This document shows, piece by piece, positions 1-64,000 of a stretch of 64,000 bases of DNA. The stretch lies in contig NZ_JACJTO010000006.1 in NCBI RefSeq assembly GCF_014698755.1, forward strand, positions 62,001 to 126,000, given 5' to 3'. This DNA is from Aphanizomenon flos-aquae FACHB-1287 (lineage in GTDB: Bacteria > Cyanobacteriota > Cyanobacteriia > Cyanobacteriales > Nostocaceae). The stretch's first letter is position 1. Each line of letters starts with the position of its first letter. Under the pieces are notes generated by a model. The model was not told where the DNA came from, searched no databases, and saw nothing but the letters and a program-made list of their open reading frames with translations. The position numbers and the translations under genes are program-made.

Positions 1-297
1 ACCATATTCTCTTGCTAATTGGGCGAGAATGCGATCGCTCACTAAAACGGAACGAATAGCGGCAAAATCACCAACGGAGCAATCAGGGTAATGTTCCCAT
101 AATACCACAGCCGCCACGAGACGTACCACCGCATCGCCGACAAATTCTAGTTGTTCATAATTGGCGGTATCGGAGACGGTAGGATGAGTTAGAGCCAAGT
201 CCAATAATTGCCACTTTATTGGTGAATTTAGTGACAAACCAAACTTTTGGACTAAACTTTCAAGCTGCCGTTGTCTTCGGGGATAAACGCTGGACAT
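1..297 (-). CDS. rnc: Ribonuclease III, N-terminal part (cut by window edge)
   Basis: This frame is open from an ATG at 297 to the window edge, giving the first 99 residues. It contains the RNase III signature region: a LTHPT helix followed by YEQLEFVGDAVVRL, the family's metal-binding E-x-L-E-F-x-G-D-A motif. RNase III cleaves double-stranded RNA during rRNA and mRNA processing. The C-terminal dsRNA-binding domain would lie outside the window, so I cannot tell the full-length enzyme from a mini-RNase III paralogue. Cyanobacteria often carry several. The 200 bp to the next gene holds no gene I can see. Confidence 0.85.
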   Translation of the reverse strand, partial: MSSVYPRRQRQLESLVQKFGLSLNSPIKWQLLDLALTHPTVSDTANYEQLEFVGDAVVRLVAAVVLWEHYPDCSVGDFAAIRSVLVSDRILAQLAREYG

Positions 298-498
298 TAG
301 GTAAGTGTGGAAAAAAGGGCTAATGACTCTTAACTTAGCATTAAATTATGGAGTATAAGTACAAGTTGTTTTTTGTGGAAAAATTTTCTGTCTGCATATT
401 CTCAGAATTGCAACTAGCTGCGGAATGTGGAATTGAGGTAATACAGCATACCATAAATTTATGGTAGAAGTTTACTTTATATTAATTTTATTTAACAA

Positions 499-3246
499 TT
501 AACTGCTTTTTTTCGTTCTTTTCTTTTTCTCTGGTTTGAGTAAGGGAGCATTTAAGGCTTCATATTGACTAAATAAAAATTCGATTCGATTTAATTCACT
601 GACAAAGGGCTGGGGACGATAACATAAGTCTACGGCTTTATCTAATATTTGATGTGCCTTTACTAAGTCTGGTGGCATTGTCAAGGGATCATACAAATCA
701 GCTAAACTACTATCAGGATATTTGTCTCTGGTGTCTAACACTGCTTGCGCGGCTGTTTCTACTTTCTGTTTTTGTTTCTCATTGACGTTTTCAGGAAAGG
801 GATAGTTATTATAAACAATGGTATTGGAATAGCGATAATCACTTTTTAATCTTCCACATACATATTTTACCCATGTAATATGCATTTCTGAAGTGAGAAT
901 ACCAAATAAATAGAGAGTAGCGTTAGGTATAGTAATACAACTATCACTTGCAATTACACTACCCTCAAAAAATCCTATTGGGATATATTTTCGATTCTCA
1001 GATGAAACACGAGGAACAAGTAGATAATCAGTATCAGGTTGTCTATTTTCAGTAAACAATGTAGGAAAATCTGCCCATTTTACCGTTGATTGTTTTGTAC
1101 TTGATAATCTCATTTTTCTAACTTTACTGACTCTATCAGACAATAATGGCAATTTTTTTAATTCATGAGGTTGAATATCTTTCAGCCAAAAACACCAACG
1201 TTTTTTACCATTAAGAAATTCATCAGCAGAAATAAATGGTTTAATAAATTTTTCTCCAGATGGTTCTTGAATGACATATTCTACCTTTTCTTCCTCAGTC
1301 ATTAAAAGGTTTCCTCCATCTGTAGGTTGGCTACCTTTAAGCATTTCTGGTATATTACAAATAGGCTGATTTCTTTTTAAAATTATTAAATCGTTTCCTT
1401 CTGTTAAATACGGATTAATATTTTTAACTTTCCTCTCTGTTGGTTCACCCTTAATATTTACATAATCAAAAACTCTCTTATTTTCAATATCCTCTAAACC
1501 AAAACCAATAATTACACAATGTACAGCAGCATTACCTTTAGCTTCATTACTCCAGCTAAAAGTACGATGAGCAAAATGTATTTTTATTTTGTAATTATTG
1601 TAAAGTTCTTGCCAAATAATCCCAACTTGTTCACCTTGTGATATAGAATTTGTACTCACAAAAGCACAACGAATATTTGTATCTTGTATTAACTGAGCAG
1701 CTTTGATATACCAAGCACTTACATAATCTAAAACACCTGAATTTTTTATACTATTACAAACATATTGCATATCCGCTTTTTGTTCTGCATTTTGTAGCTG
1801 TTTACCAACAAATGGGGGATTTCCTAAGATAAAACTTAACTTTTCCTTCTCGATAACCGTTTCCCAATCAATTCTTAATGAATTACCATGAACAATTTTC
1901 GCAGATTTAGTTAAAGGAACTCTGAAAAAATATTGACCAAATTCATGACTAACCTGAATATTCATTTGATGATCAATTAACCACATTGCCACCTCCGCAA
2001 CACGCACCGCAAATTCATCATATTCAATACCCGCAAATTGATCTACATTAACCTTAATAATATCTTGAATGTTAATAAATTGCTGTCCATTTTTATTCAA
2101 TGCTTGCAAAATTTTAATCTCTAGATCTCGCAATTCCCGATAGGTGATAATTAGGAAATTACCACAACCACAAGCAGGATCAAGAAAATAAAGATTAGCG
2201 ATTTTTTGATGTAATTCTTGGAGTTTACCCCGATTACTTTTGACCTTTTCCAATTCTAAATATAAATCATCTAAAAATAGAGGTTTAATCAACTTTTGAA
2301 TATTTTTTTCTGAGGTATAATGAGCGCCTAAATTTCGTCTTTCTGTGGGATTCATGACCGCTTGAAACATCGAACCAAAAATAGCCGGTGAGATTTTACC
2401 CCAGTCAAAACCACAAGCTTCTAAAAACATTTCCCGCATTTTGCTATCAAAAGCAGCCGGTTGTAAAACCTCCTCAAATAACTTACCATTCACATAGGGA
2501 AACTGAGCCAAATTAGTATCTAAATTTGTTAATCTTTTTTCCGGTGGTGTATTTAATGTATGAAAAATAGAAGCAATGTGCATTGCTAAATCACTACCAT
2601 CTGATTTAGTATGTAAATCAATATATTCCCAAAAAATACCTTTATCAAAAATGCCTGTATCATCAGCAAATAAACAGAAGAGTAACCGGACTAAATAGAC
2701 TTCTAAATCATGACCTCGATAACCAACTGCTTCTAGTTTATCATGTAGTTTACCCATTAATTCAGCGGCTTGGATATTGACCGGATCTTCATCTTTATAG
2801 GTGCGTTTTTCATAACCAGCAATAAAACCGAATAAATGAACCTGATTAATAAAATCTTTGAGGACAAATTCTGTGGTAATATTAGTATCTAAATCGTAGA
2901 GTTTAAACTTTTGAAAATCAGAAACTAAAATATATTTTGGTAATTCATGTTCTTTTAAACCAGGGAAATAATCTTTGGCTTGCTGCATAGCTTTATCTAG
3001 ACTTTTCCCCCTAGATTTATGTTCTACTAAAATTACACCTTTCCAGAGTAAATCAATAAAACCTTGTTTATTATCGGCTTTTTTGACAGATTGTTCAAAT
3101 GTTGCCACCCTGCGACGAGAAATACCAAAAACATGAAAAAACCCATCCCAAAATGATTTAGCTTCTGCATCTTCTGAGGTTTCATGTTCCCATTCTTGAG
3201 AAAATGCGATCGCACGGCTTTTAATTTCGTTCCAGATTAATGGCAT
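499..3246 (-). CDS. MmeI-like type IIL restriction-modification enzyme (nuclease, methylase and target recognition in one chain)
   Basis: This 915-residue protein has the layout and length of MmeI-family enzymes, which cut and methylate DNA with one polypeptide. The N-terminal nuclease shows D65-x9-E75-H-K77, the exact spacing of the MmeI PD-(D/E)XK site. A helical spacer follows, then a gamma-class adenine methylase: GAHYTSEKNI near 307, SAM motif I FLDPACGCGNF at about 354-364, and catalytic motif IV GNPPF near 475-479. The remaining 430 residues should hold the target-recognition and C-terminal domains. No separate specificity or restriction gene is needed or present. The frame is intact and all catalytic motifs remain, so it is probably active. 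The recognition sequence cannot be read from the protein by eye. Confidence 0.92.
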   Translation of the reverse strand: MPLIWNEIKSRAIAFSQEWEHETSEDAEAKSFWDGFFHVFGISRRRVATFEQSVKKADNKQGFIDLLWKGVILVEHKSRGKSLDKAMQQAKDYFPGLKEHELPKYILVSDFQKFKLYDLDTNITTEFVLKDFINQVHLFGFIAGYEKRTYKDEDPVNIQAAELMGKLHDKLEAVGYRGHDLEVYLVRLLFCLFADDTGIFDKGIFWEYIDLHTKSDGSDLAMHIASIFHTLNTPPEKRLTNLDTNLAQFPYVNGKLFEEVLQPAAFDSKMREMFLEACGFDWGKISPAIFGSMFQAVMNPTERRNLGAHYTSEKNIQKLIKPLFLDDLYLELEKVKSNRGKLQELHQKIANLYFLDPACGCGNFLIITYRELRDLEIKILQALNKNGQQFINIQDIIKVNVDQFAGIEYDEFAVRVAEVAMWLIDHQMNIQVSHEFGQYFFRVPLTKSAKIVHGNSLRIDWETVIEKEKLSFILGNPPFVGKQLQNAEQKADMQYVCNSIKNSGVLDYVSAWYIKAAQLIQDTNIRCAFVSTNSISQGEQVGIIWQELYNNYKIKIHFAHRTFSWSNEAKGNAAVHCVIIGFGLEDIENKRVFDYVNIKGEPTERKVKNINPYLTEGNDLIILKRNQPICNIPEMLKGSQPTDGGNLLMTEEEKVEYVIQEPSGEKFIKPFISADEFLNGKKRWCFWLKDIQPHELKKLPLLSDRVSKVRKMRLSSTKQSTVKWADFPTLFTENRQPDTDYLLVPRVSSENRKYIPIGFFEGSVIASDSCITIPNATLYLFGILTSEMHITWVKYVCGRLKSDYRYSNTIVYNNYPFPENVNEKQKQKVETAAQAVLDTRDKYPDSSLADLYDPLTMPPDLVKAHQILDKAVDLCYRPQPFVSELNRIEFLFSQYEALNAPLLKPEKKKRTKKSS

Positions 3247-3357
3247 AGTTAATAATTTCTGGGTAAAGAATAGTGGTTTTAAGTTTATATTTTGCAGTTT
3301 CTTAATTAGAGCTGATAAGTAATTACTGTTCTAGGGAATCATATAGGATATAATACA

Positions 3358-3798
3358 CTATTTTATCACTTGCATTAAATAAATATTCAAACTTTCAGGG
3401 GTTTTAGCATGGTCACTAAATATTTTAAGTGCTTCTTCATTACTAAGGATAGGACTTGGACTACTATAGTCCTTATTAAAAGCGAAAGTTAATTTTTCGC
3501 TGATAAACAATTTGCTTTTATTAGAGTCTATTAAAATTAATCTTAAAAAGATTAACAAAAACCACATTTCATATTTACCTCTAAAAACTTGATCATGTTC
3601 ACAATTAGTAAATTCGTCAATTTTATCATTTAAAGTATCTGCTGGAATTTCTAGAGCATTTGGAAACTTTTGTTTAATTTTTTCCAAGTCATAATTTACC
3701 GAAACTGAGTCTAAAGTTAAATAAATAAAATCTTTGGCGAATTTATCATCTAGTTCTACACCTGTTTTTGTTCCTGTAGTGTTTCTAATTTCTATCAA
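3358..3798 (-). CDS. Hypothetical protein upstream of the restriction enzyme
   Basis: A 146-residue acidic and lysine-rich protein that I do not recognise. It has a hydrophobic stretch around residues 78-91 (MWFLLIFLRLILID) that could be a buried helix or a membrane segment. It lies between rnpB and the MmeI-like gene on the same strand, 111 bp upstream of the latter, so co-transcription is possible but unproven. Its position upstream of a restriction enzyme invites the idea of a controller or accessory protein, but no helix-turn-helix is visible. Confidence 0.55.
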   Translation of the reverse strand: MIEIRNTTGTKTGVELDDKFAKDFIYLTLDSVSVNYDLEKIKQKFPNALEIPADTLNDKIDEFTNCEHDQVFRGKYEMWFLLIFLRLILIDSNKSKLFISEKLTFAFNKDYSSPSPILSNEEALKIFSDHAKTPESLNIYLMQVIK

Positions 3799-3904
3799 AC
3801 AAGCATACCAAGCATTAAATAATTATGTCATAAGTTGTCAAATAGCTCTATTCAAAATTTCATTAGCTAAAATGTTTCAGTCTCTCCCCTTTTCTGTAGT
3901 AATT

Positions 3905-3943
3905 GAAAAAACGAATTATGGAAAATAAAAAATCCATAATTCG
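3905..3943 (-). terminator. Rho-independent terminator of rnpB
   Basis: An 11-bp perfect inverted repeat (3912-3922 with 3933-3943, CGAATTATGGA arms) has a 10-nt A/T loop. On the minus strand it is followed by six T residues (3906-3911). It sits directly downstream of the RNase P RNA, where a terminator is expected. Confidence 0.8.
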
Positions 3944-3950
3944 CTTAAAA

Positions 3951-4318
3951 AGAGAGAGTCGGTAGTAAGCCGGGTTCTGTTCTCTTGCGAGGGCAGTTAT
4001 CTATCTGGGATGCTTGTTACCAAACACCTCTAGCGGCTCTTTTTCAGCGGAACCGGTAAAAGACCAACCGTAGTTCCTTGCGGCCTTGCTCCCAACCGGG
4101 GTTTACCGAGCCAACGCCTCTCGACGCTGCTGGTGCGCTCTTACCGCACCTTTGCACCCTTACCAACCAATAAATTGACTGGCGGTATCTTTCTGTGGCA
4201 CTATCCTCACGATCACTCGCACTGGACGTTATCCAGCAAGTCTGGTCTTTCGGGGGCCCGGACTTTCCTCAAACCAGTCTGAATGACTAATCTGCAACTG
4301 CCTACGCCTACTCTCTCT
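3951..4318 (-). ncRNA. rnpB: RNase P RNA component (M1 RNA)
   Basis: The minus strand contains the universally conserved RNase P element GAGGAAAGTCCGGGC (about 4255-4270), and AACCCGGCTTACTACC near the 3' end. The two ends pair (AGAGAGAGT at both ends of the transcript) to close the P1 helix. Length is about 370 nt, normal for cyanobacterial bacterial-type A RNase P RNA. It is the catalytic subunit that matures tRNA 5' ends. The boundaries are inferred from the terminal helix and may be off by a few bases. Confidence 0.96.
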
Positions 4319-4324
4319 TTCTCT

Positions 4325-4354
4325 AGTTTACTTTTAATTACATGAAAATCGCAA
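4325..4354 (-). promoter_or_regulatory. Likely sigma-70-type promoter of rnpB
   Basis: On the minus strand TTGCGA (4349-4354) and TAAACT (4325-4330) are separated by 18 bp. The -10 ends about 7 nt before the predicted 5' end of rnpB. Both hexamers are reasonable matches to the housekeeping consensus. This is a positional prediction only. Confidence 0.5.
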
Positions 4355-4366
4355 GACTCAGATAGA

Positions 4367-5065
4367 TTACTTTTTATTCCAAGGTAAAGCGTAAGTCCAA
4401 GGGATTTTTTTAATAGTAAAAGGACAATTAATAATTGACACTGGAGGAACATTTATTCCCGGTGCAATACCGGCTCTGATTTCTGAAATTCGCAATACAA
4501 GTTGTAAGGAAAATTCTAAATTTTTTTTGCCATCTAAAAAGTCTTTATATAACTTTTTATTCCCTTTAACTCCCGCTACATTAATTAAAGGTGAGGCTGG
4601 TTTATAGACTCCTGATTCTTTATCTCTTTGAAAAACATCTTCTGTAGTGACATTTTCAGAAATTGTCTTTTTAGGAGCAATAATTGTCGGCACTTGGGGT
4701 ATAGCTAAATCGCGGGTTAAATCAGGAGATTTGCGAATTACTCGCCGCGACTGCTTGCTATGTTCAACCACAAAAGAACTATTATCCCAGTCAATATATA
4801 CAGCAATACTGTCTGATTTATTTTCAATACTCATGGATAATTCTTTGAGATCATTTTGTACTTTATCTAAACCATAAGTACCTGTTTTAAAGGAAATACC
4901 CACTGTATCTTGGAGGTTTTGTTCTTTTAATTGATTATCAACAGCACCTTTTTGGAAATCAACTTTTACTATATCGTCTATAGATGCAATCATGCGATTG
5001 ATTGTCCAATAGACGGTAAGTATATAAATCATCAAAATAATCAGATTTTGGTCGCCATTTTGCAT
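4367..5065 (-). CDS. Hypothetical membrane-anchored protein
   Basis: A 232-residue protein with one N-terminal hydrophobic segment (about residues 8-22) and an otherwise soluble, likely periplasmic body. I recognise no enzyme motif. It lies upstream of rnpB on the same strand and ends just before the rnpB promoter region. Its codon use and full-length frame look genuine. No function can be assigned. Confidence 0.55.
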   Translation of the reverse strand: MQNGDQNLIILMIYILTVYWTINRMIASIDDIVKVDFQKGAVDNQLKEQNLQDTVGISFKTGTYGLDKVQNDLKELSMSIENKSDSIAVYIDWDNSSFVVEHSKQSRRVIRKSPDLTRDLAIPQVPTIIAPKKTISENVTTEDVFQRDKESGVYKPASPLINVAGVKGNKKLYKDFLDGKKNLEFSLQLVLRISEIRAGIAPGINVPPVSIINCPFTIKKIPWTYALPWNKK

Positions 5066-5383
5066 TTTTATAACCCTGATTTTCTACCAATTGACAAATG
5101 GTAACATAATCTGAACTATGATTTGTCCGATTTCTTTAATTTTTGTAATAAAGTTATGTAGTGTGATTGTATATGATTTTCTTAAGTGTAACTCTAAATC
5201 ATAAGAGTCATCCAAATTATCTCTATATTTTTACCCCGGCTTACCCTACCTTATTTGATTATTGTCTAAACTGTAATTAATTGGATTATTTTGATTAAAT
5301 GATTACGATAATTAAATCATGATAATCACCAAAATCACTACAAATTATAGTTCAGACAGATGCAGTAAAAACCATCTCATAAA
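5066..5383. other. Intergenic region, no gene seen
   Basis: This 318-bp AT-rich stretch has no reading frame with coding character, no RNA motif I recognise and no strong hairpin. It separates two minus-strand genes and presumably holds the promoter of the upstream hypothetical. Confidence 0.4.
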
Positions 5384-5530
5384 TTAACTCGCGTGTTCCC
5401 AGTCGCTAAGTAATTCAGACTGTTGATTTTGAGTTTTAGTTTTGCGAATTGGTACTTTAGGAGTACCAATATCAGCAGGAGGAAATGACTGTTTCTGTTT
5501 ACTAGATTTGCGTTCTTGTGTATTGTTCAT
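5384..5530 (-). CDS. Small basic hypothetical protein, 48 residues
   Basis: The frame runs from ATG at 5530 to TAA at 5384. It encodes a lysine- and glutamine-rich N-terminus (RKSSKQKQ), a PPADIGTPKVPIRK segment and an acidic end (LLSDWEHAS). The minus strand upstream of the start is purine-poor, so the ribosome site is weak. The balanced composition and clear charge pattern suggest a real small protein rather than noise, but I do not recognise it. It follows pbpC on the same strand by 116 bp. Confidence 0.4.
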   Translation of the reverse strand: MNNTQERKSSKQKQSFPPADIGTPKVPIRKTKTQNQQSELLSDWEHAS

Positions 5531-5646
5531 AAATATTTTCATTTGCTGGAAATGTTTAAACCTATTTACATTATCAGGTTTTATTTATCAGATTCCGGAT
5601 AAAAATTAAGGTGATCATAAAAAATTTATCAATATATAACATTTTA

Positions 5647-7998
5647 TTATTTAGTGGGATCTACTACAGAAAATCCTCGTTTTTTAGGTTGGATATTTGC
5701 TAATTTTACTTGAAAGTTTATTTGGTCATACATCTTACTAACTCTGGCTTCTAGCTTCCAATTACCAGGTTGTAAATGCCAAAATATCCCATTATTTGAT
5801 TGTGTAGATAAATGTTGATCATTTAGCCACCAATCTACAGACTGATTTAATGTTCCACTAACTTTAAATTCTAGTTTTTGTTGTTCTTCTCCAGCAGGAT
5901 ACAGCAGAAATAAATCTCCATTATGAGGAGAGATAATTCGGAAATTATCAGGATTAAAATACAATTGTGGCTCTTTTTCTAACCATTGATCATACATAGG
6001 TGATAAATGGAAATCCGTAGATTTTTCATAAGCAATTCTATCTTTTAAAGAGAAATATTCCTGAACTACTGAAGTACAACTAGGTGTAGGTTTTGACCCT
6101 GTATTTGCACAAATGGGTAATTTTATCATGTCTGCTGGAGGTGGAAAATCAGCCGGGGGTTGATGTTCATGCAGATGTAACATGATTCTATTCCACAAAG
6201 GTGCAGCCCCTGTGACACCAGAAACCTTACGCATGGGTTCACCGTTAAAATTACCCACCCAAGTAGCCACAGTATAATCACTACTAAAACCAACTGTCCA
6301 GGTATCACGATAATTAGAGGAAGTGCCAGTTTTAACAGCGACAGGAAAGGGCAAATTTAACACTGAGTCTACACCAAAAGCTGTGGATCTGGCATAGCGA
6401 TCGCTTAACATATCAATAATTAATTGCCAATAATTGGAAACTAAAGATTGAGAATTGGCAATTGTGGCAATATTTAATGAAGTTATCAATGGTGTGATTT
6501 TACCCATATTTGCTATAGTTAAATAGGCTCTAGCTAGTTCCCACAAATTTACTTCACCACTGCCCAAAGTTAAACCTAAACCGTAATATTCAGCACTTTG
6601 ATTTAAATGTGAAAATCCTAACTCATGCAACCGATTTAAGAAAGTTTCTACCCCCACTTTTTCTAATACCTTTACCGCAGGTACATTTAAAGAATTGGCT
6701 AAAGCAATTCTGACTCTTACTGAACCTAAAAAGCTATTAGTATAATCTGTGGGACTATATAATTTTTCTCCTGGAATTGCATAATGAGTAGGCACATCTG
6801 GCAAAATACTATGAGGACTAATTACTCCCTTTTCTAAACCTAATTCATACACAAATGGCTTTAATGTAGAACCTGGTTGACGTAAAGCTTGAACTCCATC
6901 ATTTCGCCCTAATTCCACTTCATTAAAATAATCAGGGGAACCGACATAACTTAAAACCTCCCCAGTGGAGTTGTCAATTATTACCACTGCTGCATCATGG
7001 ACATGATTAGCCTTTAAAGAGGAAATTACTTGTTGTACTTGTGCTTCCACAAATTGCTGTAAAGGGCGATTTATCGTGGTGCGGATAGGTGATGATTCTG
7101 AGTTAGATGTATTGTTTTTTGTTGCTAACCAAAATAAAAAATGTGGTGCAGCAATAATTCCCTGTTGACGGGGTTTAAATACTAATTTTTCTTTAGATAT
7201 AAGTTCTGCTTCTTCGTTAGAAATATATTTTTCTGCTACCATTCTATTTAAAACATACTTCTGTCTTTGTTGTAATCTTTCTCGATTTTGATAAGGATTA
7301 AAGTAAGTAGGATTATTAGGAATTGCTGCTAAAATAGAAGCTTGGGCTAAGTTTAAATCACTAGCAGGAATAGAAAAGTAAATTCGCGCCGCAGCTTCAA
7401 CACCATAAATATTTCCACCCATAGGTAGACGATTAATATAAGCAGTAAGAATTTCATCTTTAGTCATTCCCGCAGCTAATCGCCAAGATAGCCAAATCTC
7501 TTTTAATTTTGCGGTAATAGTTCGGGGTGAATTATCCAACATTCTCGCCAATTGCATGGTAATTGTGGAAGCACCAGAAATGATTTTTTTATTCTCAATT
7601 GCTACTTTTATCGCCCGAAAAATTGCTTTTAAGTCTAATGCCCCATGTTGATAAAAACTACTATCTTCAGCAGCTAAAATTGCTTTAATAAATTGGGGTG
7701 AAACTTGATTTAATTTGATAATTGATGTATTTTCTTGATTAGTGGTTAATACAGTTCCTAATGGTAAATTATTACGATCTGTAAACTCTATGGCTAATTG
7801 ATGCTGGGCAATGTCTATACTATGAATAGGTGCAAAATAAGGGCATAATCTTATTAGTAAACAGATGAAAATGGAAGAGAAAATAACTTTATTTAATTTG
7901 TGGTTGGGGTTTATCTGCAATTTATATGATTTTACCTCACGCAGAGATGCTAAGATGCGGAGAGTAAGAGTTTTGAGGAAATGAGTTAGTAAATTCAT
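5647..7998 (-). CDS. pbpC: Penicillin-binding protein 1C (glycosyltransferase/transpeptidase)
   Basis: A bifunctional class A peptidoglycan synthase of 783 residues. One membrane anchor lies near residues 38-56. The glycosyltransferase-51 domain carries the catalytic EDSSFYQHG (111-119) and GASTITMQLARM (142-153). The transpeptidase domain has STLK (377-380), an S-L-N triad in LANSLNVPAV, and KTGTSSN. The C-terminal region, starting around ISPHNGDLFLLYP, matches the biPBP_C extension typical of PBP1C. The start codon faces the start of the alpha-2-macroglobulin gene, a partnership common in bacteria where PBP1C is thought to repair wall near trapped proteases. All catalytic residues are present. 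Confidence 0.95.
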   Translation of the reverse strand: MNLLTHFLKTLTLRILASLREVKSYKLQINPNHKLNKVIFSSIFICLLIRLCPYFAPIHSIDIAQHQLAIEFTDRNNLPLGTVLTTNQENTSIIKLNQVSPQFIKAILAAEDSSFYQHGALDLKAIFRAIKVAIENKKIISGASTITMQLARMLDNSPRTITAKLKEIWLSWRLAAGMTKDEILTAYINRLPMGGNIYGVEAAARIYFSIPASDLNLAQASILAAIPNNPTYFNPYQNRERLQQRQKYVLNRMVAEKYISNEEAELISKEKLVFKPRQQGIIAAPHFLFWLATKNNTSNSESSPIRTTINRPLQQFVEAQVQQVISSLKANHVHDAAVVIIDNSTGEVLSYVGSPDYFNEVELGRNDGVQALRQPGSTLKPFVYELGLEKGVISPHSILPDVPTHYAIPGEKLYSPTDYTNSFLGSVRVRIALANSLNVPAVKVLEKVGVETFLNRLHELGFSHLNQSAEYYGLGLTLGSGEVNLWELARAYLTIANMGKITPLITSLNIATIANSQSLVSNYWQLIIDMLSDRYARSTAFGVDSVLNLPFPVAVKTGTSSNYRDTWTVGFSSDYTVATWVGNFNGEPMRKVSGVTGAAPLWNRIMLHLHEHQPPADFPPPADMIKLPICANTGSKPTPSCTSVVQEYFSLKDRIAYEKSTDFHLSPMYDQWLEKEPQLYFNPDNFRIISPHNGDLFLLYPAGEEQQKLEFKVSGTLNQSVDWWLNDQHLSTQSNNGIFWHLQPGNWKLEARVSKMYDQINFQVKLANIQPKKRGFSVVDPTK

Positions 7999-8112
7999 AA
8001 TAATGTTAAGAATTGTGTGCTTTTTGGGAAATTGTCACGCTAGATTAGTTATCTATATATCATTCCTGTTTTTTAATCGAACCACAGAGACACAGAGAAC
8101 ACGGAGGAAGAG
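7930..8112. repeat. Two degenerate copies of a purine-rich dispersed repeat at the pbpC/A2M divergence
   Basis: Near 7935-7958 (CACGCAGAGATGCTAAGATG, within pbpC codons) and near 8081-8106 (CCACAGAGACACAGAGAACA) there are copies of the cyanobacterial CGCAGAGGCGCAGAG-type dispersed repeat. They flank the intergenic region, and the second sits where the 5' leader of the plus-strand gene would be. It gives that leader a false GGAGG about 25 nt before the preferred ATG. Confidence 0.4.
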
Positions 8113-8134
8113 AGTTGTTTACATTTTATTTAAT

Positions 8135-11100
8135 ATGATGATTAGAAAAATCTTTAAGTTCCTGGTTATTTTTACTCTCGTATTCGGAATGACTAATTGT
8201 CATTTTATTGGTATAAGATCGGACAACGGAAAATTACCAACTGTTGAATCATTAATAACACCAAAATTACCAGATTGGATAGAACAAATCAGTCCTTTGG
8301 GAAATGCAAAACCTACCAGTCAAATTCGTATCCGCTTTAAACAAGCTTTAATACCTGTGGAAAGTTTGGATAGTCCCCAACAGCAAAATTTATTAACTAA
8401 ATTTGCCATTTGGCCACCTTTACCTGGACAATTTCGCTTTTTAACTCCGCGTATGGTTGGTTTCCAAGCTGATAAAGCTATACCGAAAGCGACGCGAGTT
8501 AAAGTTACTCTCAAAGCTGGTTTAGCAGATTTAAAAAATCATCGGTTAAATCAAGATTTGGCTTGGACTTTTAATACTGAATCTATTCAAATTACTAATT
8601 TATCAGGAGTTAACCCGATTGAAAAAGTCCCGGTTGAACCAATTGATTTACAACCAAAGTTGCAATTTACTTCAAATTTAGAATTAGATTTAGATTCTGT
8701 ACAAAAGCATTTACAGTTAATTCCTGAAGGTAAAACTCAAGGTGTAGGTTTTAAGGTGGAATTAGCGAAGGAGGAAACACCAGAAAATTTAGATCCTTTA
8801 GAGAAGTTTGATCCTTCAAGCCGAAATTGGGTTTATAATCTTACTCCTGGGCAAAATTTAAAAAAAGCTACATCTTATCGTTTAAAATTTTCTCGTGGTC
8901 TTCTTCCTGCTAATGGTAATTTACCTAGTGAAAAAGAATTTGTGAGTAAATTAGCGACTTATTCACCTTTGAAATTTGTGGGAATTAAACCCTATGGAGA
9001 ACCAGATTCTGGGGGAACTTATGGCAGATTTATTAAAGGTAGTCCCCAGTTAGAATTTAATAACATTTTATTAGTAGATTCTGTTAAAGACAATATTAAA
9101 ATTAATCCAGTACCTAAAAATATTGATAGTGTACTGCAAATTTCCCAGGAAGATAGAATTGTCACCATTAATCCTTATACGTTAGAACCAGCTACTACTT
9201 ACACAATTAATATTGAGAGAAATCTTAAAGATAAATTTGGGCAAACTTTGGGTAAACCAGTCACAATTAAATATGATACTGGTGATATAGCTGGGAATAT
9301 TTCTCTACCCTCAGATTTGAATATTTTTCCTACAGATAAAGATCTACAAATTAATATTGATACAATTAATTTGCCAGAATCAAAATATCAAGCAGCTTAT
9401 CGAATTGTTAAACCGACAGATTTAGTTTATACAAATAGTGCTAATGATTTATTACCCCAACCTTCTAAATGGCAATATTTTAAAATTAGGAGTCAGCAAA
9501 ATCAATCATTAAATATCAATGTTCCCCTGAAAGAAAAATTAGGGAATAGTCAAGGAATGTTAGCTTATGGAGTGCAAGCACGAACTCATAAATATGAAGA
9601 GGACGGTAAACAATTGTGGAAAGAACCAATAACTTATGGAATTGTACAATTAACAAATTTAGGTGTATTTTCTCAATGGTTTCCACAGTCGGGTTTAATT
9701 CGAGTTCATCATTTGAGTGACGGTTTACCAGTAAAAGCTGCAAATATTGAAGTTTATCAATCAAAATTATCTGAAAAATCTCGTCCTCAACCTCTACCTT
9801 GTCTAACTGGAAAAACTGATGAAAAAGGAGTTTTGATAATTGATAATAATCAGTTAAAACAATGTTATCCTCAATCAGATTCTAGTCTACCACAATTATT
9901 AGTAATTGCCAGTGAAAATCAAGATTGGGCGTTTACGAGAACGGAAGAATATAGTGGTGCTTATGATTATGGAATTGATGCTGGTTGGGAAACTAATAAA
10001 CCAGAATCAAGAGGTGTAATCTTTTCTGATAGAAAGTTATATCAACCAGGAGAGAAAGCCGCTTTTACTGCTTTTGCAGATTATTTAGAAAAGGGTAAAA
10101 TTCAAGAAGATAAAAATTCAGTTTATCAATTAATTTTAGTTAATCCTAATGGACAAAATACAGATTTAGGAACGAAGAAAACTAATGAATTTAGTACATT
10201 TTCTTTAGAGTTACCAATTTCTAAAAATCAGCCTTTAGGGTTTTATAATATTCAAGCTAAAGGTAAAAATGGAAAAGAAATTTCTGGAGAGTTTCGAGTA
10301 GCAGAATTTAAACCACCTAATTTTAAAGTTGATTTACAGCTAAATAAAAAATTTGCAGTAATTGATGATAAAATTGATGTCCAGGTGGGAAGTAATTATT
10401 TATTTGGTTCACCCGTAGAAGGGGGAGAAGCTAAATATTTTGTTACTCGTCAACAAAGTAATTTTATCCCTAAAGGTTGGGAAGAATTTAGTTTTGGGAG
10501 ACAATGGTTTTGGCCGGAAGAAAGTCCAAATGTTTCTAATGATGTTTTACAAACTAACACCAAATTAGATACTAATGGTAAAAGTAGTCAAACTTTAACT
10601 GTAACTAAAGATTTACCTTACCCTATGACTTATCGGGTAGATATCGAAATTAGTGATATTTCTAATTTATCCGTTGCTAATTCTCAAACTTTTACCGCTT
10701 TACCCAGTAACCGAATTATTGGGTTAAAAAGTAATTTTGTAGCTGACGCTGGTAAGGATTTTCCTGTAGAATTTATTGTCACTGACCCTACTGGAAAAAT
10801 ATTAGAAAATCAACGGGTAAATCTGGAATTACAACAGATGAAATATAGCAGCGTCACCAAAATTGTTGAAGGTAGTAAAACCCCACAAAATCAAGTTGAA
10901 TATAAGACAGTTGGGAAAACATATATTATATCTAGGAATATTCCCCAAACAGTCAATTTAAAGCCTACGGTATCAGGTTCATATCGAATTCGTGCTAATT
11001 TTAGTGATAGCAAAGATGACATTACAGCCACAGATTTACAAATTTGGGTAACAGGAGAAAATCAAGTATTTTGGGGTGGAGAAGAAAAAGACAAATTAGA

Positions 11101-13843
11101 AGTTAAATTAAACAAAAAAGAGTTTAAAATTGGAGAAACTGCTACAGCTTTAATTCAATCTCCCTACCCAGAAGGAGAATTATATTTTGCAGTAATTAAA
11201 GATAAACCTCTCTATCAACAAGTAATCAAAATTAAAGGAGGTGCGCCCCAAATTCAATTTACAGTTACACCAGAAATGTTACCTAATGCAGCAGTAGAAG
11301 CAGTATTAGTCAGACAAGGTAAACCACTAAATCAAGTAGGACTAGAAAGATTAGAAAATTTAGCTAAAATTGGTTTTACAGCTTTTAAAGTTGACTTAGC
11401 AGATAAATATTTAAAGGTACAAGTTAACCCAGTTGAAAAATCTTTAGAACCTGGAAAGGAAGCTACAGTAGAATTAGAATTAAAAGATGATCAAGGAAAC
11501 CCCACTAAAGGACAATTTACTGTCATAGTGGTGAATGAAGCCGTATTACAATTAACTGGTTATCGTCCGCCAAATTTAGTAGATACTGTTTACGCAGAAC
11601 AACCAATTTCTACCCGATTTAGTGATAATCGTCGTGATGTTAAATTAGTCCCATTACTGACAAGTTTACCCAAGGGTTGGGGTTATGGTGGTGGCTTATC
11701 GAATGCGTTAGCAAATACTCGTATTCGTGAAGATTTTCAAGCTTTAGCTTATTACAATGGTTCGGTAATTAGTGATGAAAATGGTAAAGCCAAAATCACC
11801 TTTAAATTACCCGATAATTTAACAACTTGGCGGATAATGGTAGTGGCTACAGATGGAAATTTGCGGTTTGGGAATGGTGACGCAACATTTATAACTACAA
11901 AACCATTAATAACTAATGCTATTCTACCACAATTTGCCCGCACAGGCGATCGCATTTTGGCAGGTTTATCCGTCACCAACACCACCACCAACACCGGAAA
12001 TTTAAATATTAATGGTGAACTTAGCGGTTCTCTCAACTTCGCCGAAAATAATCCCAAAACCACGACATTACAGCCAAAAGCCGAGTCATTAACCCAAGCT
12101 TATCGTTTCCCAATCATAGCGGGTAATGTGGGCGAAGGTAAAGTTAAATTTACCACAGAATTAAATAATAATGTTGATGCTTTCACTGTCCCGTTGGAAA
12201 TTAAACCCTTAGAAATTACCGAACAAGTTGTAGAAACTAGTGTTAGTGAAAAACAGGTAAAAATTCCGGTGAATATTGCTAAAAATACCTTCCGCGAAGT
12301 TGGAGGTTTAGATATTCAATTAGCTAGTACCTTAATTCCCGCAATTAAAGCCCCTGCAAAACAAGTTTTAGAAAATAATGATTTACCATTTGCAGAAACA
12401 GCCGCCAGTCAATTATTAATTGCTGCAAATCTGCAAAATCTCACCCAAAAATATCATCAAACATTTGCCGAATTTAATCCTCAAGCACAAGCAAAAATAG
12501 CAATTAAGGAATTACAAAAATTGCAAATAGCAGATGGTGGTTTTGCAGCATTTCCAGGACAAGAAAAATCAGATCCTTGGGTTTCTAGTTATGCTGGAGA
12601 ATCTTTAGTTATAGCTAATCAAAGTTTTCCTGATTTAGTTGATAGTAAAATCATTTCTAGTCTCAAAACTTATTTACAAAATGTTCTTGCTAACCCTGGA
12701 CAATTCGACTTTTGTAAACAGAAACTTTGTAAATCTCAACTACAATTAAATTCTTTAATTACCTTAGCACAATTAGGAGATAAACGCAATAGTTTCTTAT
12801 CAGATATTTATCAAAAACGCAATGATTTTGATCTGGTTACTCAAATCAAATTAGCCAGATATCTATATCAATTTCCTGAATGGCAAAATCAAGCCCAAAT
12901 TATGCGGGTGGAGTTCCAAAAGAATATCTATGAAACTGGACGTACCGCAGTTCTAAACTTACCCAAAACTTGGAGTTGGATGAGTTCAAATACTGTCACC
13001 CAAGCCCAAGCTTTACGGTTATTTATTGACCAAAAAACCAACCCAGAAATTATTGATAAATTACTGCAAAGTCTTCTCAACTTACGCAGAGAAGGGACAT
13101 GGGAATCTAGTTATAATAACGCACAGGCATTCACAGCTTTAGTTGCATATAGCCAAAATCAACCCACACCTCCTAATTTTATGACTACGGTAAAATTAGC
13201 AAATCAGAAATTAGGAGAAACCCGTTTTAATGGCTATCAAAATCCTAGCTTACAAATAAATATTCCCATGAATCAATTACCTCAAGGTAAAAGTGATTTA
13301 TGGCTACAAAAATCTGGAACAGGTAAATTACATTATTTAGTAGCTTACAAATATCGTTTACAAGGAAATCAACCAGGGAGATTTAACGGTTTACGAGTAA
13401 CGCGAGAAATTAGTAAAGTTAATGAAGAGAAAACTATTCAAAAAACCGGAATGTATGCTTTTGATAAACCATTAACCTTACAACCTGGACAAGTATTTGA
13501 TATTGGTTTAGAAGTAATTACAGATCATCCTGTAGATCATGTAGTCATAAAAGACCCATTACCCGCAGGTTTTGAAGCAGTAGATGATAGTTTTCAAACA
13601 GCGACACCAGCATTACAAGCAAAAGCCGATAATTGGCAATTAGGATATAAAACAATCCATAAAGATCGGATTATTTCCTATGCAGATCATCTAGAACCAG
13701 GAGTTTACAGTTTCCATTATTTAGTTCGTTCCGTTACCCCAGGAACATTTATTTGGCCAGGTGCGGAAGTACATCTTCAATATGCACCAGAAGAGTTTGG
13801 ACGCAGTGCAGACTCTACTTTGGTGTTGGAGGAAAGAAAGTAA
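8135..13843 (+). CDS. Bacterial alpha-2-macroglobulin-like lipoprotein (YfhM-type)
   Basis: About 1902 residues from ATG 8135. The open frame extends back to 8003, but those 44 residues look like translated repeat. Starting at 8135 or 8138 gives a classical lipoprotein signal ending in FGMTNC, so the Cys would be lipidated. The body has serial beta-rich MG domains, a bait-like region, the A2M family segment LPDNLTTWRIMVVATD, a helical toroid (thioester-type) domain, and a C-terminal domain with DHVVIKDPLPAGFEAVDD typical of YfhM proteins. It should sit in the cell envelope as a protease trap beside PBP1C. The usual GC-x-EQ thioester is not visible: the matching site reads ENNDLPFAETAASQL (about 12369-12413), so covalent trapping is probably lost. 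Confidence 0.9.
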   Translation: MMIRKIFKFLVIFTLVFGMTNCHFIGIRSDNGKLPTVESLITPKLPDWIEQISPLGNAKPTSQIRIRFKQALIPVESLDSPQQQNLLTKFAIWPPLPGQFRFLTPRMVGFQADKAIPKATRVKVTLKAGLADLKNHRLNQDLAWTFNTESIQITNLSGVNPIEKVPVEPIDLQPKLQFTSNLELDLDSVQKHLQLIPEGKTQGVGFKVELAKEETPENLDPLEKFDPSSRNWVYNLTPGQNLKKATSYRLKFSRGLLPANGNLPSEKEFVSKLATYSPLKFVGIKPYGEPDSGGTYGRFIKGSPQLEFNNILLVDSVKDNIKINPVPKNIDSVLQISQEDRIVTINPYTLEPATTYTINIERNLKDKFGQTLGKPVTIKYDTGDIAGNISLPSDLNIFPTDKDLQINIDTINLPESKYQAAYRIVKPTDLVYTNSANDLLPQPSKWQYFKIRSQQNQSLNINVPLKEKLGNSQGMLAYGVQARTHKYEEDGKQLWKEPITYGIVQLTNLGVFSQWFPQSGLIRVHHLSDGLPVKAANIEVYQSKLSEKSRPQPLPCLTGKTDEKGVLIIDNNQLKQCYPQSDSSLPQLLVIASENQDWAFTRTEEYSGAYDYGIDAGWETNKPESRGVIFSDRKLYQPGEKAAFTAFADYLEKGKIQEDKNSVYQLILVNPNGQNTDLGTKKTNEFSTFSLELPISKNQPLGFYNIQAKGKNGKEISGEFRVAEFKPPNFKVDLQLNKKFAVIDDKIDVQVGSNYLFGSPVEGGEAKYFVTRQQSNFIPKGWEEFSFGRQWFWPEESPNVSNDVLQTNTKLDTNGKSSQTLTVTKDLPYPMTYRVDIEISDISNLSVANSQTFTALPSNRIIGLKSNFVADAGKDFPVEFIVTDPTGKILENQRVNLELQQMKYSSVTKIVEGSKTPQNQVEYKTVGKTYIISRNIPQTVNLKPTVSGSYRIRANFSDSKDDITATDLQIWVTGENQVFWGGEEKDKLEVKLNKKEFKIGETATALIQSPYPEGELYFAVIKDKPLYQQVIKIKGGAPQIQFTVTPEMLPNAAVEAVLVRQGKPLNQVGLERLENLAKIGFTAFKVDLADKYLKVQVNPVEKSLEPGKEATVELELKDDQGNPTKGQFTVIVVNEAVLQLTGYRPPNLVDTVYAEQPISTRFSDNRRDVKLVPLLTSLPKGWGYGGGLSNALANTRIREDFQALAYYNGSVISDENGKAKITFKLPDNLTTWRIMVVATDGNLRFGNGDATFITTKPLITNAILPQFARTGDRILAGLSVTNTTTNTGNLNINGELSGSLNFAENNPKTTTLQPKAESLTQAYRFPIIAGNVGEGKVKFTTELNNNVDAFTVPLEIKPLEITEQVVETSVSEKQVKIPVNIAKNTFREVGGLDIQLASTLIPAIKAPAKQVLENNDLPFAETAASQLLIAANLQNLTQKYHQTFAEFNPQAQAKIAIKELQKLQIADGGFAAFPGQEKSDPWVSSYAGESLVIANQSFPDLVDSKIISSLKTYLQNVLANPGQFDFCKQKLCKSQLQLNSLITLAQLGDKRNSFLSDIYQKRNDFDLVTQIKLARYLYQFPEWQNQAQIMRVEFQKNIYETGRTAVLNLPKTWSWMSSNTVTQAQALRLFIDQKTNPEIIDKLLQSLLNLRREGTWESSYNNAQAFTALVAYSQNQPTPPNFMTTVKLANQKLGETRFNGYQNPSLQINIPMNQLPQGKSDLWLQKSGTGKLHYLVAYKYRLQGNQPGRFNGLRVTREISKVNEEKTIQKTGMYAFDKPLTLQPGQVFDIGLEVITDHPVDHVVIKDPLPAGFEAVDDSFQTATPALQAKADNWQLGYKTIHKDRIISYADHLEPGVYSFHYLVRSVTPGTFIWPGAEVHLQYAPEEFGRSADSTLVLEERK

Positions 13844-13874
13844 TACTTTTATTCAAAATTCAAAATTCTTATAA

Positions 13875-14918
13875 CTATTTAGATAATGTACCAACATCAA
13901 CAAGACCTTTACACGCTGGGTATTTTAATGTGGAAATTACATTTTCATGGTCTGTCTCAGTTTTCAATTGCCATTTTCCAGAAGTTTCTGCAAGAATGGT
14001 AATTTCCCCTGCACATAATTGCTGTTTTGCTAAACCTGATTTTTTCATAGTTGAAATATCGCTTGCTGAGTGAACACAGGTTCGAGTAACTTCTGTACAA
14101 GCAAATTTGTTTAATCGCTTAGAATCATCATTTTGTAGATTTATCAATAAGTTAAACAATTCTGGAACAACATGACCATGTCCATTAGTGCTACCTACAG
14201 ATAAAACGGCTATTTCTGCATTAATAGTTTCCAATAATTGCTTCAAATCATCCCCATTCTTTGGATATGCTCCATGATGAGGAATTTTAACAACGTTAGA
14301 TGTAAGTTCATCTGGTTTACAAATATCTACACATTCTTTCAATCCTACATTTTCAATATCGGCAAGTAATATTGCAGCAAAATCACCATAAATGACCCGC
14401 AGAACCAGAGAAATTTCGTTAAGTTTGGTGTGAGAGTTTGCTAAATGCTTTTCAATAAATAATTGTCTTGGATGTAAAACGTGAATTTCTAAATTTCCCT
14501 GTGTATATGAGTTTGAATCACGTGAAGCTGGAATAAAGCGAATACGTCCCAGTCTATCCCAATCATCAAGACGATTTAAAGCCAATTCTAATCTGTCATA
14601 TTTAGGGCTTGTTCGTCTATAAGCTATTAATTTCTCAAATGAGATTTTATAAAAAGAGTGAGGAAGACAAAATGTTTCTACTTCTCCCTGTTTTAACCAA
14701 ATATCAAGAAACTCTACAAGCTTGACTAGCGGTGGAAGATGATCATCATGTGCATGAGTAATATAAATTCGCTTAATATTTTTTTTATTTTTATCTTGAA
14801 GCCATTTCTGTAACAAGCGTGGTTTCCCGATATCAACAACAACTGCTGAATCACTGTTATCACATATAACAATACAATCTGCATTACCTACAGGTAAAAA
14901 GGCAATTTCACAGGTCAT
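13875..14918 (-). CDS. ComEC-type metallo-beta-lactamase-fold hydrolase, partner of the upstream methylase
   Basis: This 347-residue protein begins with the ComEC/Rec2-like core: GNADCIVI then VVVDIG, and the metal site THAHDDH (54-60). ADIEN (about 186-190), IPHHGAYPK (212-220) and SVGSTNGHGHVVPE (240-253) follow, all landmarks of the soluble ComEC MBL domain, a candidate nuclease or phosphodiesterase. There is no membrane segment, so this is not a DNA-uptake channel. Its ATG overlaps the TGA of the methylase gene by 4 bases (ATGA), indicating translational coupling and a joint role. The last 90 residues have no domain I know. Substrate is unknown; DNA cleavage is inference from fold and partner. 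Confidence 0.8.
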   Translation of the reverse strand: MTCEIAFLPVGNADCIVICDNSDSAVVVDIGKPRLLQKWLQDKNKKNIKRIYITHAHDDHLPPLVKLVEFLDIWLKQGEVETFCLPHSFYKISFEKLIAYRRTSPKYDRLELALNRLDDWDRLGRIRFIPASRDSNSYTQGNLEIHVLHPRQLFIEKHLANSHTKLNEISLVLRVIYGDFAAILLADIENVGLKECVDICKPDELTSNVVKIPHHGAYPKNGDDLKQLLETINAEIAVLSVGSTNGHGHVVPELFNLLINLQNDDSKRLNKFACTEVTRTCVHSASDISTMKKSGLAKQQLCAGEITILAETSGKWQLKTETDHENVISTLKYPACKGLVDVGTLSK

Positions 14919-17680
14919 AAACGCTCCTCCATACTGTCTATTCTTAGCTTTTGTTTTAATTCTTCATTAGTTAGGTATGGATAAGGTGTATGGCGAAAAC
15001 GCCTAATTGCCCAAGGATGTGCTGAAAGTTGTTCAAATGTCTCTACATCTTCACTGAGTTCAGCTTCAAAAACTGTACCATCAAGCGCCCAACCAGGCAT
15101 TTCTGGAAGAATAGGAAGCCATGCTTCTTCATCATCATCTAACAAACCACTTAAATAAAGAAGAATTTGGCTATTATCTTGAGAAATCTCTAAAACTTGA
15201 CCAATCACAGTTAATGTCGGCTTTGTTTGTTCTGATTTCCATAATTCTAATTCTGGAGGTTCTCCAGTCCGTTTAATTTCTATCCAATGAGGATTTCCAT
15301 AAGATTCTTCTACAATTTCATTTAATTGAATTCGTAGATTATCTGGTTCAGGAATGTCAAGATGTTTTTGATCTCTCTCAATAATTTGACGGGTAATTTT
15401 AATTATTCGCGGATCTATTTTCTGAGGTAAGAGAAGTTTACATAACTCATCACTTGTTATTTCATGTGTTTTGCGTCCAATTAAAGATAGTGAATTGGCA
15501 ATTTTAGATGATAGAATACCCAACAACCATAATCTTTGATCTTCATAAGTTAGCTGATTCCATTCTTGTACAAATTTTTGATTATCAGGTAGTTGAGGAG
15601 ATTTTCCAGCTTGTTGTGCAGGAAGAACACAAAATATATTATTGTCAGGACAAAGACCTGTAGTATCTAATTGAGCAGCGAGAGGATATAACGAACCTCT
15701 ATTTACTTTACGACCAACAAAAATTTTTGGTAAATCAAAAAGTGGTTCGTATTTTAATCTGGCACTTGAAAGATATTCTCTTCCATATCTAATCCAGCGT
15801 TCATCTTCACTAACTTCTTTTGGATTTGCCCAAAGTCTATCTGTATCCCGCCACTTCATACGCCAGTTTCTCTTACATTGAGTATTTGGTGGACATTGAT
15901 TAAGCGGTTTATACTTTTTACTAGGAGTTACTCCATTAAAAACAAAAAACAGATCTCCTAATGCTATGGTGGGAACATTAATATTTATTGATGGGGTTGT
16001 CAGTGATTCCCAATTTTCAGAATCAGAATTTAACTGTGATATCCATGTTGCACCAAGGAAACCACCATCACGACATTCGGGAATACTAACTTGAGAAAAA
16101 ATTGCTTTTCCAGCTAGAGAAATTTTTATTTTTGGTTTACCTACACTTCCTAAAATTATACATACATCTTGTTTAGCATCAATACCAATATTCCCCGCCG
16201 GAAGTTGCCAAACTTCAAAAATTTGGCAATTATCAGTTAATAAACTACGTGCATTTGGGATGCCATGAGTTGTACTTGACAAAAAAGATTGAGGTAATAC
16301 AAAAGCAAATTGAGAATCTTTTTCTAGCCAGCTTAATGCTTTTTCTATAAATTTTGCAGCCCGTTGAGTATTACCATCCTCTGCAAAAGGAGGATTAGCA
16401 ATAATAACACGCGGCTTAATACCCATATTTCCTTTGTTTAAGTCATTATAATTTTCATGGGTAAAATGCTCAGGAAAAGGAAATGGAATACCTTGACCTA
16501 GTGATTCTCTTGCTAGGGTATATCGTAATTGTGTTACTAAATCCGCATATTGATCTAAATCATTACCCACTACATGATTCGCAAGATAAGATTTTCTTGC
16601 TTCTAAATTTTCAGGAATATCAGACATTCCTGCTAGACGTGATGTAGCAGCTAATAGCAAACTACCTGAACCAGCAGCCGGATCAAAAATTATTCGTTCT
16701 TCTGGACGTAACCTTTCTAAAGGTAATAATTCCAGCATTTTTTCAGCGATCGCTATTGGAGTATAATGTCGCTGTAAATCAGTCCATTGTTTACCTTCAA
16801 TCTCACTAGGTAATTCTTTAATAGCTCGTTCATACAGCAATCCCACATCTCGATGATCTACCAGTGCAAAACTAACTCGACTACCTAAGTTAGCTCCTAA
16901 ATGCTGTAATATTCCGTCGCTAAGATGAGGTATTGACTCCTCCAGTGCTTTTTTGAAAAAACCATTAGCACGAGGTACTGTAAGATTAAGTAAAACACGA
17001 GGATCATCGGTAGGAATCCGTGATTCAGAACCAAAAAAGCCTTTATCTTCTAAAATTCTTGCTGCTAAAAATGCGATCGCTACACGAATTCCATGACCTG
17101 CTATTTCGTTACGAGAAGATATTTTACTTTTTGAATTTCTCCTTTTAGGAATACCAATTTCTGTAAGCACCTCTTGAATTGCTGTTTGAAATGCTTGATC
17201 TAATTCGGCTCTTTGTCGCAGAAGAAAAGAAAAACTTCGTTCTGAAACAGATTCTTCAATATCTGCTAATGTTAGCTGACCAGTACGAAATTCTGCCAGT
17301 GCTTTTGGTTTAAATAAGTGGCTATCTTGTCTAGTTAGTTCTAAATATAGAGAGTCACGATCTATAATCCGTTCTTCTAACTTGCCAGATGGAGTGTAAT
17401 ATTGAAGTATATAAATTTCATCTGAGACTAACAACCCTGCGCGAATAGGCCAATAACGTAATTTCTGTTTCCATGCGTTTATTTCTGATTCATGAACAGA
17501 TTGAACCATGAAAGACAAGTTATTAGAATTTGGACGAAGACCATAATCTGTCCATAGAGCATCTACAGGTATGGGTTGCTCATTGCTCTGCGCTGACGGG
17601 ATACGCACACGACGGTGTGGTTCTATACCCCACACCCGATGAGCGATTTCAATTACATTATCCAGTCCCCGTACAGCCAT
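14915..17680 (-). CDS. N6-adenine DNA methyltransferase of a methylase-MBL operon
   Basis: A 921-residue protein with a gamma-type adenine methylase core: HYTPIAIAEKML (305-316), SAM motif I FDPAAGSGSLLLAA (332-345), catalytic IIANPPFAEDG (426-436) and FVLPQSFL. The N-terminal 290 residues are unfamiliar and show no D-x-ExK nuclease motif. The C-terminal 480 residues probably include target recognition and a beta-rich tail. Unlike type I or IIG systems there is no HsdR, HsdS or built-in nuclease. The only partner is the coupled MBL hydrolase. DNA modification is well supported by motifs; the role of the pair is inferred. Confidence 0.82.
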   Translation of the reverse strand: MAVRGLDNVIEIAHRVWGIEPHRRVRIPSAQSNEQPIPVDALWTDYGLRPNSNNLSFMVQSVHESEINAWKQKLRYWPIRAGLLVSDEIYILQYYTPSGKLEERIIDRDSLYLELTRQDSHLFKPKALAEFRTGQLTLADIEESVSERSFSFLLRQRAELDQAFQTAIQEVLTEIGIPKRRNSKSKISSRNEIAGHGIRVAIAFLAARILEDKGFFGSESRIPTDDPRVLLNLTVPRANGFFKKALEESIPHLSDGILQHLGANLGSRVSFALVDHRDVGLLYERAIKELPSEIEGKQWTDLQRHYTPIAIAEKMLELLPLERLRPEERIIFDPAAGSGSLLLAATSRLAGMSDIPENLEARKSYLANHVVGNDLDQYADLVTQLRYTLARESLGQGIPFPFPEHFTHENYNDLNKGNMGIKPRVIIANPPFAEDGNTQRAAKFIEKALSWLEKDSQFAFVLPQSFLSSTTHGIPNARSLLTDNCQIFEVWQLPAGNIGIDAKQDVCIILGSVGKPKIKISLAGKAIFSQVSIPECRDGGFLGATWISQLNSDSENWESLTTPSININVPTIALGDLFFVFNGVTPSKKYKPLNQCPPNTQCKRNWRMKWRDTDRLWANPKEVSEDERWIRYGREYLSSARLKYEPLFDLPKIFVGRKVNRGSLYPLAAQLDTTGLCPDNNIFCVLPAQQAGKSPQLPDNQKFVQEWNQLTYEDQRLWLLGILSSKIANSLSLIGRKTHEITSDELCKLLLPQKIDPRIIKITRQIIERDQKHLDIPEPDNLRIQLNEIVEESYGNPHWIEIKRTGEPPELELWKSEQTKPTLTVIGQVLEISQDNSQILLYLSGLLDDDEEAWLPILPEMPGWALDGTVFEAELSEDVETFEQLSAHPWAIRRFRHTPYPYLTNEELKQKLRIDSMEERL

Positions 17681-18012
17681 TTCAAAGTTATGTTTATTAA
17701 GTAAATTAAGTCAGGAATTATCTGATTGTCTTATTTGTAAGGAAAAACAACCTTTCGCTAGTATAATAGAATTTTTCAAAAAAAGCAATGCCTTTTGTGT
17801 TCATTTAGCATCTTGAAAAGAGTAAAGTTGCTAGTCTAAGTTATTAAGTATTACAGATGATAGCTGTGGTGATAAAGATTAGTAGTATAAATAATGAAAC
17901 AAGTCGTAAAAAATAAGAGATTAGCCAAAATTTTCCAATATTTTGACTATCCCTTCAGTCTAGCTATTTTATGAGATTTTATTCTCGTTTCTTTACCTAA
18001 TGAACAAAAACC
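17681..18012. other. Intergenic region before the methylase operon
   Basis: This 332-bp AT-rich stretch contains the predicted operon promoter and a leader of about 75 nt. Beyond that I see no gene, RNA or clear repeat. Confidence 0.4.
17760..17788 (-). promoter_or_regulatory. Predicted promoter of the methylase-MBL operon
   Basis: On the minus strand TTGCTT (17783-17788) and TATACT (17760-17765) are spaced by exactly 17 bp, a good housekeeping-sigma match. It lies about 80 bp upstream of the methylase ATG. Confidence 0.5.
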
Positions 18013-18900
18013 TTACTGTACAATCTGATTCCGACAATATTCTTGCGTCGGTGTCACCGAAACAACTTCCACTTCTACAGGTTTTTCTGGAGTAGGGTTA
18101 ATAATAAACTCACTTGGTCCTTGATGCGGTTTTAGAGGATTTCCCCAGTCATAAGTGTAACCTAAACCAGACCAAGGATAATATTCTTTTTTAGCATTGG
18201 TGTAGGAATTGGTGTATATTGCCTTCATTACAGGACTACTATCAGGAACAGGTAAAGGTAAAAGATTACAACTAGAATCGTTAATTTCTCCATCAATACA
18301 TGGTCTAGTTAAATCTTCCGCTTTTACCCACATTTCCACAAAATGGGTTTTCGTAGAATACTTATTTAATATTAACCCCAAATACTGTTGTAATCTCAAT
18401 GATAGTTCAACATTATCAGGAATAGTGCTATCAATGGCTTGATATTTTTGACAAAATTCTTGAACTTGTGGTACTGCGGTAAACCAAGTTTGATAAGGTA
18501 GCAATTTCTTTGCACCTATTGGCCAATCTGTACTTGGGTTACTTGTATATTTCCAAGTTGACATCAAATATTCTACTTTACCATTATTTTCTCTCGATTT
18601 TACCTGGGGATTATTTGGAGATAAAGCCCAAAGATTATTAACTACTTCATCTGCTAATGGTTGTTTCGCATCTTCAATACTATCTGCTAATGTTTTTGTT
18701 AGCAAATTATAAGTTTCTGGTTGATATTGCAATAGATAGTCATAGACATTTTGGGTTACTTCTAATTGGGCTAATTCTGCTTTGGAAATTGGAATATTAT
18801 TACTAGTAATTCCTGCTGCTAATACTCTATTTTGCGACCCGAAAACTAAAAAGACACAACAAAGTAAGCCTACAAATAATTTGTGCTGCCAATTTCTCAT
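18013..18900 (-). CDS. Exported hypothetical protein
   Basis: A 295-residue protein with a clear signal peptide (hydrophobic LFVGLLCCVFLVFG, cleavage likely after VLAA). The mature part is tryptophan- and proline-containing, with several cysteines (FCQKY, RPCIDGEINDSSCN, EYCRNQ) that could form disulfides in the periplasm. I recognise no family. It stands alone between the methylase operon and recJ. Confidence 0.65.
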   Translation of the reverse strand: MRNWQHKLFVGLLCCVFLVFGSQNRVLAAGITSNNIPISKAELAQLEVTQNVYDYLLQYQPETYNLLTKTLADSIEDAKQPLADEVVNNLWALSPNNPQVKSRENNGKVEYLMSTWKYTSNPSTDWPIGAKKLLPYQTWFTAVPQVQEFCQKYQAIDSTIPDNVELSLRLQQYLGLILNKYSTKTHFVEMWVKAEDLTRPCIDGEINDSSCNLLPLPVPDSSPVMKAIYTNSYTNAKKEYYPWSGLGYTYDWGNPLKPHQGPSEFIINPTPEKPVEVEVVSVTPTQEYCRNQIVQ

Positions 18901-19110
18901 GATTAATCACTTCGTACTGGGAATTTTGTATCAAAAAAGATTATACATGAAGATGCTATCGGTTTTGTCGTAAGAATTGTTAATAAATCATTAAAAATAC
19001 TGAATTATGTATTATAGATATAGAACTAATATGTGATTTAAAAAAGATCCTTAGGTTGTGTTGACAACGGTATAACGCACCATAATCAATGAAAAAGACG
19101 GAAATTGGCA

Positions 19111-21156
19111 ATGAACAATAACCAATCAATTAGACGCTTACCCAATCAACGTTGGCAAATTGCAGCAACAAATCCCGAAGCTAGTTTAACATTAGCAAAT
19201 TTAATGAATATTTCCCCCATTATTAGTCAATTGTTAATTAATCGGGGCATGGAAACACCAGAAAATGCAAAAATATTTTTAGATCCTGAATCGTTAAATT
19301 TACCTTCGCCTCTGGAAGAATTTCCTGATTTAGCCGCAAGTGTGGAATTATTAGAAATAGCGATCGCTAATCAAGATAAAATAGCTATTTGTGGTGACTA
19401 TGATGCAGATGGTATGACTAGCACTGCCTTACTACTTCGCAGTTTACGCGCATTAGGTGCTAATGTTGATTATGCTATCCCCAGTCGAATGCACGATGGT
19501 TATGGCATTAATAACCGCATTGTTGAAGAATTTCACAATGAAGGAGTGAAATTAATTCTCACCGTAGATAACGGAATTTCGGCTTTTGAACCAATTAATA
19601 AAGCCAGAGAATTGGGTTTAAAAGTTATTATCACAGATCATCATGATATCCCTCAAATCTTACCCCCAGCCAACGCAATTCTTAACCCAAAATTAATAGC
19701 TGAATCTTCCCCTTATCGGGGTGTAGCTGGTGTGGGTGTCGCTTATATTTTAGCAGTTTGTTTAGCACAACAATTAGGAGAATTGAAAGGTTTAGTTCAA
19801 CCGCTGTTAGCTTTATTTACTTTAGGAACTATTGCCGATTTAGCCCCTTTAACTGGTGTGAATCGTCGCTGGGTAAAAAGAGGTTTAAATATATTACCAA
19901 AATCTACTTTACCAGGGATACAAGCATTAATTAAAATTGCCGGAGTTCAAGCTAGTGAAGGAGAAAAAAACCAAAATTCTAAATCTTTAAAACCAGAAGA
20001 TATTGGCTTTCGATTGGGACCAAGAATTAATGCTATCGGTAGAATAGGTGATCCCCAAATTGTCATTGATTTACTCACAACTGATGATTTTAATATTGCA
20101 CTAGCCAAAGCTATTCAATGTGAAGAAACTAATATTCAACGTCAACAAATGTGCGAAGAAATTGAAAAAGAAGCCATTTCTATTGTTGAAAATTTATATG
20201 TAAACTCTTTACAAAAAGATAGGTTATTAGTTGTTATTAAAGATAATTGGCATCATGGAGTTATTGGTATTGTTGCTTCTCGATTGTTAGAACGTTATGG
20301 TGTTCCCGTCTTTATTGGAACTTACGAAAATGAAGACATAATTCGGGGTTCAGCCCGGGGAATTCCAGAATTTCATGTATTTGCAGCTTTAGATACTTGT
20401 CGGGATTTATTAGGTAAATTTGGAGGACACAAAGCAGCGGGAGGATTTTCTTTACGAGCAGAAAATTTACCAGAATTTAGGTTACGGTTATCTGCATTTG
20501 CAAATCATTGTCTGGAAATTCAACACCTTAAACCGCTGTTGAAAATAGATACTCAAGTTAATATTCACGAAATTAATCAGGATCTTTTTCAACAGTTAAA
20601 TATTCTTCATCCTTGTGGTATTGATAACTCAGATCCAATTTTTTGGACTCCTAATATTCAAGTAATTGAACAGAAAATTGTTGGGAAAGGTCACATCAAA
20701 TTAACTGTATCCCAAACTATTGACAATCAGCGTCAGGAAATTAAGGGTATAGCATGGCGTTGGGGTGATTATTTTCCCTTACCATCAAGATTAGATATTG
20801 CTTACAAACTGAGGGAAAATAACTTTAATGGTAAAACTACCATTGAGATGGAGTTAATAGGTGCAAAACTCCCAAATCATGTTGTGGAACTTTTCACTAA
20901 TTCATCAAAACTATCACGGGCTAGTTTTGAATATAAACAGCATCAATACACCTGTGGAATCTATGAAAATGGTATCAGTAGGGAATTAAGAGTAAAAAAT
21001 TCTGAAGGTAAAGTTTTGGTCATGCGACCAGAAAATAAATTCGGTCTTTTAGGTTTCAACCGCGACAATGCGGAACAGGTAAATTTATCTCAACCCATCT
21101 ATGAGGGAATAATTCAAACTGCTATTCAGGCTTTGTCCGCTTTTGCGACAAACTAA
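19111..21156 (+). CDS. recJ: Single-stranded-DNA-specific exonuclease RecJ
   Basis: A 681-residue 5'-3' single-strand exonuclease of the DHH phosphoesterase family, used in recombination and mismatch repair. The manganese-binding motifs are visible: GDYDADGMTS, then VDNGIS, DHHDIPQILP and the C-terminal DHHA1 motif GGHKAAGGFSL. The frame opens at a TTG (19105), but I place the start at the ATG two codons later. The C-terminal extension after the OB-like domain is longer than the minimal core, as in other cyanobacterial RecJ proteins. Confidence 0.95.
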   Translation: MNNNQSIRRLPNQRWQIAATNPEASLTLANLMNISPIISQLLINRGMETPENAKIFLDPESLNLPSPLEEFPDLAASVELLEIAIANQDKIAICGDYDADGMTSTALLLRSLRALGANVDYAIPSRMHDGYGINNRIVEEFHNEGVKLILTVDNGISAFEPINKARELGLKVIITDHHDIPQILPPANAILNPKLIAESSPYRGVAGVGVAYILAVCLAQQLGELKGLVQPLLALFTLGTIADLAPLTGVNRRWVKRGLNILPKSTLPGIQALIKIAGVQASEGEKNQNSKSLKPEDIGFRLGPRINAIGRIGDPQIVIDLLTTDDFNIALAKAIQCEETNIQRQQMCEEIEKEAISIVENLYVNSLQKDRLLVVIKDNWHHGVIGIVASRLLERYGVPVFIGTYENEDIIRGSARGIPEFHVFAALDTCRDLLGKFGGHKAAGGFSLRAENLPEFRLRLSAFANHCLEIQHLKPLLKIDTQVNIHEINQDLFQQLNILHPCGIDNSDPIFWTPNIQVIEQKIVGKGHIKLTVSQTIDNQRQEIKGIAWRWGDYFPLPSRLDIAYKLRENNFNGKTTIEMELIGAKLPNHVVELFTNSSKLSRASFEYKQHQYTCGIYENGISRELRVKNSEGKVLVMRPENKFGLLGFNRDNAEQVNLSQPIYEGIIQTAIQALSAFATN

Positions 21157-21211
21157 AGATTATTATCTTTATTAAACTTGTCTTCAACGGGTAATTGGTG
21201 ATTAGACAAAG

Positions 21212-21247
21212 CATTACCAATTACCAATTACCAATTACCAATTACCC
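21212..21247. repeat. Short tandem heptamer repeat
   Basis: About five copies of a 7-mer (ACCAATT) lie in tandem between recJ and psb30. This is the STRR type of repeat common in heterocyst-forming cyanobacteria. Confidence 0.75.
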
Positions 21248-21250
21248 AAT

Positions 21251-21370
21251 TTACAGGTTGCCGTTGCGAAATGCTAGAAGAAAGATTACTACAGGACCTG
21301 AAATCACAATTAGTCCCAAGCAAGTCAACTGTAAGACAACTTCCCAATTGATGTTAGCTAAAACGTCCAT
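21251..21370 (-). CDS. psb30: Photosystem II protein Psb30 (Ycf12)
   Basis: A 39-residue single-span membrane protein beginning MDVLANINWEVVLQL and ending GPVVIFLLAFRNGNL, the conserved signature of Psb30/Ycf12. It is a small peripheral subunit that stabilises the photosystem II core in thylakoids. A strong ribosome site (GGGAGG) lies 6 bases before the ATG on the minus strand. It converges with recJ. Its length matches the family. Confidence 0.85.
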   Translation of the reverse strand: MDVLANINWEVVLQLTCLGLIVISGPVVIFLLAFRNGNL

Positions 21371-21535
21371 TTTTTCCTCCCAATGGTTTTATGGTTTAAA
21401 AAGATTTAATAATTCAATGTCCAAACCCGCAACTTATCATATCTGTTTAGGGGATCTAAAATTTAATTTACTTCACAAAATTATAGAAAAAGTCATAAAA
21501 AAGTAAAATAGCAGGAATACTAAAAGGTTAAAAAT

Positions 21536-21886
21536 ATGGCTACTTGGCAATGTATATCTCAGTGTGGTGCTTGCTGTAACTTAACACCAGCAGATCGTCC
21601 AGATATAGAAGAGTATCTTTCACCACCAGATTTAGAACTTTATCTCAGTATGGTGGGTGAGGGGGGATGGTGCGTAAATTATGATCACGGTACGCGGGAA
21701 TGTAAAATTTATTCTACCCGTCCCCGGTTTTGTCGTGTTCAAGCAGAGACTTTTGAGGAAATGTATGGTATTGAAGCGGAAGATGTAAACGATTTTGCGA
21801 TTGATTGCTGTCGTCAGCAGATTGAGGGAGTTTATGGCGATCGCAGTTTGGAACAAATCCGCTTTGATCAAGCTGTGGGTTTTTGA
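21536..21886 (+). CDS. YkgJ-family cysteine-cluster protein
   Basis: A 116-residue protein with CISQCGACC at residues 6-14, and C46, C55, C65 and C91 further on, which is the UPF0153/YkgJ metal-binding pattern (zinc or iron-sulfur). The precise role of the family is unknown. The last 15 codons are duplicated at 24180-24236, on the other side of the ATPase/TOPRIM-like cassette, so this locus was the scene of an insertion. Confidence 0.82.
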   Translation: MATWQCISQCGACCNLTPADRPDIEEYLSPPDLELYLSMVGEGGWCVNYDHGTRECKIYSTRPRFCRVQAETFEEMYGIEAEDVNDFAIDCCRQQIEGVYGDRSLEQIRFDQAVGF

Positions 21887-21893
21887 TTTAATT
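21837..21893 (+). repeat. Left copy of duplicated ykgJ 3' end
   Basis: 57 bp covering the last codons and stop of the YkgJ gene match 24180-24236 at 51 of 57 positions, in direct orientation. Most differences are synonymous or conservative (RSLEQIRFDQAVGF versus RSLEIIRFDQAVGF), so the copies are diverged alleles rather than a fresh duplication. Confidence 0.85.
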
Positions 21894-21904
21894 CATATAA
21901 TTAT

Positions 21905-21943
21905 TCTCTCATTGTGTTTTTGAGCGCAGTAATCAATGAGAGA
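21905..21943. terminator. Hairpin between convergent ykgJ and TOPRIM-like genes
   Basis: A 10-bp perfect inverted repeat (TCTCTCATTG and CAATGAGAGA) with a 19-nt loop lies between two convergent stops. It could serve as a bidirectional terminator. T-runs are weak, so a recombination role is an alternative. Confidence 0.45.
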
Positions 21944-21975
21944 TTCACTTTCATGTACCTAAATTGTGCTACTGC

Positions 21976-22707
21976 TTACAAAGTTTCTATACTATCCCAT
22001 ATATCTAACAATAATTTCAAGCTAGATAAATGATTCATTGATTCACATTGCTTTTTTAACGCGTCTAGATACTTTTTACCCTCTACAACCTTTGGATTTT
22101 TCTTGCTATAAAACAAACCAAACTGTCCGAGATATTCTTGTAGATAGTGTTTATGAAATCGCGCTTTTGTGCTAAAAGTACGTCCAGTTGGACAGCAGGA
22201 CATTTCTTCAGGATCATTGACTAAAACATCATAATATGCTTGAAAATCTGATAGAATTGTGGAACTTCTAAGTAAAGGATATTCGTTAGGAATTTCTGCA
22301 TTACCTAATGCCCAAGTTTCAAAACAGCAATGCTGAATTATTATGTGAATCTCTGTTTTTGAACTATCTATATTGTAGCCAGATTTGAGTTCATCAAGTT
22401 TAGATTTAAGTTCATGAAAACGAGCAGTATAAGAATGTTCTTCAGAGTCAATACATATAAAAAAATGGTTGACATTACCGAATTTTTCTATATCAATTAG
22501 ACAAGCTTCCAGTCGAGAAACTTCTGAATTGTTATTCTGTCTATCAACCATACTCGGATAGCCATTACCTGCAATAATTCGATAAGTATTCATTGTCATA
22601 TCTTCAGGTCTAACAACAAAAGTTAAGCTAGGAAATAAATGTTGTAACCATGCTTTATATACTTTTGGTTCAGTCTTGCCCCCCTCTACTAAAAATAAAA
22701 GATTCAC
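21976..22707 (-). CDS. TOPRIM-like protein of ATPase cassette 1
   Basis: This 243-residue protein opens with NLLFLVEGGKTEPKVY, a strand-loop with glutamate like RloB, DUF4276 and DUF4435 (AriB) proteins. A second acidic motif, FFICIDSEE (about 82-90), completes a TOPRIM-like E...DxE metal site. IIIQHCCFETWALGN is a further conserved block. It is coupled to the ATPase gene by a 4-base overlap (GTGA) and starts with GTG. A paralogue lies at 42079-42765 and shares AWLQ, GYPS, ETW-LGN, YYDV and NDPE motifs. By architecture it is the probable nuclease or toxic effector of a defence pair such as PARIS or OLD-type systems. That function is inferred. Confidence 0.75.
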   Translation of the reverse strand: MNLLFLVEGGKTEPKVYKAWLQHLFPSLTFVVRPEDMTMNTYRIIAGNGYPSMVDRQNNNSEVSRLEACLIDIEKFGNVNHFFICIDSEEHSYTARFHELKSKLDELKSGYNIDSSKTEIHIIIQHCCFETWALGNAEIPNEYPLLRSSTILSDFQAYYDVLVNDPEEMSCCPTGRTFSTKARFHKHYLQEYLGQFGLFYSKKNPKVVEGKKYLDALKKQCESMNHLSSLKLLLDIWDSIETL

Positions 22708-23849
22708 GCAGAAAATTCCTCACTATCAAGTAAATTAATTAATTGAGTAAACTTATCTAAGCTAGAAGCTGTATCAAGTGCTGGAATATCAGAAGCTTTT
22801 TTAACTCTGACTTTATTTCCAGATTTACTAACTATTTGCCAAGTTTTCCAAGGAATATTATTGATAATATATGGATGATGGCTAGTAAGTATAAACTGTA
22901 CATCTGGAGATTTATCAAGGAGAAAATCTGTTAGTTCAGCCATACAATTAATTCCTAAACTATTCTCAAATTCATCAATTAAAATTACTGATTCTTTAGG
23001 AGCGGAAATTACTTCAATTAAAAAAATTAAAGTACGAAACATACCAGATGAAATTCGCTGTTGAGGAATCCAGTCTTCTAAACCATTTTCTTGAATTTCA
23101 AAGAATAGCAGAAAATCACCATCTGAATCTCTTTTACTACTAACTCTCACATCTTTTAATTCTGGAAAAATATCAATATAATACTCTTTAATTTCATTGA
23201 AAAGATGTGGGAAAAATTTCTGCAAACAAAAAGCCTTCAGGACTGGTGGATCACCAGCAAAATATTCTTGGAAATCGTAAGCATTTAGTTTTATTTCATC
23301 TAATAACTCCATTTTTGCAGGATCATAACCAAGTCCAATCATCCATTTTTGACGAGTTTCAAAATTGAATATTAATTGCTTAAATGCTTGACGAACTGGA
23401 ATAATCAAATCTTCTTCTGACAGAAGAGTAATTGCACTTTCAGTTCTTTTCAATTTAGGCAATTTTTCGTTATTGAATTTTGAATCTAAGCCACTGCGGA
23501 GAAGTATCTCTATTTCAGAATCATCATCATATCGAACTAATTTTTCATAAACAATTTCAGTCTGTTCTGATTCATTTAGGTTTATAAATATTTCTTCATT
23601 TTTAATTGAGGAACTTTTTAACTCCCACCTATAATTTTGTCCTAAATGAGAGAAATTAATACTCCATTCCAAATCATCTAGGTTACGATTTCTACCTTTT
23701 GCAATATCACAAATTAAATTAAGTGCCTTTAAAATTCTTGTCTTTCCAACTCCAGAACCACCGACAAGTAAATTTAGATCCTCAAATTTAACTTCCTCAA
23801 TGTGCCAATTTTCTTTATTGTTACTAAATTTAAAACTCTGTATTTTCAT
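22704..23849 (-). CDS. SMC/ABC-like AAA ATPase of cassette 1
   Basis: About 381 residues from ATG 23849. The frame continues to a TTG at 23870, but the paralogue also begins at MKI, supporting the later start. It has Walker A GGSGVGKT (30-37), an ABC signature-like RISSGMFRT, Walker B VILIDEFENSLG and a switch histidine in TSHHPYIINN. This is the compact AAA_15/AAA_21 architecture seen in OLD, Septu, PARIS and retron-linked ATPases. There is no long coiled coil, so the head is nearly minimal. The 4-base overlap with the TOPRIM-like gene predicts a complex. Confidence 0.82.
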   Translation of the reverse strand: MKIQSFKFSNNKENWHIEEVKFEDLNLLVGGSGVGKTRILKALNLICDIAKGRNRNLDDLEWSINFSHLGQNYRWELKSSSIKNEEIFINLNESEQTEIVYEKLVRYDDDSEIEILLRSGLDSKFNNEKLPKLKRTESAITLLSEEDLIIPVRQAFKQLIFNFETRQKWMIGLGYDPAKMELLDEIKLNAYDFQEYFAGDPPVLKAFCLQKFFPHLFNEIKEYYIDIFPELKDVRVSSKRDSDGDFLLFFEIQENGLEDWIPQQRISSGMFRTLIFLIEVISAPKESVILIDEFENSLGINCMAELTDFLLDKSPDVQFILTSHHPYIINNIPWKTWQIVSKSGNKVRVKKASDIPALDTASSLDKFTQLINLLDSEEFSA

Positions 23850-24043
23850 ACTTCTTACTTTTCTTAACAAATAATTATATAGAGAATCTAAAAGAACTTT
23901 TTATATGAATATCTTTAATTCGCTCTATATCGGACATTTTAGCACTCAAAGTTATGATCAGAGATTTTATTTTAGATTACTTTTTAATATCATTAATTAA
24001 GCGTATATTCTCATCAATAATCTTTACAGCACTTCCCGGTCTT

Positions 24044-24112
24044 ATGAGGCACATATCTAGCTGGCAAGATGCCCGCACCACAATAGTTTCATGATTCAAC
24101 TTTGTACCTTAT
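24044..24112 (-). repeat. MITE-like 69-bp element, copy 1
   Basis: The sequence matches, in inverted orientation, the element at 26446-26514. Its ends are imperfect inverted repeats (ATGAGGCACA with TGTACCTTAT). The centre carries the GTGCGGGC...GCCAGC hairpin. Similarity continues some 10-15 bp beyond both ends. Confidence 0.7.
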
Positions 24113-24179
24113 CAGAGCAGAAAAGGCTGTATGTAAAAAATACTATTTACTTAATTGTCTTTTAATAAGTATAGGCAGA

Positions 24180-24236
24180 GCGATCGCAGTTTAGAAATTA
24201 TCCGTTTTGATCAAGCTGTCGGTTTTTGATTTAATT
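24180..24236 (+). pseudogene. Orphan ykgJ 3' end (right copy)
   Basis: This encodes RSLEIIRFDQAVGF and a stop with no upstream gene body. It matches the end of the intact gene at 21837-21893 with 6 mismatches in 57. It directly precedes the manganese exporter gene, so it probably marks the ancestral gene end before the cassette arrived. Confidence 0.8.
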
Positions 24237-24259
24237 AGGTTGCAATTTATGACAAAAAT

Positions 24260-24679
24260 ATGAGAAAATGGAAGGAATACAAAAACAACCACGAGACAAA
24301 AATAACGATTGTGAAACTTGATACTCCACCAGTCAGCACTCCTAACTTATCCGCAACAGAAAATCGGTCACATCATACTAAGGATAGTCCCAAAACTAAA
24401 ACATCCGTATTGATGGTCTTTGGGACAACCTTTATCACGATTTTTCTCGCAGAAATTGGTGATAAAACCCAACTTTCCACCCTATTAATGAGTGCAGAAT
24501 CCCATGCACCTTGGGTAGTTTTTCTTGGTTCTGGAGTAGCATTAATTACTACTAGTTTACTAGGAGTATTATTAGGTGGTTGGATATCCACAAAACTTAG
24601 TCCTAGAACCGTGGAAAAATCAGCGGGGGTAATGTTACTAATGATTTCCCTGATGTTGGTATGGGATATCATTAAATGA
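24260..24679 (+). CDS. UPF0016/GDT1-family manganese exporter, first half
   Basis: A 139-residue protein with a hydrophilic N-terminal tail of about 50 residues and then three membrane helices. The family motif E-x-G-D-K-T appears as FLAEIGDKTQ. UPF0016 proteins (Mnx, TMEM165, Gdt1) export Mn2+ or Ca2+ and normally carry the motif twice. Here the second motif is on the next gene, so the two would pair as a heteromer, as reported for split exchangers in Anabaena. Relevant to manganese supply for photosystem II. Confidence 0.88.
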   Translation: MRKWKEYKNNHETKITIVKLDTPPVSTPNLSATENRSHHTKDSPKTKTSVLMVFGTTFITIFLAEIGDKTQLSTLLMSAESHAPWVVFLGSGVALITTSLLGVLLGGWISTKLSPRTVEKSAGVMLLMISLMLVWDIIK

Positions 24680-24680
24680 T

Positions 24681-24728
24681 AAAACTCTTGTGGTGCGGGC
24701 ATCCTACCCGCTAATAGCGTAACTCGCT
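24681..24728 (+). repeat. Partial copy of the GTGCGGGC dispersed repeat
   Basis: The AAACTCTTGTGGTGCGGGCA segment with a following CCCGC arm matches the inner hairpin of the MITE-like elements at 24044 and 26446, but the terminal inverted repeats are absent. It sits between the two exporter halves. Confidence 0.6.
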
Positions 24729-24763
24729 CAGAATGTGATGTAAATACTATAAATTCGCAAACT

Positions 24764-25051
24764 ATGGACTGGCATCTTTTAGGACTAAGCTTTGTAACAG
24801 TTTTCTTATCAGAATTGGGTGATAAAAGTCAATTAGCAGCGATCGCTCTTTCTGGACAAGGACAATCTCGAAAAGCTATATTTTTAGGTACAGCAGGTGC
24901 ATTAGTATTAACTAGCCTCTTGGGAGCATTAGCCGGCGGTGCAGTGTCCCAATTTTTACCTACACGTATTTTAAAAGCGATCGCTGCCGTTGGGTTTGCG
25001 ATCCTAGCTATCCGGCTATTATTACCCAACAATGACCATCCACAGTCCTAA
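24764..25051 (+). CDS. UPF0016/GDT1-family manganese exporter, second half
   Basis: A 95-residue, three-helix protein with the family motif as FLSELGDKSQ near residues 14-23. It lies 84 bp after its partner half on the same strand. Together they reconstitute the usual six-helix exchanger. Its stop overlaps the stop of the convergent desaturase gene by 4 bases. Confidence 0.88.
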   Translation: MDWHLLGLSFVTVFLSELGDKSQLAAIALSGQGQSRKAIFLGTAGALVLTSLLGALAGGAVSQFLPTRILKAIAAVGFAILAIRLLLPNNDHPQS

Positions 25052-26304
25052 GATGTAGATCTGGTGCTTATTTTTGTTTCCCCTAAAATTAAAGCTGCCT
25101 CCCGTTCCAAGGAAAAATTAACCCCTCCAACGGTTGATTGACGAAAGGAAGCAATAGATACAAGACTATCCGTGGAGGCATCCCACAAAATAAATTGGAA
25201 ACAATCGGGAATATCCGCTATTTTTAGCTTTTTTACATGGGTAAGTAAATGACCATTTTCATTGTGGCAAGCTTCCAAATTATAATTAGGTATTCTCTCG
25301 GAAAGATGATGAATATTATGGTAGCCTATATTTGCCCCAAACCATTTGAGAACTGTAGGTAATTCTAAGTAACTACTACCTTCTAATGCTCCTAGTGTAT
25401 AATCCCAACCCTCAGTTTTATGAGCATAAGAACCATCAAAGTTATGTTGTACAAAGAAGATGCAGATAAAAATCGCCGCTGAAAAAGTTAGAGTAATTGA
25501 GTAAACGCCGAAAAAGAATCCAAATCCTAATAAATAACCCAAATAAATCCAAATACCAACTACGCAAATATTATTGAAAAGGATATCAACAAACTCCCCT
25601 GCTGTGTACCAATTTCTGGATTTATAAGAGTAAATGATTTCCTTGATATCCATACTCGGATTTTCTTGGATACAAGTCAGTAAATGACCTATAAAACCGT
25701 ATAATCCCGCGATTAGCACCAGTCTTGGCTTAATTGCTAGGTAGAAAAACCCCCCCGGAAAAAGCATCAAGGGATGTCTTAGCAATTCATAGCGATTTTG
25801 GCCAGAAGGACTAAGTTTAGCAAACTGCTCTGTGGAAATTAATGCCGATGGTCCGCGATATTTTTCCCAATCACCATTTGTTTTATGATGATAGGCATGA
25901 CCTCTTGACCAAGGATATTGAGGAATTGCATTTATCACCCCCAATATAAATCCGACTACTCTATTTACCCGTTTTGATCTAAAGAGTGAATAATGTCCAC
26001 AATCGTGCATTAATGAAAAACAACGTAGTGAAAACAGTACGATCAAAACCATGATCGGTGGCAGCAGAAACAATGAAAATTCTGCTGCTCTTGCTGCTAG
26101 AAACCACAACAAAATATAGGGAACAACTGTATTTAGGACTTGATAAGCTGCGCGTAAGTCGTTGCTCTTCATGTAGGGAGCTAAGACAAAATCTGACTTT
26201 TTAATCATTATGATTAGGTTGACCACTATTTTTTGCACAGAAAGACGACGTTTCCGGGTAATTACTTGACAATCAGCAGACCAAAAATTGAGGTTTTTAG
26301 CCAT
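25048..26304 (-). CDS. Membrane fatty acid desaturase
   Basis: A 418-residue protein with the three histidine boxes of acyl-lipid desaturases: HDCGH, HAYHH and HNIHH, set among four or more membrane helices. These bind the di-iron centre that introduces double bonds into membrane lipids. The first 30 residues are basic and atypical; an in-frame ATG at MIKKSDF could be the real start. The regiospecificity (delta-12 or another position) cannot be judged with confidence. Confidence 0.85.
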   Translation of the reverse strand: MAKNLNFWSADCQVITRKRRLSVQKIVVNLIIMIKKSDFVLAPYMKSNDLRAAYQVLNTVVPYILLWFLAARAAEFSLFLLPPIMVLIVLFSLRCFSLMHDCGHYSLFRSKRVNRVVGFILGVINAIPQYPWSRGHAYHHKTNGDWEKYRGPSALISTEQFAKLSPSGQNRYELLRHPLMLFPGGFFYLAIKPRLVLIAGLYGFIGHLLTCIQENPSMDIKEIIYSYKSRNWYTAGEFVDILFNNICVVGIWIYLGYLLGFGFFFGVYSITLTFSAAIFICIFFVQHNFDGSYAHKTEGWDYTLGALEGSSYLELPTVLKWFGANIGYHNIHHLSERIPNYNLEACHNENGHLLTHVKKLKIADIPDCFQFILWDASTDSLVSIASFRQSTVGGVNFSLEREAALILGETKISTRSTS

Positions 26305-26445
26305 TCAATTGATTAACCCACATTCCCCACGTCATTTTATATTATACCATGACAAATATTAGCGATCGCCAAAATCTCAAGTATTATCACAGTTTATACT
26401 TAACGTTCTGCTATTTTTCTTAGTTTTACAGAGTTTTCCGCACTG

Positions 26446-26514
26446 ATGAGGTACAAATTTGAATCATCAAACTCTTTTGGTGCGGGCAAGAAGCCCGCTA
26501 GATATGTACCTCAT
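26446..26514 (+). repeat. MITE-like 69-bp element, copy 2
   Basis: This element has perfect 10-bp terminal inverted repeats (ATGAGGTACA and TGTACCTCAT) around a GTGCGGGC...GCCCGC hairpin. It is the inverted counterpart of 24044-24112. It encodes nothing and lies between two minus-strand genes. Confidence 0.75.
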
Positions 26515-26571
26515 AACACCGGGAATATCATTACCTCTGAAATCCTCAACCTATCCCCTGTCCTCTTTTAA

Positions 26572-27057
26572 TTAAGCTTCTCGCCAGCACAGGTTTAAAA
26601 GTATACCTCCTGATAGTATTTTCACGACTTCTAAACAGAAGTAACCGCCATGTAATATGTTCATTGTGGCTGGAACTGGGTTACTAGATAGCAAGCTTAA
26701 ATTAGCACCTAAAGCGCACATTTGGGGAGTTAAGAAATAAGTGTCTAGTAAAGCCACTGTCAATAGTAATCCAGATAAAGCGATACTACTTAAACCCCAA
26801 TGAGATTTAGTTTTGCTAATAGCCAGTACAGCAGTTAAAACCACAGCCGCAGACAATAATTCTAGACGATTAAAATTCCCAAAAACTACGTAACCTGCTG
26901 TGGAAAAATTTGCTTGATTCATCATACCAGCAAAGTAAAGACTAGGCATAATTACCCAATCTAAAACCAGACTAGCACTGAGCCAAAAACCTAAGATTAG
27001 GAGAATGGTTGTTTGCCAAGTTGACCGTTTAAACTCGAGATTAGAAATAGCGTTCAT
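26572..27057 (-). CDS. Hypothetical four-helix membrane protein
   Basis: A 161-residue protein with four hydrophobic segments (about 18-38, 62-80, 87-105 and 135-155) and little soluble sequence. The layout resembles small DUF4149-type membrane proteins, but I cannot confirm a family. It stands alone with gaps of about 190-270 bp on both sides. Confidence 0.6.
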   Translation of the reverse strand: MNAISNLEFKRSTWQTTILLILGFWLSASLVLDWVIMPSLYFAGMMNQANFSTAGYVVFGNFNRLELLSAAVVLTAVLAISKTKSHWGLSSIALSGLLLTVALLDTYFLTPQMCALGANLSLLSSNPVPATMNILHGGYFCLEVVKILSGGILLNLCWREA

Positions 27058-27244
27058 AAAAATAATTGCTTTGTTGTATTTCTAGTTTCTAACTAAAATA
27101 ATAATTTTGGCAACAAATATCAACTAACTGTTACAAATAATAAATTGAACTTCATTTATGTGTTTCCAATGTGTTCGTTCACAACTTTAGGTCTGGGTAA
27201 AAAATCAAAATCTGTAACAGAAAGTAAAATTACTCTCTTTTAAA

Positions 27245-27673
27245 CTACAATATACTTACTTTTCCATCACTACGAATATAAACAGATCTATCACCTGGAG
27301 AATCTTGACCATGGGGACGAATTTCTAAAACCAACGTCGTCAAATTCGGTTTGGATACCACACATTTTATGTATCTCCCCTGATTATCCCAAAACATAAG
27401 CGAAAAATTGTCTAATTCTTCCCCGCTCAAGTCAAATTGGAATTTTCCTCCTGGTTTTAACGTTGTTTTTCTAATTTCTGGTAACTGTTCTAATTTTACA
27501 TCACCATAACTGTGGTTAACGACTTGCACCCGAATATATTTTCCTGGTGTAAAATGAAGTGGATCAAGACCACAATGAGAAGCACAAGTACCTGCTAATG
27601 TCACGTTAGAGTTAATTGGTGTTAACAGTAATGTCGTCAATAATGTGGCAGAAATTGCAAATTTCACCTTCAT
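27245..27673 (-). CDS. Small exported hypothetical protein
   Basis: About 142 residues from ATG 27673. A GTG two codons earlier is possible, but AAGG sits 7 bases before this ATG. It has a signal peptide (hydrophobic ATLLTTLLL, cleavage near TLAG) and a beta-rich mature domain with two N-terminal cysteines (CASHC). The family is not recognised. Confidence 0.6.
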   Translation of the reverse strand: MKVKFAISATLLTTLLLTPINSNVTLAGTCASHCGLDPLHFTPGKYIRVQVVNHSYGDVKLEQLPEIRKTTLKPGGKFQFDLSGEELDNFSLMFWDNQGRYIKCVVSKPNLTTLVLEIRPHGQDSPGDRSVYIRSDGKVSIL

Positions 27674-27743
27674 ATACACCTTGGATGATTATTTAAATAT
27701 GCTGTAAAAACTGAATTTCTGGTAATAAAGGATCATTAACAAT

Positions 27744-28790
27744 CTAATTCAAATCTTCTAGCTTAATTCGAGGATCAGCAGCTTTTAAAATTAAGTCAGC
27801 AAGTAAGTTACCCATGATCAATAATACAGCACTCATGACCAAACTGGCCATGACTAAATATTGATCTTTAGCTAAAACAGCTTGTAGAGTTAATTTTCCT
27901 AAACCTGGCCAGTTGAAGAAATTTTCCGTAATAAATGCACCGCTTAATAAACCTGCTAATTCAAAACCCAATAAAGTAATTAATGGGTTAATAGCATTTC
28001 GCAAAGCATGAACATAAATAACCCGATTTTCTGGAAGTCCCTTAGCGCGAGCAGTTTGAATATAATCTTGACGTAAAACATCCAATAATTGACCACGCAT
28101 AATCCGTTGTAAACCAGCAAAACTGGTAATACTTAAAGCAATTAATGGTAAAACTGAATGCCAAGCAAGATCAATAATTTTACCTAACCATGTCAGGTCT
28201 GCATGATCAATACTGGTCATATTACCCACAGGAAAAAGTGGGGTAGTTAATTGAGCAAAGAATAGCAAAAATAAGACAGTGATAAAACTAGGAATACCTT
28301 GACCAGCATAACTGACTATTTGTAAAATCTGGTCAGTTTTGCGATTTTGTTTGACAGCAGCGAGAATACCCAAAGGAATAGCGATCACCCAGGTTATAAT
28401 TAAAGAAGCGATCGCTAATAATAACGTTGCTGGTACTCGTTCCCATAACAGCGATGACACAGAACGTTGATAAACAAAACTTGTACCAAAATCACCTTTA
28501 GTAATAATTTGCTTTAACCAAAATCCAAACTGTTCTGGCCAAGACTTATCTAACCCAAATTGTCGCCTAATTTCCTCAATTCGTTCTGGTGAAATTTTGG
28601 GATTTTGCCGCAGGGTATCTACATAATCTCCCGGAGACAACTTCATAATAAAAAACGACAAGGCCGACGCTAAAAAAATGGTCAATAGCGCCTGTAAAAG
28701 CCGTTTCATCACATAAATAAAAGTTTCATTCGTAACCAGCCCGATTAGCCAGTCTCGACTTGTCTCCAGGGAAATTTTTGTATTTGTCAT
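27744..28790 (-). CDS. ABC transporter permease, DppB/OppB family
   Basis: A 348-residue integral membrane protein with six helices and the EAA loop LDVLRQDYIQTARAKGLP, typical of dipeptide/oligopeptide/nickel permeases. No companion permease, ATPase or binding protein lies nearby, so the rest of the transporter must be encoded elsewhere. The annotated start lies inside the first unit of a 14-bp tandem repeat and has no ribosome site. A later in-frame ATG (MKRLLQALL, about residue 28) is a real alternative. Confidence 0.85.
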   Translation of the reverse strand: MTNTKISLETSRDWLIGLVTNETFIYVMKRLLQALLTIFLASALSFFIMKLSPGDYVDTLRQNPKISPERIEEIRRQFGLDKSWPEQFGFWLKQIITKGDFGTSFVYQRSVSSLLWERVPATLLLAIASLIITWVIAIPLGILAAVKQNRKTDQILQIVSYAGQGIPSFITVLFLLFFAQLTTPLFPVGNMTSIDHADLTWLGKIIDLAWHSVLPLIALSITSFAGLQRIMRGQLLDVLRQDYIQTARAKGLPENRVIYVHALRNAINPLITLLGFELAGLLSGAFITENFFNWPGLGKLTLQAVLAKDQYLVMASLVMSAVLLIMGNLLADLILKAADPRIKLEDLN

Positions 28791-28884
28791 TGGTCAGTTG
28801 CCATTGGTCAGTTGTCATTGGTCAGTTGTCATTGGTCAGTTGTCATTGGTCAGTTGTCATTGGTCAGTTGTCATTGGTCAGTTG
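28787..28884. repeat. Seven tandem copies of a 14-bp unit
   Basis: The unit is TCATTGGTCAGTTG, with one variant base in the second copy. The array fills the whole gap between apt and the permease gene, and its first unit contains the permease ATG. It is a doubled heptamer of the STRR type. Confidence 0.95.
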
Positions 28885-28892
28885 TTCGTTGT

Positions 28893-29411
28893 CTAATATT
28901 CAACCAGAGAAATAATAGGGACATCAGGCAAATGTTTCCGTCCTTGTAAATCTCGTAACTCAATAATAAACCCAAACCCTACAAGTTCACAATCAATTTT
29001 CTGTACTAACTGTGCCGTTGCGCTGGCAGTTCCACCAGTAGCAATTAAATCATCTACAATTAAAACCTTACTACCCGGTTGTAAAGCATCCTGATGTACT
29101 TCTAATGTGTCTGTACCATACTCTAGTTGATATTCAATTGAGTGGACTGCTGCTGGTAACTTGCCTTTTTTGCGAACCGGAATAAAACCCGCACCTAATT
29201 TATAAGCCATAGGTGCACCAAAAATAAACCCCCGTGACTCCATGCCAATAATGTAATCTATTTCAAGTTCAATTTCAGAACATTTTTGTGCTAAAAAGTC
29301 AATAGTATAACGCAATCCCGCTGGATCGCTTAATAGAGTAGTGACATCCCGAAATAAAATTCCCGGCTTAGGAAAATCAGGTACATCACGAATCAGCGAT
29401 TTTAAATCCAT
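28893..29411 (-). CDS. apt: Adenine phosphoribosyltransferase
   Basis: A 172-residue cytosolic purine-salvage enzyme that makes AMP from adenine and PRPP. It has the PRPP-binding motif [14 protein letters not shown] and the APT N-terminal block [20 protein letters not shown]. Length matches the family. It is upstream of the permease gene on the same strand, but the repeat array between them makes an operon uncertain. Confidence 0.96.
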
Positions 29412-29679
29412 GTTTGTGAGTAGTTAGTGGTCAAAAACAAAAGGCAAAAGGCAAAATTTTTCCCAAAATCAAGAAAAATCCTACCCTATAATGTCATAAC
29501 CTGAAGACTAGAGCTTTTGGTTTATCATTTATTGACGATCACCGAAAATTTTAACACTTAATGTATATGAAAACATTTGAGTAGAAAAACTATGTACTGT
29601 ATATAATTGAACTTCCTATCGCGTCGGCGATTAGTGACAATTACTGGTTAAAGTAATTGAGGATAGAAATGAAACGAGA

Positions 29680-30342
29680 ATGGAAACATTGGAAACGAAT
29701 AAGGTATTTTCTAGAATGAATGTCTCTGCTACTGTCAGACCTGTAAACAACCCAAACTCCCAGGGAACATCGATGATTTTGGACACCTTACCAGATCCAG
29801 CCATTGCTGGCCAAGTATGTCCAGCCAGAACCAGATTGCAAATAGATTTAATGTTACTAGCCATTGAAGCCCTAGAACTGGGCGGTTCTGAAGCTATTTT
29901 GTCCTTTGCTGAAGAATTAGACCTCAAGGGAATTATCAAAAATCGGGTAAACTTATGGCGGATGCGAGCCTCTAACCCCATGCGAAAAGCCCATAGTCGT
30001 CGTCCTTTGGATATTTTAGAGGCCAAAGCCTTAGTAGTCATTGCTTGCTATATTGCGCGCCGATTAACAGTTGTGATTCGGCAACTACTAACCATATATC
30101 AACAATTGGCTGACAAACAGATTCCACCAGAACAAAATTTAAAATTAGCTAATTACTTAGAAAGGTTTAGAACACATTTTAAAAGTCGGATGAATTCCCG
30201 TCGCTCCGGTGTACTATCATTAACTTCTGATGAAAAATTAGATGAACTAGCTATAAACCTGTTAGGAAAATTACTATTTTGCACAGGTACAGCGGGAATG
30301 CAGCGGTATTGGATTTCTCTTTTTGACGGTGAAGTAGAGTAG
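29680..30342 (+). CDS. DUF3038 protein
   Basis: A 220-residue soluble protein, conserved in cyanobacteria, with a helical core (LQIDLMLLAIEALELGGSEA near residues 53-72). No known enzymatic motif is visible. It is 15 bp upstream of the DUF4335 gene, and the two are usual neighbours, which suggests a shared but unknown process. The start could also be the ATG 13 codons in. Confidence 0.8.
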   Translation: METLETNKVFSRMNVSATVRPVNNPNSQGTSMILDTLPDPAIAGQVCPARTRLQIDLMLLAIEALELGGSEAILSFAEELDLKGIIKNRVNLWRMRASNPMRKAHSRRPLDILEAKALVVIACYIARRLTVVIRQLLTIYQQLADKQIPPEQNLKLANYLERFRTHFKSRMNSRRSGVLSLTSDEKLDELAINLLGKLLFCTGTAGMQRYWISLFDGEVE

Positions 30343-30357
30343 AGTGAATAAATAAAA

Positions 30358-31773
30358 ATGAATATCCAACGTAAATATAGTTTGCCTAATTGTACCCTAC
30401 TCCTAGAAGGGTTAAGTGACATGACACGGACTGCTAACTTTCAAGAACTGCGTCCTGAACTATCCATATTAGTGAATGCAGAATGCTACATATCTAATTA
30501 CACTCAACCGATAGTTGGGGGGAGAGAATTTTTTGAAAGCTTAGTTAGGGTTGTCAGCACCTACGCTCAAGAATTTTTAAGCAATATACCTAACCCCCAG
30601 AGTCAAAAATTTGCTAATCAAAATCATCATTCAGAGTTGGTCGAATTGCAAAACATTGACAGCAACAGACACCAATTAACTGTTCACTCTGAAATCACGG
30701 GAGACAACCTGGGGGGAAACAAAAGCCTTGAACAACAATCAACCATTCAAATGGTCTTGAACACAGTTCAATTATTTGATTTGGTTGAAGCTGTAGATCA
30801 GTTTTTTGCTGATAGTCAAACTTTACCAGAATTATCCCTGGAATTACACCCAGTTACTCGCAGTTATGGTGGTTCAAGTCAAACTTTACTCAAACAAGCT
30901 ATCCCGGCTACTGTAGGCGTATCTAGCCTGGCCGTAGCTGCATTGACCTTTAGCTTAATTCCCACTCCCCAGGTCAGTCCTCCTCAAGTTAACCCGGATG
31001 TTCAGTCCAGCACTTCTACAACCACACCTACAGCACCCGTACCCCCTACAACTATTCCCTCAGCCTCTGTAACACCTAGCACGGTTAAAGATTTGGAGGC
31101 ACTTTTAAAGACAGTTCCAGAAATAACAGATTCATCTCAGTTACGGGCATTAAATCGTCAACTTTATAATCAAATTCATCCCGCTTGGACAAATCGCTCA
31201 GGATTATCTGATAATTTAGTTTATCGTTTAGGTGTTGGTGCTGATGGTAGTATCGTTGGTTATAAGGCAGTTAATCAAAAAGCCAGTGACGCAATAGATC
31301 AAACACCATTACCCAAACTACTCTATAATCCTGCTAGTCGCGTCCCTAATGAACCTATTGCCCAATTCAAGGTTGTATTTACTCAAAGAGGGATTCTAGA
31401 AATTAGCCCCTGGTTGGGATACTCTAAAACTCCAGAAGTAACTGGGGAAAAAATTACTGATAGCGGTAAAATCAAAGACCTAAATCAAAAGCTGTATAGT
31501 ACAATTCGTCAAAATTGGAGTGTTACTCCCACCTTTGCCAGCAATTTGAAATATCGGGTAGCAGTGAATAAAGAAGGTGTGATTGCTGACTATGAACCAC
31601 TCAATCAAGTTGCTTTTGATTATTTCCGGGAAACACCTCTACCTCAAATGTTCCAATCTGTTTACGGCTCAAATGTGGCAGCACCCGATACAAAAGACCC
31701 TTTGGCTCACTTTCAAGTGGTATTTACACCTAAAGGCGAATTAGAAGTTACCCATTGGAAAGGATATAAGTAA
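30358..31773 (+). CDS. DUF4335 protein
   Basis: A 471-residue protein with an N-terminal DUF4335 region (INIQRKYSLPNCTLLLEGL-like opening), a hydrophobic segment near 195-212, a proline/threonine linker (about 215-240), and two similar C-terminal repeats. Each repeat has a YRVAV/YRLGV, ADY/GYK and HFQVVF/QFKVVF pattern. The layout suggests a cytoplasmic domain joined by one membrane span to two extracytoplasmic repeats. It pairs with the DUF3038 gene. Function unknown. Confidence 0.8.
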   Translation: MNIQRKYSLPNCTLLLEGLSDMTRTANFQELRPELSILVNAECYISNYTQPIVGGREFFESLVRVVSTYAQEFLSNIPNPQSQKFANQNHHSELVELQNIDSNRHQLTVHSEITGDNLGGNKSLEQQSTIQMVLNTVQLFDLVEAVDQFFADSQTLPELSLELHPVTRSYGGSSQTLLKQAIPATVGVSSLAVAALTFSLIPTPQVSPPQVNPDVQSSTSTTTPTAPVPPTTIPSASVTPSTVKDLEALLKTVPEITDSSQLRALNRQLYNQIHPAWTNRSGLSDNLVYRLGVGADGSIVGYKAVNQKASDAIDQTPLPKLLYNPASRVPNEPIAQFKVVFTQRGILEISPWLGYSKTPEVTGEKITDSGKIKDLNQKLYSTIRQNWSVTPTFASNLKYRVAVNKEGVIADYEPLNQVAFDYFRETPLPQMFQSVYGSNVAAPDTKDPLAHFQVVFTPKGELEVTHWKGYK

Positions 31774-31779
31774 TTATTA

Positions 31780-31860
31780 GTGGTTAGTTGTCAGTTGTTG
31801 GTTGTCAGTTGTTGGTTGTCAGTGGTTAGTTGTCAGTTGTCAGTGGTCAGTGGTTAGTTG
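31780..31860. repeat. Degenerate heptamer repeat array
   Basis: Interleaved TTGTCAG, TTGTTGG and TGGTTAG heptamers fill the gap between the convergent DUF4335 and FHA-PBP genes, right up to the stop codon of the latter. Confidence 0.85.
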
Positions 31861-31861
31861 T

Positions 31862-34132
31862 CTATTTCGTAATTTTCCCCATATAATCACCCCAAAGTTG
31901 TGCTGCTTGGGCACTACTACCAGATGTAGGGGAATTATTATCGTTACCTAACCAAATACCAGTGACAAGTTTGCGACTAGGAATAAAACCAATAAACCAG
32001 AGGTCAACATTATTATTTGTTGTCCCGGTTTTACCTGCTTCCCCTAAACCAATAGCCGCGCTACGTCCTGTCCCATTACTAATTACCCCCCGCATTAAAG
32101 TAGTCATTTGATTAGCAACTGCTTTTTTTAGCACTTGTTTAGAACCATTTGGATCTGTATCGAAAGAGTAAATCACACGACAGGTTTCTAAATCTTTGAG
32201 ATTCTTGCAATCACTACTGTCACGAATTTTACTAATGGCATGGGGTGGATTCCAGACTCCATAATTACCAATTGCCCCAAATGCTCCGGTCATTTCTAAA
32301 ACATTAACTTCACTCTGACCTAATACCAAACCCGGTACTTCCTCAAGATTAGATCTAACACCCAAACGCTGTGCCATATCCACCAATTTATTCAAGCCAA
32401 TTGCCTTTGTCACCCGCAAAGCAATAGGGTTTTCTGAAAGTGCCAAGCCAGTCGCTATATCTAAACTACCACCAGCACCACTACGACAGGGTTTATAGGT
32501 AAAGCCTTGCCAAGTTAAAGGACTGCAAGAATATCTTGTGTATGGAGAAATGCCTTTTTCTATAGCCGCGGTGTAAGCAAAAATTTTAAAAGTAGAACCC
32601 GGTTGTCGTTGAGCTTGTACAGTACGATTAAACTGGCTTTTTCTGTAATCAGTTCCCCCCACCATGGCAATAATACTTCCTGTTTTCGAGTCAAGGGTCA
32701 CCATTCCCCCTTGGGAAAAACCAAAATTTGAGCCAGCTTTAGTTACAGAATTTTTTAACTCTGTTTCGGCTTTGGCTTGAATATTTGGATCTAACTGGGT
32801 TTCAATGATATAGTTACCTTCTCTGGCTGCTCCTGGACCTAGTCTTGATGTTAATTCTTGAAAAACGTAATCATAAAAATAGGGAGCAATGGTTTTGGCT
32901 TGCGTTTCGCAGACTTTGGGGCTAACTTGGACAGTAGAACGGCGTGCGCGATTGGCTTCCTCTTGGGTGATTTTGCCCATTTCCAGTAGTCGCTTAATAA
33001 CTCGATTTCGATAATCTGCTGCTCCCAGTTTTCGCGGGCCTGTTCCACAAAAATCAAAGGCATTGGGAGCGGGTAAAATCCCTACTAAAGTTGCTGCTTC
33101 TGCTAGAGTTAATTCTTTGGCCGATTTGTTAAAATAGTATTTGGCTGCATCTTCAAAACCAGAAGTATCTGCACCTAAAAATACCCGATTTAAGTAAGTT
33201 AGTAAAATATCATCTTTGCTGTAAAATGTTTCTAATTTCAGAGAAACAACAACTTCTTTTAATTTCCGTCCTAAAGAATCCTGACTACCCACATATTCAC
33301 GGAATAAACTCCGGGCTACTTGTTGGGTAACTGTACTCGCTCCTTGTTGGAAATCACCGCTACGACTGTTGATAAATACGGCTCTCAACACACCCAAAGG
33401 ATCTACCCCGAAGTGCCAATAATAACGACTATCCTCAGAAGCTACGACAGCGGGGGCTAAATAGGGTCCAAAGTCTGATAGGTTTTTCAGGTCTATGTGG
33501 GCTATATTTCGCGGTTGACGGAGTGGGGTTGAGCCATCCCGGGCATAAACGACTACAGGGGCTTTAGTGGCTGTAGGTAAAGGTCTAACGGAAAATTTCA
33601 TCCATTCAATACCTAATGATAAGGCAATTAGAGCCATGACACCACTGACACCATAAGCTGTCCAGGTGACACCCTTTATATACCAAGCTGGTGGGTCTAT
33701 ATATTCTAAATGCACGGAGGCAGCTAGTTCCGGGGGTCCTAAGGTAATTATATCACCATGACGCATTTCTAGGGCATTTATTCGCCTTTTGCCTAGATAA
33801 ATACCGTTGGTGGAGTTTTCATCTTTAATGGTGAAAACGGGGGTATTTTGGGTGGAATCCCGGGACAGTGAAAGATGAATTTGGCTGACAACTTGATTAC
33901 GAACAATGATATCACAAGATTTAGAACTACGTCCTAAAATATAGCGATCGCCTAATAGTGCATATTCTAACGTTTGATTGACCCCGGCATCATGTACCAA
34001 TAGTTTTGGGACTTTGACATTGGGTTTCAGCGCCAATTTGGAAAAATCAACTCTAGCTTGAATTGTATTTACTACTTGAGTCAGTTGACCAAGTAAGGTT
34101 TGTGGTCTTTGTGGAGGTTGGGGGGAACTCAT
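31862..34132 (-). CDS. Class A penicillin-binding protein with N-terminal FHA domain
   Basis: A 756-residue peptidoglycan glycosyltransferase/transpeptidase. An FHA domain (about 60-140; YILGRSSKSCDI, STNGIYLG) precedes the membrane span (about 155-175). The glycosyltransferase-51 site is ASEDSRYYWHFG, followed by GASTVTQQVAR. The transpeptidase has the S-x-x-K motif in QPGSTFKIF, SEN in LALSENPIAL, and KTGTTNNN. The FHA domain binds phosphothreonine, so wall synthesis may be tied to Ser/Thr kinase signalling. That link is inference. Only 8 bp separate it from lspA upstream, so the two form an operon. Confidence 0.92.
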   Translation of the reverse strand: MSSPQPPQRPQTLLGQLTQVVNTIQARVDFSKLALKPNVKVPKLLVHDAGVNQTLEYALLGDRYILGRSSKSCDIIVRNQVVSQIHLSLSRDSTQNTPVFTIKDENSTNGIYLGKRRINALEMRHGDIITLGPPELAASVHLEYIDPPAWYIKGVTWTAYGVSGVMALIALSLGIEWMKFSVRPLPTATKAPVVVYARDGSTPLRQPRNIAHIDLKNLSDFGPYLAPAVVASEDSRYYWHFGVDPLGVLRAVFINSRSGDFQQGASTVTQQVARSLFREYVGSQDSLGRKLKEVVVSLKLETFYSKDDILLTYLNRVFLGADTSGFEDAAKYYFNKSAKELTLAEAATLVGILPAPNAFDFCGTGPRKLGAADYRNRVIKRLLEMGKITQEEANRARRSTVQVSPKVCETQAKTIAPYFYDYVFQELTSRLGPGAAREGNYIIETQLDPNIQAKAETELKNSVTKAGSNFGFSQGGMVTLDSKTGSIIAMVGGTDYRKSQFNRTVQAQRQPGSTFKIFAYTAAIEKGISPYTRYSCSPLTWQGFTYKPCRSGAGGSLDIATGLALSENPIALRVTKAIGLNKLVDMAQRLGVRSNLEEVPGLVLGQSEVNVLEMTGAFGAIGNYGVWNPPHAISKIRDSSDCKNLKDLETCRVIYSFDTDPNGSKQVLKKAVANQMTTLMRGVISNGTGRSAAIGLGEAGKTGTTNNNVDLWFIGFIPSRKLVTGIWLGNDNNSPTSGSSAQAAQLWGDYMGKITK

Positions 34133-34140
34133 AAAAAATT

Positions 34141-34602
34141 TTAATTACTTGGTGTTTTTTGCCATGAGGCAATTAACAGGCAGACAATTCCAATAGTAAT
34201 AAAAGAATCAGCCATATTGAATACGGCAAAATTAATCAACCGAAAATCAAGAAAGTCAACGACATAGCCTAATGCAAATCTATCAATACCATTGCCCATT
34301 GCTCCTCCTAAAATCAAACCATAACCCAATTGATCCCAAAAACTTAACAATGGTCCTGATAATGCAATAATTATCAATACTAAAGTTACACCTAAAGACA
34401 GCCAGCGTAACCACTCTACTTTACCACTTAATAAACTAAAAGCTGCACCTGTATTAGTAACATAGGTAAAATGAAATATACCACGTAGCAAGGGCAGTGT
34501 TTGTCCTAATTTGAAAGTTTGCACTACCCAATATTTTGTCAGTTGGTCTAATAAAAATGCTGTCAAGGCCGCAATCCAAAAAAAGCGATTTTTTATACGC
34601 AT
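34141..34602 (-). CDS. lspA: Lipoprotein signal peptidase
   Basis: A 153-residue, four-helix aspartyl protease that removes signal peptides from lipoproteins. It has TNTGAAFSLL, the first catalytic Asp in GGAMGNGIDRFALGYVVDFLDF and the second in NMADSFI. Length matches the family. Confidence 0.96.
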   Translation of the reverse strand: MRIKNRFFWIAALTAFLLDQLTKYWVVQTFKLGQTLPLLRGIFHFTYVTNTGAAFSLLSGKVEWLRWLSLGVTLVLIIIALSGPLLSFWDQLGYGLILGGAMGNGIDRFALGYVVDFLDFRLINFAVFNMADSFITIGIVCLLIASWQKTPSN

Positions 34603-34609
34603 GATAAAT

Positions 34610-34720
34610 TTGTCAGTTGTCAGTGGTTAGTGGTCAGTTGTCGGTGGTTACTGTCGGTGGTTGGTTGTGTTTTCTTTACTACTGACTATTGATCACTGAC
34701 TACTAATCAATGACCAATAA
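34610..34720. repeat. Degenerate heptamer repeat array
   Basis: Units such as TTGTCAG, TGGTTAG and TGGTCAG, and then ACTGACTAC-type units in the opposite sense, fill the space between bioY and lspA. The two senses could fold into a long imperfect hairpin. Confidence 0.75.
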
Positions 34721-35308
34721 CTAATAAAACATTATATGTCGTAGGATATAAGCTACTATGGTGACAGCACAAACAACTACTAGTTGTCCTGGTAGCGCGA
34801 AACAGGAGTATTTGAGCATAGCTTGAATTAGAGATAAATTTTCTGTTCCTTTCCAAGGCAACACATAACTAATAATTAAATAAGCTATACCGCAGAGGTG
34901 AACGGTGATTAAGCCACAAAAACAACCAAAAGCCAGTGTTTCTAAGCGAGGTCTAGCTTTAAAGGCTAAATAACCACAAATCCAAGCTCCAGGAATAAAA
35001 CCCAACAAATAGCCAAACTGAGATAGTTTAACATAACCTATACCGCCTCCTTCGGCAAATACGGGTAATAAAGTTAATCCCATGACTAAATAGGCAATTT
35101 GCGAGAGCGCGGCGGCATTTTGACCTCCTAAACAGCCTACTAGTAGCACTGCACCAATTTGATAGCTGACACCTAATGAAAGGGTTTGAATTCCGTGCTG
35201 ACTCCAGTTCCAAGGTGAGGTAACACCATAAGCTTCTAGGAAAGTACCACCCATTGTCAGGAGCAAGCCTATCATAGACCATAGCAGTTGATTTGATGCA
35301 GCAAACAT
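34721..35308 (-). CDS. bioY: Biotin transporter substrate-binding subunit BioY
   Basis: A 195-residue protein with six hydrophobic segments and the BioY pattern, including ALSQIAYLVMGLTLLPVFAEGGG and GYLLGFIPGAWICGYLA. BioY is the S-component of energy-coupling-factor biotin uptake and can work alone at low affinity. No EcfA or EcfT genes are adjacent. Confidence 0.9.
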   Translation of the reverse strand: MFAASNQLLWSMIGLLLTMGGTFLEAYGVTSPWNWSQHGIQTLSLGVSYQIGAVLLVGCLGGQNAAALSQIAYLVMGLTLLPVFAEGGGIGYVKLSQFGYLLGFIPGAWICGYLAFKARPRLETLAFGCFCGLITVHLCGIAYLIISYVLPWKGTENLSLIQAMLKYSCFALPGQLVVVCAVTIVAYILRHIMFY

Positions 35309-35545
35309 TTATTAGGCGCGAGGGAAAAGGCAATAGAACTAATGACAACAAGTATCGGCAACAAGTTGGCTTCACAATCGTAGATACTAAACATACAGGA
35401 GTCAAGAGGCAAAGGGTATGTGTGATTAGCACCAAAAAATAACTCTGGATATTTCCATTTATTCACCCATTCTCTACTTACTAAAAATATTTTTTAGCGG
35501 TATGTTAGAGGTGTTTATCTAAAAAATCAATAGAAATCAACACTA

Positions 35546-36697
35546 ATGCTATTAAGCCTAAGTACAATAAAAAATAATCGTCTTATAGCTTTAATATCTG
35601 TGTTAGCAGTGGTGATGAGTTTATCAGCTTGTGCAGAAAATAGTGCAAACAATCCTAAAACCAGCAAACTAGATTTAGGAGGTGATGTTGAGTTAATAGG
35701 CGCGGGTGCTTCTTTTCCTTCACCACTTTATCAAACTTGGTTTACGGAGTTAAACAAAAAATATGCCAATTTGAAAGTTAATTATCAATCAGTGGGAAGT
35801 GGTGCCAGTGTTGAGCAGTTTACCAAGGGGACAGTAGATTTCGGTGCTAGTGATGTCGCAATGAAGGATGAAGAAATTAAAAAAATCCCCGCTGATCAAG
35901 GCGTGCTATTATTACCTGTAACCGCTGGTAGTATTGTTTTAGCTTATCATTTGCCAGATGCTCCCAATATACCGGGTGATGTAGCTACACTCAAGCTACC
36001 CCGGGCAGTATATGTTGATATTTTACTAGGGAAAATTAAATTTTGGGATGATCCAGCGATCGCTCAAGCTAATCCTAGTACAAAATTACCAAAAGAGGAA
36101 ATTAAAGTTATTTATCGTGCTGACGGTAGTGGCACTACAGACGTTTTCACTAAACATCTTAGCACTATTAGCCCAGAATGGAAAACTAAAGTAGGTAACG
36201 GTAAAAGTATTAAATGGCCTGTAGGAGTTGGAGCGAAAGGGAATGAAGGTGTTACTGCCCAAATTCAACAAACTCCGGGTTCTATTGGTTATGTTGAATA
36301 TGTCTACGCTAAAGAAAGTAATCTCAAATTTGCATCTTTAGAAAATAAAGCCAAGCAGTTTGTTTCCGCTTCTGAAGAATCGGCAGCTAAAACTTTAGCA
36401 TCAGTAATTTTACCAGAGGATCTGCGTGCTTTTATTTTTGATCCTGAAGGTGAGGACTCTTACCCAATTGTAACTTACACTTGGATTCTAACACATAAAA
36501 AATATGCTGATGCCGCTAAGGCTAAAGCAATAGAAGCAACTATCGAGTATGCTTTGACGGATGGACAAAAGATAGCCCGTGAATTAGGGTATGTGCCTTT
36601 ACCAGCTAATGTAATTGCCAAAGTTGCAGCAGCGGCTGATCAAATCAGTCCTGATTATCAGATTTCTATTGGCGCTGTTCCTAAAACTACCAATTGA
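35546..36697 (+). CDS. pstS: Phosphate ABC transporter substrate-binding protein
   Basis: A 383-residue periplasmic lipoprotein; the signal ends MSLSACAEN with a lipidated Cys. Phosphate-binding landmarks are LIGAGASFPSPLY, GSGASVEQF, FGASDVAM and YRADGSGTTDVFTKHL. It heads pstSCAB. I looked upstream for a clear Pho box (tandem CTTAACCT-like repeats) and did not see one. Confidence 0.95.
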   Translation: MLLSLSTIKNNRLIALISVLAVVMSLSACAENSANNPKTSKLDLGGDVELIGAGASFPSPLYQTWFTELNKKYANLKVNYQSVGSGASVEQFTKGTVDFGASDVAMKDEEIKKIPADQGVLLLPVTAGSIVLAYHLPDAPNIPGDVATLKLPRAVYVDILLGKIKFWDDPAIAQANPSTKLPKEEIKVIYRADGSGTTDVFTKHLSTISPEWKTKVGNGKSIKWPVGVGAKGNEGVTAQIQQTPGSIGYVEYVYAKESNLKFASLENKAKQFVSASEESAAKTLASVILPEDLRAFIFDPEGEDSYPIVTYTWILTHKKYADAAKAKAIEATIEYALTDGQKIARELGYVPLPANVIAKVAAAADQISPDYQISIGAVPKTTN

Positions 36698-36765
36698 CAC
36701 TCTCAGTTTTTGAGATCTGTTTCTCCTTCGTATTTTTGCTGATTTAACTTTTACAGTCAGTATTC

Positions 36766-37710
36766 ATGGCTACAAATTTTCAAGAAACCCCATTAACAAT
36801 GAAAAATCGCTCTGAACTCGACAGAAACCTGGATTGGAGCTTTATTTGGTTAACTCGAATTTTTGCCTTAGCAATTACTGGTATTTTATTATGGATTGCC
36901 TTGCAGATTACTATTGCTGCTTGGCCTGCTATCCAAAAATTCGGGATTAATTTCTTATTTACGAGCAATTGGAACCCTGTTAATAATGAATATGGGGTAT
37001 TACCTGCGATTTACGGGACTCTTATGAGTTCTTTGATTGGACTAATTTTAGCTATCCCTATTGGTGTGGGAACGGCGATTTTATTGAGTGAAGATCTTCT
37101 CCCTTCTAAGGTGCAGTTAGTTTTGGTATTTTTAGTAGAATTGTTGGCTGCTATTCCCAGTGTTGTTTATGGAGTCTGGGGAATTTTTGTTTTAGTGCCG
37201 ATTTTAACTGATTTGGGAAAATGGCTACATGGTTCCCTGGGTTGGCTACCAATTTTTAGTTCTGCACCTACAGGTCCAGGGATGTTACCAGCAGGAGTGA
37301 TATTAGCGATTATGACATTGCCAATTATTACAGCTATCTCTCGTGACGCTTTGATTTCTTTACCTTCGAGTTTGCGTCAAGCTGCTTTGGCTGTCGGTGC
37401 AACCCGTTGGGAAACTATTTTTCAAGTTATTATCCCCGCTGCTTTTTCTGGTATTGGCAGTGCGGTGATGTTGGCACTTGGTAGGGCAATGGGTGAGACA
37501 ATGGCTGTAACTATGTTAATTGGTAATGCCAATAATATCAATATCTCTCTCTTAGCGCCATCTAATACGATTTCTTCTTTGCTGGCAAGTCAGTTTGCTG
37601 AAGCTAATGGGTTACAAGTTGCTGCTTTAATGTATGCAGCTTTAGTGCTATTTGTCTTGACTATGATAGTTAATATTCTGGCGGAGTTTATTGTGGCGCG
37701 AGTTCAGTAA
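36766..37710 (+). CDS. pstC: Phosphate ABC transporter permease PstC
   Basis: A 314-residue inner-membrane permease with six helices and an EAA-type loop (SLRQAALAVGATRWETIFQV). It follows pstS by 68 bp and precedes pstA by 44 bp, as in a classic operon. Confidence 0.95.
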   Translation: MATNFQETPLTMKNRSELDRNLDWSFIWLTRIFALAITGILLWIALQITIAAWPAIQKFGINFLFTSNWNPVNNEYGVLPAIYGTLMSSLIGLILAIPIGVGTAILLSEDLLPSKVQLVLVFLVELLAAIPSVVYGVWGIFVLVPILTDLGKWLHGSLGWLPIFSSAPTGPGMLPAGVILAIMTLPIITAISRDALISLPSSLRQAALAVGATRWETIFQVIIPAAFSGIGSAVMLALGRAMGETMAVTMLIGNANNINISLLAPSNTISSLLASQFAEANGLQVAALMYAALVLFVLTMIVNILAEFIVARVQ

Positions 37711-37754
37711 TAAGATTTTTAACCCTTTTTCTGACTTCTTCTATAGATTAAATT

Positions 37755-38636
37755 ATGACTTCCTCTTTTGGGCAAAGAAGCCTGACTCGTTCTCCTTCCT
37801 CTCCTCGAACATTGTTTAATACGGTGATGACTGTATTAGCTTTTATCTGTGGAGTATTGGCGCTTGTTCCTTTGTTGGCAGTGCTTTATTATGTAATAAT
37901 TAGAGGGTTTAGTAGTTTAAATCTCAATGTTTTTACACAATTACCACCATCTCCTTTTGGTAGAAATGGAGGTTTTGGTAATGCTATTTTAGGAACATTA
38001 TTGATGGTAGGAATCGGTGCTATAATTAGTGTTCCTTTTGGTGTGTTGGCAGCAATTTATTTAACTGAGTTTAGTTCCCGAAAAGTTGCTAGATGTATAC
38101 GTTTTGCTACTAATGTTCTCAGTGGCGTTCCTTCTATTATTGCTGGGGTATTTGCCTATGAAATTGTAGTTTTAACTTTAGTAAAGCTCAATTTAGGCTC
38201 TTACTCAGCTTTGGGGGGTGGGTTCGCTTTAGCGATTTTGATGTTACCTATTATTGTCAAAACTACGGAGGAAGCTTTGCGCTTAGTATCTCCAGATTTA
38301 CGACAAGCTTCTATTGGATTAGGTGCAACTAATTTACAAACGGTAACATTAGTGGTATTACCGATTGCATTACCTGCAATTGTGACTGGTTCTACTTTGG
38401 CAATTGCTCGCGCGGGTGGAGAAACAGCACCATTAATATTTACGGCTCTTTTTTCTTCTTTTTGGCCCGATAGTCTCCTCAAACCTACGGCTTCTCTCGC
38501 GGTTTTAGTTTACAACTTTGCGACTTCTCCTTATCAAACTTGGCAGTCTTTAGCTTGGTCTGCGTCTTTAATTCTCCTGTTGATGGTTTTAATTACTAGT
38601 ATTATTGCTCGCTGGGTTACGAAACAAAAGGTCTAA
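37755..38636 (+). CDS. pstA: Phosphate ABC transporter permease PstA
   Basis: A 293-residue permease with six helices and the EAA loop DLRQASIGLGATNLQTVTLV. It forms the heterodimeric channel with PstC. A 57-bp gap follows before pstB. Confidence 0.95.
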   Translation: MTSSFGQRSLTRSPSSPRTLFNTVMTVLAFICGVLALVPLLAVLYYVIIRGFSSLNLNVFTQLPPSPFGRNGGFGNAILGTLLMVGIGAIISVPFGVLAAIYLTEFSSRKVARCIRFATNVLSGVPSIIAGVFAYEIVVLTLVKLNLGSYSALGGGFALAILMLPIIVKTTEEALRLVSPDLRQASIGLGATNLQTVTLVVLPIALPAIVTGSTLAIARAGGETAPLIFTALFSSFWPDSLLKPTASLAVLVYNFATSPYQTWQSLAWSASLILLLMVLITSIIARWVTKQKV

Positions 38637-38693
38637 TCACAGGCTATTAACAAAACTGAAATTTATGCTGACCAACTTATTTTTTAAGTATTT

Positions 38694-39500
38694 ATGGATA
38701 CTATAATTAGCTCGATTAATCCGACTGAATCTGTTTTACGCACGGAAAATCTGAATATCTATTATGGTAGTTTTTTGGCTCTACAGAATGTTTGGTTAGA
38801 TATTCCTAAAAATCAGGTAACGGCTTTTATTGGACCTTCTGGTTGCGGTAAAAGTACATTGTTACGATGTTATAATCGTCTGAATGATTTAATTGAATCA
38901 TTTAGAGCGGAAGGTAAGGTTTATTTCTACGATAAAAATCTTTATGCACCTAATATTGATGCTGTTGAGGTGCGAAGACGAATTGGGATGGTTTTTCAAA
39001 GACCTAACCCATTTCCTAAGTCAATTTATGAAAATATTGCTTTTGGTGCGAGAATTAATGGCTACAGGGGTGATATGAATGAGTTGGTGGAAAGGAGTTT
39101 GCGACAAGCGGCTTTGTGGGATGAGGTTAAGGATAAATTGCGACAAAGTGGTTTATCTTTATCTGGTGGACAGCAGCAGCGGTTATGTATTGCTCGTGCG
39201 ATCGCTGTGCAACCAGAGGTTATACTGATGGATGAACCATGTTCGGCGCTTGACCCTATTTCTACTTCGCGGGTTGAAGAGCTTATTCACGAACTGAAGG
39301 AGCAATATACGATTGTCATTGTTACCCACAATATGCACCAAGCATCACGGGTATCCGATAAAACGGCATTTTTTAATGTCAGAACTTCAGAAACGGGTGA
39401 ACGTAGTGGTTATTTAGTGGAGTATAACTTGACTAAGGTAATTTTTAATAATCCTCAACAGGAGGATACTCAAGCTTACATTAGCGGTAGATTTGGGTAA
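38694..39500 (+). CDS. pstB: Phosphate ABC transporter ATPase PstB
   Basis: A 268-residue ABC ATPase with Walker [11 protein letters not shown]-loop FQRPNPFP, signature LSGGQQQR, Walker B VILMDEP and switch VTHNMHQA. It closes the high-affinity phosphate uptake operon. It is the last core gene before the accessory island. Confidence 0.97.
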
Positions 39501-39606
39501 TTATTTGTTTTGCGAGTTTCATTAGTTTTTACCTAATCTTATAAAATGAAGGTTAGTCCATCCAGAATTACCCTAACTTAAATTATATCAACAAATTCCT
39601 TCTCTA

Positions 39607-39927
39607 TTAAGCCACCGCAAACTCTGTAAACTTCCGAGTTTCTGGATCATGAAAAGCTGAAACAATATCCTCTTTCGGTACACCTTCCCTCAATAATTCC
39701 GTTGTAATACCTTCCTGGGTCCAATCTTCCTCAATGTAAATTTTATTGTTTTTAATTCTTACGTGAATATGAGTGGATTTGAGTCGTTTATCTTCTTGCC
39801 AATCAACTGTTAACCAAAGATAATGATCATGGGTTTCAGAATCATAATCAGGTGATTGATGAACTAATTGATCATATTCTGTGAGAATTTTCTTGATCAA
39901 TTCTCGGTATTTTATGATTTTATCCAT
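39607..39927 (-). CDS. xisI: XisI-like protein, copy 1
   Basis: A 106-residue XisI family protein, first known as a control factor for excision of the fdxN element in Anabaena. The conserved C-terminal block reads [19 protein letters not shown] and then [15 protein letters not shown]. It is the shortest of three copies here. Its normal partner xisH survives only as a tail upstream (39912-39968). No excisable element is visible, so a role in fdxN rearrangement should not be assumed. Confidence 0.88.
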
Positions 39928-39968
39928 GATACAATTTCCTCCTTTTTATTATTAAAAACAATCAAATT
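39912..39968 (-). pseudogene. 3' remnant of xisH fused to a broken PIN-toxin gene
   Basis: The frame reads [19 protein letters not shown], matching the end of XisH proteins, and runs into xisI copy 1. Upstream it meets the truncated PIN gene with no xisH body, so a deletion joined the two. Confidence 0.65.
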
Positions 39969-40201
39969 AATTTGACTGTTCTTTTTAACCCATTGGTTTT
40001 GTTGGCTCTAATTAATTCTCTTCTTACTTCATAGTTAGCTATTTCAGGTAAAGCAATATTTTCACCTTTTTCTAAAAAGTTAGCATACCATAGGTTACAT
40101 TTTTGAGCTTCTATAGATGTTGATTTAGGGTTGGTAATATTCCTAAAACTCCTGAATCAAGGATAATTAATTTTTGAATCAAGGATAATTAATTTTGGCA
40201 T
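39962..40201 (-). pseudogene. Broken PIN-domain nuclease (toxin) gene
   Basis: From ATG 40201 the frame begins MPKLIILDS, typical of PIN nucleases. It is then broken by a 22-bp tandem duplication (units starting 40154 and 40176). Further on GVLGI continues in another frame as TNPKSTSIEAQKCNLWYANF and ALPEIANYEVRRELIRANK, which needs a second one-base shift. The rest of the gene is missing. It lies downstream of its likely antitoxin. Confidence 0.75.
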
Positions 40202-40627
40202 TCTGGCAATGGTGAAAATAGGGAACGATTAGAAAAATGATCTTGTTCTAAAGATTGACTCTAAAGTTTCTGTTTGTTCTTGTTCATCTCCTTCTTCTTC
40301 TCACATTTTTAATAATTCAAGTGCTTTTTTGTTGTTGCTTTTTGTCGGTTCTAATTCTTTTTTATTCTCAATTATTGTTTCTAATTGTTTGATATGATCG
40401 AGGATTTTTTGATAAGATACGGCATCTTTTACTACTAATTCAGCTTTACCGTTAACTGTTAAAATCAGAGGATTTCCGGTTTCTTTCATCTGGTTAATGA
40501 GTTCGTTGGTGTTGCGTTTGAAGGTTGAGAGTGATTGAATATCTTGACTGAGATTAATCATGGTTGGTGATTCTGCACTAAATTTAGATTTAATTTAATG
40601 TTAGCATAAAATTAAAAAAGCGATCGC
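40181..40627 (-). repeat. Duplicated antitoxin segment, copy 1
   Basis: This segment aligns base for base with 44266-44720, from the start of the PIN gene through the antitoxin to an upstream HIP1 site (GCGATCGC), with scattered substitutions and one 9-bp deletion. Confidence 0.85.
40301..40561 (-). CDS. Phd/YefM-type antitoxin, truncated copy
   Basis: An 86-residue protein with the Phd-family DNA-binding N-terminus (SLSTFKRNTNELINQMKETG). Compared with the intact copy at 44286-44654, a Trp codon has become a stop (LLKTWEEE to LLKM-stop), and a 9-bp deletion follows. The DNA-binding part survives but the toxin-binding tail is lost. Its toxin gene is also broken. Confidence 0.75.
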   Translation of the reverse strand: MINLSQDIQSLSTFKRNTNELINQMKETGNPLILTVNGKAELVVKDAVSYQKILDHIKQLETIIENKKELEPTKSNNKKALELLKM

Positions 40628-40915
40628 ACTTCATTCTACCTACATCAAACAGCGTTAACCTCTCCCTCAATCCCTCTCCTGTAAGGAGATTTGGGATGTT
40701 AGATGAATGTGATCACATTTAACAAACCTATACCCAAAAAGTGATCACTGTCCCAACTGATGACTAAACAGTAATACCTGCTGTAATTTGTACTAAAACA
40801 CTTTGATATAATTCGATCATACTTCTTTACATAAATTTTATTATTTTATATATCTACAGTGGTATCATAGTATAGATTCTCTGGAAGAGATAAAGGTTCA
40901 GAGTAAATAAAAAAT
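40562..40915. other. Intergenic region before cassette 2
   Basis: It contains the antitoxin promoter region, a HIP1 site at 40620 and a small TCTCCT/AGGAGA hairpin (40674-40688) from a common dispersed repeat. The rest is AT-rich sequence that should include the promoter of the plus-strand ATPase gene. No gene seen. Confidence 0.5.
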
Positions 40916-42082
40916 ATGAAAATTCATCAATTTGAGTATCAAGATCACGAATATCAATGGAAACTTGAGCCAGTTAAATTTTTACCCCATATTAACCTTT
41001 TAGTTGGGATATCTGGTGTAGGTAAAACTGAAATACTTAAAGCTATTCGCCGTTTAAATAAAATAGCAAATGGCGCATCTTTAAATGGAGTAGAATGGAA
41101 TATAGAATTTTCTACCAGCGATAATGTTAACTATCATTGGCAAGGTAGATTTGAAGGACATCAAATAACTCAAATTATTGAACAAGAATTAGACGAAGGC
41201 GAAATTACTGATTCTAAAAATGAAGGATTTAGAATTTTATCAGAACGACTATATCGAAATGATATCATAATTGTTGAGCGTGATGAGGAAAAAATAATCT
41301 TAAACGGTAAACAAACACCTAAGTTATCTCTCTTTCAAAGTGTTGTTTATATTCTTAACCGAGAAGATGATATTATTCCAGTTAAGACAGAATTAGAAAA
41401 AATCATTTTTGTTGATTATGAAAAAATAGATAAAACTTGGAAAATTCCTATATCTGTTATAAAACAATATGAAAATTCTTCTTTAAAAAAACTCAAAGAA
41501 AGTGATTTACCTACACCAGTAAAATTATCCATTCTCTATAGATATTTTCGTCAAGAATTTAACAAAATTCAGAAATTATTTCAAACTATATTTCCCAAAG
41601 TGATAGATATTAAGATAGAGCCATTCAAAAAAGATAAATTGGAGCAATTACCAGCGGCTTTATCAGATATACTGAGAGATGCAGTTACCATAAACATTAA
41701 AGAAAAAAGAGTAAATGATTGGATAGAAAACATTTCATCAGGAATGTTAAAAACCTTTATGTACATCAGTGAGCTAAGTTTATCGCCAGAAGGTGCAGTG
41801 ATTTTAATTGATGAATTTGAAAATAGTTTGGGTGTAAATTGTATTGATAGTGTTACTGATTTAATTTTAGAAAACCGTGATTTACAATTTTTTATTACTA
41901 GTCATCATCCTTACATAATTAATAATATTAGTCCAGCATATTGGAAAATAGTTACTCGTACAGGTGGGTTAGTAAGTGTAAAAAATTCCGAGTATTTTCA
42001 CATATCAAATTCTAGACAGAAGGCTTTTATTGATTTAATTAATATTTTGGAAGATGATAATGAAGAGGTGGAGGAAGAATGA
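40916..42082 (+). CDS. SMC/ABC-like AAA ATPase of cassette 2
   Basis: A 388-residue paralogue of the cassette 1 ATPase. Walker A is GISGVGKT (31-38), followed by the signature ISSGMLKT, Walker B VILIDEFENSLGVNC and switch TSHHPYIINNI. The middle regions differ strongly from cassette 1 while the ATPase motifs and the INLLVG and FENSLG surroundings are nearly identical, a pattern expected if the middle senses different triggers. Its stop overlaps the next ATG (ATGA). Confidence 0.82.
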   Translation: MKIHQFEYQDHEYQWKLEPVKFLPHINLLVGISGVGKTEILKAIRRLNKIANGASLNGVEWNIEFSTSDNVNYHWQGRFEGHQITQIIEQELDEGEITDSKNEGFRILSERLYRNDIIIVERDEEKIILNGKQTPKLSLFQSVVYILNREDDIIPVKTELEKIIFVDYEKIDKTWKIPISVIKQYENSSLKKLKESDLPTPVKLSILYRYFRQEFNKIQKLFQTIFPKVIDIKIEPFKKDKLEQLPAALSDILRDAVTINIKEKRVNDWIENISSGMLKTFMYISELSLSPEGAVILIDEFENSLGVNCIDSVTDLILENRDLQFFITSHHPYIINNISPAYWKIVTRTGGLVSVKNSEYFHISNSRQKAFIDLINILEDDNEEVEEE

Positions 42083-42765
42083 ATATTTATTTTTTAGTAG
42101 AAGGAAGACGTGCAGAGAAAAAAATTTATCCTGCATGGCTTCAATATTTAATTCCCCAATTACAAAAAGTTGAATATTATGATCAAGTCCAAGAAAACAA
42201 CTATTATCTAATTAGTGGTAAAGGTTATCCTTCAATTCTCGGTGATCATCTGGAAAATGCACTTGAGAAAATTCAAGAAAAAAATAACTATGATTATTTA
42301 GTCCTTTGTGTTGATGCTGACGAAGAACTGGTTGAAGATAGAATAGATTATATCTATCAATATATAGCGGATAAAAAATTTAATTTAGGAAAAACTGAAT
42401 TAGTTATAGTTGTACAAAATCGTTGTATAGAAACTTGGTTATTAGGAAATAATAAACTCTTTGATTCTAGACAACCACAGGAACTTCCTTTATCAGCTTA
42501 TGTGAAATATTATGATGTTTCTCAAAATGATCCAGAACTAATGGGAAAATATGATCAGAATAACTATGGTGATTTTCATGAACAATATTTGAAAGAGATT
42601 TTTAATGCTAAGAATCTAACATATACAAAAAATAATCCTGGTGTAGCGAAACAACAATATTATTTAGAACAACTAATTAAAAGAGTAGAAAATAATAATG
42701 GGCATCTAAAAACCTTTAAAGCATTTATAGAATTTTGTGAAAAAATTAGGGAAGAAATGTCCTAA
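42079..42765 (+). CDS. TOPRIM-like protein of cassette 2
   Basis: A 228-residue paralogue of the 21976-22707 product. It has IYFLVEGRRAEKKIY (glutamate motif), YLVLCVDADEE (second acidic motif) and VVQNRCIETWLLGN. A good ribosome site (GGTGGAGGAAG) lies inside the end of the ATPase gene. Forty bases after its stop a duplicated acnB 3' end begins on the other strand. The probable role is the effector nuclease of a defence pair; this is inferred from architecture. Confidence 0.75.
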   Translation: MNIYFLVEGRRAEKKIYPAWLQYLIPQLQKVEYYDQVQENNYYLISGKGYPSILGDHLENALEKIQEKNNYDYLVLCVDADEELVEDRIDYIYQYIADKKFNLGKTELVIVVQNRCIETWLLGNNKLFDSRQPQELPLSAYVKYYDVSQNDPELMGKYDQNNYGDFHEQYLKEIFNAKNLTYTKNNPGVAKQQYYLEQLIKRVENNNGHLKTFKAFIEFCEKIREEMS

Positions 42766-42805
42766 AATCAATTAGGTGAGTCTATCCAGACCCACCCTAA
42801 CCTAA

Positions 42806-42920
42806 ATTATACCAAAGCCGCCTGTTCCTCCTTACTAATCACCCTCCCCTCGTCCTCAAAACCAACAATTTGATCAAAATTCAAATAACAATACAAATTA
42901 TCCGCAAAAGGATTAATTTT
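42806..42920 (-). pseudogene. acnB 3'-end fragment
   Basis: 115 bp match the end of acnB (46485-46599) with only two mismatches, including the stop codon and a few bases beyond. No upstream acnB sequence follows until a second fragment at 43349. The high identity means the duplication is recent. Confidence 0.93.
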
Positions 42921-42938
42921 ATCCTGTTTATAAATTAC

Positions 42939-43280
42939 TCAAGCCACAGCAAACTCCGTTAATTTCCGACTTTCAGGATCATGAAAAGCTAAAACAATAT
43001 CCTCTTTCGGTACACCTTCTATTAATAACTCCGTTGCAATACCTTCCTGGGTCCAATCTTCCTCAATGTAAATTTTCTGATTTTTAATACGAACGTAAAT
43101 ATGAGTATTATTAACTCTTTTTTTGTTAGCCCAATCAATACTACGCCAAAAACAATGATGATTATTGTCATCAAAAATTAAACAATTTTCCGGGTGAAAA
43201 TCAGGAGCTTTTTCAACAATTTGATAATATTCTGTTAAGATTTTTTTGATTATTTCTCCATATCTTGTGAGCTTATCCAT
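42939..43280 (-). CDS. xisI: XisI-like protein, copy 2
   Basis: A 113-residue XisI protein with the conserved [19 protein letters not shown] and KEDIVLAFHDPESRK blocks. It lies between two acnB fragments, as if dropped into a second acnB copy. Only the tail of xisH precedes it. Confidence 0.88.
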   Translation of the reverse strand: MDKLTRYGEIIKKILTEYYQIVEKAPDFHPENCLIFDDNNHHCFWRSIDWANKKRVNNTHIYVRIKNQKIYIEEDWTQEGIATELLIEGVPKEDIVLAFHDPESRKLTEFAVA

Positions 43281-43348
43281 GATACAATTTCCTCCTGTTT
43301 GTTATTAAAAACAATAAACTCTACCTGATGACGTTTAACAATAGCTTT
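43250..43348 (-). pseudogene. 3' remnant of xisH upstream of xisI copy 2
   Basis: The frame reads KAIVKRHQVEFIVFNNKQEE and then IVSWI, matching XisH C-termini, and overlaps the xisI start. At 43349 it switches abruptly to acnB-derived sequence. Confidence 0.65.
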
Positions 43349-43394
43349 TGCATATTCCGCATCTGCATCTGCTGATAATAATACAGGATTGGCT
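43349..43394 (-). pseudogene. Internal acnB fragment
   Basis: 46 bp are identical to acnB 47092-47137 except one base (encoding [15 protein letters not shown]). Order and orientation relative to the 42806 fragment are as in acnB, but about 490 bp between them have been replaced by xisI and the xisH tail. Confidence 0.88.
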
Positions 43395-43463
43395 TTGATC
43401 TAAAAGATAGTTTTTATTGATCTCTAACATTTTAGTAACACTCCGATAAAGATTTTATGAATG

Positions 43464-43844
43464 TTAAATATTCTGATTTTTTTCAAAAGGATTGAGTAAT
43501 TTTAAATTAGTAATCCAACGAAAATCATCAATGTTTCTAGTGATAACAGTTAAATCATAAACTAATCCTGTAGCCGCAATAATAGTATCTCCTAAAGACA
43601 TTTTTTTAATCTGTTTTAGTTTTACTCCTTGCTCAATTACAGCTTGAGAAACTGGTAATATTTGAGAAGCATTGAAAAACTCCTCAAAAGAGGTTTTATC
43701 TTCATCATTTATCTGATGATAACCCAATACTTCGAGATAAGAAAGAGCAGATACAAAAGGAGAATTTTCAGCGATAAACTCCCTTAAAAATTCATTTTCT
43801 GCTTGTGCTGCATAAATAATAATATTGCTATCAAGTAACATCAT
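43464..43844 (-). CDS. VapC-type PIN-domain toxin
   Basis: A 126-residue PIN ribonuclease with its acidic site intact: D5 (LLDSNIII), E38 (SYLEVLGY), D86 (SLGDTIIAA) and D106/D107 (RNIDDF). It directly follows its antitoxin gene (stop and start adjacent at 43845/43844). It probably cleaves tRNA or mRNA when free. Confidence 0.88.
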   Translation of the reverse strand: MMLLDSNIIIYAAQAENEFLREFIAENSPFVSALSYLEVLGYHQINDEDKTSFEEFFNASQILPVSQAVIEQGVKLKQIKKMSLGDTIIAATGLVYDLTVITRNIDDFRWITNLKLLNPFEKNQNI

Positions 43845-44180
43845 TTAATCACGATTAGGAAGAGAGCGATCTTGACGAATTTCTTGTTGCCATTTCTGCG
43901 GATCAATTTCAACAAAAATATTCTTTTTTGATATTTTTCTTAATGCTTCTGCCATTTTTTGTCCATTAGATATGGTAAGATATGAAAAATCTATTCCCAT
44001 TAATTCTAAAATTTTCAAAAATATGTCTGTATCCATTTCCATGATTTCGGCTGCTTTATGTAAACTAATTAACCGAGATGTTAAAGCACCAAGTACAAAT
44101 ATAAAGGTTTCTTTTTGTTCTATACTCTGGAATAATTGCACTTGAGAGGCAATTTCTTTAAAGGTAGTTTGGTGATTCAT
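43845..44180 (-). CDS. Antitoxin partner of the PIN toxin
   Basis: A 111-residue protein with a helical region ISLHKAAEIMEMDTDIFLKI resembling the UPF0175-like helix-turn-helix antitoxins, and a C-terminal tail (KWQQEIRQDRSLPNRD) suited to blocking the toxin. Toxin and antitoxin are translationally adjacent. Confidence 0.75.
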   Translation of the reverse strand: MNHQTTFKEIASQVQLFQSIEQKETFIFVLGALTSRLISLHKAAEIMEMDTDIFLKILELMGIDFSYLTISNGQKMAEALRKISKKNIFVEIDPQKWQQEIRQDRSLPNRD

Positions 44181-44265
44181 TTATTTGATACTGGTTAATG
44201 GATTAAGTCTATTTTTATAATTATATCAACTTTGCTCTACCAAAACCATAAAACAAAACGAGAAG

Positions 44266-44720
44266 AAGGATAATTAATTTTGGCATTATGGCAATGGTGA
44301 AAATAGGGAACGATTAGAAAAATGATCTTGTTCTAAAGATTGAGATAAATACTCTAAAGTTTCTGTTTGTTCTTGTTCATCTCCTTCTTCTTCCCACGTT
44401 TTTAATAATTCAAGTGCTTTTTTGTTGTTGCTTTTTGTCGGTTCTAATTCTTTTTTCCTCTCAATTATTGTTTCTAATTGTTTGATATAAGCAAGGATTT
44501 TTTGATAAGATGCGGCATCTTGTACTACTAATTCTGCTTTACCATTAACTGTTAAAATCAGAGGATTTCCGGTTTCTTTCATCTGATTAATGAGTTCGTT
44601 GGTGTTGCGTTTGAAGGTTGAGAGTGATTGAATATCTTGACTGAGATTAATCATGGTTGGTGACTCTGCACTAAATTTATATTTAATTTAATGTTAGCAT
44701 AAAATTAAAAAAGCGATCGC
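44266..44720 (-). repeat. Duplicated antitoxin segment, copy 2
   Basis: This segment corresponds to 40181-40627. Similarity ends at the seventh codon of the toxin gene on one side and at a HIP1 site on the other. Confidence 0.85.
44286..44654 (-). CDS. Phd/YefM-type antitoxin, intact copy without toxin
   Basis: A 122-residue antitoxin with an N-terminal Phd DNA-binding domain and an acidic, glutamine-rich tail (WEEEGDEQEQTETLEYL). Its stop overlaps the start of the expected toxin (TAATG), but that frame reads MPKLIIL and then unrelated sequence ending after about 20 codons. It is therefore an orphan antitoxin, which could still buffer related toxins. Confidence 0.82.
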   Translation of the reverse strand: MINLSQDIQSLSTFKRNTNELINQMKETGNPLILTVNGKAELVVQDAASYQKILAYIKQLETIIERKKELEPTKSNNKKALELLKTWEEEGDEQEQTETLEYLSQSLEQDHFSNRSLFSPLP

Positions 44721-44838
44721 TCCTCTTTCTCCCCAAAACAAGCGATCGCACCACTAACTCACCATGAAAAAGTGCTTGGACATCCAACTCCCCTACATCC
44801 CAAAGGGAGATTGTCTTCCCTAGCAAAAGGCAATCAGA

Positions 44839-45612
44839 TTATCTAAGGTTTAAGAATTGCTTTAAGTCAGAAACTAATTTTTGATTATTGTAATCATTGT
44901 AAGGCAATATAATCTTTTGATCGGATTTCAGTTTAATAATGATTTGCTCCTCTATTGACATACCATTATCATGTGTTTCCAGATTGACGGCTGCAATTAT
45001 ATTAAGCTCATACTCTTCCACGTCAGTGGTGCGAAACCACTTCTTGCGAATGATCGTAAAACATTTGTGGTCAAGATCAAAAACACAGGTTGATAGACTA
45101 TTTCTTATTATTAAGGCTGCCAATAGTAAACCACATAAAATGAATGGGCTTCCCGCTAACAGTATGTGCCTCCAGTCCAGTGGGTGCAAATCTAACTTCT
45201 CTTCTGTAGATGTTGAAATGAATTGATTAATTTCAGACACAAACCAATTAGCATCTGTTTCTAAACAACTTGTTAAGATTCGAGTGGAAAAAGTTTTTTC
45301 CACCACTATAGTAGGAAAGTAGCAGTATTTTCCTTCATCATCGGGTTCGACTGATCTTGTTACCTTAGCCGTCAGTGCAGATAATGGAAATGCTACTCTT
45401 GTATGATCTAGAAATCTTTCTCGAATAAATTCGCACTTTGCTTCAAAATATTTTTCTCTTTGGCATATTAATCTATCACCGTTTCCTACCCAAAAAGCCG
45501 CTATCAATGGAATAGATGATGCCATTCCCAGACCTAAAAAACCCCCTATTAGAGAGCGAGTAAAAGATTGCCTAATGGTGAATTGCCGTAAATGAGGTTT
45601 GTGAATATTCAT
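44839..45612 (-). CDS. Hypothetical two-span membrane protein
   Basis: A 257-residue protein with a first membrane segment near residues 21-42 (LIGGFLGLGMASSIPLIAAF) and a second near 150-168 (ILLAGSPFILCGLLLAALII). The domain between them has four cysteines. The C-terminal domain (FDLDHKCFTIIRKKWF...) resembles a PH-like beta sandwich. No function is known. It is the only non-mobile-looking gene in this part of the island. Confidence 0.65.
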   Translation of the reverse strand: MNIHKPHLRQFTIRQSFTRSLIGGFLGLGMASSIPLIAAFWVGNGDRLICQREKYFEAKCEFIRERFLDHTRVAFPLSALTAKVTRSVEPDDEGKYCYFPTIVVEKTFSTRILTSCLETDANWFVSEINQFISTSTEEKLDLHPLDWRHILLAGSPFILCGLLLAALIIRNSLSTCVFDLDHKCFTIIRKKWFRTTDVEEYELNIIAAVNLETHDNGMSIEEQIIIKLKSDQKIILPYNDYNNQKLVSDLKQFLNLR

Positions 45613-45671
45613 AGTTTAATCTCAAAATTTAGTGATTTCTATATTGTGACTAAAATCCGAATTTATGCTAA

Positions 45672-46016
45672 TTAAGCAATAGCAAACTCTGTAAACTTCC
45701 GAGTTTCTGGATCATGAAAAGCTAAAACAATATCCTCTTTTGGTACACCTTCCCTTAATAACTCCGTTGCTATTCCCTCCTGGGTCCAATCTTCCTCAAT
45801 GTAAATCTTTTCATTTTTAATTCTCACATAAACAGAAATTGCTCTCACTCGTTTTCTTTCATTCCAACCTACATCGAACCATAAATACTGATCTCTTTCA
45901 TCATCAAAAGATAAGACTGTATCAACTCCAGAAATATTAGGAGTTTGACTAGCTATTTGATCATATTCTGTTAATATTTTTTTGACAATTGCACGATAAT
46001 TATTTAATTTATCCAT
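45672..46016 (-). CDS. xisI: XisI-like protein, copy 3 (with intact xisH)
   Basis: A 114-residue XisI with [19 protein letters not shown] and [15 protein letters not shown]. It overlaps the xisH gene by 13 bases, the usual arrangement, so this is the complete xisHI pair of the window. Confidence 0.9.
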   Translation of the reverse strand: MDKLNNYRAIVKKILTEYDQIASQTPNISGVDTVLSFDDERDQYLWFDVGWNERKRVRAISVYVRIKNEKIYIEEDWTQEGIATELLREGVPKEDIVLAFHDPETRKFTEFAIA

Positions 46017-46420
46017 TGGACAATTTCCCCCTGAACAATATTAATTACAATCAGTAAAATTTTATATTCTTCTATGACAAGTTGAATCCCTTTTGTTTGA
46101 AAAAAAGTTTCATAAGCCTCTTGCTCAATTGCTAAGTAAAGACGATAATCAGGATGTAATTGTCTTAGCAATGTACGGTATAAAATATATTGTCCTAAAG
46201 CACATTGAAATTCATGAATTAGAGACAAACTCAAGAAACTTTTAATTTCCACTACAATATTAGTATCTTCTTTTTGTGCAGAAAACAACTTTTTTCCGGC
46301 AAGATCAGCAAATAGTTTTAGTCCTTCATATCTAATGGTATAAGGATCACGAATAATCTGCCAACCATCCTTGAGTAAAGCATTTTTCACCACATCATGG
46401 TAGATATCTTTTGCTGGCAT
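46004..46420 (-). CDS. xisH: XisH-like protein
   Basis: A 138-residue member of the XisH family, which belongs to the PD-(D/E)XK nuclease fold. The candidate site is D39 (LFADLAG) and E58-I-K60 (VVEIKSF). With XisI it forms a two-gene unit that is widespread in cyanobacteria beyond the fdxN element. A toxin-antitoxin or mobile nuclease role is plausible but unproven. Confidence 0.88.
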   Translation of the reverse strand: MPAKDIYHDVVKNALLKDGWQIIRDPYTIRYEGLKLFADLAGKKLFSAQKEDTNIVVEIKSFLSLSLIHEFQCALGQYILYRTLLRQLHPDYRLYLAIEQEAYETFFQTKGIQLVIEEYKILLIVINIVQGEIVQWIN

Positions 46421-46452
46421 TTTTACCCCGATAATAATCCATTATAACATTC

Positions 46453-46477
46453 AGGTGAGTCCACAAAGAACTCACCT
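46453..46477 (-). terminator. Hairpin downstream of acnB
   Basis: An 8-bp inverted repeat (AGGTGAGT/ACTCACCT) with a 9-nt loop sits just after the acnB stop. There is no T-run, so it may be a weak terminator or an RNA-stabilising hairpin. Confidence 0.45.
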
Positions 46478-46485
46478 CAATTACA

Positions 46486-49080
46486 TTATACCAAAGCCGC
46501 CTGTTCCTCCTTACTAATCACCCTCCCCTCGTCCTCAAAACCAACAATTTGATCAAAATTCAAATAACGATACAAATTATCAGCAAAAGGATTAATTTTC
46601 TCCCCAACAATCTCCATATATTCCTTAACCGTAGGAATACGTCCCAACAACGCACAAACCGCCGCCAATTCCGCTGAACCTAAATACACTTGAGCGCCTT
46701 TTCCCATGCGATTATTAAAGTTACGAGTTGAAGTAGAAAACACCGTTGTATTATCATCAACTCGCGCCTGATTTCCCATACATAAACTGCATCCAGGAAT
46801 CTCCGTTCTCGCATTCGCACCTACAAAAACATCATACACTTTTTCTACTTTTAATTGATGTTCATCCATTCTTGTCGGAGGTGCAATCCATAACCGCGCT
46901 TTCACCGCACCAGCACCTTCTAAAACCTTGGCTGTTGCTCGATAATGTCCGATATTTGTCATACAAGAACCTACGAAAACTTCCTGTACTGGATCATTCG
47001 CAACTTCCGATAATAACTTAACATTATCAGGGTCATTTGGTGCCGCTACAATTGGTTCTTTGATGTCGTTTAAATCAATCTCAATTACTTCTGCATATTC
47101 CGCATCTGCATCTGCTGATAATAACACAGGATTGGCTAACCATTCCTCCATTTTTGCGACGCGCCGCAGGATAGTTCTGGCATCACTATAACCCCGTGCT
47201 ACCATATTTTTTAACAGAGCAATATTGGAACGCAAATATTCCGCTATGGTCTCTTCACTTAACTTAATTGTACATCCAGCACAAGAACGTTCGGCGGAAG
47301 CATCTGTTAATTCAAATGCTTGTTCTACTTTCAAATTTGGTAATCCTTCAATTTCCAAAATGCGCCCGGAAAAAACATTTTTCTTGTTCTGTTTTTCCAC
47401 GGTTAACAAACCTTTTTGAATAGCTACATAAGGAATGGCGTTAACAATATCTCTCAAGGTAATTCCTGGTTGCAATTCTCCTTTAAAACGGACTAATACC
47501 GATTCTGGCATATCTAAGGGCATTACACCCAATGCACCGGCAAAGGCCACTAAACCAGAACCTGCAGGAAAGGATATTCCCAAGGGAAAGCGGGTATGGG
47601 AGTCTCCTCCTGTTCCCACGGTGTCGGGTAATAACATCCGGTTTAACCAGGAGTGAATGATACCATCACCGGGACGCAAAGCCACGCCACCACGAGAGGA
47701 AATGAAGTCTGGTAGTTCTTGATGGGTTTTGATATCTACCGGTTTGGGATAAGCGGCTGTGTGACAGAAACTTTGCATGACTAAATCTGCACTGAAACCT
47801 AAACAAGCCAGTTCTTTTAACTCGTCTCTGGTCATTGGTCCTGTAGTGTCCTGAGAACCCACTGTGGTCATGATTGGTTCGCAAGATGTTCCCGGACGTA
47901 CTCCTGGTAAACCAGAGGCTTTACCGACCATTTTCTGCGCCAATGTGTAGCCTTTTCCGGTGTCTGATCCCCCCAGTCCCCCCTTAGTAAGGGGGGTTAG
48001 GGGGGTGCGGATAAATAAATCGCTGGGTGCTAAACCCAAGGCTTGACGGGTTTTGTCGGTGAGGGTACGGCCAATTAATAGGGGAATGCGGCCACCTGCG
48101 CGAACTTCGTCTAAAATGGTGTCAGGTTTGAGGCTGAAGGTGGAAATTACTTCTCCTGCGGCGTTGGTAACTTCACCTTTGTAGGGGTAGATGGTAATTA
48201 CGTCACCAGTCGCCATTTTTGTGACATCGCATTGTATAGGTAAAGCTCCCGCATCTTCGGCGGTGTTAAAAAAGATAGGTGCGATCGCACTACCCAAAAT
48301 ATAGCCTCCAGCCCGTTTATTTGGTACAAAGGGGATATCATTACCTAAATGCCATAATACAGAATTGATCGCAGATTTACGAGATGAACCTGTACCCACC
48401 ACGTCACCGACATAGGCCACAGGATGTCCTTTTTTCTTTAAGTCTGCAATGGTTTCTAAACTTCCCGGTTGTCGGGTTTCTAACATTGCTAAGGCGTGTA
48501 AAGGAATATCTGGACGAGTTGTAGCGTGGGTTGCTGGTGATAAGTCGTCAGTGTTAGTTTCTCCGGGAACTTTGAAAACCGTGACGGTGATAGATGCTGG
48601 TAATGTGGGACGAGTGGTAAACCATTCCGCTGCGGACCAGGAGTCTACCACTTTTTTAGCGTATTTGTTGGTTTTTGATAGTTCTAATACATCATGAAAC
48701 GCATCATAAACTAACAGGATTTTGCTCAATGCTATTGCTGCGGTTTCTGCTACCGGGGAAGAGAGTAAATCAATTAAGGATTGAACGTTATAACCGCCTA
48801 CCATTGTTCCCAGTAATTCTACTGCTTGGATAGCAGAGACTAAGGGACTGGTAATTTCTCCTTTAGCAATAGCAGTAAGAAATCCGGCTTTTACATAAGC
48901 TGCTTGATCTACTCCGGGGGGAATGCGATCGCGTAATAAATGTAATAATAACTCTTCCGTACCTGGGGCGGGTTTTTTCAGTAATTCACATAATTCTGAA
49001 GTTTGTACTGCGTCTAATGGTAAGGGGGGAATACTGAGTTGGGCGCGTTCTTGGGTGTGTTGTTGGTATTCTGCTAACAT
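46486..49080 (-). CDS. acnB: Aconitate hydratase B
   Basis: An 864-residue iron-sulfur enzyme that interconverts citrate and isocitrate and also handles 2-methylisocitrate. The N-terminal HEAT-like domain is followed by the swivelling domain ([17 protein letters not shown]), the catalytic core ([19 protein letters not shown]) and cluster cysteines in [15 protein letters not shown] and GCSLCMGNQ. At about residue 358 there is a short foreign peptide, [14 protein letters not shown], encoded by a palindromic repeat. The frame stays open and all active-site motifs remain. Fragments of a second copy lie on both sides of the gene. Confidence 0.96.
47966..48008. repeat. Palindromic C-rich repeat inserted in frame in acnB
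   Basis: The run of CCCCCCTTAGTAAGGGGGG with a following GGTTAGGGGGGT is a well-known dispersed repeat type of cyanobacterial genomes. Here it adds about 12 residues to AcnB between its swivelling and catalytic domains. Confidence 0.8.
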
Positions 49081-49272
49081 GATTTAGCCTTTCTCCTGCA
49101 ATGTCTTGTTTTCTTTAATTTTATTGTAAGGGAATTGTTACAGGAATTACTAGTAAACGAATTTGTCAGAAATAGACAGTTTGTGGTTTATAATATTTTG
49201 TTAGAGTTTTTCTTGCAAAGAAGCTTTGTATTGTTGATTGTTAAAGAATGTTATTAAATAAGGGTAAAAATA

Positions 49273-49587
49273 ATGTCTGATTGTACTATTGTCGTTAATA
49301 ATTGTAAATACACTTTTAAGAAGTTTGATTTAAATGAAGGTAAAAGAGAAATATCTGTTGAAGCAGACAATCAAAAATCCGATTTACTATTGCAACAATG
49401 GTTTTATGAATCGGTAGATAATGGACAAGGAATTAATCCCAACTATAAGAAGGATATTAAAATAGAATCAAATAATAAGATTTATTGCTTTGAAGGATGT
49501 TTTGTTAAAAATCATTCAATTTACCCAGCTAAAGCTATTATTAGTTATAATTTCCTACTTGAGACCCAACCAAGACATAAAAAGTAA
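49273..49587 (+). CDS. Hypothetical protein
   Basis: A 104-residue protein with alternating beta-type sequence (CTIVVNNCKYTF, KDIKIESNNKIYCFEGC, AKAIISYNFLL). The pattern resembles small beta-barrel tail-tube-like or lipocalin-like domains, but I cannot assign a family. It stands divergent from acnB. Confidence 0.55.
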   Translation: MSDCTIVVNNCKYTFKKFDLNEGKREISVEADNQKSDLLLQQWFYESVDNGQGINPNYKKDIKIESNNKIYCFEGCFVKNHSIYPAKAIISYNFLLETQPRHKK

Positions 49588-49623
49588 GTTCAAAAGTTTT
49601 GTGCTATATTCTTCTATTAATAA

Positions 49624-49911
49624 TTATAAGTAATAGAGCTTCAGTTCATGATTGAAATGATCATACCAATTTTTACTCCATTCTTTATCTTTACATAAAT
49701 CTAGTAGTTGTGCCTCATCATTAATAAAATGTTCAGTAATTATTTTATGTATTTGTCTGTTAACAACTAAACCATTCCATATCTTATCTGCTAATTCTAA
49801 ATCAACGCTTACACTTCTTATATGAGAAAAATCATTATGTTTGTCCATAAGAGGTTCATTAGTTAATTCACAATATTCGAGATCAAATGCTGCAATTCTT
49901 ATACGTCTCAT
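49624..49911 (-). CDS. Hypothetical protein, possibly the 3' part of a longer gene
   Basis: A 95-residue frame from ATG 49911. The same frame stays open upstream for a further 40 codons without a start (residues such as ITHPNYHKSYQIFTLERYEF), up to a stop near 50032. That extension looks like coding sequence, so the gene may be N-terminally truncated. Product not recognised. Confidence 0.45.
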   Translation of the reverse strand: MRRIRIAAFDLEYCELTNEPLMDKHNDFSHIRSVSVDLELADKIWNGLVVNRQIHKIITEHFINDEAQLLDLCKDKEWSKNWYDHFNHELKLYYL

Positions 49912-50332
49912 TTCATCTCTATATTCTTTGATAAATTCATATCTTTCTAGGGTAAAAATTTGATAGCTTTTATGGTAATTTGGATGTGTGATAGCTTTCT
50001 GGGAATTTAAAATGCTATTACTGTTTATAATTTATTTAAGCGTGCGATCGCTTAATCTCTCATCCTCTAAAATAAACTAATCCTGTAAATCCTAAAATCC
50101 TGGACATCCTGATTCTGACAAACTGATGTTGATATTATGCTAACCGACATTCTGCACTTCATAATGTAGTATAAGCCTTTTCAAGCATTATTCTTAATAA
50201 GGGTTAATAAGGGTGGAAAAATTACGTATTAAAACTTAAAATCTTTGATAATATATGTATTGTTAAAAACAATAAAAAATAAAATTAAGGAAATATTTGC
50301 ATATTACAAAATGAAGTGCGGAATATGGGATA

Positions 50333-50405
50333 CTAACATGATTTGCAATATCTTGTTTTCTTTATTTTATTGTAAGGGAATTGTTACAAGAGTGGTTTAT
50401 AATTT
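50333..50405 (-). pseudogene. acnB 5'-end and promoter fragment
   Basis: CTAACATGATTT (acnB start codon on the minus strand) and TTATTGTAAGGGAATTGTTA match acnB 49073-49145, with gaps of about 12 and 40 bp. It retains the start codon and leader but no gene body. Confidence 0.75.
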
Positions 50406-50406
50406 A

Positions 50407-50430
50407 AGGGGCAAACGGCCGTTCGCCCCT
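50407..50430. repeat. REP palindrome, copy 1
   Basis: A 24-bp palindrome AGGGGC(A)AAC-GGCC-GTTCGCCCCT with one arm mismatch, followed by ACA. Confidence 0.85.
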
Positions 50431-50605
50431 ACATTTGGTTATGGCATTACTCGAAAAATATTAAGAATTATTAACTACAATTGCTTTATACTATTGCATA
50501 GTCTAATCTACTTATAGACATTAAATTATTTGTAGTCAAAATCTATGTGGAACTTAAGAGACACTATCACACAAGTTGTTAAGTGATTATTATCAAAAAT
50601 GAAAT

Positions 50606-50950
50606 ATGGAATCGAAAGTCTTTAAACAAGGTAATTATATCTGGGAATGCAAATCTTCTTATGATCCCAGTGGTGAGATTAATTTAACCTATTTAAAATC
50701 AGCCATTAAAAGTGTTGAAAAAAGATGGGAAAGAGAAGGAAAGCCTAGTGGTTATTATTATGTTTTCCCGATAAATGTAATAACTAATACAGCTAGACAA
50801 GAACTAGAGAAATTTAAACAAGCCTATCAAGGTCAGGTTGAGATTGATTATTATGATAGAGAACAAGTACAAAGATTAATCCAAAACTTATCAAAATTAA
50901 GTAACATGGAATCACTTGTTAATTATATTAAACAAGTATGGAAAGGATAA
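50606..50950 (+). CDS. Hypothetical protein with a nuclease-like motif
   Basis: A 114-residue protein beginning near a beta-strand with IWECKSSY, where E-C-K resembles the E-x-K half of a PD-(D/E)XK nuclease site. The upstream Asp would be missing, so it may be the remnant of a larger Mrr-like endonuclease. A stop codon in frame two codons before the ATG rules out an obvious extension. The next gene follows by 3 bp, so they form an operon. Confidence 0.5.
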   Translation: MESKVFKQGNYIWECKSSYDPSGEINLTYLKSAIKSVEKRWEREGKPSGYYYVFPINVITNTARQELEKFKQAYQGQVEIDYYDREQVQRLIQNLSKLSNMESLVNYIKQVWKG

Positions 50951-50953
50951 AAA

Positions 50954-51412
50954 ATGTCACAAGCAATTCAATTTCACACTATAAAAATATTTTCTGAGAA
51001 GTTTCTTTCAGAATTTGATGGTAATACTATTCCTTTTAGTTCTAAAAGTATTTATGAATGTTTAAAAGGATTATTTCAAGGAACAGAAACAAAGTCTAAA
51101 GAATACGTAGAAAAATATTTTGATGCTGTTGAGTTAGGTTATTTAGAGATTCATTTATCTGAATTAGAAAAAATAGATCCAGATTTGGATCAGAAATATG
51201 AATATATTTTTGATCCAAAAAGCGATACATTTTCATTTATAAATGAAGAATTATGGTCAAATTTAGAGAAAATCATATTTGATAAAACCAAGCAATGTTT
51301 GTCTGATAACGAGAAAAGTCAATCACTAAAAAATAATATGAAAATTAGTCAAGATTATAAGAAATTATTGGATTTGTTCCAGAAAAGAATTTTATTCATG
51401 GCAATTTTTTAA
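50954..51412 (+). CDS. Hypothetical protein
   Basis: A 152-residue, charged, helical protein with no motif I recognise. It follows the nuclease-motif gene by 3 bp. The C-terminus (LLDLFQKRILFMAIF) is hydrophobic and abrupt, suggesting either a membrane-contact tail or truncation. Confidence 0.5.
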   Translation: MSQAIQFHTIKIFSEKFLSEFDGNTIPFSSKSIYECLKGLFQGTETKSKEYVEKYFDAVELGYLEIHLSELEKIDPDLDQKYEYIFDPKSDTFSFINEELWSNLEKIIFDKTKQCLSDNEKSQSLKNNMKISQDYKKLLDLFQKRILFMAIF

Positions 51413-51427
51413 TATTATTGATTGGGT

Positions 51428-51451
51428 AGGGGTGAACGGCCGTTCACCCCT
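51428..51451. repeat. REP palindrome, copy 2
   Basis: A perfect 24-bp palindrome (AGGGGTGAAC-GGCC-GTTCACCCCT), preceded by GT and followed by ACA like copy 1. It lies 66 bp upstream of the REP-associated transposase. Confidence 0.92.
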
Positions 51452-51517
51452 ACAATGTAAATTAATATATGAAAAATATATCTAAAATTTATATATCTAA
51501 ATCTAAAATTTAATTTT

Positions 51518-52087
51518 ATGACCTATAATCCTGATATACATAAACGCCAATCAATTCGTCTTAAAGGCTATGATTATTCTCAGTCTGGTCTTTATTTCAT
51601 TACAATTTGTTGTTATCAACGTGAATGTTTATTTGGAAATATTATAAATAGTCAAATAATATTAAATAATTTTGGTCAGTTAATAAAAGAAGAATGGTTA
51701 AAATCAGCAGAAATTAGAAAAGAAATTGAGTTTGATGATTTTGTAATTATGCCTAATCATTTTCATGGAATTGTTATAATTAATCAAGAAATAAACAGCG
51801 ATTTTATGAAAAATGATGTAGATTTCCAGGATAATAATGTAGGGGCGAACGGCCGTTCGCCCCTAGGGCAAATTCAATCATCACGGCCAAAAATATCAAT
51901 GAAACCAAAATCCATATCATCATTAATAGCAGGTTTTAAATCAGCAACAACCAAGAAAATTAACATCATTCGTAATACACCTCAAAATCCAGTTTGGCAA
52001 CGCAATTATTATGATCATATTATTAGAAATGATGAATCTTTAGCAAGAATTAGAGAATATGTCCAAAACAGAAGTGTTGAATGTTAA
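51518..52087 (+). CDS. REP-associated tyrosine transposase (RAYT)
   Basis: A 189-residue HUH-type transposase of the Y1/RAYT family. The N-terminal block GLYFITICCYQRECLFG, the metal-binding MPNHFHGIVII and the C-terminal NYYDHIIRNDESLARIREYV with candidate catalytic tyrosine are all present. Residues about 108-118 (VGANGRSPLG) are translated from a REP palindrome identical in type to those upstream. RAYTs mobilise REP palindromes, so the gene carries its own likely substrate inside its reading frame. Confidence 0.88.
   Translation: MTYNPDIHKRQSIRLKGYDYSQSGLYFITICCYQRECLFGNIINSQIILNNFGQLIKEEWLKSAEIRKEIEFDDFVIMPNHFHGIVIINQEINSDFMKNDVDFQDNNVGANGRSPLGQIQSSRPKISMKPKSISSLIAGFKSATTKKINIIRNTPQNPVWQRNYYDHIIRNDESLARIREYVQNRSVEC
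51841..51864. repeat. REP palindrome, copy 3, inside the transposase gene
   Basis: A perfect 24-bp palindrome (AGGGGCGAAC-GGCC-GTTCGCCCCT) in frame within the RAYT gene. Confidence 0.93.
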
Positions 52088-52476
52088 GATTTTGAGGATT
52101 GTGTCCAAGTTGTGCATTGGTATTGGTGATACCAAATTTGGTCAATTAATGACTCTATTCTCAATAGACAATGGATTTTACCTGGGTAAAACGCAAAGAT
52201 TGTAAAGTTTTATTGCAGGATTCAACACTTGTGTGTCCAAAATAATCCTTTATCTTGGGAAAATGATCAATTACATCCTAATAATCCTTCTAAATGGTAA
52301 TTAGCGTGATCACTATTTTTGATATGGTAAGTAATGTAGAAAGTTGAATATACAAAGAAATTTTTAAAAGAATTAGCATCTTTACCTAAAGAGATTCAAT
52401 TAAATTCTGTAGGTTGGGTTGATAAAACCCAACATTTTACATTTTCAGGAAGTAATTACATCCTGATGCCAATATT
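52088..52476. other. Intergenic region with toxin remnant and palindrome
   Basis: It holds short open stretches without a gene, the RelE-like remnant at 52334-52410 and a GGTTGGGTT...AACCCAAC repeat (52411-52434) of a common cyanobacterial type. Confidence 0.5.
52334..52410 (+). pseudogene. Remnant of a RelE/ParE-type toxin gene
   Basis: After an ATG with an immediate stop the frame reads KVEYTKKFLKELASLPKEIQ, the first helices of RelE-family toxins. It is cut off by the adjacent palindromic repeat. The rest of the toxin is absent. Confidence 0.6.
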
Positions 52477-53283
52477 TTACAACTCTTTCACCGTTAACTG
52501 AATACTCGGACTTGGTAATAACGTATATCTCAAATAGAACCCCAACCACACAAATGCAATAATCAATAAAGTCCCAATTCCCAGGAAATTAGGTAACCAA
52601 AACACCACCTCTATATGATTAATAGCACCTGGTTTAAGTGTCCATATCAATTGATTACCATGCTTTTCTGGTTTAATAGCATTTTCATTATTGTCAATGT
52701 TTTTTATTCCCCAAGGTGCTTGTAAACTAAAATCTAAATTGACAATTGAATTATTATCCTTAGCAGTAAGCATGGACAAAGAACGCAAATCTAAATCATA
52801 AACTAAATGATTTCTGGAGAATAGGAAAAAATTCCTATCTTCTGCTACCAAACTTGAGTTAATATCTGACATTTCTGTATTATTACTATCTTCAGACCTG
52901 CGATTTTTAAAAAATACAGTAAATTTTTCTTGTAATTCCTTCGCACTAGTAAAGGGAATTTTAACAATAATTTCTGCTCGTGAAATTCTTTGTGTTGAAC
53001 CTCCTAAAGTTCGCGCTTGATTTTCTAAAGTTTTTAACCATTCTGATAGATAATCACCACTAAAAATAGTGAGTTTTTCCGCTAACTGAATATGCTGTAT
53101 TAATTCTCCATTATTTGTACTATTAAAATTCACTCCTAAATCATATTTTACACAACCAGATAGAAGCAATGAAGAAAGTATTACCGTCAATATAATAGGT
53201 TTTATTTTGGTAATTTTGCCAATTTTACTAATTGAAAAAAATACAGATTTTATCTTAATGAAAGTGAATATATTCATGGTCAT
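52477..53283 (-). CDS. DUF3153 lipoprotein
   Basis: A 268-residue protein with a lipoprotein signal (LSSLLLSGC) and a C-terminal membrane span (about 238-256; FLGIGTLLIIAFVWLGFYL). The middle is the beta-rich DUF3153 region conserved in cyanobacteria. Function unknown. It sits 13 bp after the TPR gene, so the two are co-transcribed. Confidence 0.8.
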   Translation of the reverse strand: MTMNIFTFIKIKSVFFSISKIGKITKIKPIILTVILSSLLLSGCVKYDLGVNFNSTNNGELIQHIQLAEKLTIFSGDYLSEWLKTLENQARTLGGSTQRISRAEIIVKIPFTSAKELQEKFTVFFKNRRSEDSNNTEMSDINSSLVAEDRNFFLFSRNHLVYDLDLRSLSMLTAKDNNSIVNLDFSLQAPWGIKNIDNNENAIKPEKHGNQLIWTLKPGAINHIEVVFWLPNFLGIGTLLIIAFVWLGFYLRYTLLPSPSIQLTVKEL

Positions 53284-53296
53284 TTCTCCTTATTTG

Positions 53297-53818
53297 CTAA
53301 AAACTTAACCAAACTAAATAGAAAATTGTTAAACAAACAGCAATTAAAGCTACCCAAACAAAGCGATTATCTTTAGTATTGACCGTGCTAAGATCAATAT
53401 ATTCTAGTTCTACAGATTTAGGTTGAGATTGAGATTTTTTAGGTTGGGAATTGATAACTATTTTCGATTTGTTATCAGCAACTATACCAAAATCGGGAAT
53501 TTCTGTCATCCATTCTTGAGGACGATTAAGTTTGGGCGCTTTTAAAATATAGACTAGACGCTTTGCTTGTTGACGAATTTCATAGTGGGGATGACTTACA
53601 AGCTGTTGACAAAGATTTATGGACTCTTCCGAACGTCCCGCAGCTTCATAAGCATTCACCAACCAAATTTCTACTTCACCAGCAAAACGGGTATTTTTTC
53701 CTAATAGGGCACTGGCTTTTTCTAAATTTTCTACAGCTTCCCGATATTGGCCATTTTCAAAAGCAATTGTCCCCATTTGGTAACGAGATTTAGCGAGTTC
53801 TAAACTTTCTGTAGTCAT
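53297..53818 (-). CDS. TPR-repeat membrane protein
   Basis: A 173-residue protein with tetratricopeptide helices (AKSRYQMGTIAFENGQYREA, LVNAYEAAGRSEESINL) over residues about 8-90, and a C-terminal membrane anchor (FVWVALIAVCLTIFYLVW). It probably scaffolds protein contacts at the membrane, with the neighbouring DUF3153 protein as a likely partner. Confidence 0.8.
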   Translation of the reverse strand: MTTESLELAKSRYQMGTIAFENGQYREAVENLEKASALLGKNTRFAGEVEIWLVNAYEAAGRSEESINLCQQLVSHPHYEIRQQAKRLVYILKAPKLNRPQEWMTEIPDFGIVADNKSKIVINSQPKKSQSQPKSVELEYIDLSTVNTKDNRFVWVALIAVCLTIFYLVWLSF

Positions 53819-53835
53819 TGATCATTAATTATTAG

Positions 53836-53975
53836 TTACTAGTTATTAGTTATTAGTTACATCAGCGGTTAGAAACCGCATCTACACAAACAAAACCCAC
53901 CTGCGTGGGTTAAAAAACTCTAACTTTATTTAGTCCGCATAAGCGGACTTTGTTTGTCTAGCCGTGAATTTCATT
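53836..53975. repeat. Cluster of dispersed palindromes between TPR gene and argB
   Basis: A TTATTAG/TTACTAG heptamer run, a AACCCACCTGCGTGGGTT hairpin and a GTCCGCATAAGCGGAC hairpin lie next to each other. The latter two are common dispersed repeats of cyanobacteria. They sit downstream of argB on its strand. Confidence 0.75.
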
Positions 53976-53996
53976 CACTAAGACTATTAATTGCGA

Positions 53997-54902
53997 TTAT
54001 TGTCTCAACTGAGAACCTAAAATCATTGTCCCAATCCCCACATCTGTAAATACTTCTAACAGTAAAGCATGAGGAATACGACCATCAATGATATGTGAAG
54101 CTTTCACCCCTTGAGCCAGCGATCGCACGCAACAATTCACCTTAGGAATCATCCCCCCACTAACTGTACCATCAGCAATTAATTGTCGCGCTTCCCGAAT
54201 ATCTATTTTAGGAATCAAAGTAGAAGGGTCTTGATAATTTTTTAAAATCCCTCTGGTATCGGTCAGCAAAATTAACTTTTCTGCTCCCAAAGCTGCGGCT
54301 ATTTCCCCCGCTACGGTATCAGCATTAATATTATAAGCCTGTCCCGTTTCATCAGCAGCAACACTGGAAACTACGGGAATATAGCCATTATTCACAAGTG
54401 TTTCTAATATTTTGATATTAACACTACTAACTTCCCCAACAAAACCAATTCCTTCATCACCTTGAGGACGAGCCGTAATTAAATTACCATCTTTACCACA
54501 AAGTCCTACAGCCATACCTCCAGCTTGGTTAATTAGAGCGACAATTTCTTTATTCACACGCCCAACTAACACCATTTCCACTACATCCATCGTTGGCGCA
54601 TCTGTAACGCGCAAACCATTTTTAAACTGAGCTTCAATTCCTAACTTACCTAACCAACTATTAATTTCTGGACCTCCACCATGGACTAAAATTGGCCGCA
54701 AACCAACGCAAGATAAAAAGACCACATCCCGAATCACCTTATCTTTGAGGTTGCTATCCTTCATGGCTGCGCCACCATATTTAACTACAACGGTGCGACC
54801 AGAGAATTGTTGAATGTAAGGTAGTGCTTCGCTGAGAACTTCTACGCGATTAGCTTCAGCTTTCCTGATATACTCTGCATCATTAATCATGTTTTTACCC
54901 AA
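53997..54902 (-). CDS. argB: Acetylglutamate kinase
   Basis: A 301-residue amino-acid kinase that phosphorylates N-acetylglutamate in arginine synthesis and, in cyanobacteria, binds the PII signal protein. Motifs include VVKYGGAAM (ATP site), LVHGGGPEI (substrate) and [22 protein letters not shown]. The N-terminal helix suits the hexameric, arginine-regulated type. Length is normal. Confidence 0.97.
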
Positions 54903-54992
54903 GTTGCTAATTATCTAGTTTATTGGATAACTAGCAACTAGAGTTAATAAGCTATTGTGATGATAGCGGTGGGACAGGGAGCAGAGAGATAT

Positions 54993-55025
54993 TCATTACC
55001 CATTACCCATTACCTATTACCTGTT
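54993..55025. repeat. Short tandem heptamer repeat
   Basis: About four copies of CCATTAC-type heptamers precede the stop of the FHA gene. Confidence 0.7.
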
Positions 55026-55026
55026 C

Positions 55027-55938
55027 CTAAGAGAGTTGAAACAAGAAAGTCACTAAATCACCCTTACCCAAGCTGATACGATCACCTGGTCGGAGGCGAT
55101 GTCTGTTTCCGGGTAATAGAGGTAAATTATTAACATAAGTACCATTAGAACTACCCGCGTCTTCCAGATAACAAGCATCTCCCTCAATCCGAATATCTGC
55201 GTGAATCCGGGAAACAATTTCCGAATTTGGGAATCCGGAAACATCTATATCTGGAGGAATGCGATCATTAGGCTTCCCAATATGCACAACCGAGAGATTT
55301 TGTGGTAATTCTATTTCTTGGTTAGCTTGAACATGAAATAACCGCGCTACTACCTGTTGTAATTGGGTGTTAGACACCTTTGCTGGTGCTGCAGCAGCTA
55401 CTTCAGGAACTGTCACAGGATCTATTTGAGGCACATAAGCAGGAGGAATATAAGCTGCTGGTTCTGGCTCTGCTGGTGCGGGTGGAGGAGTAAGTACAGG
55501 GGAAATATGTACTTCTGGTTCTGGTGCTACAGGTATAGGTGGAGGAGTAAGGAGAGCAGGAATATATACTTCTTGTTCTGGCACTATAAGTGCAGGTACG
55601 GAAGGAACATAAACCGCTTGTTCCTCAACTACAACTACCGGAGCAGATACAGGAATAGAACTAACAGGAGGATTTGTGGCGGCCGTAATTTCTAAAGCAT
55701 CAGGCTGTAACAGTTGCATCATGAGGTCAGGAGCGACCACTGGCGCAATTTTTGGGGCCACTGCTGCTGCAGCACTAAAACGGAGATTATAACCGCACTG
55801 ACCGCAAAAAGCGGCATCTGACTGGACAGTTGCTCCACAATTAGGACAATTAGCTGTGGCTGGTAACGGCGTATAGCAAGCTTCACATTGAACAGCGCCG
55901 TCTGGATTGGGATGATTACAATTAGGGCAGACGATCAT
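55027..55938 (-). CDS. FHA-domain protein with zinc ribbons
   Basis: A 303-residue protein. The N-terminus has two zinc ribbons (CPNCNHPNPDGAVQCEAC and CPNCGATVQSDAAFCGQCG, residues 4-53). A long proline/valine-rich linker (about 60-190) follows with repeated EVHISPVLTPPP-like units. The FHA domain (about 215-300; SRIHADIR, SSNGTYVNN) binds phosphothreonine peptides. It may be a signalling adaptor, and the FHA-penicillin-binding protein in this window may share the same kinase network, though this is inference. Confidence 0.88.
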   Translation of the reverse strand: MIVCPNCNHPNPDGAVQCEACYTPLPATANCPNCGATVQSDAAFCGQCGYNLRFSAAAAVAPKIAPVVAPDLMMQLLQPDALEITAATNPPVSSIPVSAPVVVVEEQAVYVPSVPALIVPEQEVYIPALLTPPPIPVAPEPEVHISPVLTPPPAPAEPEPAAYIPPAYVPQIDPVTVPEVAAAAPAKVSNTQLQQVVARLFHVQANQEIELPQNLSVVHIGKPNDRIPPDIDVSGFPNSEIVSRIHADIRIEGDACYLEDAGSSNGTYVNNLPLLPGNRHRLRPGDRISLGKGDLVTFLFQLS

Positions 55939-56098
55939 GGATTTAGGCCTTGGTGAAGGTCGTTGTAAAAATGTTACTTACAAGCACATAAGTAATTTTA
56001 GCTTTCTTGGGATGCTAATAATTACTTTAGAGGAGAAAATGTTGATCCTTGGTGATGATTGTTAATCATCTAAATCATCCAAATCTCCAGAATTATAG

Positions 56099-56821
56099 TT
56101 AGTGTGGGAACTCTAAACCAGCCGCTGCGTCGAGCAACCAGTAAAGTTCTCCTTGGGGTCGAATTAGCCGAGATGGGTAGGCAAAATCATCAGCTACCGG
56201 TGCAAAAATTTGGGCTAAAGCCGGTCTTTTATTAGCACCAGCAACTAAAAAAATCACACTGTGAGCAGCGTTAATAAATGGGTAGGTAAAGGTAATACGA
56301 AGATTATCATCTTTATTACCAACAGTAATTAAGCGATCGCATACCCTGAGAGCTTCCGTGTGGGGAAACAAAGATGCAGTATGGGCATCATCACCCATTC
56401 CTAATAAAACTACATCTAATGCGGGGAACTCTCCTGATCTAGAATTAAAAAATGTTTGGAGATGCTGGTTATACTTAGATGCATCCACTTCTGGGTTAGT
56501 CGACAAAGTGGGTATAGCATGAACATTAGCCGCTGGTATAGCAACCTGATCTAACCATGCCCGTCGCGCCATTAGTTCATTGCTATCAGGGTGATCTGCT
56601 GGAACATAACGCTCATCTCCCCAGAATACATGAATTTTATCCCAAGGTAAATTTTGCGTGGCTATGGCTTCATACAAAGGTTTTGGTGTGCTGCCACCTG
56701 ATAAAGCAATTGTAAATTGTCCCCGTTCGCTAATAGCAGTTTCCACTTTTGAGAGAATTAATTCTAGCGCTCGTTGGACAAGTACGGATGCGCTGGAGTG
56801 GATTTCAACAGTTTTATTCAT
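56099..56821 (-). CDS. pgl: 6-phosphogluconolactonase
   Basis: A 240-residue enzyme of the oxidative pentose phosphate pathway, a route that supports heterocyst and night metabolism. Motifs include FTIALSGGSTPKPLYEA, WGDERYVPADHPDSN and VLLGMGDDAHTASLFPHTEAL. Length matches the family. Confidence 0.95.
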   Translation of the reverse strand: MNKTVEIHSSASVLVQRALELILSKVETAISERGQFTIALSGGSTPKPLYEAIATQNLPWDKIHVFWGDERYVPADHPDSNELMARRAWLDQVAIPAANVHAIPTLSTNPEVDASKYNQHLQTFFNSRSGEFPALDVVLLGMGDDAHTASLFPHTEALRVCDRLITVGNKDDNLRITFTYPFINAAHSVIFLVAGANKRPALAQIFAPVADDFAYPSRLIRPQGELYWLLDAAAGLEFPH

Positions 56822-57153
56822 GGCATTATCAACACATTATGCTGTTTCTTTGCAATACCATAGCGAACTTCTGACAATTTTCTGGTTTAACTCTGGAAAC
56901 TTTTAATATCGTCAAGTTAAGCCATAAATTATCGTCCTCCATCTGCATTTAACATTATTTTTGGTTGGTTGTCAGTATTCAGTTGTACTAATCGCTAATA
57001 ATTACCGCAAAGGAATGTTGAGAGAATATGAGGATATTTCTGTAAATAAATAAAATATCGAGAATCTCTTTGTACTTATGTATTAACAGTTTCTTTAAAA
57101 TCTCTAGCAAGTGCTATAATAACTACCTTTTCTGTCTATTTTCATTGTTAGTA
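56822..57153. other. Intergenic region, no gene seen
   Basis: This 332-bp AT-rich stretch lies between pgl and the MlaE-like gene. It contains a short TTGGTTGGTTGTCAG heptamer trace near 56962 and no other structure I can defend. Confidence 0.4.
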
Positions 57154-58002
57154 TTACAATATAGGTTTTTCAAAAAGTAGTAAAGCCAAGATAAAATCCA
57201 TAATAAAAATTGCCACCCAAGTAGTAACAACAGCAGTTGTGGCTGATTCTCCTACCTCCTTTGCTCCTCCTTGCGTTGTCAGTCCCCAACTACAACCATT
57301 AACAGCAACTATAGCCCCAAAGATTAATCCCTTGAGTAAAACAATAAAAATATCTGACGGTGATAAAAAACTCCTCACTGATTCTAAAAATGTTTCGGGA
57401 ACAACTTGATAAAACTGCATAGCAGCAAAAGCTCCTCCCATCATACCTGTAACTACCGCAAAAATCATCATTACAGGCATCATTAAACAGCAAGCAATGA
57501 CTCTAGGTAAAACTAGATAATCAACAGGGTCTGTTCTGAGCATATATAAAGCGTCAATCTGCTCTGTCACCTGCATTGCTCCTAATTCCGCAGCAAAAGC
57601 TGAACCAACTTGTCCAGCAATAATACTAGCAGTTAAAATTGGTGCTAATTCTCGACAAAAAGCTAAAGCAAATGCACCGCCAACAGTATCTACAGCCCCA
57701 AATCTCACCAATTCTCTAGCGGTTTGAATGGTGAAAATCATCCCAGCAAAACCATTGACTAATAACACTGGAGAAAGAGAAGCAGGACCTGCTGTAACTG
57801 TATGTTCTAATATCTTGCGATAGTAGGTTTTCCCGCGCAGTAAATGCAGTAAAATTTGACCTAACAACAGAAATACCGACAAATAGCGAATTAACCAAGA
57901 TTGTTCTAAATTTCTTTTTGGTGGCAAGTTTACAGACACTAATTGAATTTTTTTTATTTGGTAAATATGGCAATTTAATTTTCTATAAATAAGGTATTCC
58001 AA
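57154..58002 (-). CDS. MlaE-family lipid ABC transporter permease
   Basis: A 282-residue membrane protein with the MlaE core: [40 protein letters not shown] and [14 protein letters not shown]. It moves phospholipids between inner and outer membranes together with an ATPase and an MCE protein encoded elsewhere. The frame overlaps rph by 28 bases. The first 25 residues are poor in family features, so the true start may be a little further in. Confidence 0.9.
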
Positions 58003-58718
58003 TCAGGAATGGCATTTTTTTGAGCAGTTAATAATTGCTGTATACCTTGTTCAGAAAAATCTAACATTTGATTTAATTGCTGACGGCTAAAACTTCCTAC
58101 CTCCGCTGTTCCCTGAACTTCAATAATTCCTAATTTATCATTCATAACTACATTTAAATCTACATCTGCGGCTACATCCTCAATGTAATTAAGATCTAAA
58201 AATGGTTCATGCTGCAACAAACCTACAGAAACCGCTGCTATTTGTCTACATAAAGGCGATCGCTCTAACACCCCTTGCTGTAATAATTGAGATATACCAT
58301 GGGCTAAAGCCACAAAACCCCCTGTAATTGCCATTGTCCTCGTCCCTGCGTCGGCTTGTAATACGTCTGTGTCTACCATTAGCGTCCGTTCTCCTAAAAC
58401 CTCAAAATTCAAAGCAGCCCTTAAACTTCTACCAATTAAACGTTGAATTTCCTGGGTTCTCCCCCATAATTTCATTAATTCCCGTTCCTGGCGTTTTTTG
58501 GTAGCTGATGGCAACATTCTATACTCTGCTGTCAACCAACCCTGACCACTACCAGTCAAAAATTTAGGTACTCCCTCTGCGATACTGACAGTACATAAAA
58601 TTTGAGTATCACCACACTTGGCTAAAACCGAACCTGGTGCAAAGCGGGTAAAATCAGGATAAAAACTATGGGGACGGAGTTCACTGGGTTTTCTTCCGTC
58701 AGGACGTTGCCAAACCAT
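57975..58718 (-). CDS. rph: Ribonuclease PH
   Basis: A 247-residue phosphorolytic exoribonuclease that trims tRNA 3' ends. It has [12 protein letters not shown] at the start, [14 protein letters not shown], and [11 protein letters not shown] with the catalytic acidic residues. Length matches the family. Confidence 0.97.
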
Positions 58719-58976
58719 TAAAATCTCCTTTTGAATTTTTGCTTACTGTCTTATACATATTAATCGTGGGAATGCTCAATAGTGCTGTATGATAATTATG
58801 TCTTTTGATTTGTAATTTATTAAATTGACTTTAGTGAATAAAAGCATAGATTTATCTCACGTAAAGGCACAAAAACGTAAAAAGTCAAAATTTGAGCCAA
58901 GAAATTTTTGATTTTTATACCTCAATTCAGTAACATAGTTAGTTGTTTAAAATAGTTAGTTGTTTAAATTTGTCTT

Positions 58977-59513
58977 ATGGTTGCTCAATTAGAAACTCCT
59001 GGTCTAAATTCGACTCTCAGTTTACCATATTCCGTGACAGGATTAGTACAAGTTTTTACTAGTCCTGAGCGTAGCTTTTTTACAAGTGTGATGGCACAAG
59101 CACTGAGAATTGCTGGACAAGGTACACCAGTATTAATAATCCAGTTCCTCAAAGGTGGTATTCGTCAAGGATGTGAACGACCTACCCAAATGGGAAAACA
59201 TTTAGACTGGATTCGCTGTGATTTGCCTCGTTATATTGATAATTCAGATTTAGATGAATCGGAAAATCAAGCTTTACAAGAACTTTGGCAACATACTCAA
59301 AAGGTAGTTAATGAAGGTAAGTATTCTTTACTAGTATTAGATGAGTTGAGTTTAGCGGTAAATTTCGGTTTAATTCCTGAATCTGAGGTTTTAGAGTTTC
59401 TTGCTCACCGTCCCTCTCATATTGATATTATCCTGACAGGTTCTCAAATGCCCAAGTTCCTTTTAGATATGGCAGACCAAATTACAGAAATTCGTCGCTC
59501 TCATCAATCTTAG
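58977..59513 (+). CDS. CobO/BtuR-like P-loop protein with altered Walker A
   Basis: A 178-residue protein aligned with cobalamin adenosyltransferases of the CobO type: VLIIQFLKGGIRQGC, a catalytic-like LLVLDELSLAVNFGLI and DIILTGSQMPKFLLDMADQITEI. At the nucleotide-binding loop, where GxGKGKT is expected, the sequence reads FTSPERSFFTSVM. Adenosyl transfer is therefore doubtful, and this may be a cyanobacterial non-enzymatic or divergent paralogue. Confidence 0.75.
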   Translation: MVAQLETPGLNSTLSLPYSVTGLVQVFTSPERSFFTSVMAQALRIAGQGTPVLIIQFLKGGIRQGCERPTQMGKHLDWIRCDLPRYIDNSDLDESENQALQELWQHTQKVVNEGKYSLLVLDELSLAVNFGLIPESEVLEFLAHRPSHIDIILTGSQMPKFLLDMADQITEIRRSHQS

Positions 59514-59664
59514 ATATTTTAGCATTAGTAAGTAACAATATTCGCCAACACACTGCAACCCTCTTTTTAGGTAATAGCGAAATCAGACCTAGTAATCGCT
59601 TGTACCAATTGCGTAAATTCTGTTATGATCAAATTAGTTTAAATTAAGAAAAAATCTGCGGGTA

Positions 59665-60522
59665 ATGCCTAGACTGAAAATGATATTATACAAAGATATT
59701 CGAGATTATCAAATTCTATTTCTGAGTTTATTTTTGATTTTGGGAATTTTAACGCGAGACTGGACATTACATCCAGAATTTATTGGTGTGGCGATCGCTT
59801 CCTGCATTATAACTCAAATTATCTTCTCATTGATCACTAAATCCCAAGACAACTTTCCAGTAATTAATATCCGTAGTCCCCTAATTACATCCTTAGGACT
59901 CAGTTTATTATTACGGGTTGATCATTGGCCAACCATGGCCTTAGCTGGATTTGCAGCCATAGCTAGTAAATTTCTCTTTCAATTTGGAGAAAAGCACTTT
60001 TTTAATCCTGCTAATTTTGGCATTATTACTGTTCTCACCCTCACTAATGATGCTTGGGTATCCCCAGGACAATGGGGGGAAGAATGGTGGTATGCGTTGT
60101 TATTTTTGGGGACTGGAGGAATGATTTTAAAGCGCGTTGGTCGTTGGGATACTACCGCCGCTTTTTTAGGTGCTTATTCCCTCTTAGCAGCCATCAGAAA
60201 TATGTGGTTAGGTTGGACTTGGGATGTTTATTTTCATCATTTAATGAGTGGATCTTTACTATTATTTTCTCTGTTTATGGTGACAGATCCGCGTTCAATT
60301 CCCAACGCCAATATTAGTAGAATAATCTGGGCAGTATCTATCGCCTTATTAACGTTTATTTTGCGGAATTTATTCTTTTTACCAACTGCTGTTTTTTGGG
60401 CTTTATTTACCCTTGCCCCTTTGACTATTATCTTAGATCAATTCTGGATTACACCTAGATTTTCTTGGTGGAATAAAACAGAATTATCAGCAGAAAATCA
60501 TCAATTAACTATCATCAACTGA
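59665..60522 (+). CDS. RnfD/NqrB-like membrane protein
   Basis: A 285-residue protein with about nine membrane helices and the RnfD landmarks FNPANFGI and MVTDPRSIPNA. RnfD and NqrB are flavin-bearing subunits of ion-pumping electron-transfer complexes. None of the other Rnf or Nqr genes is present. It pairs instead with the DUF2330 gene 8 bp downstream, so it likely belongs to a distinct, unexplained two-gene unit. Confidence 0.82.
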   Translation: MPRLKMILYKDIRDYQILFLSLFLILGILTRDWTLHPEFIGVAIASCIITQIIFSLITKSQDNFPVINIRSPLITSLGLSLLLRVDHWPTMALAGFAAIASKFLFQFGEKHFFNPANFGIITVLTLTNDAWVSPGQWGEEWWYALLFLGTGGMILKRVGRWDTTAAFLGAYSLLAAIRNMWLGWTWDVYFHHLMSGSLLLFSLFMVTDPRSIPNANISRIIWAVSIALLTFILRNLFFLPTAVFWALFTLAPLTIILDQFWITPRFSWWNKTELSAENHQLTIIN

Positions 60523-60530
60523 GGTTAAAA

Positions 60531-61904
60531 ATGCAATTTTTTCGCCTATTCATGCCCTTAATCTCTGCACTTTTAGCCGTGCTGTGTTTTGTGCCTACAG
60601 CTTGGGCTTTTTGTGGGTTCTATGTAGCTAAAGCTGATACAAAACTCTATAACCAAGCTTCACAAGTCATACTAGCAAGAGACGGAAATCGTACCGTTTT
60701 AACAATGGCTAATGATTTTCAAGGTGATGTTAAAGATTTTGCAGTTGTTATTCCTGTTCCCACAGTATTACAAAAAGAACAAGTTCATGTAGCCCAACCG
60801 AAAATTATTGAAAGGTTAGATGCTTTTAGCGCCCCCAGATTAGTTGAATATTTCGATTCTGACCCCTGTTCCCAAAATAATATAATGGAAAGTATGCCAG
60901 CACCACAAGCATTAGGAAGAATGAGAGGTGCAGAAAACACCATGAAGAAAGATAGCAATTTAGGTGTAACGGTTGAAGCCAAATTTAATGTTGGTGAATA
61001 TGATATTGTTATCCTCAGCGCTAAAGAATCTGGTGGATTAGAAATTTGGCTAAATCGCAATGGTTATAAAATTCCTAAAGGTGCAAAAGAATTACTAAAA
61101 CCCTACATTCGTTCTTCCATGAAATTCTTTGTTGCGAAAGTCAACTTAGATAAATTTACCGAATCAGGTTATCAATTCCTGCGTCCTTTACAAATTTCCT
61201 ACGAATCACTAAAATTTATGTTACCCATTCGTTTAGGAATGATTAATGCTACTACAGAACAGGATTTAATTGTTTATATTTTATCACCCCAGGGACAGGC
61301 AGAAATTACTAATTATCGCACAGTTAAAGTTCCTTCAGATGTAAATATTCCTGTTTTTGTGAAAAATGAATTTGGTGATTTTTATAAATCCATGTTTCAA
61401 ACTTCTTACACCAAAGAAGATAAAAAAGTCGGCTTTTTAGAATATGCTTGGGATATGAGTAGTTGTGATCCTTGTTCTGCTGAACCACTTAATAATGAAG
61501 AATTAAAACAAGCGGGTGTGTTTTGGTTAGATAATAATAGTAATGATAGACCAGTATCTCCCCGTTTTCGTTCTCGTTTCCCTAGTAGTAGTGTTTTCAT
61601 TACTCGCTTGCACGTGCGTTACACAAGAAACAAATTTCCCGAAGATTTGATGTTTCAAACAACTTCTCAACGGGACTTTTTTCAAGGACGTTATATTTTA
61701 CAACACCCATTTACAGGTAATCTCGAATGTAGTGCAGGAAGACAATATAAAAGTTCTTTAAATCAGCGATTTGAAAAAGAAGCGCGAACTTTAGCTAGAC
61801 TTACCAACTGGAACATTCAAAATATTCGCCAAAAAATGCAATTATCTGTGGGAAATCTTTCTACTTCTTGGTGGGATAATTTCTTAGTTTGGTTTGGTCT
61901 GTAA
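60531..61904 (+). CDS. DUF2330 protein
   Basis: A 457-residue protein with a signal peptide (ALLAVLCFVPTAWAF) followed immediately by CGFYVAKADTKLYNQASQV, the DUF2330 start. Cysteine pairs (SDPCSQN, SSCDPCSAEP) and an acidic mature region suggest a periplasmic redox or metal-binding protein. The C-terminus has an amphipathic helix. It is coupled to the RnfD-like gene upstream. Confidence 0.82.
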   Translation: MQFFRLFMPLISALLAVLCFVPTAWAFCGFYVAKADTKLYNQASQVILARDGNRTVLTMANDFQGDVKDFAVVIPVPTVLQKEQVHVAQPKIIERLDAFSAPRLVEYFDSDPCSQNNIMESMPAPQALGRMRGAENTMKKDSNLGVTVEAKFNVGEYDIVILSAKESGGLEIWLNRNGYKIPKGAKELLKPYIRSSMKFFVAKVNLDKFTESGYQFLRPLQISYESLKFMLPIRLGMINATTEQDLIVYILSPQGQAEITNYRTVKVPSDVNIPVFVKNEFGDFYKSMFQTSYTKEDKKVGFLEYAWDMSSCDPCSAEPLNNEELKQAGVFWLDNNSNDRPVSPRFRSRFPSSSVFITRLHVRYTRNKFPEDLMFQTTSQRDFFQGRYILQHPFTGNLECSAGRQYKSSLNQRFEKEARTLARLTNWNIQNIRQKMQLSVGNLSTSWWDNFLVWFGL

Positions 61905-61945
61905 ATTTCAAATACTTCTAAATATTCACAAGATACCAACTTTAT

Positions 61946-62044
61946 ATGAAGCTGCACAGAATAATCATCAAAGGTATTTATCCGCGTTTATCTGCGTTTA
62001 TCTGCGGCCAATTATTCTAGAAATCTAATTTTATGCAGCTTCAT
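61946..62044. repeat. 99-bp inverted-repeat element between convergent genes
   Basis: Perfect 11-bp ends (ATGAAGCTGCA and TGCAGCTTCAT) enclose a second pair (AGAATAAT/ATTATTCT) and a tandem TTTATCTGCG repeat (61986-62004). It looks like a MITE-type element and could end transcription from both sides. Confidence 0.75.
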
Positions 62045-62061
62045 CTGCAATTAGTATCACC

Positions 62062-63192
62062 CTATTTATTTACTTCTAATAACTGAGAATTTTCTAATCT
62101 TGACATCCACTTTTCTAAATAGATCTGATTATTTTTTTGCTCAGATAAATCTTGAGTATCTAAAGGATAAGGTAAAAGTCCTAAAATTGCGGCGCTAGTT
62201 ACACAAAACATCGATTTTTGGAAACTCATACAAATTTGGACTCGCAAATCATCTTCACTTCTGAGACTACGACGATAAATACTATGTAAGTATTCTGGTA
62301 AATAATGACGCATATCTTGCATTAACAAAGTAGGAGGAATACCCGCACCACCAATAGGTAAAGGATCTGCGTATAATGCACCATATTGGAATCGAGATTG
62401 ATCTGGAGGAACTTGATATGCTTGCGCGTTTAAAGAAACTGTTCCTAAAAATGGTGTACCTCTAAAAAATACCGCTTCTACATAGGGAATTGCGGTATCT
62501 GCAAGGAAGGTTAAACCCAACGATTCGGGAATCAGATCATAGACTTTATTGCCAATTTCGACACTATATGTAATTGGTTTCATTGCATCTGCAACTAAAG
62601 CCAATTTAATATGTTCTACAACTTGGGGAATAGATTTAATTTCGCCGTTGTCATAGCGATCTGATAAATTTAGAAACATATCAGCCATAACTCGCCAAAA
62701 TTGACCTAACCCAGTGTAATAAGCCGAGACTCGTAATTGTTCTATTAAAAATTCGGGAAACAGTTGATTTATTCCCAAAATTAGGGGATTATATTTAAAC
62801 TTAGCGGCAATAACAGCTTTAGCTCTATCTTCAAATTCTGTAGTATCTAAGTATGCATCTAAACCACCTCCACCATGCCACATCATAGCTTTCAGGCAAT
62901 ATTCCGCATATTCAAAATTAATCCGATCATGCCATAAATGACGGAGTAATTTGGCAAGAGAAATATCACCATTAAAATATTTGAAGAAGGGAAAAAATAC
63001 TAAAAATTGATGTTCAGCGATGTAAATAAGATTTTTAGAATAGGCATCTAAAACCACACCATAACTTTTGAGAATACCAACAACTTCTAAAACGTTTTCG
63101 GGACTATCTTTGAGTAATGCTTCGCCAGTTTGTAAACGTTCTACAAATTCAGCTAGGGGGTTGTAAGGGGGATTTTTTGTTGTTGTCATCAT
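62062..63192 (-). CDS. chpX: CO2 hydration protein of the NDH-1 CO2-uptake complex
   Basis: A 376-residue soluble-looking protein of the ChpX/ChpY (CupB/CupA) family, recognisable by NPLAEFVERLQTGEALL, HLWHDRINFEYAEYCLKAM and MMWHGGGGLDAYLDT. With NdhD and NdhF it forms the specialised NDH-1 complex that turns CO2 to bicarbonate at the thylakoid. I prefer ChpX (CupB) because no CupS gene follows, though CupA cannot be ruled out. It is 97 bp downstream of the ndhD gene in the same direction. Confidence 0.88.
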   Translation of the reverse strand: MMTTTKNPPYNPLAEFVERLQTGEALLKDSPENVLEVVGILKSYGVVLDAYSKNLIYIAEHQFLVFFPFFKYFNGDISLAKLLRHLWHDRINFEYAEYCLKAMMWHGGGGLDAYLDTTEFEDRAKAVIAAKFKYNPLILGINQLFPEFLIEQLRVSAYYTGLGQFWRVMADMFLNLSDRYDNGEIKSIPQVVEHIKLALVADAMKPITYSVEIGNKVYDLIPESLGLTFLADTAIPYVEAVFFRGTPFLGTVSLNAQAYQVPPDQSRFQYGALYADPLPIGGAGIPPTLLMQDMRHYLPEYLHSIYRRSLRSEDDLRVQICMSFQKSMFCVTSAAILGLLPYPLDTQDLSEQKNNQIYLEKWMSRLENSQLLEVNK

Positions 63193-63289
63193 GTCAATTC
63201 TCCTAGAATTTAAATGTCTGAACTATGATTTTTGCGATTTTTTTGATGGCTATAATGATCTGATTTTGGTTATAATTTTCCCGAAAAAG

Positions 63290-64000
63290 TCAAAAATCTA
63301 GTAGCTCTCGATTTGCTATGACATGATGACTACTCGTTTTTACCATTGTGGTAATTGTGGCTTGGGTATAATAGACTAACCAATTGGGTTGAATGCCGAA
63401 AATAACGATCGCTACTGCTAAAATGATGGCAGGGATGCGATCGCTCCAATAAACACGAGGTAAGTTAGTAACTGCTGCTGATAACCGTCCGAAAAAGGCA
63501 CGATTTAAAAGAATTAAGAAGTAAACCGCAGTTAAACCTGTTCCCAGCATTGCTAATAATGTTTGAACCGGAAAAACCGCAAAACTGCCGCGAAAAACAA
63601 TAAATTCGGAAATAAATCCCACCATTCCCGGTATACCCGCACTGGCCATAACGGCAACAATCATTAAACTACCAATAACTGGCAAACCTCGTTCTGGATT
63701 AAGTAATCCCCGCACTACATCTAAATCACGACTACCAGTTTTTTTATACACGACTCCCACTAACAGAAATAACATGGCGGATATCAACCCGTGACTAATC
63801 ATTTGCATGACTGCACCCAAGACGCTGAGGGGTGTAGATGCTGCTGCTGCTAATAATACATAGCCCATGTGTCCGACGGAACTATACGCTACCATCCTTT
63901 TCATGTCTGTTTGTGCGATCGCACACGATGCTCCAAATAATACACTAATTACCGCCCATGTGGCTAACCAAGGTGCTGCATAAGCCCAAGCATCTGGTAA
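63290..64000 (-). CDS. ndhD: NAD(P)H-quinone oxidoreductase subunit 4, C-terminal part (cut by window edge)
   Basis: The frame is open from the window edge (LPDAWAYAAPWLATWAV) to the stop at 63290, 236 residues. It has the NdhD/NuoM landmarks AYSSVGHMGYVLL, MISHGLISAMLFLLVG and ASAGIPGMVGFISEF. The adjacent CO2 hydration protein marks it as one of the CO2-uptake isoforms (NdhD3 or, more likely, NdhD4). The N-terminal half lies outside the window. Confidence 0.93.
   Translation of the reverse strand, partial: LPDAWAYAAPWLATWAVISVLFGASCAIAQTDMKRMVAYSSVGHMGYVLLAAAASTPLSVLGAVMQMISHGLISAMLFLLVGVVYKKTGSRDLDVVRGLLNPERGLPVIGSLMIVAVMASAGIPGMVGFISEFIVFRGSFAVFPVQTLLAMLGTGLTAVYFLILLNRAFFGRLSAAVTNLPRVYWSDRIPAIILAVAIVIFGIQPNWLVYYTQATITTMVKTSSHHVIANRELLDF

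What the first reader, a model, noticed from the sequence alone, without database searches (positions are those of the whole stretch)
13875..17680. Adenine methylase coupled to a ComEC-type metallo-beta-lactamase
The methylase has complete SAM and NPPF motifs but no nuclease domain, helicase or specificity partner. The only linked gene, by an ATGA overlap and a good shared promoter, encodes a soluble ComEC-like MBL hydrolase with full metal site. ComEC MBL domains are thought to degrade DNA, so this could be a restriction-like system that uses an MBL fold as its nuclease. I do not know a named system with this exact pair.
Basis: partly seen in the sequence, partly recalled or inferred. Interest (0 to 1): 0.7.

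Follow-up and report, generated by a model that had tools for sequence, protein, structure and literature searches.

The report
Methylase paired with ComEC-like metallo-hydrolase
In some cyanobacteria a DNA-marking enzyme is encoded in one small movable unit with a soluble relative of the DNA-cutting domain of the DNA-uptake protein ComEC, which makes the pair a good candidate for an immune system that marks its own DNA and cuts foreign DNA with an unusual kind of enzyme.

Summary
In detail: a 921-aa adenine-type DNA methylase (14915-17680, -) overlaps by ATGA a 347-aa ComEC-like metallo-beta-lactamase (MBL; 13875-14918, -) with its metal ligands. The claimed promoter is not better than chance. 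I read 14 complete methylase copies, all in cyanobacteria (little else could be searched). Thirteen have a full-length MBL directly downstream (-4 to +17 nt); the 14th has an open methylase frame but an MBL cut in frame from 347 to 63 residues. I saw no full-length MBL of this clade without a complete methylase. In the window's genus the unit is a ~4.2-kb insert (four relatives show the empty site); other copies sit elsewhere, one on a plasmid, one beside Tn7-like genes. Eight of 14 carry a MerR-like gene. Close relatives differ by exchange of two segments, in two lineages: a probable target-recognition region (aa ~500-804), and a block spanning the gene junction (methylase aa 805-921 plus MBL aa 1-215). 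This fits a restriction-modification-like system in which a self-contained methylase marks host DNA and a docked MBL cuts unmarked DNA. Nuclease activity, methylated motif, docking and defence are untested. The libraries and papers searched name no such pair.

The parts
14915..17680 (-). DNA adenine-type methylase, 921 aa
   Evidence: ORF; Pfam N6_Mtase 8.3e-9; 13 loci aligned
16910..17680 (-). methylase N-terminal region aa 1-257, no family match; replaced by an unrelated stretch of about 110 aa in L107
   Evidence: PD-(D/E)XK resemblance not supported by profile comparison
16361..16909 (-). methylase catalytic core aa 258-440, motif I DPAAGSG (aa 333-339, 16664-16684) and motif IV ANPPF (aa 428-432, 16385-16399)
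15269..16183 (-). probable target-recognition region aa 500-804, exchanged as a block between close relatives
14918..15268 (-). methylase C-terminal region aa 805-921, varies together with the N-terminal half of the MBL
   Evidence: partial Mantel r 0.81; site patterns
13875..14918 (-). soluble ComEC-like metallo-beta-lactamase-fold hydrolase, 347 aa
   Evidence: ORF; ComEC profile and structure-sequence hits
14274..14918 (-). MBL N-terminal half aa 1-215, exchangeable, with HxHxDH (aa 55-60 at 14739-14756), N167, D187 and HH (aa 214-215)
13878..14273 (-). MBL C-terminal half aa 216-347, more conserved; H249; four invariant Cys (C274, C281, C302, C336) that may bind zinc (inference)
13822..18004 (.). 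approximate extent of the inserted unit, from alignment with the empty site in four same-genus genomes

Best explanation
A mobile, restriction-modification-like unit. The methylase recognises a short DNA sequence through its own target-recognition region (aa ~500-804) and methylates adenine in host DNA. The MBL has no recognisable sequence-specific part; it docks on the methylase through the methylase's C-terminal region (aa ~805-921) and hydrolyses DNA when the methylase meets an unmethylated site. In many copies a MerR-like protein controls expression, as controller proteins do in type II systems (recalled). Shown by computation: gene linkage, movable insert, exchange of two segments, purifying selection, and one case of MBL loss with the methylase frame kept. 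Inferred: DNA cleavage, docking, discrimination by methylation, role of the MerR-like protein, defence.
For: 13 of 14 complete methylases are followed within -4 to +17 nt by a full-length MBL. Same request, 386 phylum genomes each: complete copies of both in the same 5, none with one complete alone. L121 (G589): methylase frame open (915 aa), MBL cut in frame from 347 to 63 residues. In the decayed copies G261, G129 and G585 the methylase is in pieces and the MBL truncated or not found. Recognition-region exchange: window vs L024 dS 0.16 in about aa 1-440 but 1.03 in about aa 441-780; L028 vs L018 0.17 vs 1.32; L025 vs L031 0.54 vs 1.38; site-pattern shuffles 0 of 2000 in each of three triples. 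Methylase C-terminus and MBL N-half distances correlate after correction for the core (partial r 0.81, p 0.0005, 13 loci), recognition region and MBL N-half do not (-0.12). dN/dS 0.14-0.39 in 7 pairs by 5 segments. MBL closest to ComEC nuclease domains, E 4.3e-17, shown elsewhere to be Mn-dependent DNA nucleases (PMC8579336, passages; PMC12455585, abstract and passages). MBL-fold DNases exist in phage defence (PMC12799240, abstract and passages). MerR-like gene next to the methylase in 8 of 14 loci, and in 12 genomes searched only there, in 4.
Against: No activity of either protein is known. The Ser of the ComEC HHGS stretch, which I take to be S728 of 9ic4 (S728A lowers activity about 3-fold, PMC12455585), is Ala (A217) in all 13 loci, and motif II is HxHxDH, not HxDxDH, so metal and substrate may differ. 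The strong ComEC match covers aa 133-258; the motif II part aligns only weakly. Three distant relatives on plasmids (22-24% identity) sit beside replication, DUF3006 or metabolic genes, not methylases. Scanned neighbours at other loci are mostly housekeeping. No ATPase, unlike type I, ISP, BREX or DISARM (recalled). Co-variation across the gene junction may be mere physical linkage. One loss case is not a statistic.
Confidence: 0.55

Rival explanations
1. Guarded toxin or abortive defence. The MBL is an unspecific nuclease held inactive by the methylase; phage attack on the methylase or on host methylation releases it and the cell dies. The exchangeable junction block is the guard interface.
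For: Co-varying block across the gene junction; MBL nucleases of Hachiman, AVAST and canu are pro-enzymes activated by a partner protease (PMC12799240, abstract and passages); MBL lost while the methylase frame is kept in L121.
Against: No protease match in the methylase, MBL or MerR-like proteins scanned; exchange of the recognition region points to sequence-specific discrimination, which a pure guard would not need.
Confidence: 0.2
2. The methylase is an orphan-type epigenetic enzyme and the MBL a hydrolase of a nucleotide or other small molecule; the pair modulates gene expression or metabolism, not defence.
For: The MBL fold has many small-molecule substrates (recalled); ComEC HHGS Ser replaced by Ala; other contexts of distant MBLs.
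Against: Patchy presence, empty site, exchange segments and decay are unusual for a housekeeping regulator; best profile matches are ComEC and defence MBL models, all weak against the families' own cut-offs where given.
Confidence: 0.15
3. The N-terminal region is itself a nuclease of unrecognised type (type IIG-like enzyme) and the MBL is an accessory, for example clearing cut ends.
For: Length and order resemble type IIG enzymes such as the 915-aa MmeI-like protein at 499-3246; by eye aa 40-95 resemble its D...ExK strand, with Q60 and V62 where E and K stand.
Against: hhalign of the N-terminal regions: probability 2.6%, and on another stretch; the whole proteins align only in the methylase core, aa 330-434, 92.3%. 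The would-be E and K are Q and V in 12 of 12 aligned loci that have this region and the D is not constant. L107 lacks the region yet keeps methylase and MBL.
Confidence: 0.05

Closest known systems
Type II restriction-modification, including type IIG (MmeI)
   Same: methylase with its own probable recognition region; no ATPase match; patchy, movable, decaying; no full-length MBL of this clade seen without a complete methylase
   Different: the only candidate nuclease is a separate MBL-fold protein; second exchangeable segment across the gene junction; MerR-like gene; no family match to a type II nuclease
Trypsin-MBL nuclease modules of Hachiman, AVAST, Lamassu, DRT and canu
   Same: soluble ComEC-like MBL as candidate nuclease; weak matches to the PADLOC models LmuA, RTasMBL and Avs1a
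   Different: no protease found in the unit's proteins; the partner is a DNA methylase
ComEC nuclease domain (9ic4)
   Same: metal ligands and profile match, E 4.3e-17
   Different: no membrane or OB part; HxHxDH for HxDxDH; Ala for the HHGS Ser; C-terminal four-Cys stretch
6A-MBL (NF058523/NF058524)
   Same: MBL protein in a named anti-phage system; weak match 7.4e-6, 25.3 bits against a cut-off of 220
   Different: its partner model is named cap2_3, not a methylase
BREX PglX and MADS mad2 methylases
   Same: related adenine-type methylases; mad2 model E 2.2e-10
   Different: far below NCBIfam cut-offs (22.9 bits of 720; 11.9 of 500); no other BREX or MADS gene in the unit

Membership tests
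Type II restriction-modification | DNA methylase with motifs intact | tested here: met
Type II restriction-modification | linked gene for a recognised restriction nuclease | tested here: not met
   the linked gene is an MBL with no restriction nuclease match
Type II restriction-modification | same site methylated and cut | not testable with these tools
   needs long-read methylome and digestion
Type II restriction-modification | exchangeable sequence-recognition region | tested here: inconclusive
   block exchange at aa ~500-804 in two lineages is shown; that this region reads DNA sequence is inferred, no recognition-domain family matched
Type IIG (MmeI-like) | PD-(D/E)XK nuclease fused N-terminally | tested here: not met
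   no MmeI_N match; hhalign probability 2.6%; Q and V at the would-be E and K. Alignment shallow, so the fold is not excluded
[quoted passage not shown]
   no protease match in the window's methylase or that of L107; methylases of the other loci were aligned, not scanned
ComEC | competence membrane domain | tested here: not met
   347 aa, match to the MBL end of the model only; TIGR00361 33.3 bits of 190
ComEC-type MBL nuclease fold | metal ligands of motifs II-V | tested here: met
   motif II with His for one Asp
ComEC-type MBL nuclease fold | DNA hydrolysis | not testable with these tools
   bench assay needed
6A-MBL | over the NF058524 cut-off, with cap2/3 partner | tested here: not met
   25.3 of 220 bits; no match of the own genome to NF058523 over its cut-off
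BREX / MADS | methylase over family cut-off and the other core genes | tested here: not met
   for the cut-offs; the unit holds two genes; the rest of the genome was not searched for the other genes

The most novel reading that the evidence does not exclude
A restriction-modification class whose restriction enzyme is a ComEC-like MBL-fold nuclease without sequence specificity of its own, recruited by a self-sufficient methylase, and built from two independently exchangeable cassettes: one that sets the DNA sequence, and one across the gene junction that sets the methylase-nuclease interface, perhaps in an arms race with phage inhibitors.
Probability: 0.4. Interest if true: 0.82.

Novelty: new variant of a known kind. 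Interest (0 to 1): 0.62.

Why it matters
If true, it adds the MBL fold to the nuclease folds used for restriction (the known list, PD-(D/E)XK, HNH, GIY-YIG, PLD and half-pipe, is recalled, not from a call), links the MBL nucleases of other defence systems to restriction, and gives a small, apparently ATP-free pair simple enough to rebuild in E. coli. It also makes a question testable: why the nuclease half, and not only the DNA-reading half, is exchanged between close relatives.

Tried and rejected

Idea that the methylase N-terminus is a dead PD-(D/E)XK nuclease: suggested by eye against the MmeI-like neighbour, not supported by hhalign; kept only as a weak rival.

Idea that 6A-MBL is this pair: rejected, its partner model is cap2_3; the paper library holds no text with that name.

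Viral contigs: no relatives of either protein with alignment-derived patterns. Phage records: no methylase match, two distant MBL matches at 23-24% identity, neighbourhoods not read. Plasmids: one methylase match, the Pseudanabaena galeata plasmid; four MBL matches, that plasmid and three distant ones. Search outside cyanobacteria was limited: genome contigs allowed one scan, with the MBL as query (three loci), and the genome search was used within the window's phylum; so 'cyanobacteria' is a statement about what could be searched. The genome search scored only a few first-look candidates per genome, so misses are possible.

Literature: searches found nothing; some searches listed 1 of 1, 9 of 9, 15 of 18, 10 of 861 and 10 of 69 papers; none listed is about a methylase-MBL pair by title, start of abstract or the passages I read. 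Subscription journals are mostly not held, and bioRxiv is not held apart from preprint copies in PubMed Central. Papers opened: PMC12799240 (passages, abstract included), PMC12455585 (outline, abstract, passages), PMC8579336, PMC12458937 and PMC11090510 (passages); the rest only as search listings.

Rows dropped or merged: three rows of the MmeI set (L080, L081, L082) were left out as truncated or misread N-terminally; L077, L086 and L090 had no frame over 700 aa. G703 was taken as the locus of L018, because the coordinates coincide. L003/L031, L004/L023 and L005/G261:C416 were taken as the same loci because of equal contig lengths, and are counted once. L121 is not in the 13-row alignments. 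L107 has no residues at aa 1-257. The in-frame stops reported for some full-length hits lie past the gene ends in L026, L023, L024 and L121, where I read the frames. The three triples are not independent: two share L018 and L104.
Full report
What is there. Two genes on the minus strand, 14915-17680 (921 aa) and 13875-14918 (347 aa), overlap by ATGA. The first matches Pfam N6_Mtase (8.3e-9) between aa 303 and 469; no helicase family scores, and type IIG models match only in the methylase part. The second matches ComEC/Rec2 weakly (1.5e-8, 33.3 bits against a cut-off of 190), and the PADLOC models LmuA (4.8e-14), RTasMBL (6.3e-12) and Avs1a (1.5e-4). With a profile of nine loci the closest solved structures are ComEC nuclease domains (9ic4, 4.3e-17).

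Distribution. Methylase relatives occur in 9 of 291 genomes of the order, 9 of 386 of the phylum, 12 of 388 of the class (with a profile) and 2 of 13 further checked genomes of the genus; the samples overlap and the counts include fragments. One of 72,556 plasmid records has it, no phage record. Fourteen complete copies were read: window, L023, L024, L025, L026, L027, L028, L031, L018, L104, L105, L106, L107 and L121. Thirteen have a full-length MBL directly downstream: six with a 4-nt overlap, three with a 1-nt overlap, four spaced 8-17 nt. In L107 the first 257 residues of the methylase are replaced by an unrelated stretch of about 110. In the MBL search of 386 phylum genomes, matches at 50% identity or more lie in six: five beside a complete methylase, one (G261) truncated, near methylase pieces; a seventh, an 87-residue piece at 43%, is in G585, whose methylase is also in pieces. 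The remaining matches (22-38% identity) belong to another full-length MBL family in five genomes, described below, or to assorted longer or shorter frames that I read only in part.

Gain and loss. In the window's genus, four of nine loci that carry the 295-aa flanking gene (L112, L115, L118, L119) show the other flanking gene about 90-330 bp away, with no methylase match in those genomes; in the other five the second flank was not found within the 1.5 kb held. The unit in the window therefore spans about 13822-18004. L121 keeps an open methylase frame of 915 aa but its MBL is reduced in frame from 347 to 63 residues; neither of the window's flanking genes was found in the 12 kb held, so it seems to lie at another site. 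Copies in G261, G129 and G585 have the methylase in pieces, with the MBL truncated in two and not found in G129; G229 keeps only a 58-residue scrap of the methylase. No full-length MBL with a broken methylase was seen. This is the order expected if the MBL is harmful without the methylase, but it rests on one clean case. Other copies sit at different sites: near Exonuclease VII and PHP genes (L025), a photosystem gene (L027), cobW (L028), next to a type V-K-like TnsB with TniB and TniQ (L026), and on a plasmid (L018). Only part of the neighbours was scanned; they are mostly housekeeping or mobile-element genes. The window itself has a type IIG enzyme 11 kb away and a possible ATPase/RloB-like pair 4-6 kb away.

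A third gene. A MerR-like protein (PF13411, 22.7 bits in L031, just over its cut-off of 21.6; 20.3 in L027) lies next to the methylase in 8 of 14 loci: upstream in tandem in L018, L027, L028, L104, L105 and L106, divergent in L025 and L031. In 12 genomes searched with it, it occurs in four, once each, always at this locus. It is absent from the window's genome and those of L023, L024 and L026 and from the stretches held of L107 and L121. A controller role is inference.

Two exchanged segments. Close relatives are near-identical over most of the unit but differ wholesale in two blocks. Window and L024: dS 0.16 over about aa 1-440 of the methylase, 1.03 over about aa 441-780, and 1.49 in the MBL N-half. 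Window and L023: 0.10, 0.17 and 1.11. L023 and L024: 0.18, 0.95 and 0.19. So the two blocks move independently. In Pseudanabaena-type copies too both blocks are far apart (L028 vs L018: 0.17, 1.32, 1.08); dS values near and above 1 are close to saturation. In three triples, counts of site patterns by segment are far from uniform (chi2 451, 555 and 378; 0 of 2000 shuffles as large each); the shuffles ignore dependence between neighbouring sites, and two triples share two sequences. Over 13 loci, distances in methylase aa 805-921 correlate with those in MBL aa 1-215 after correction for the methylase core (partial r 0.81, p 0.0005, 2000 permutations), while the recognition region does not (-0.12, p 0.86), and MBL aa 1-215 hardly follows MBL aa 216-347 next to it (0.18, p 0.08). 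The segment limits were set after looking at the alignments. The first block looks like target-recognition exchange. The second suggests that the methylase C-terminus and the MBL N-half form an interface; linkage alone remains possible.

Active site. THxHxDH, N167, D187, H214/H215 and H249 are invariant in 13 MBLs; N167 to H249 align with ComEC, motif II only weakly. Two differences matter: motif II is HxHxDH where the ComEC protein of known structure has H-x-D-x-D-H, and the Ser of its HHGS stretch, which I take to be the putative DNA-binding S728, is Ala 217 here (PMC12455585, outline, abstract and passages). ComEC domains are Mn-dependent nucleases (PMC8579336, passages). Four invariant Cys (274, 281, 302, 336) are shared with another MBL family, found in five genomes beside GHKL-ATPase and response-regulator-like genes.

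How it probably works. The methylase marks host DNA at a motif read by aa ~500-804; the MBL, bound to the methylase C-terminus, cuts DNA where that motif is unmethylated. MBL-fold DNases already serve in phage defence, as pro-enzymes cut by a protease (PMC12799240, abstract and passages); here no protease was found, so control would come from the methylase. None of these activities has been shown.

Placing it. No library model names this pair, and the papers listed (the longest result lists seen only in part; two searches found none) do not describe it by title, start of abstract or passages read. It works like a type II restriction-modification system if the inference holds, but it fails one defining test, a recognised restriction nuclease, so I do not file it as a member.

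Limits. Both structure models were poor. Genomes beyond cyanobacteria could hardly be searched.

Noticed in passing
L059:6529-10281, L060:9420-13187, L061:9177-12914, L062:9271-13030, L063:6289-10038: Three-gene set in five cyanobacteria: a protein with two GHKL-type ATPase domains (HATPase_c_3 and HATPase_c; Pfam run on L059 and L063 only), a response-regulator-like protein without Pfam match, and an MBL with the same four Cys (23-26% identical to the window's). Possibly another MBL-effector immune system.
   Followed up: partly
window 499-3246 (-): Complete MmeI-like type IIG restriction enzyme-methylase, 915 aa, PADLOC 1270 bits, with a D...ExK stretch by eye; relatives in 19 of 41 genomes searched.
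   Followed up: partly
window 21976-23870 (-): AAA_21 ATPase gene followed by a weakly RloB-like gene (E 0.056, under cut-off); the same two genes appear, by their first residues, in L023 and L024. Possible two-gene defence system.
   Followed up: no
L026:3901-11582: The unit lies 0.7 kb from TnsB (V-K type model, 799 bits), TniB and TniQ genes, so it may be cargo of a Tn7-like or CRISPR-associated transposon; Cas12k and transposon ends were not looked for.
   Followed up: partly
L107:7764-8936 (-): 390-aa gene without significant family match about 10 nt upstream of the methylase whose N-terminus is replaced.
   Followed up: no
L018:19072-19779 (-): Prok-E2_D protein (8.6e-27) in the plasmid stretch just after the unit; I recall this family from PRTRC plasmid operons, so probably unrelated.
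   Followed up: no
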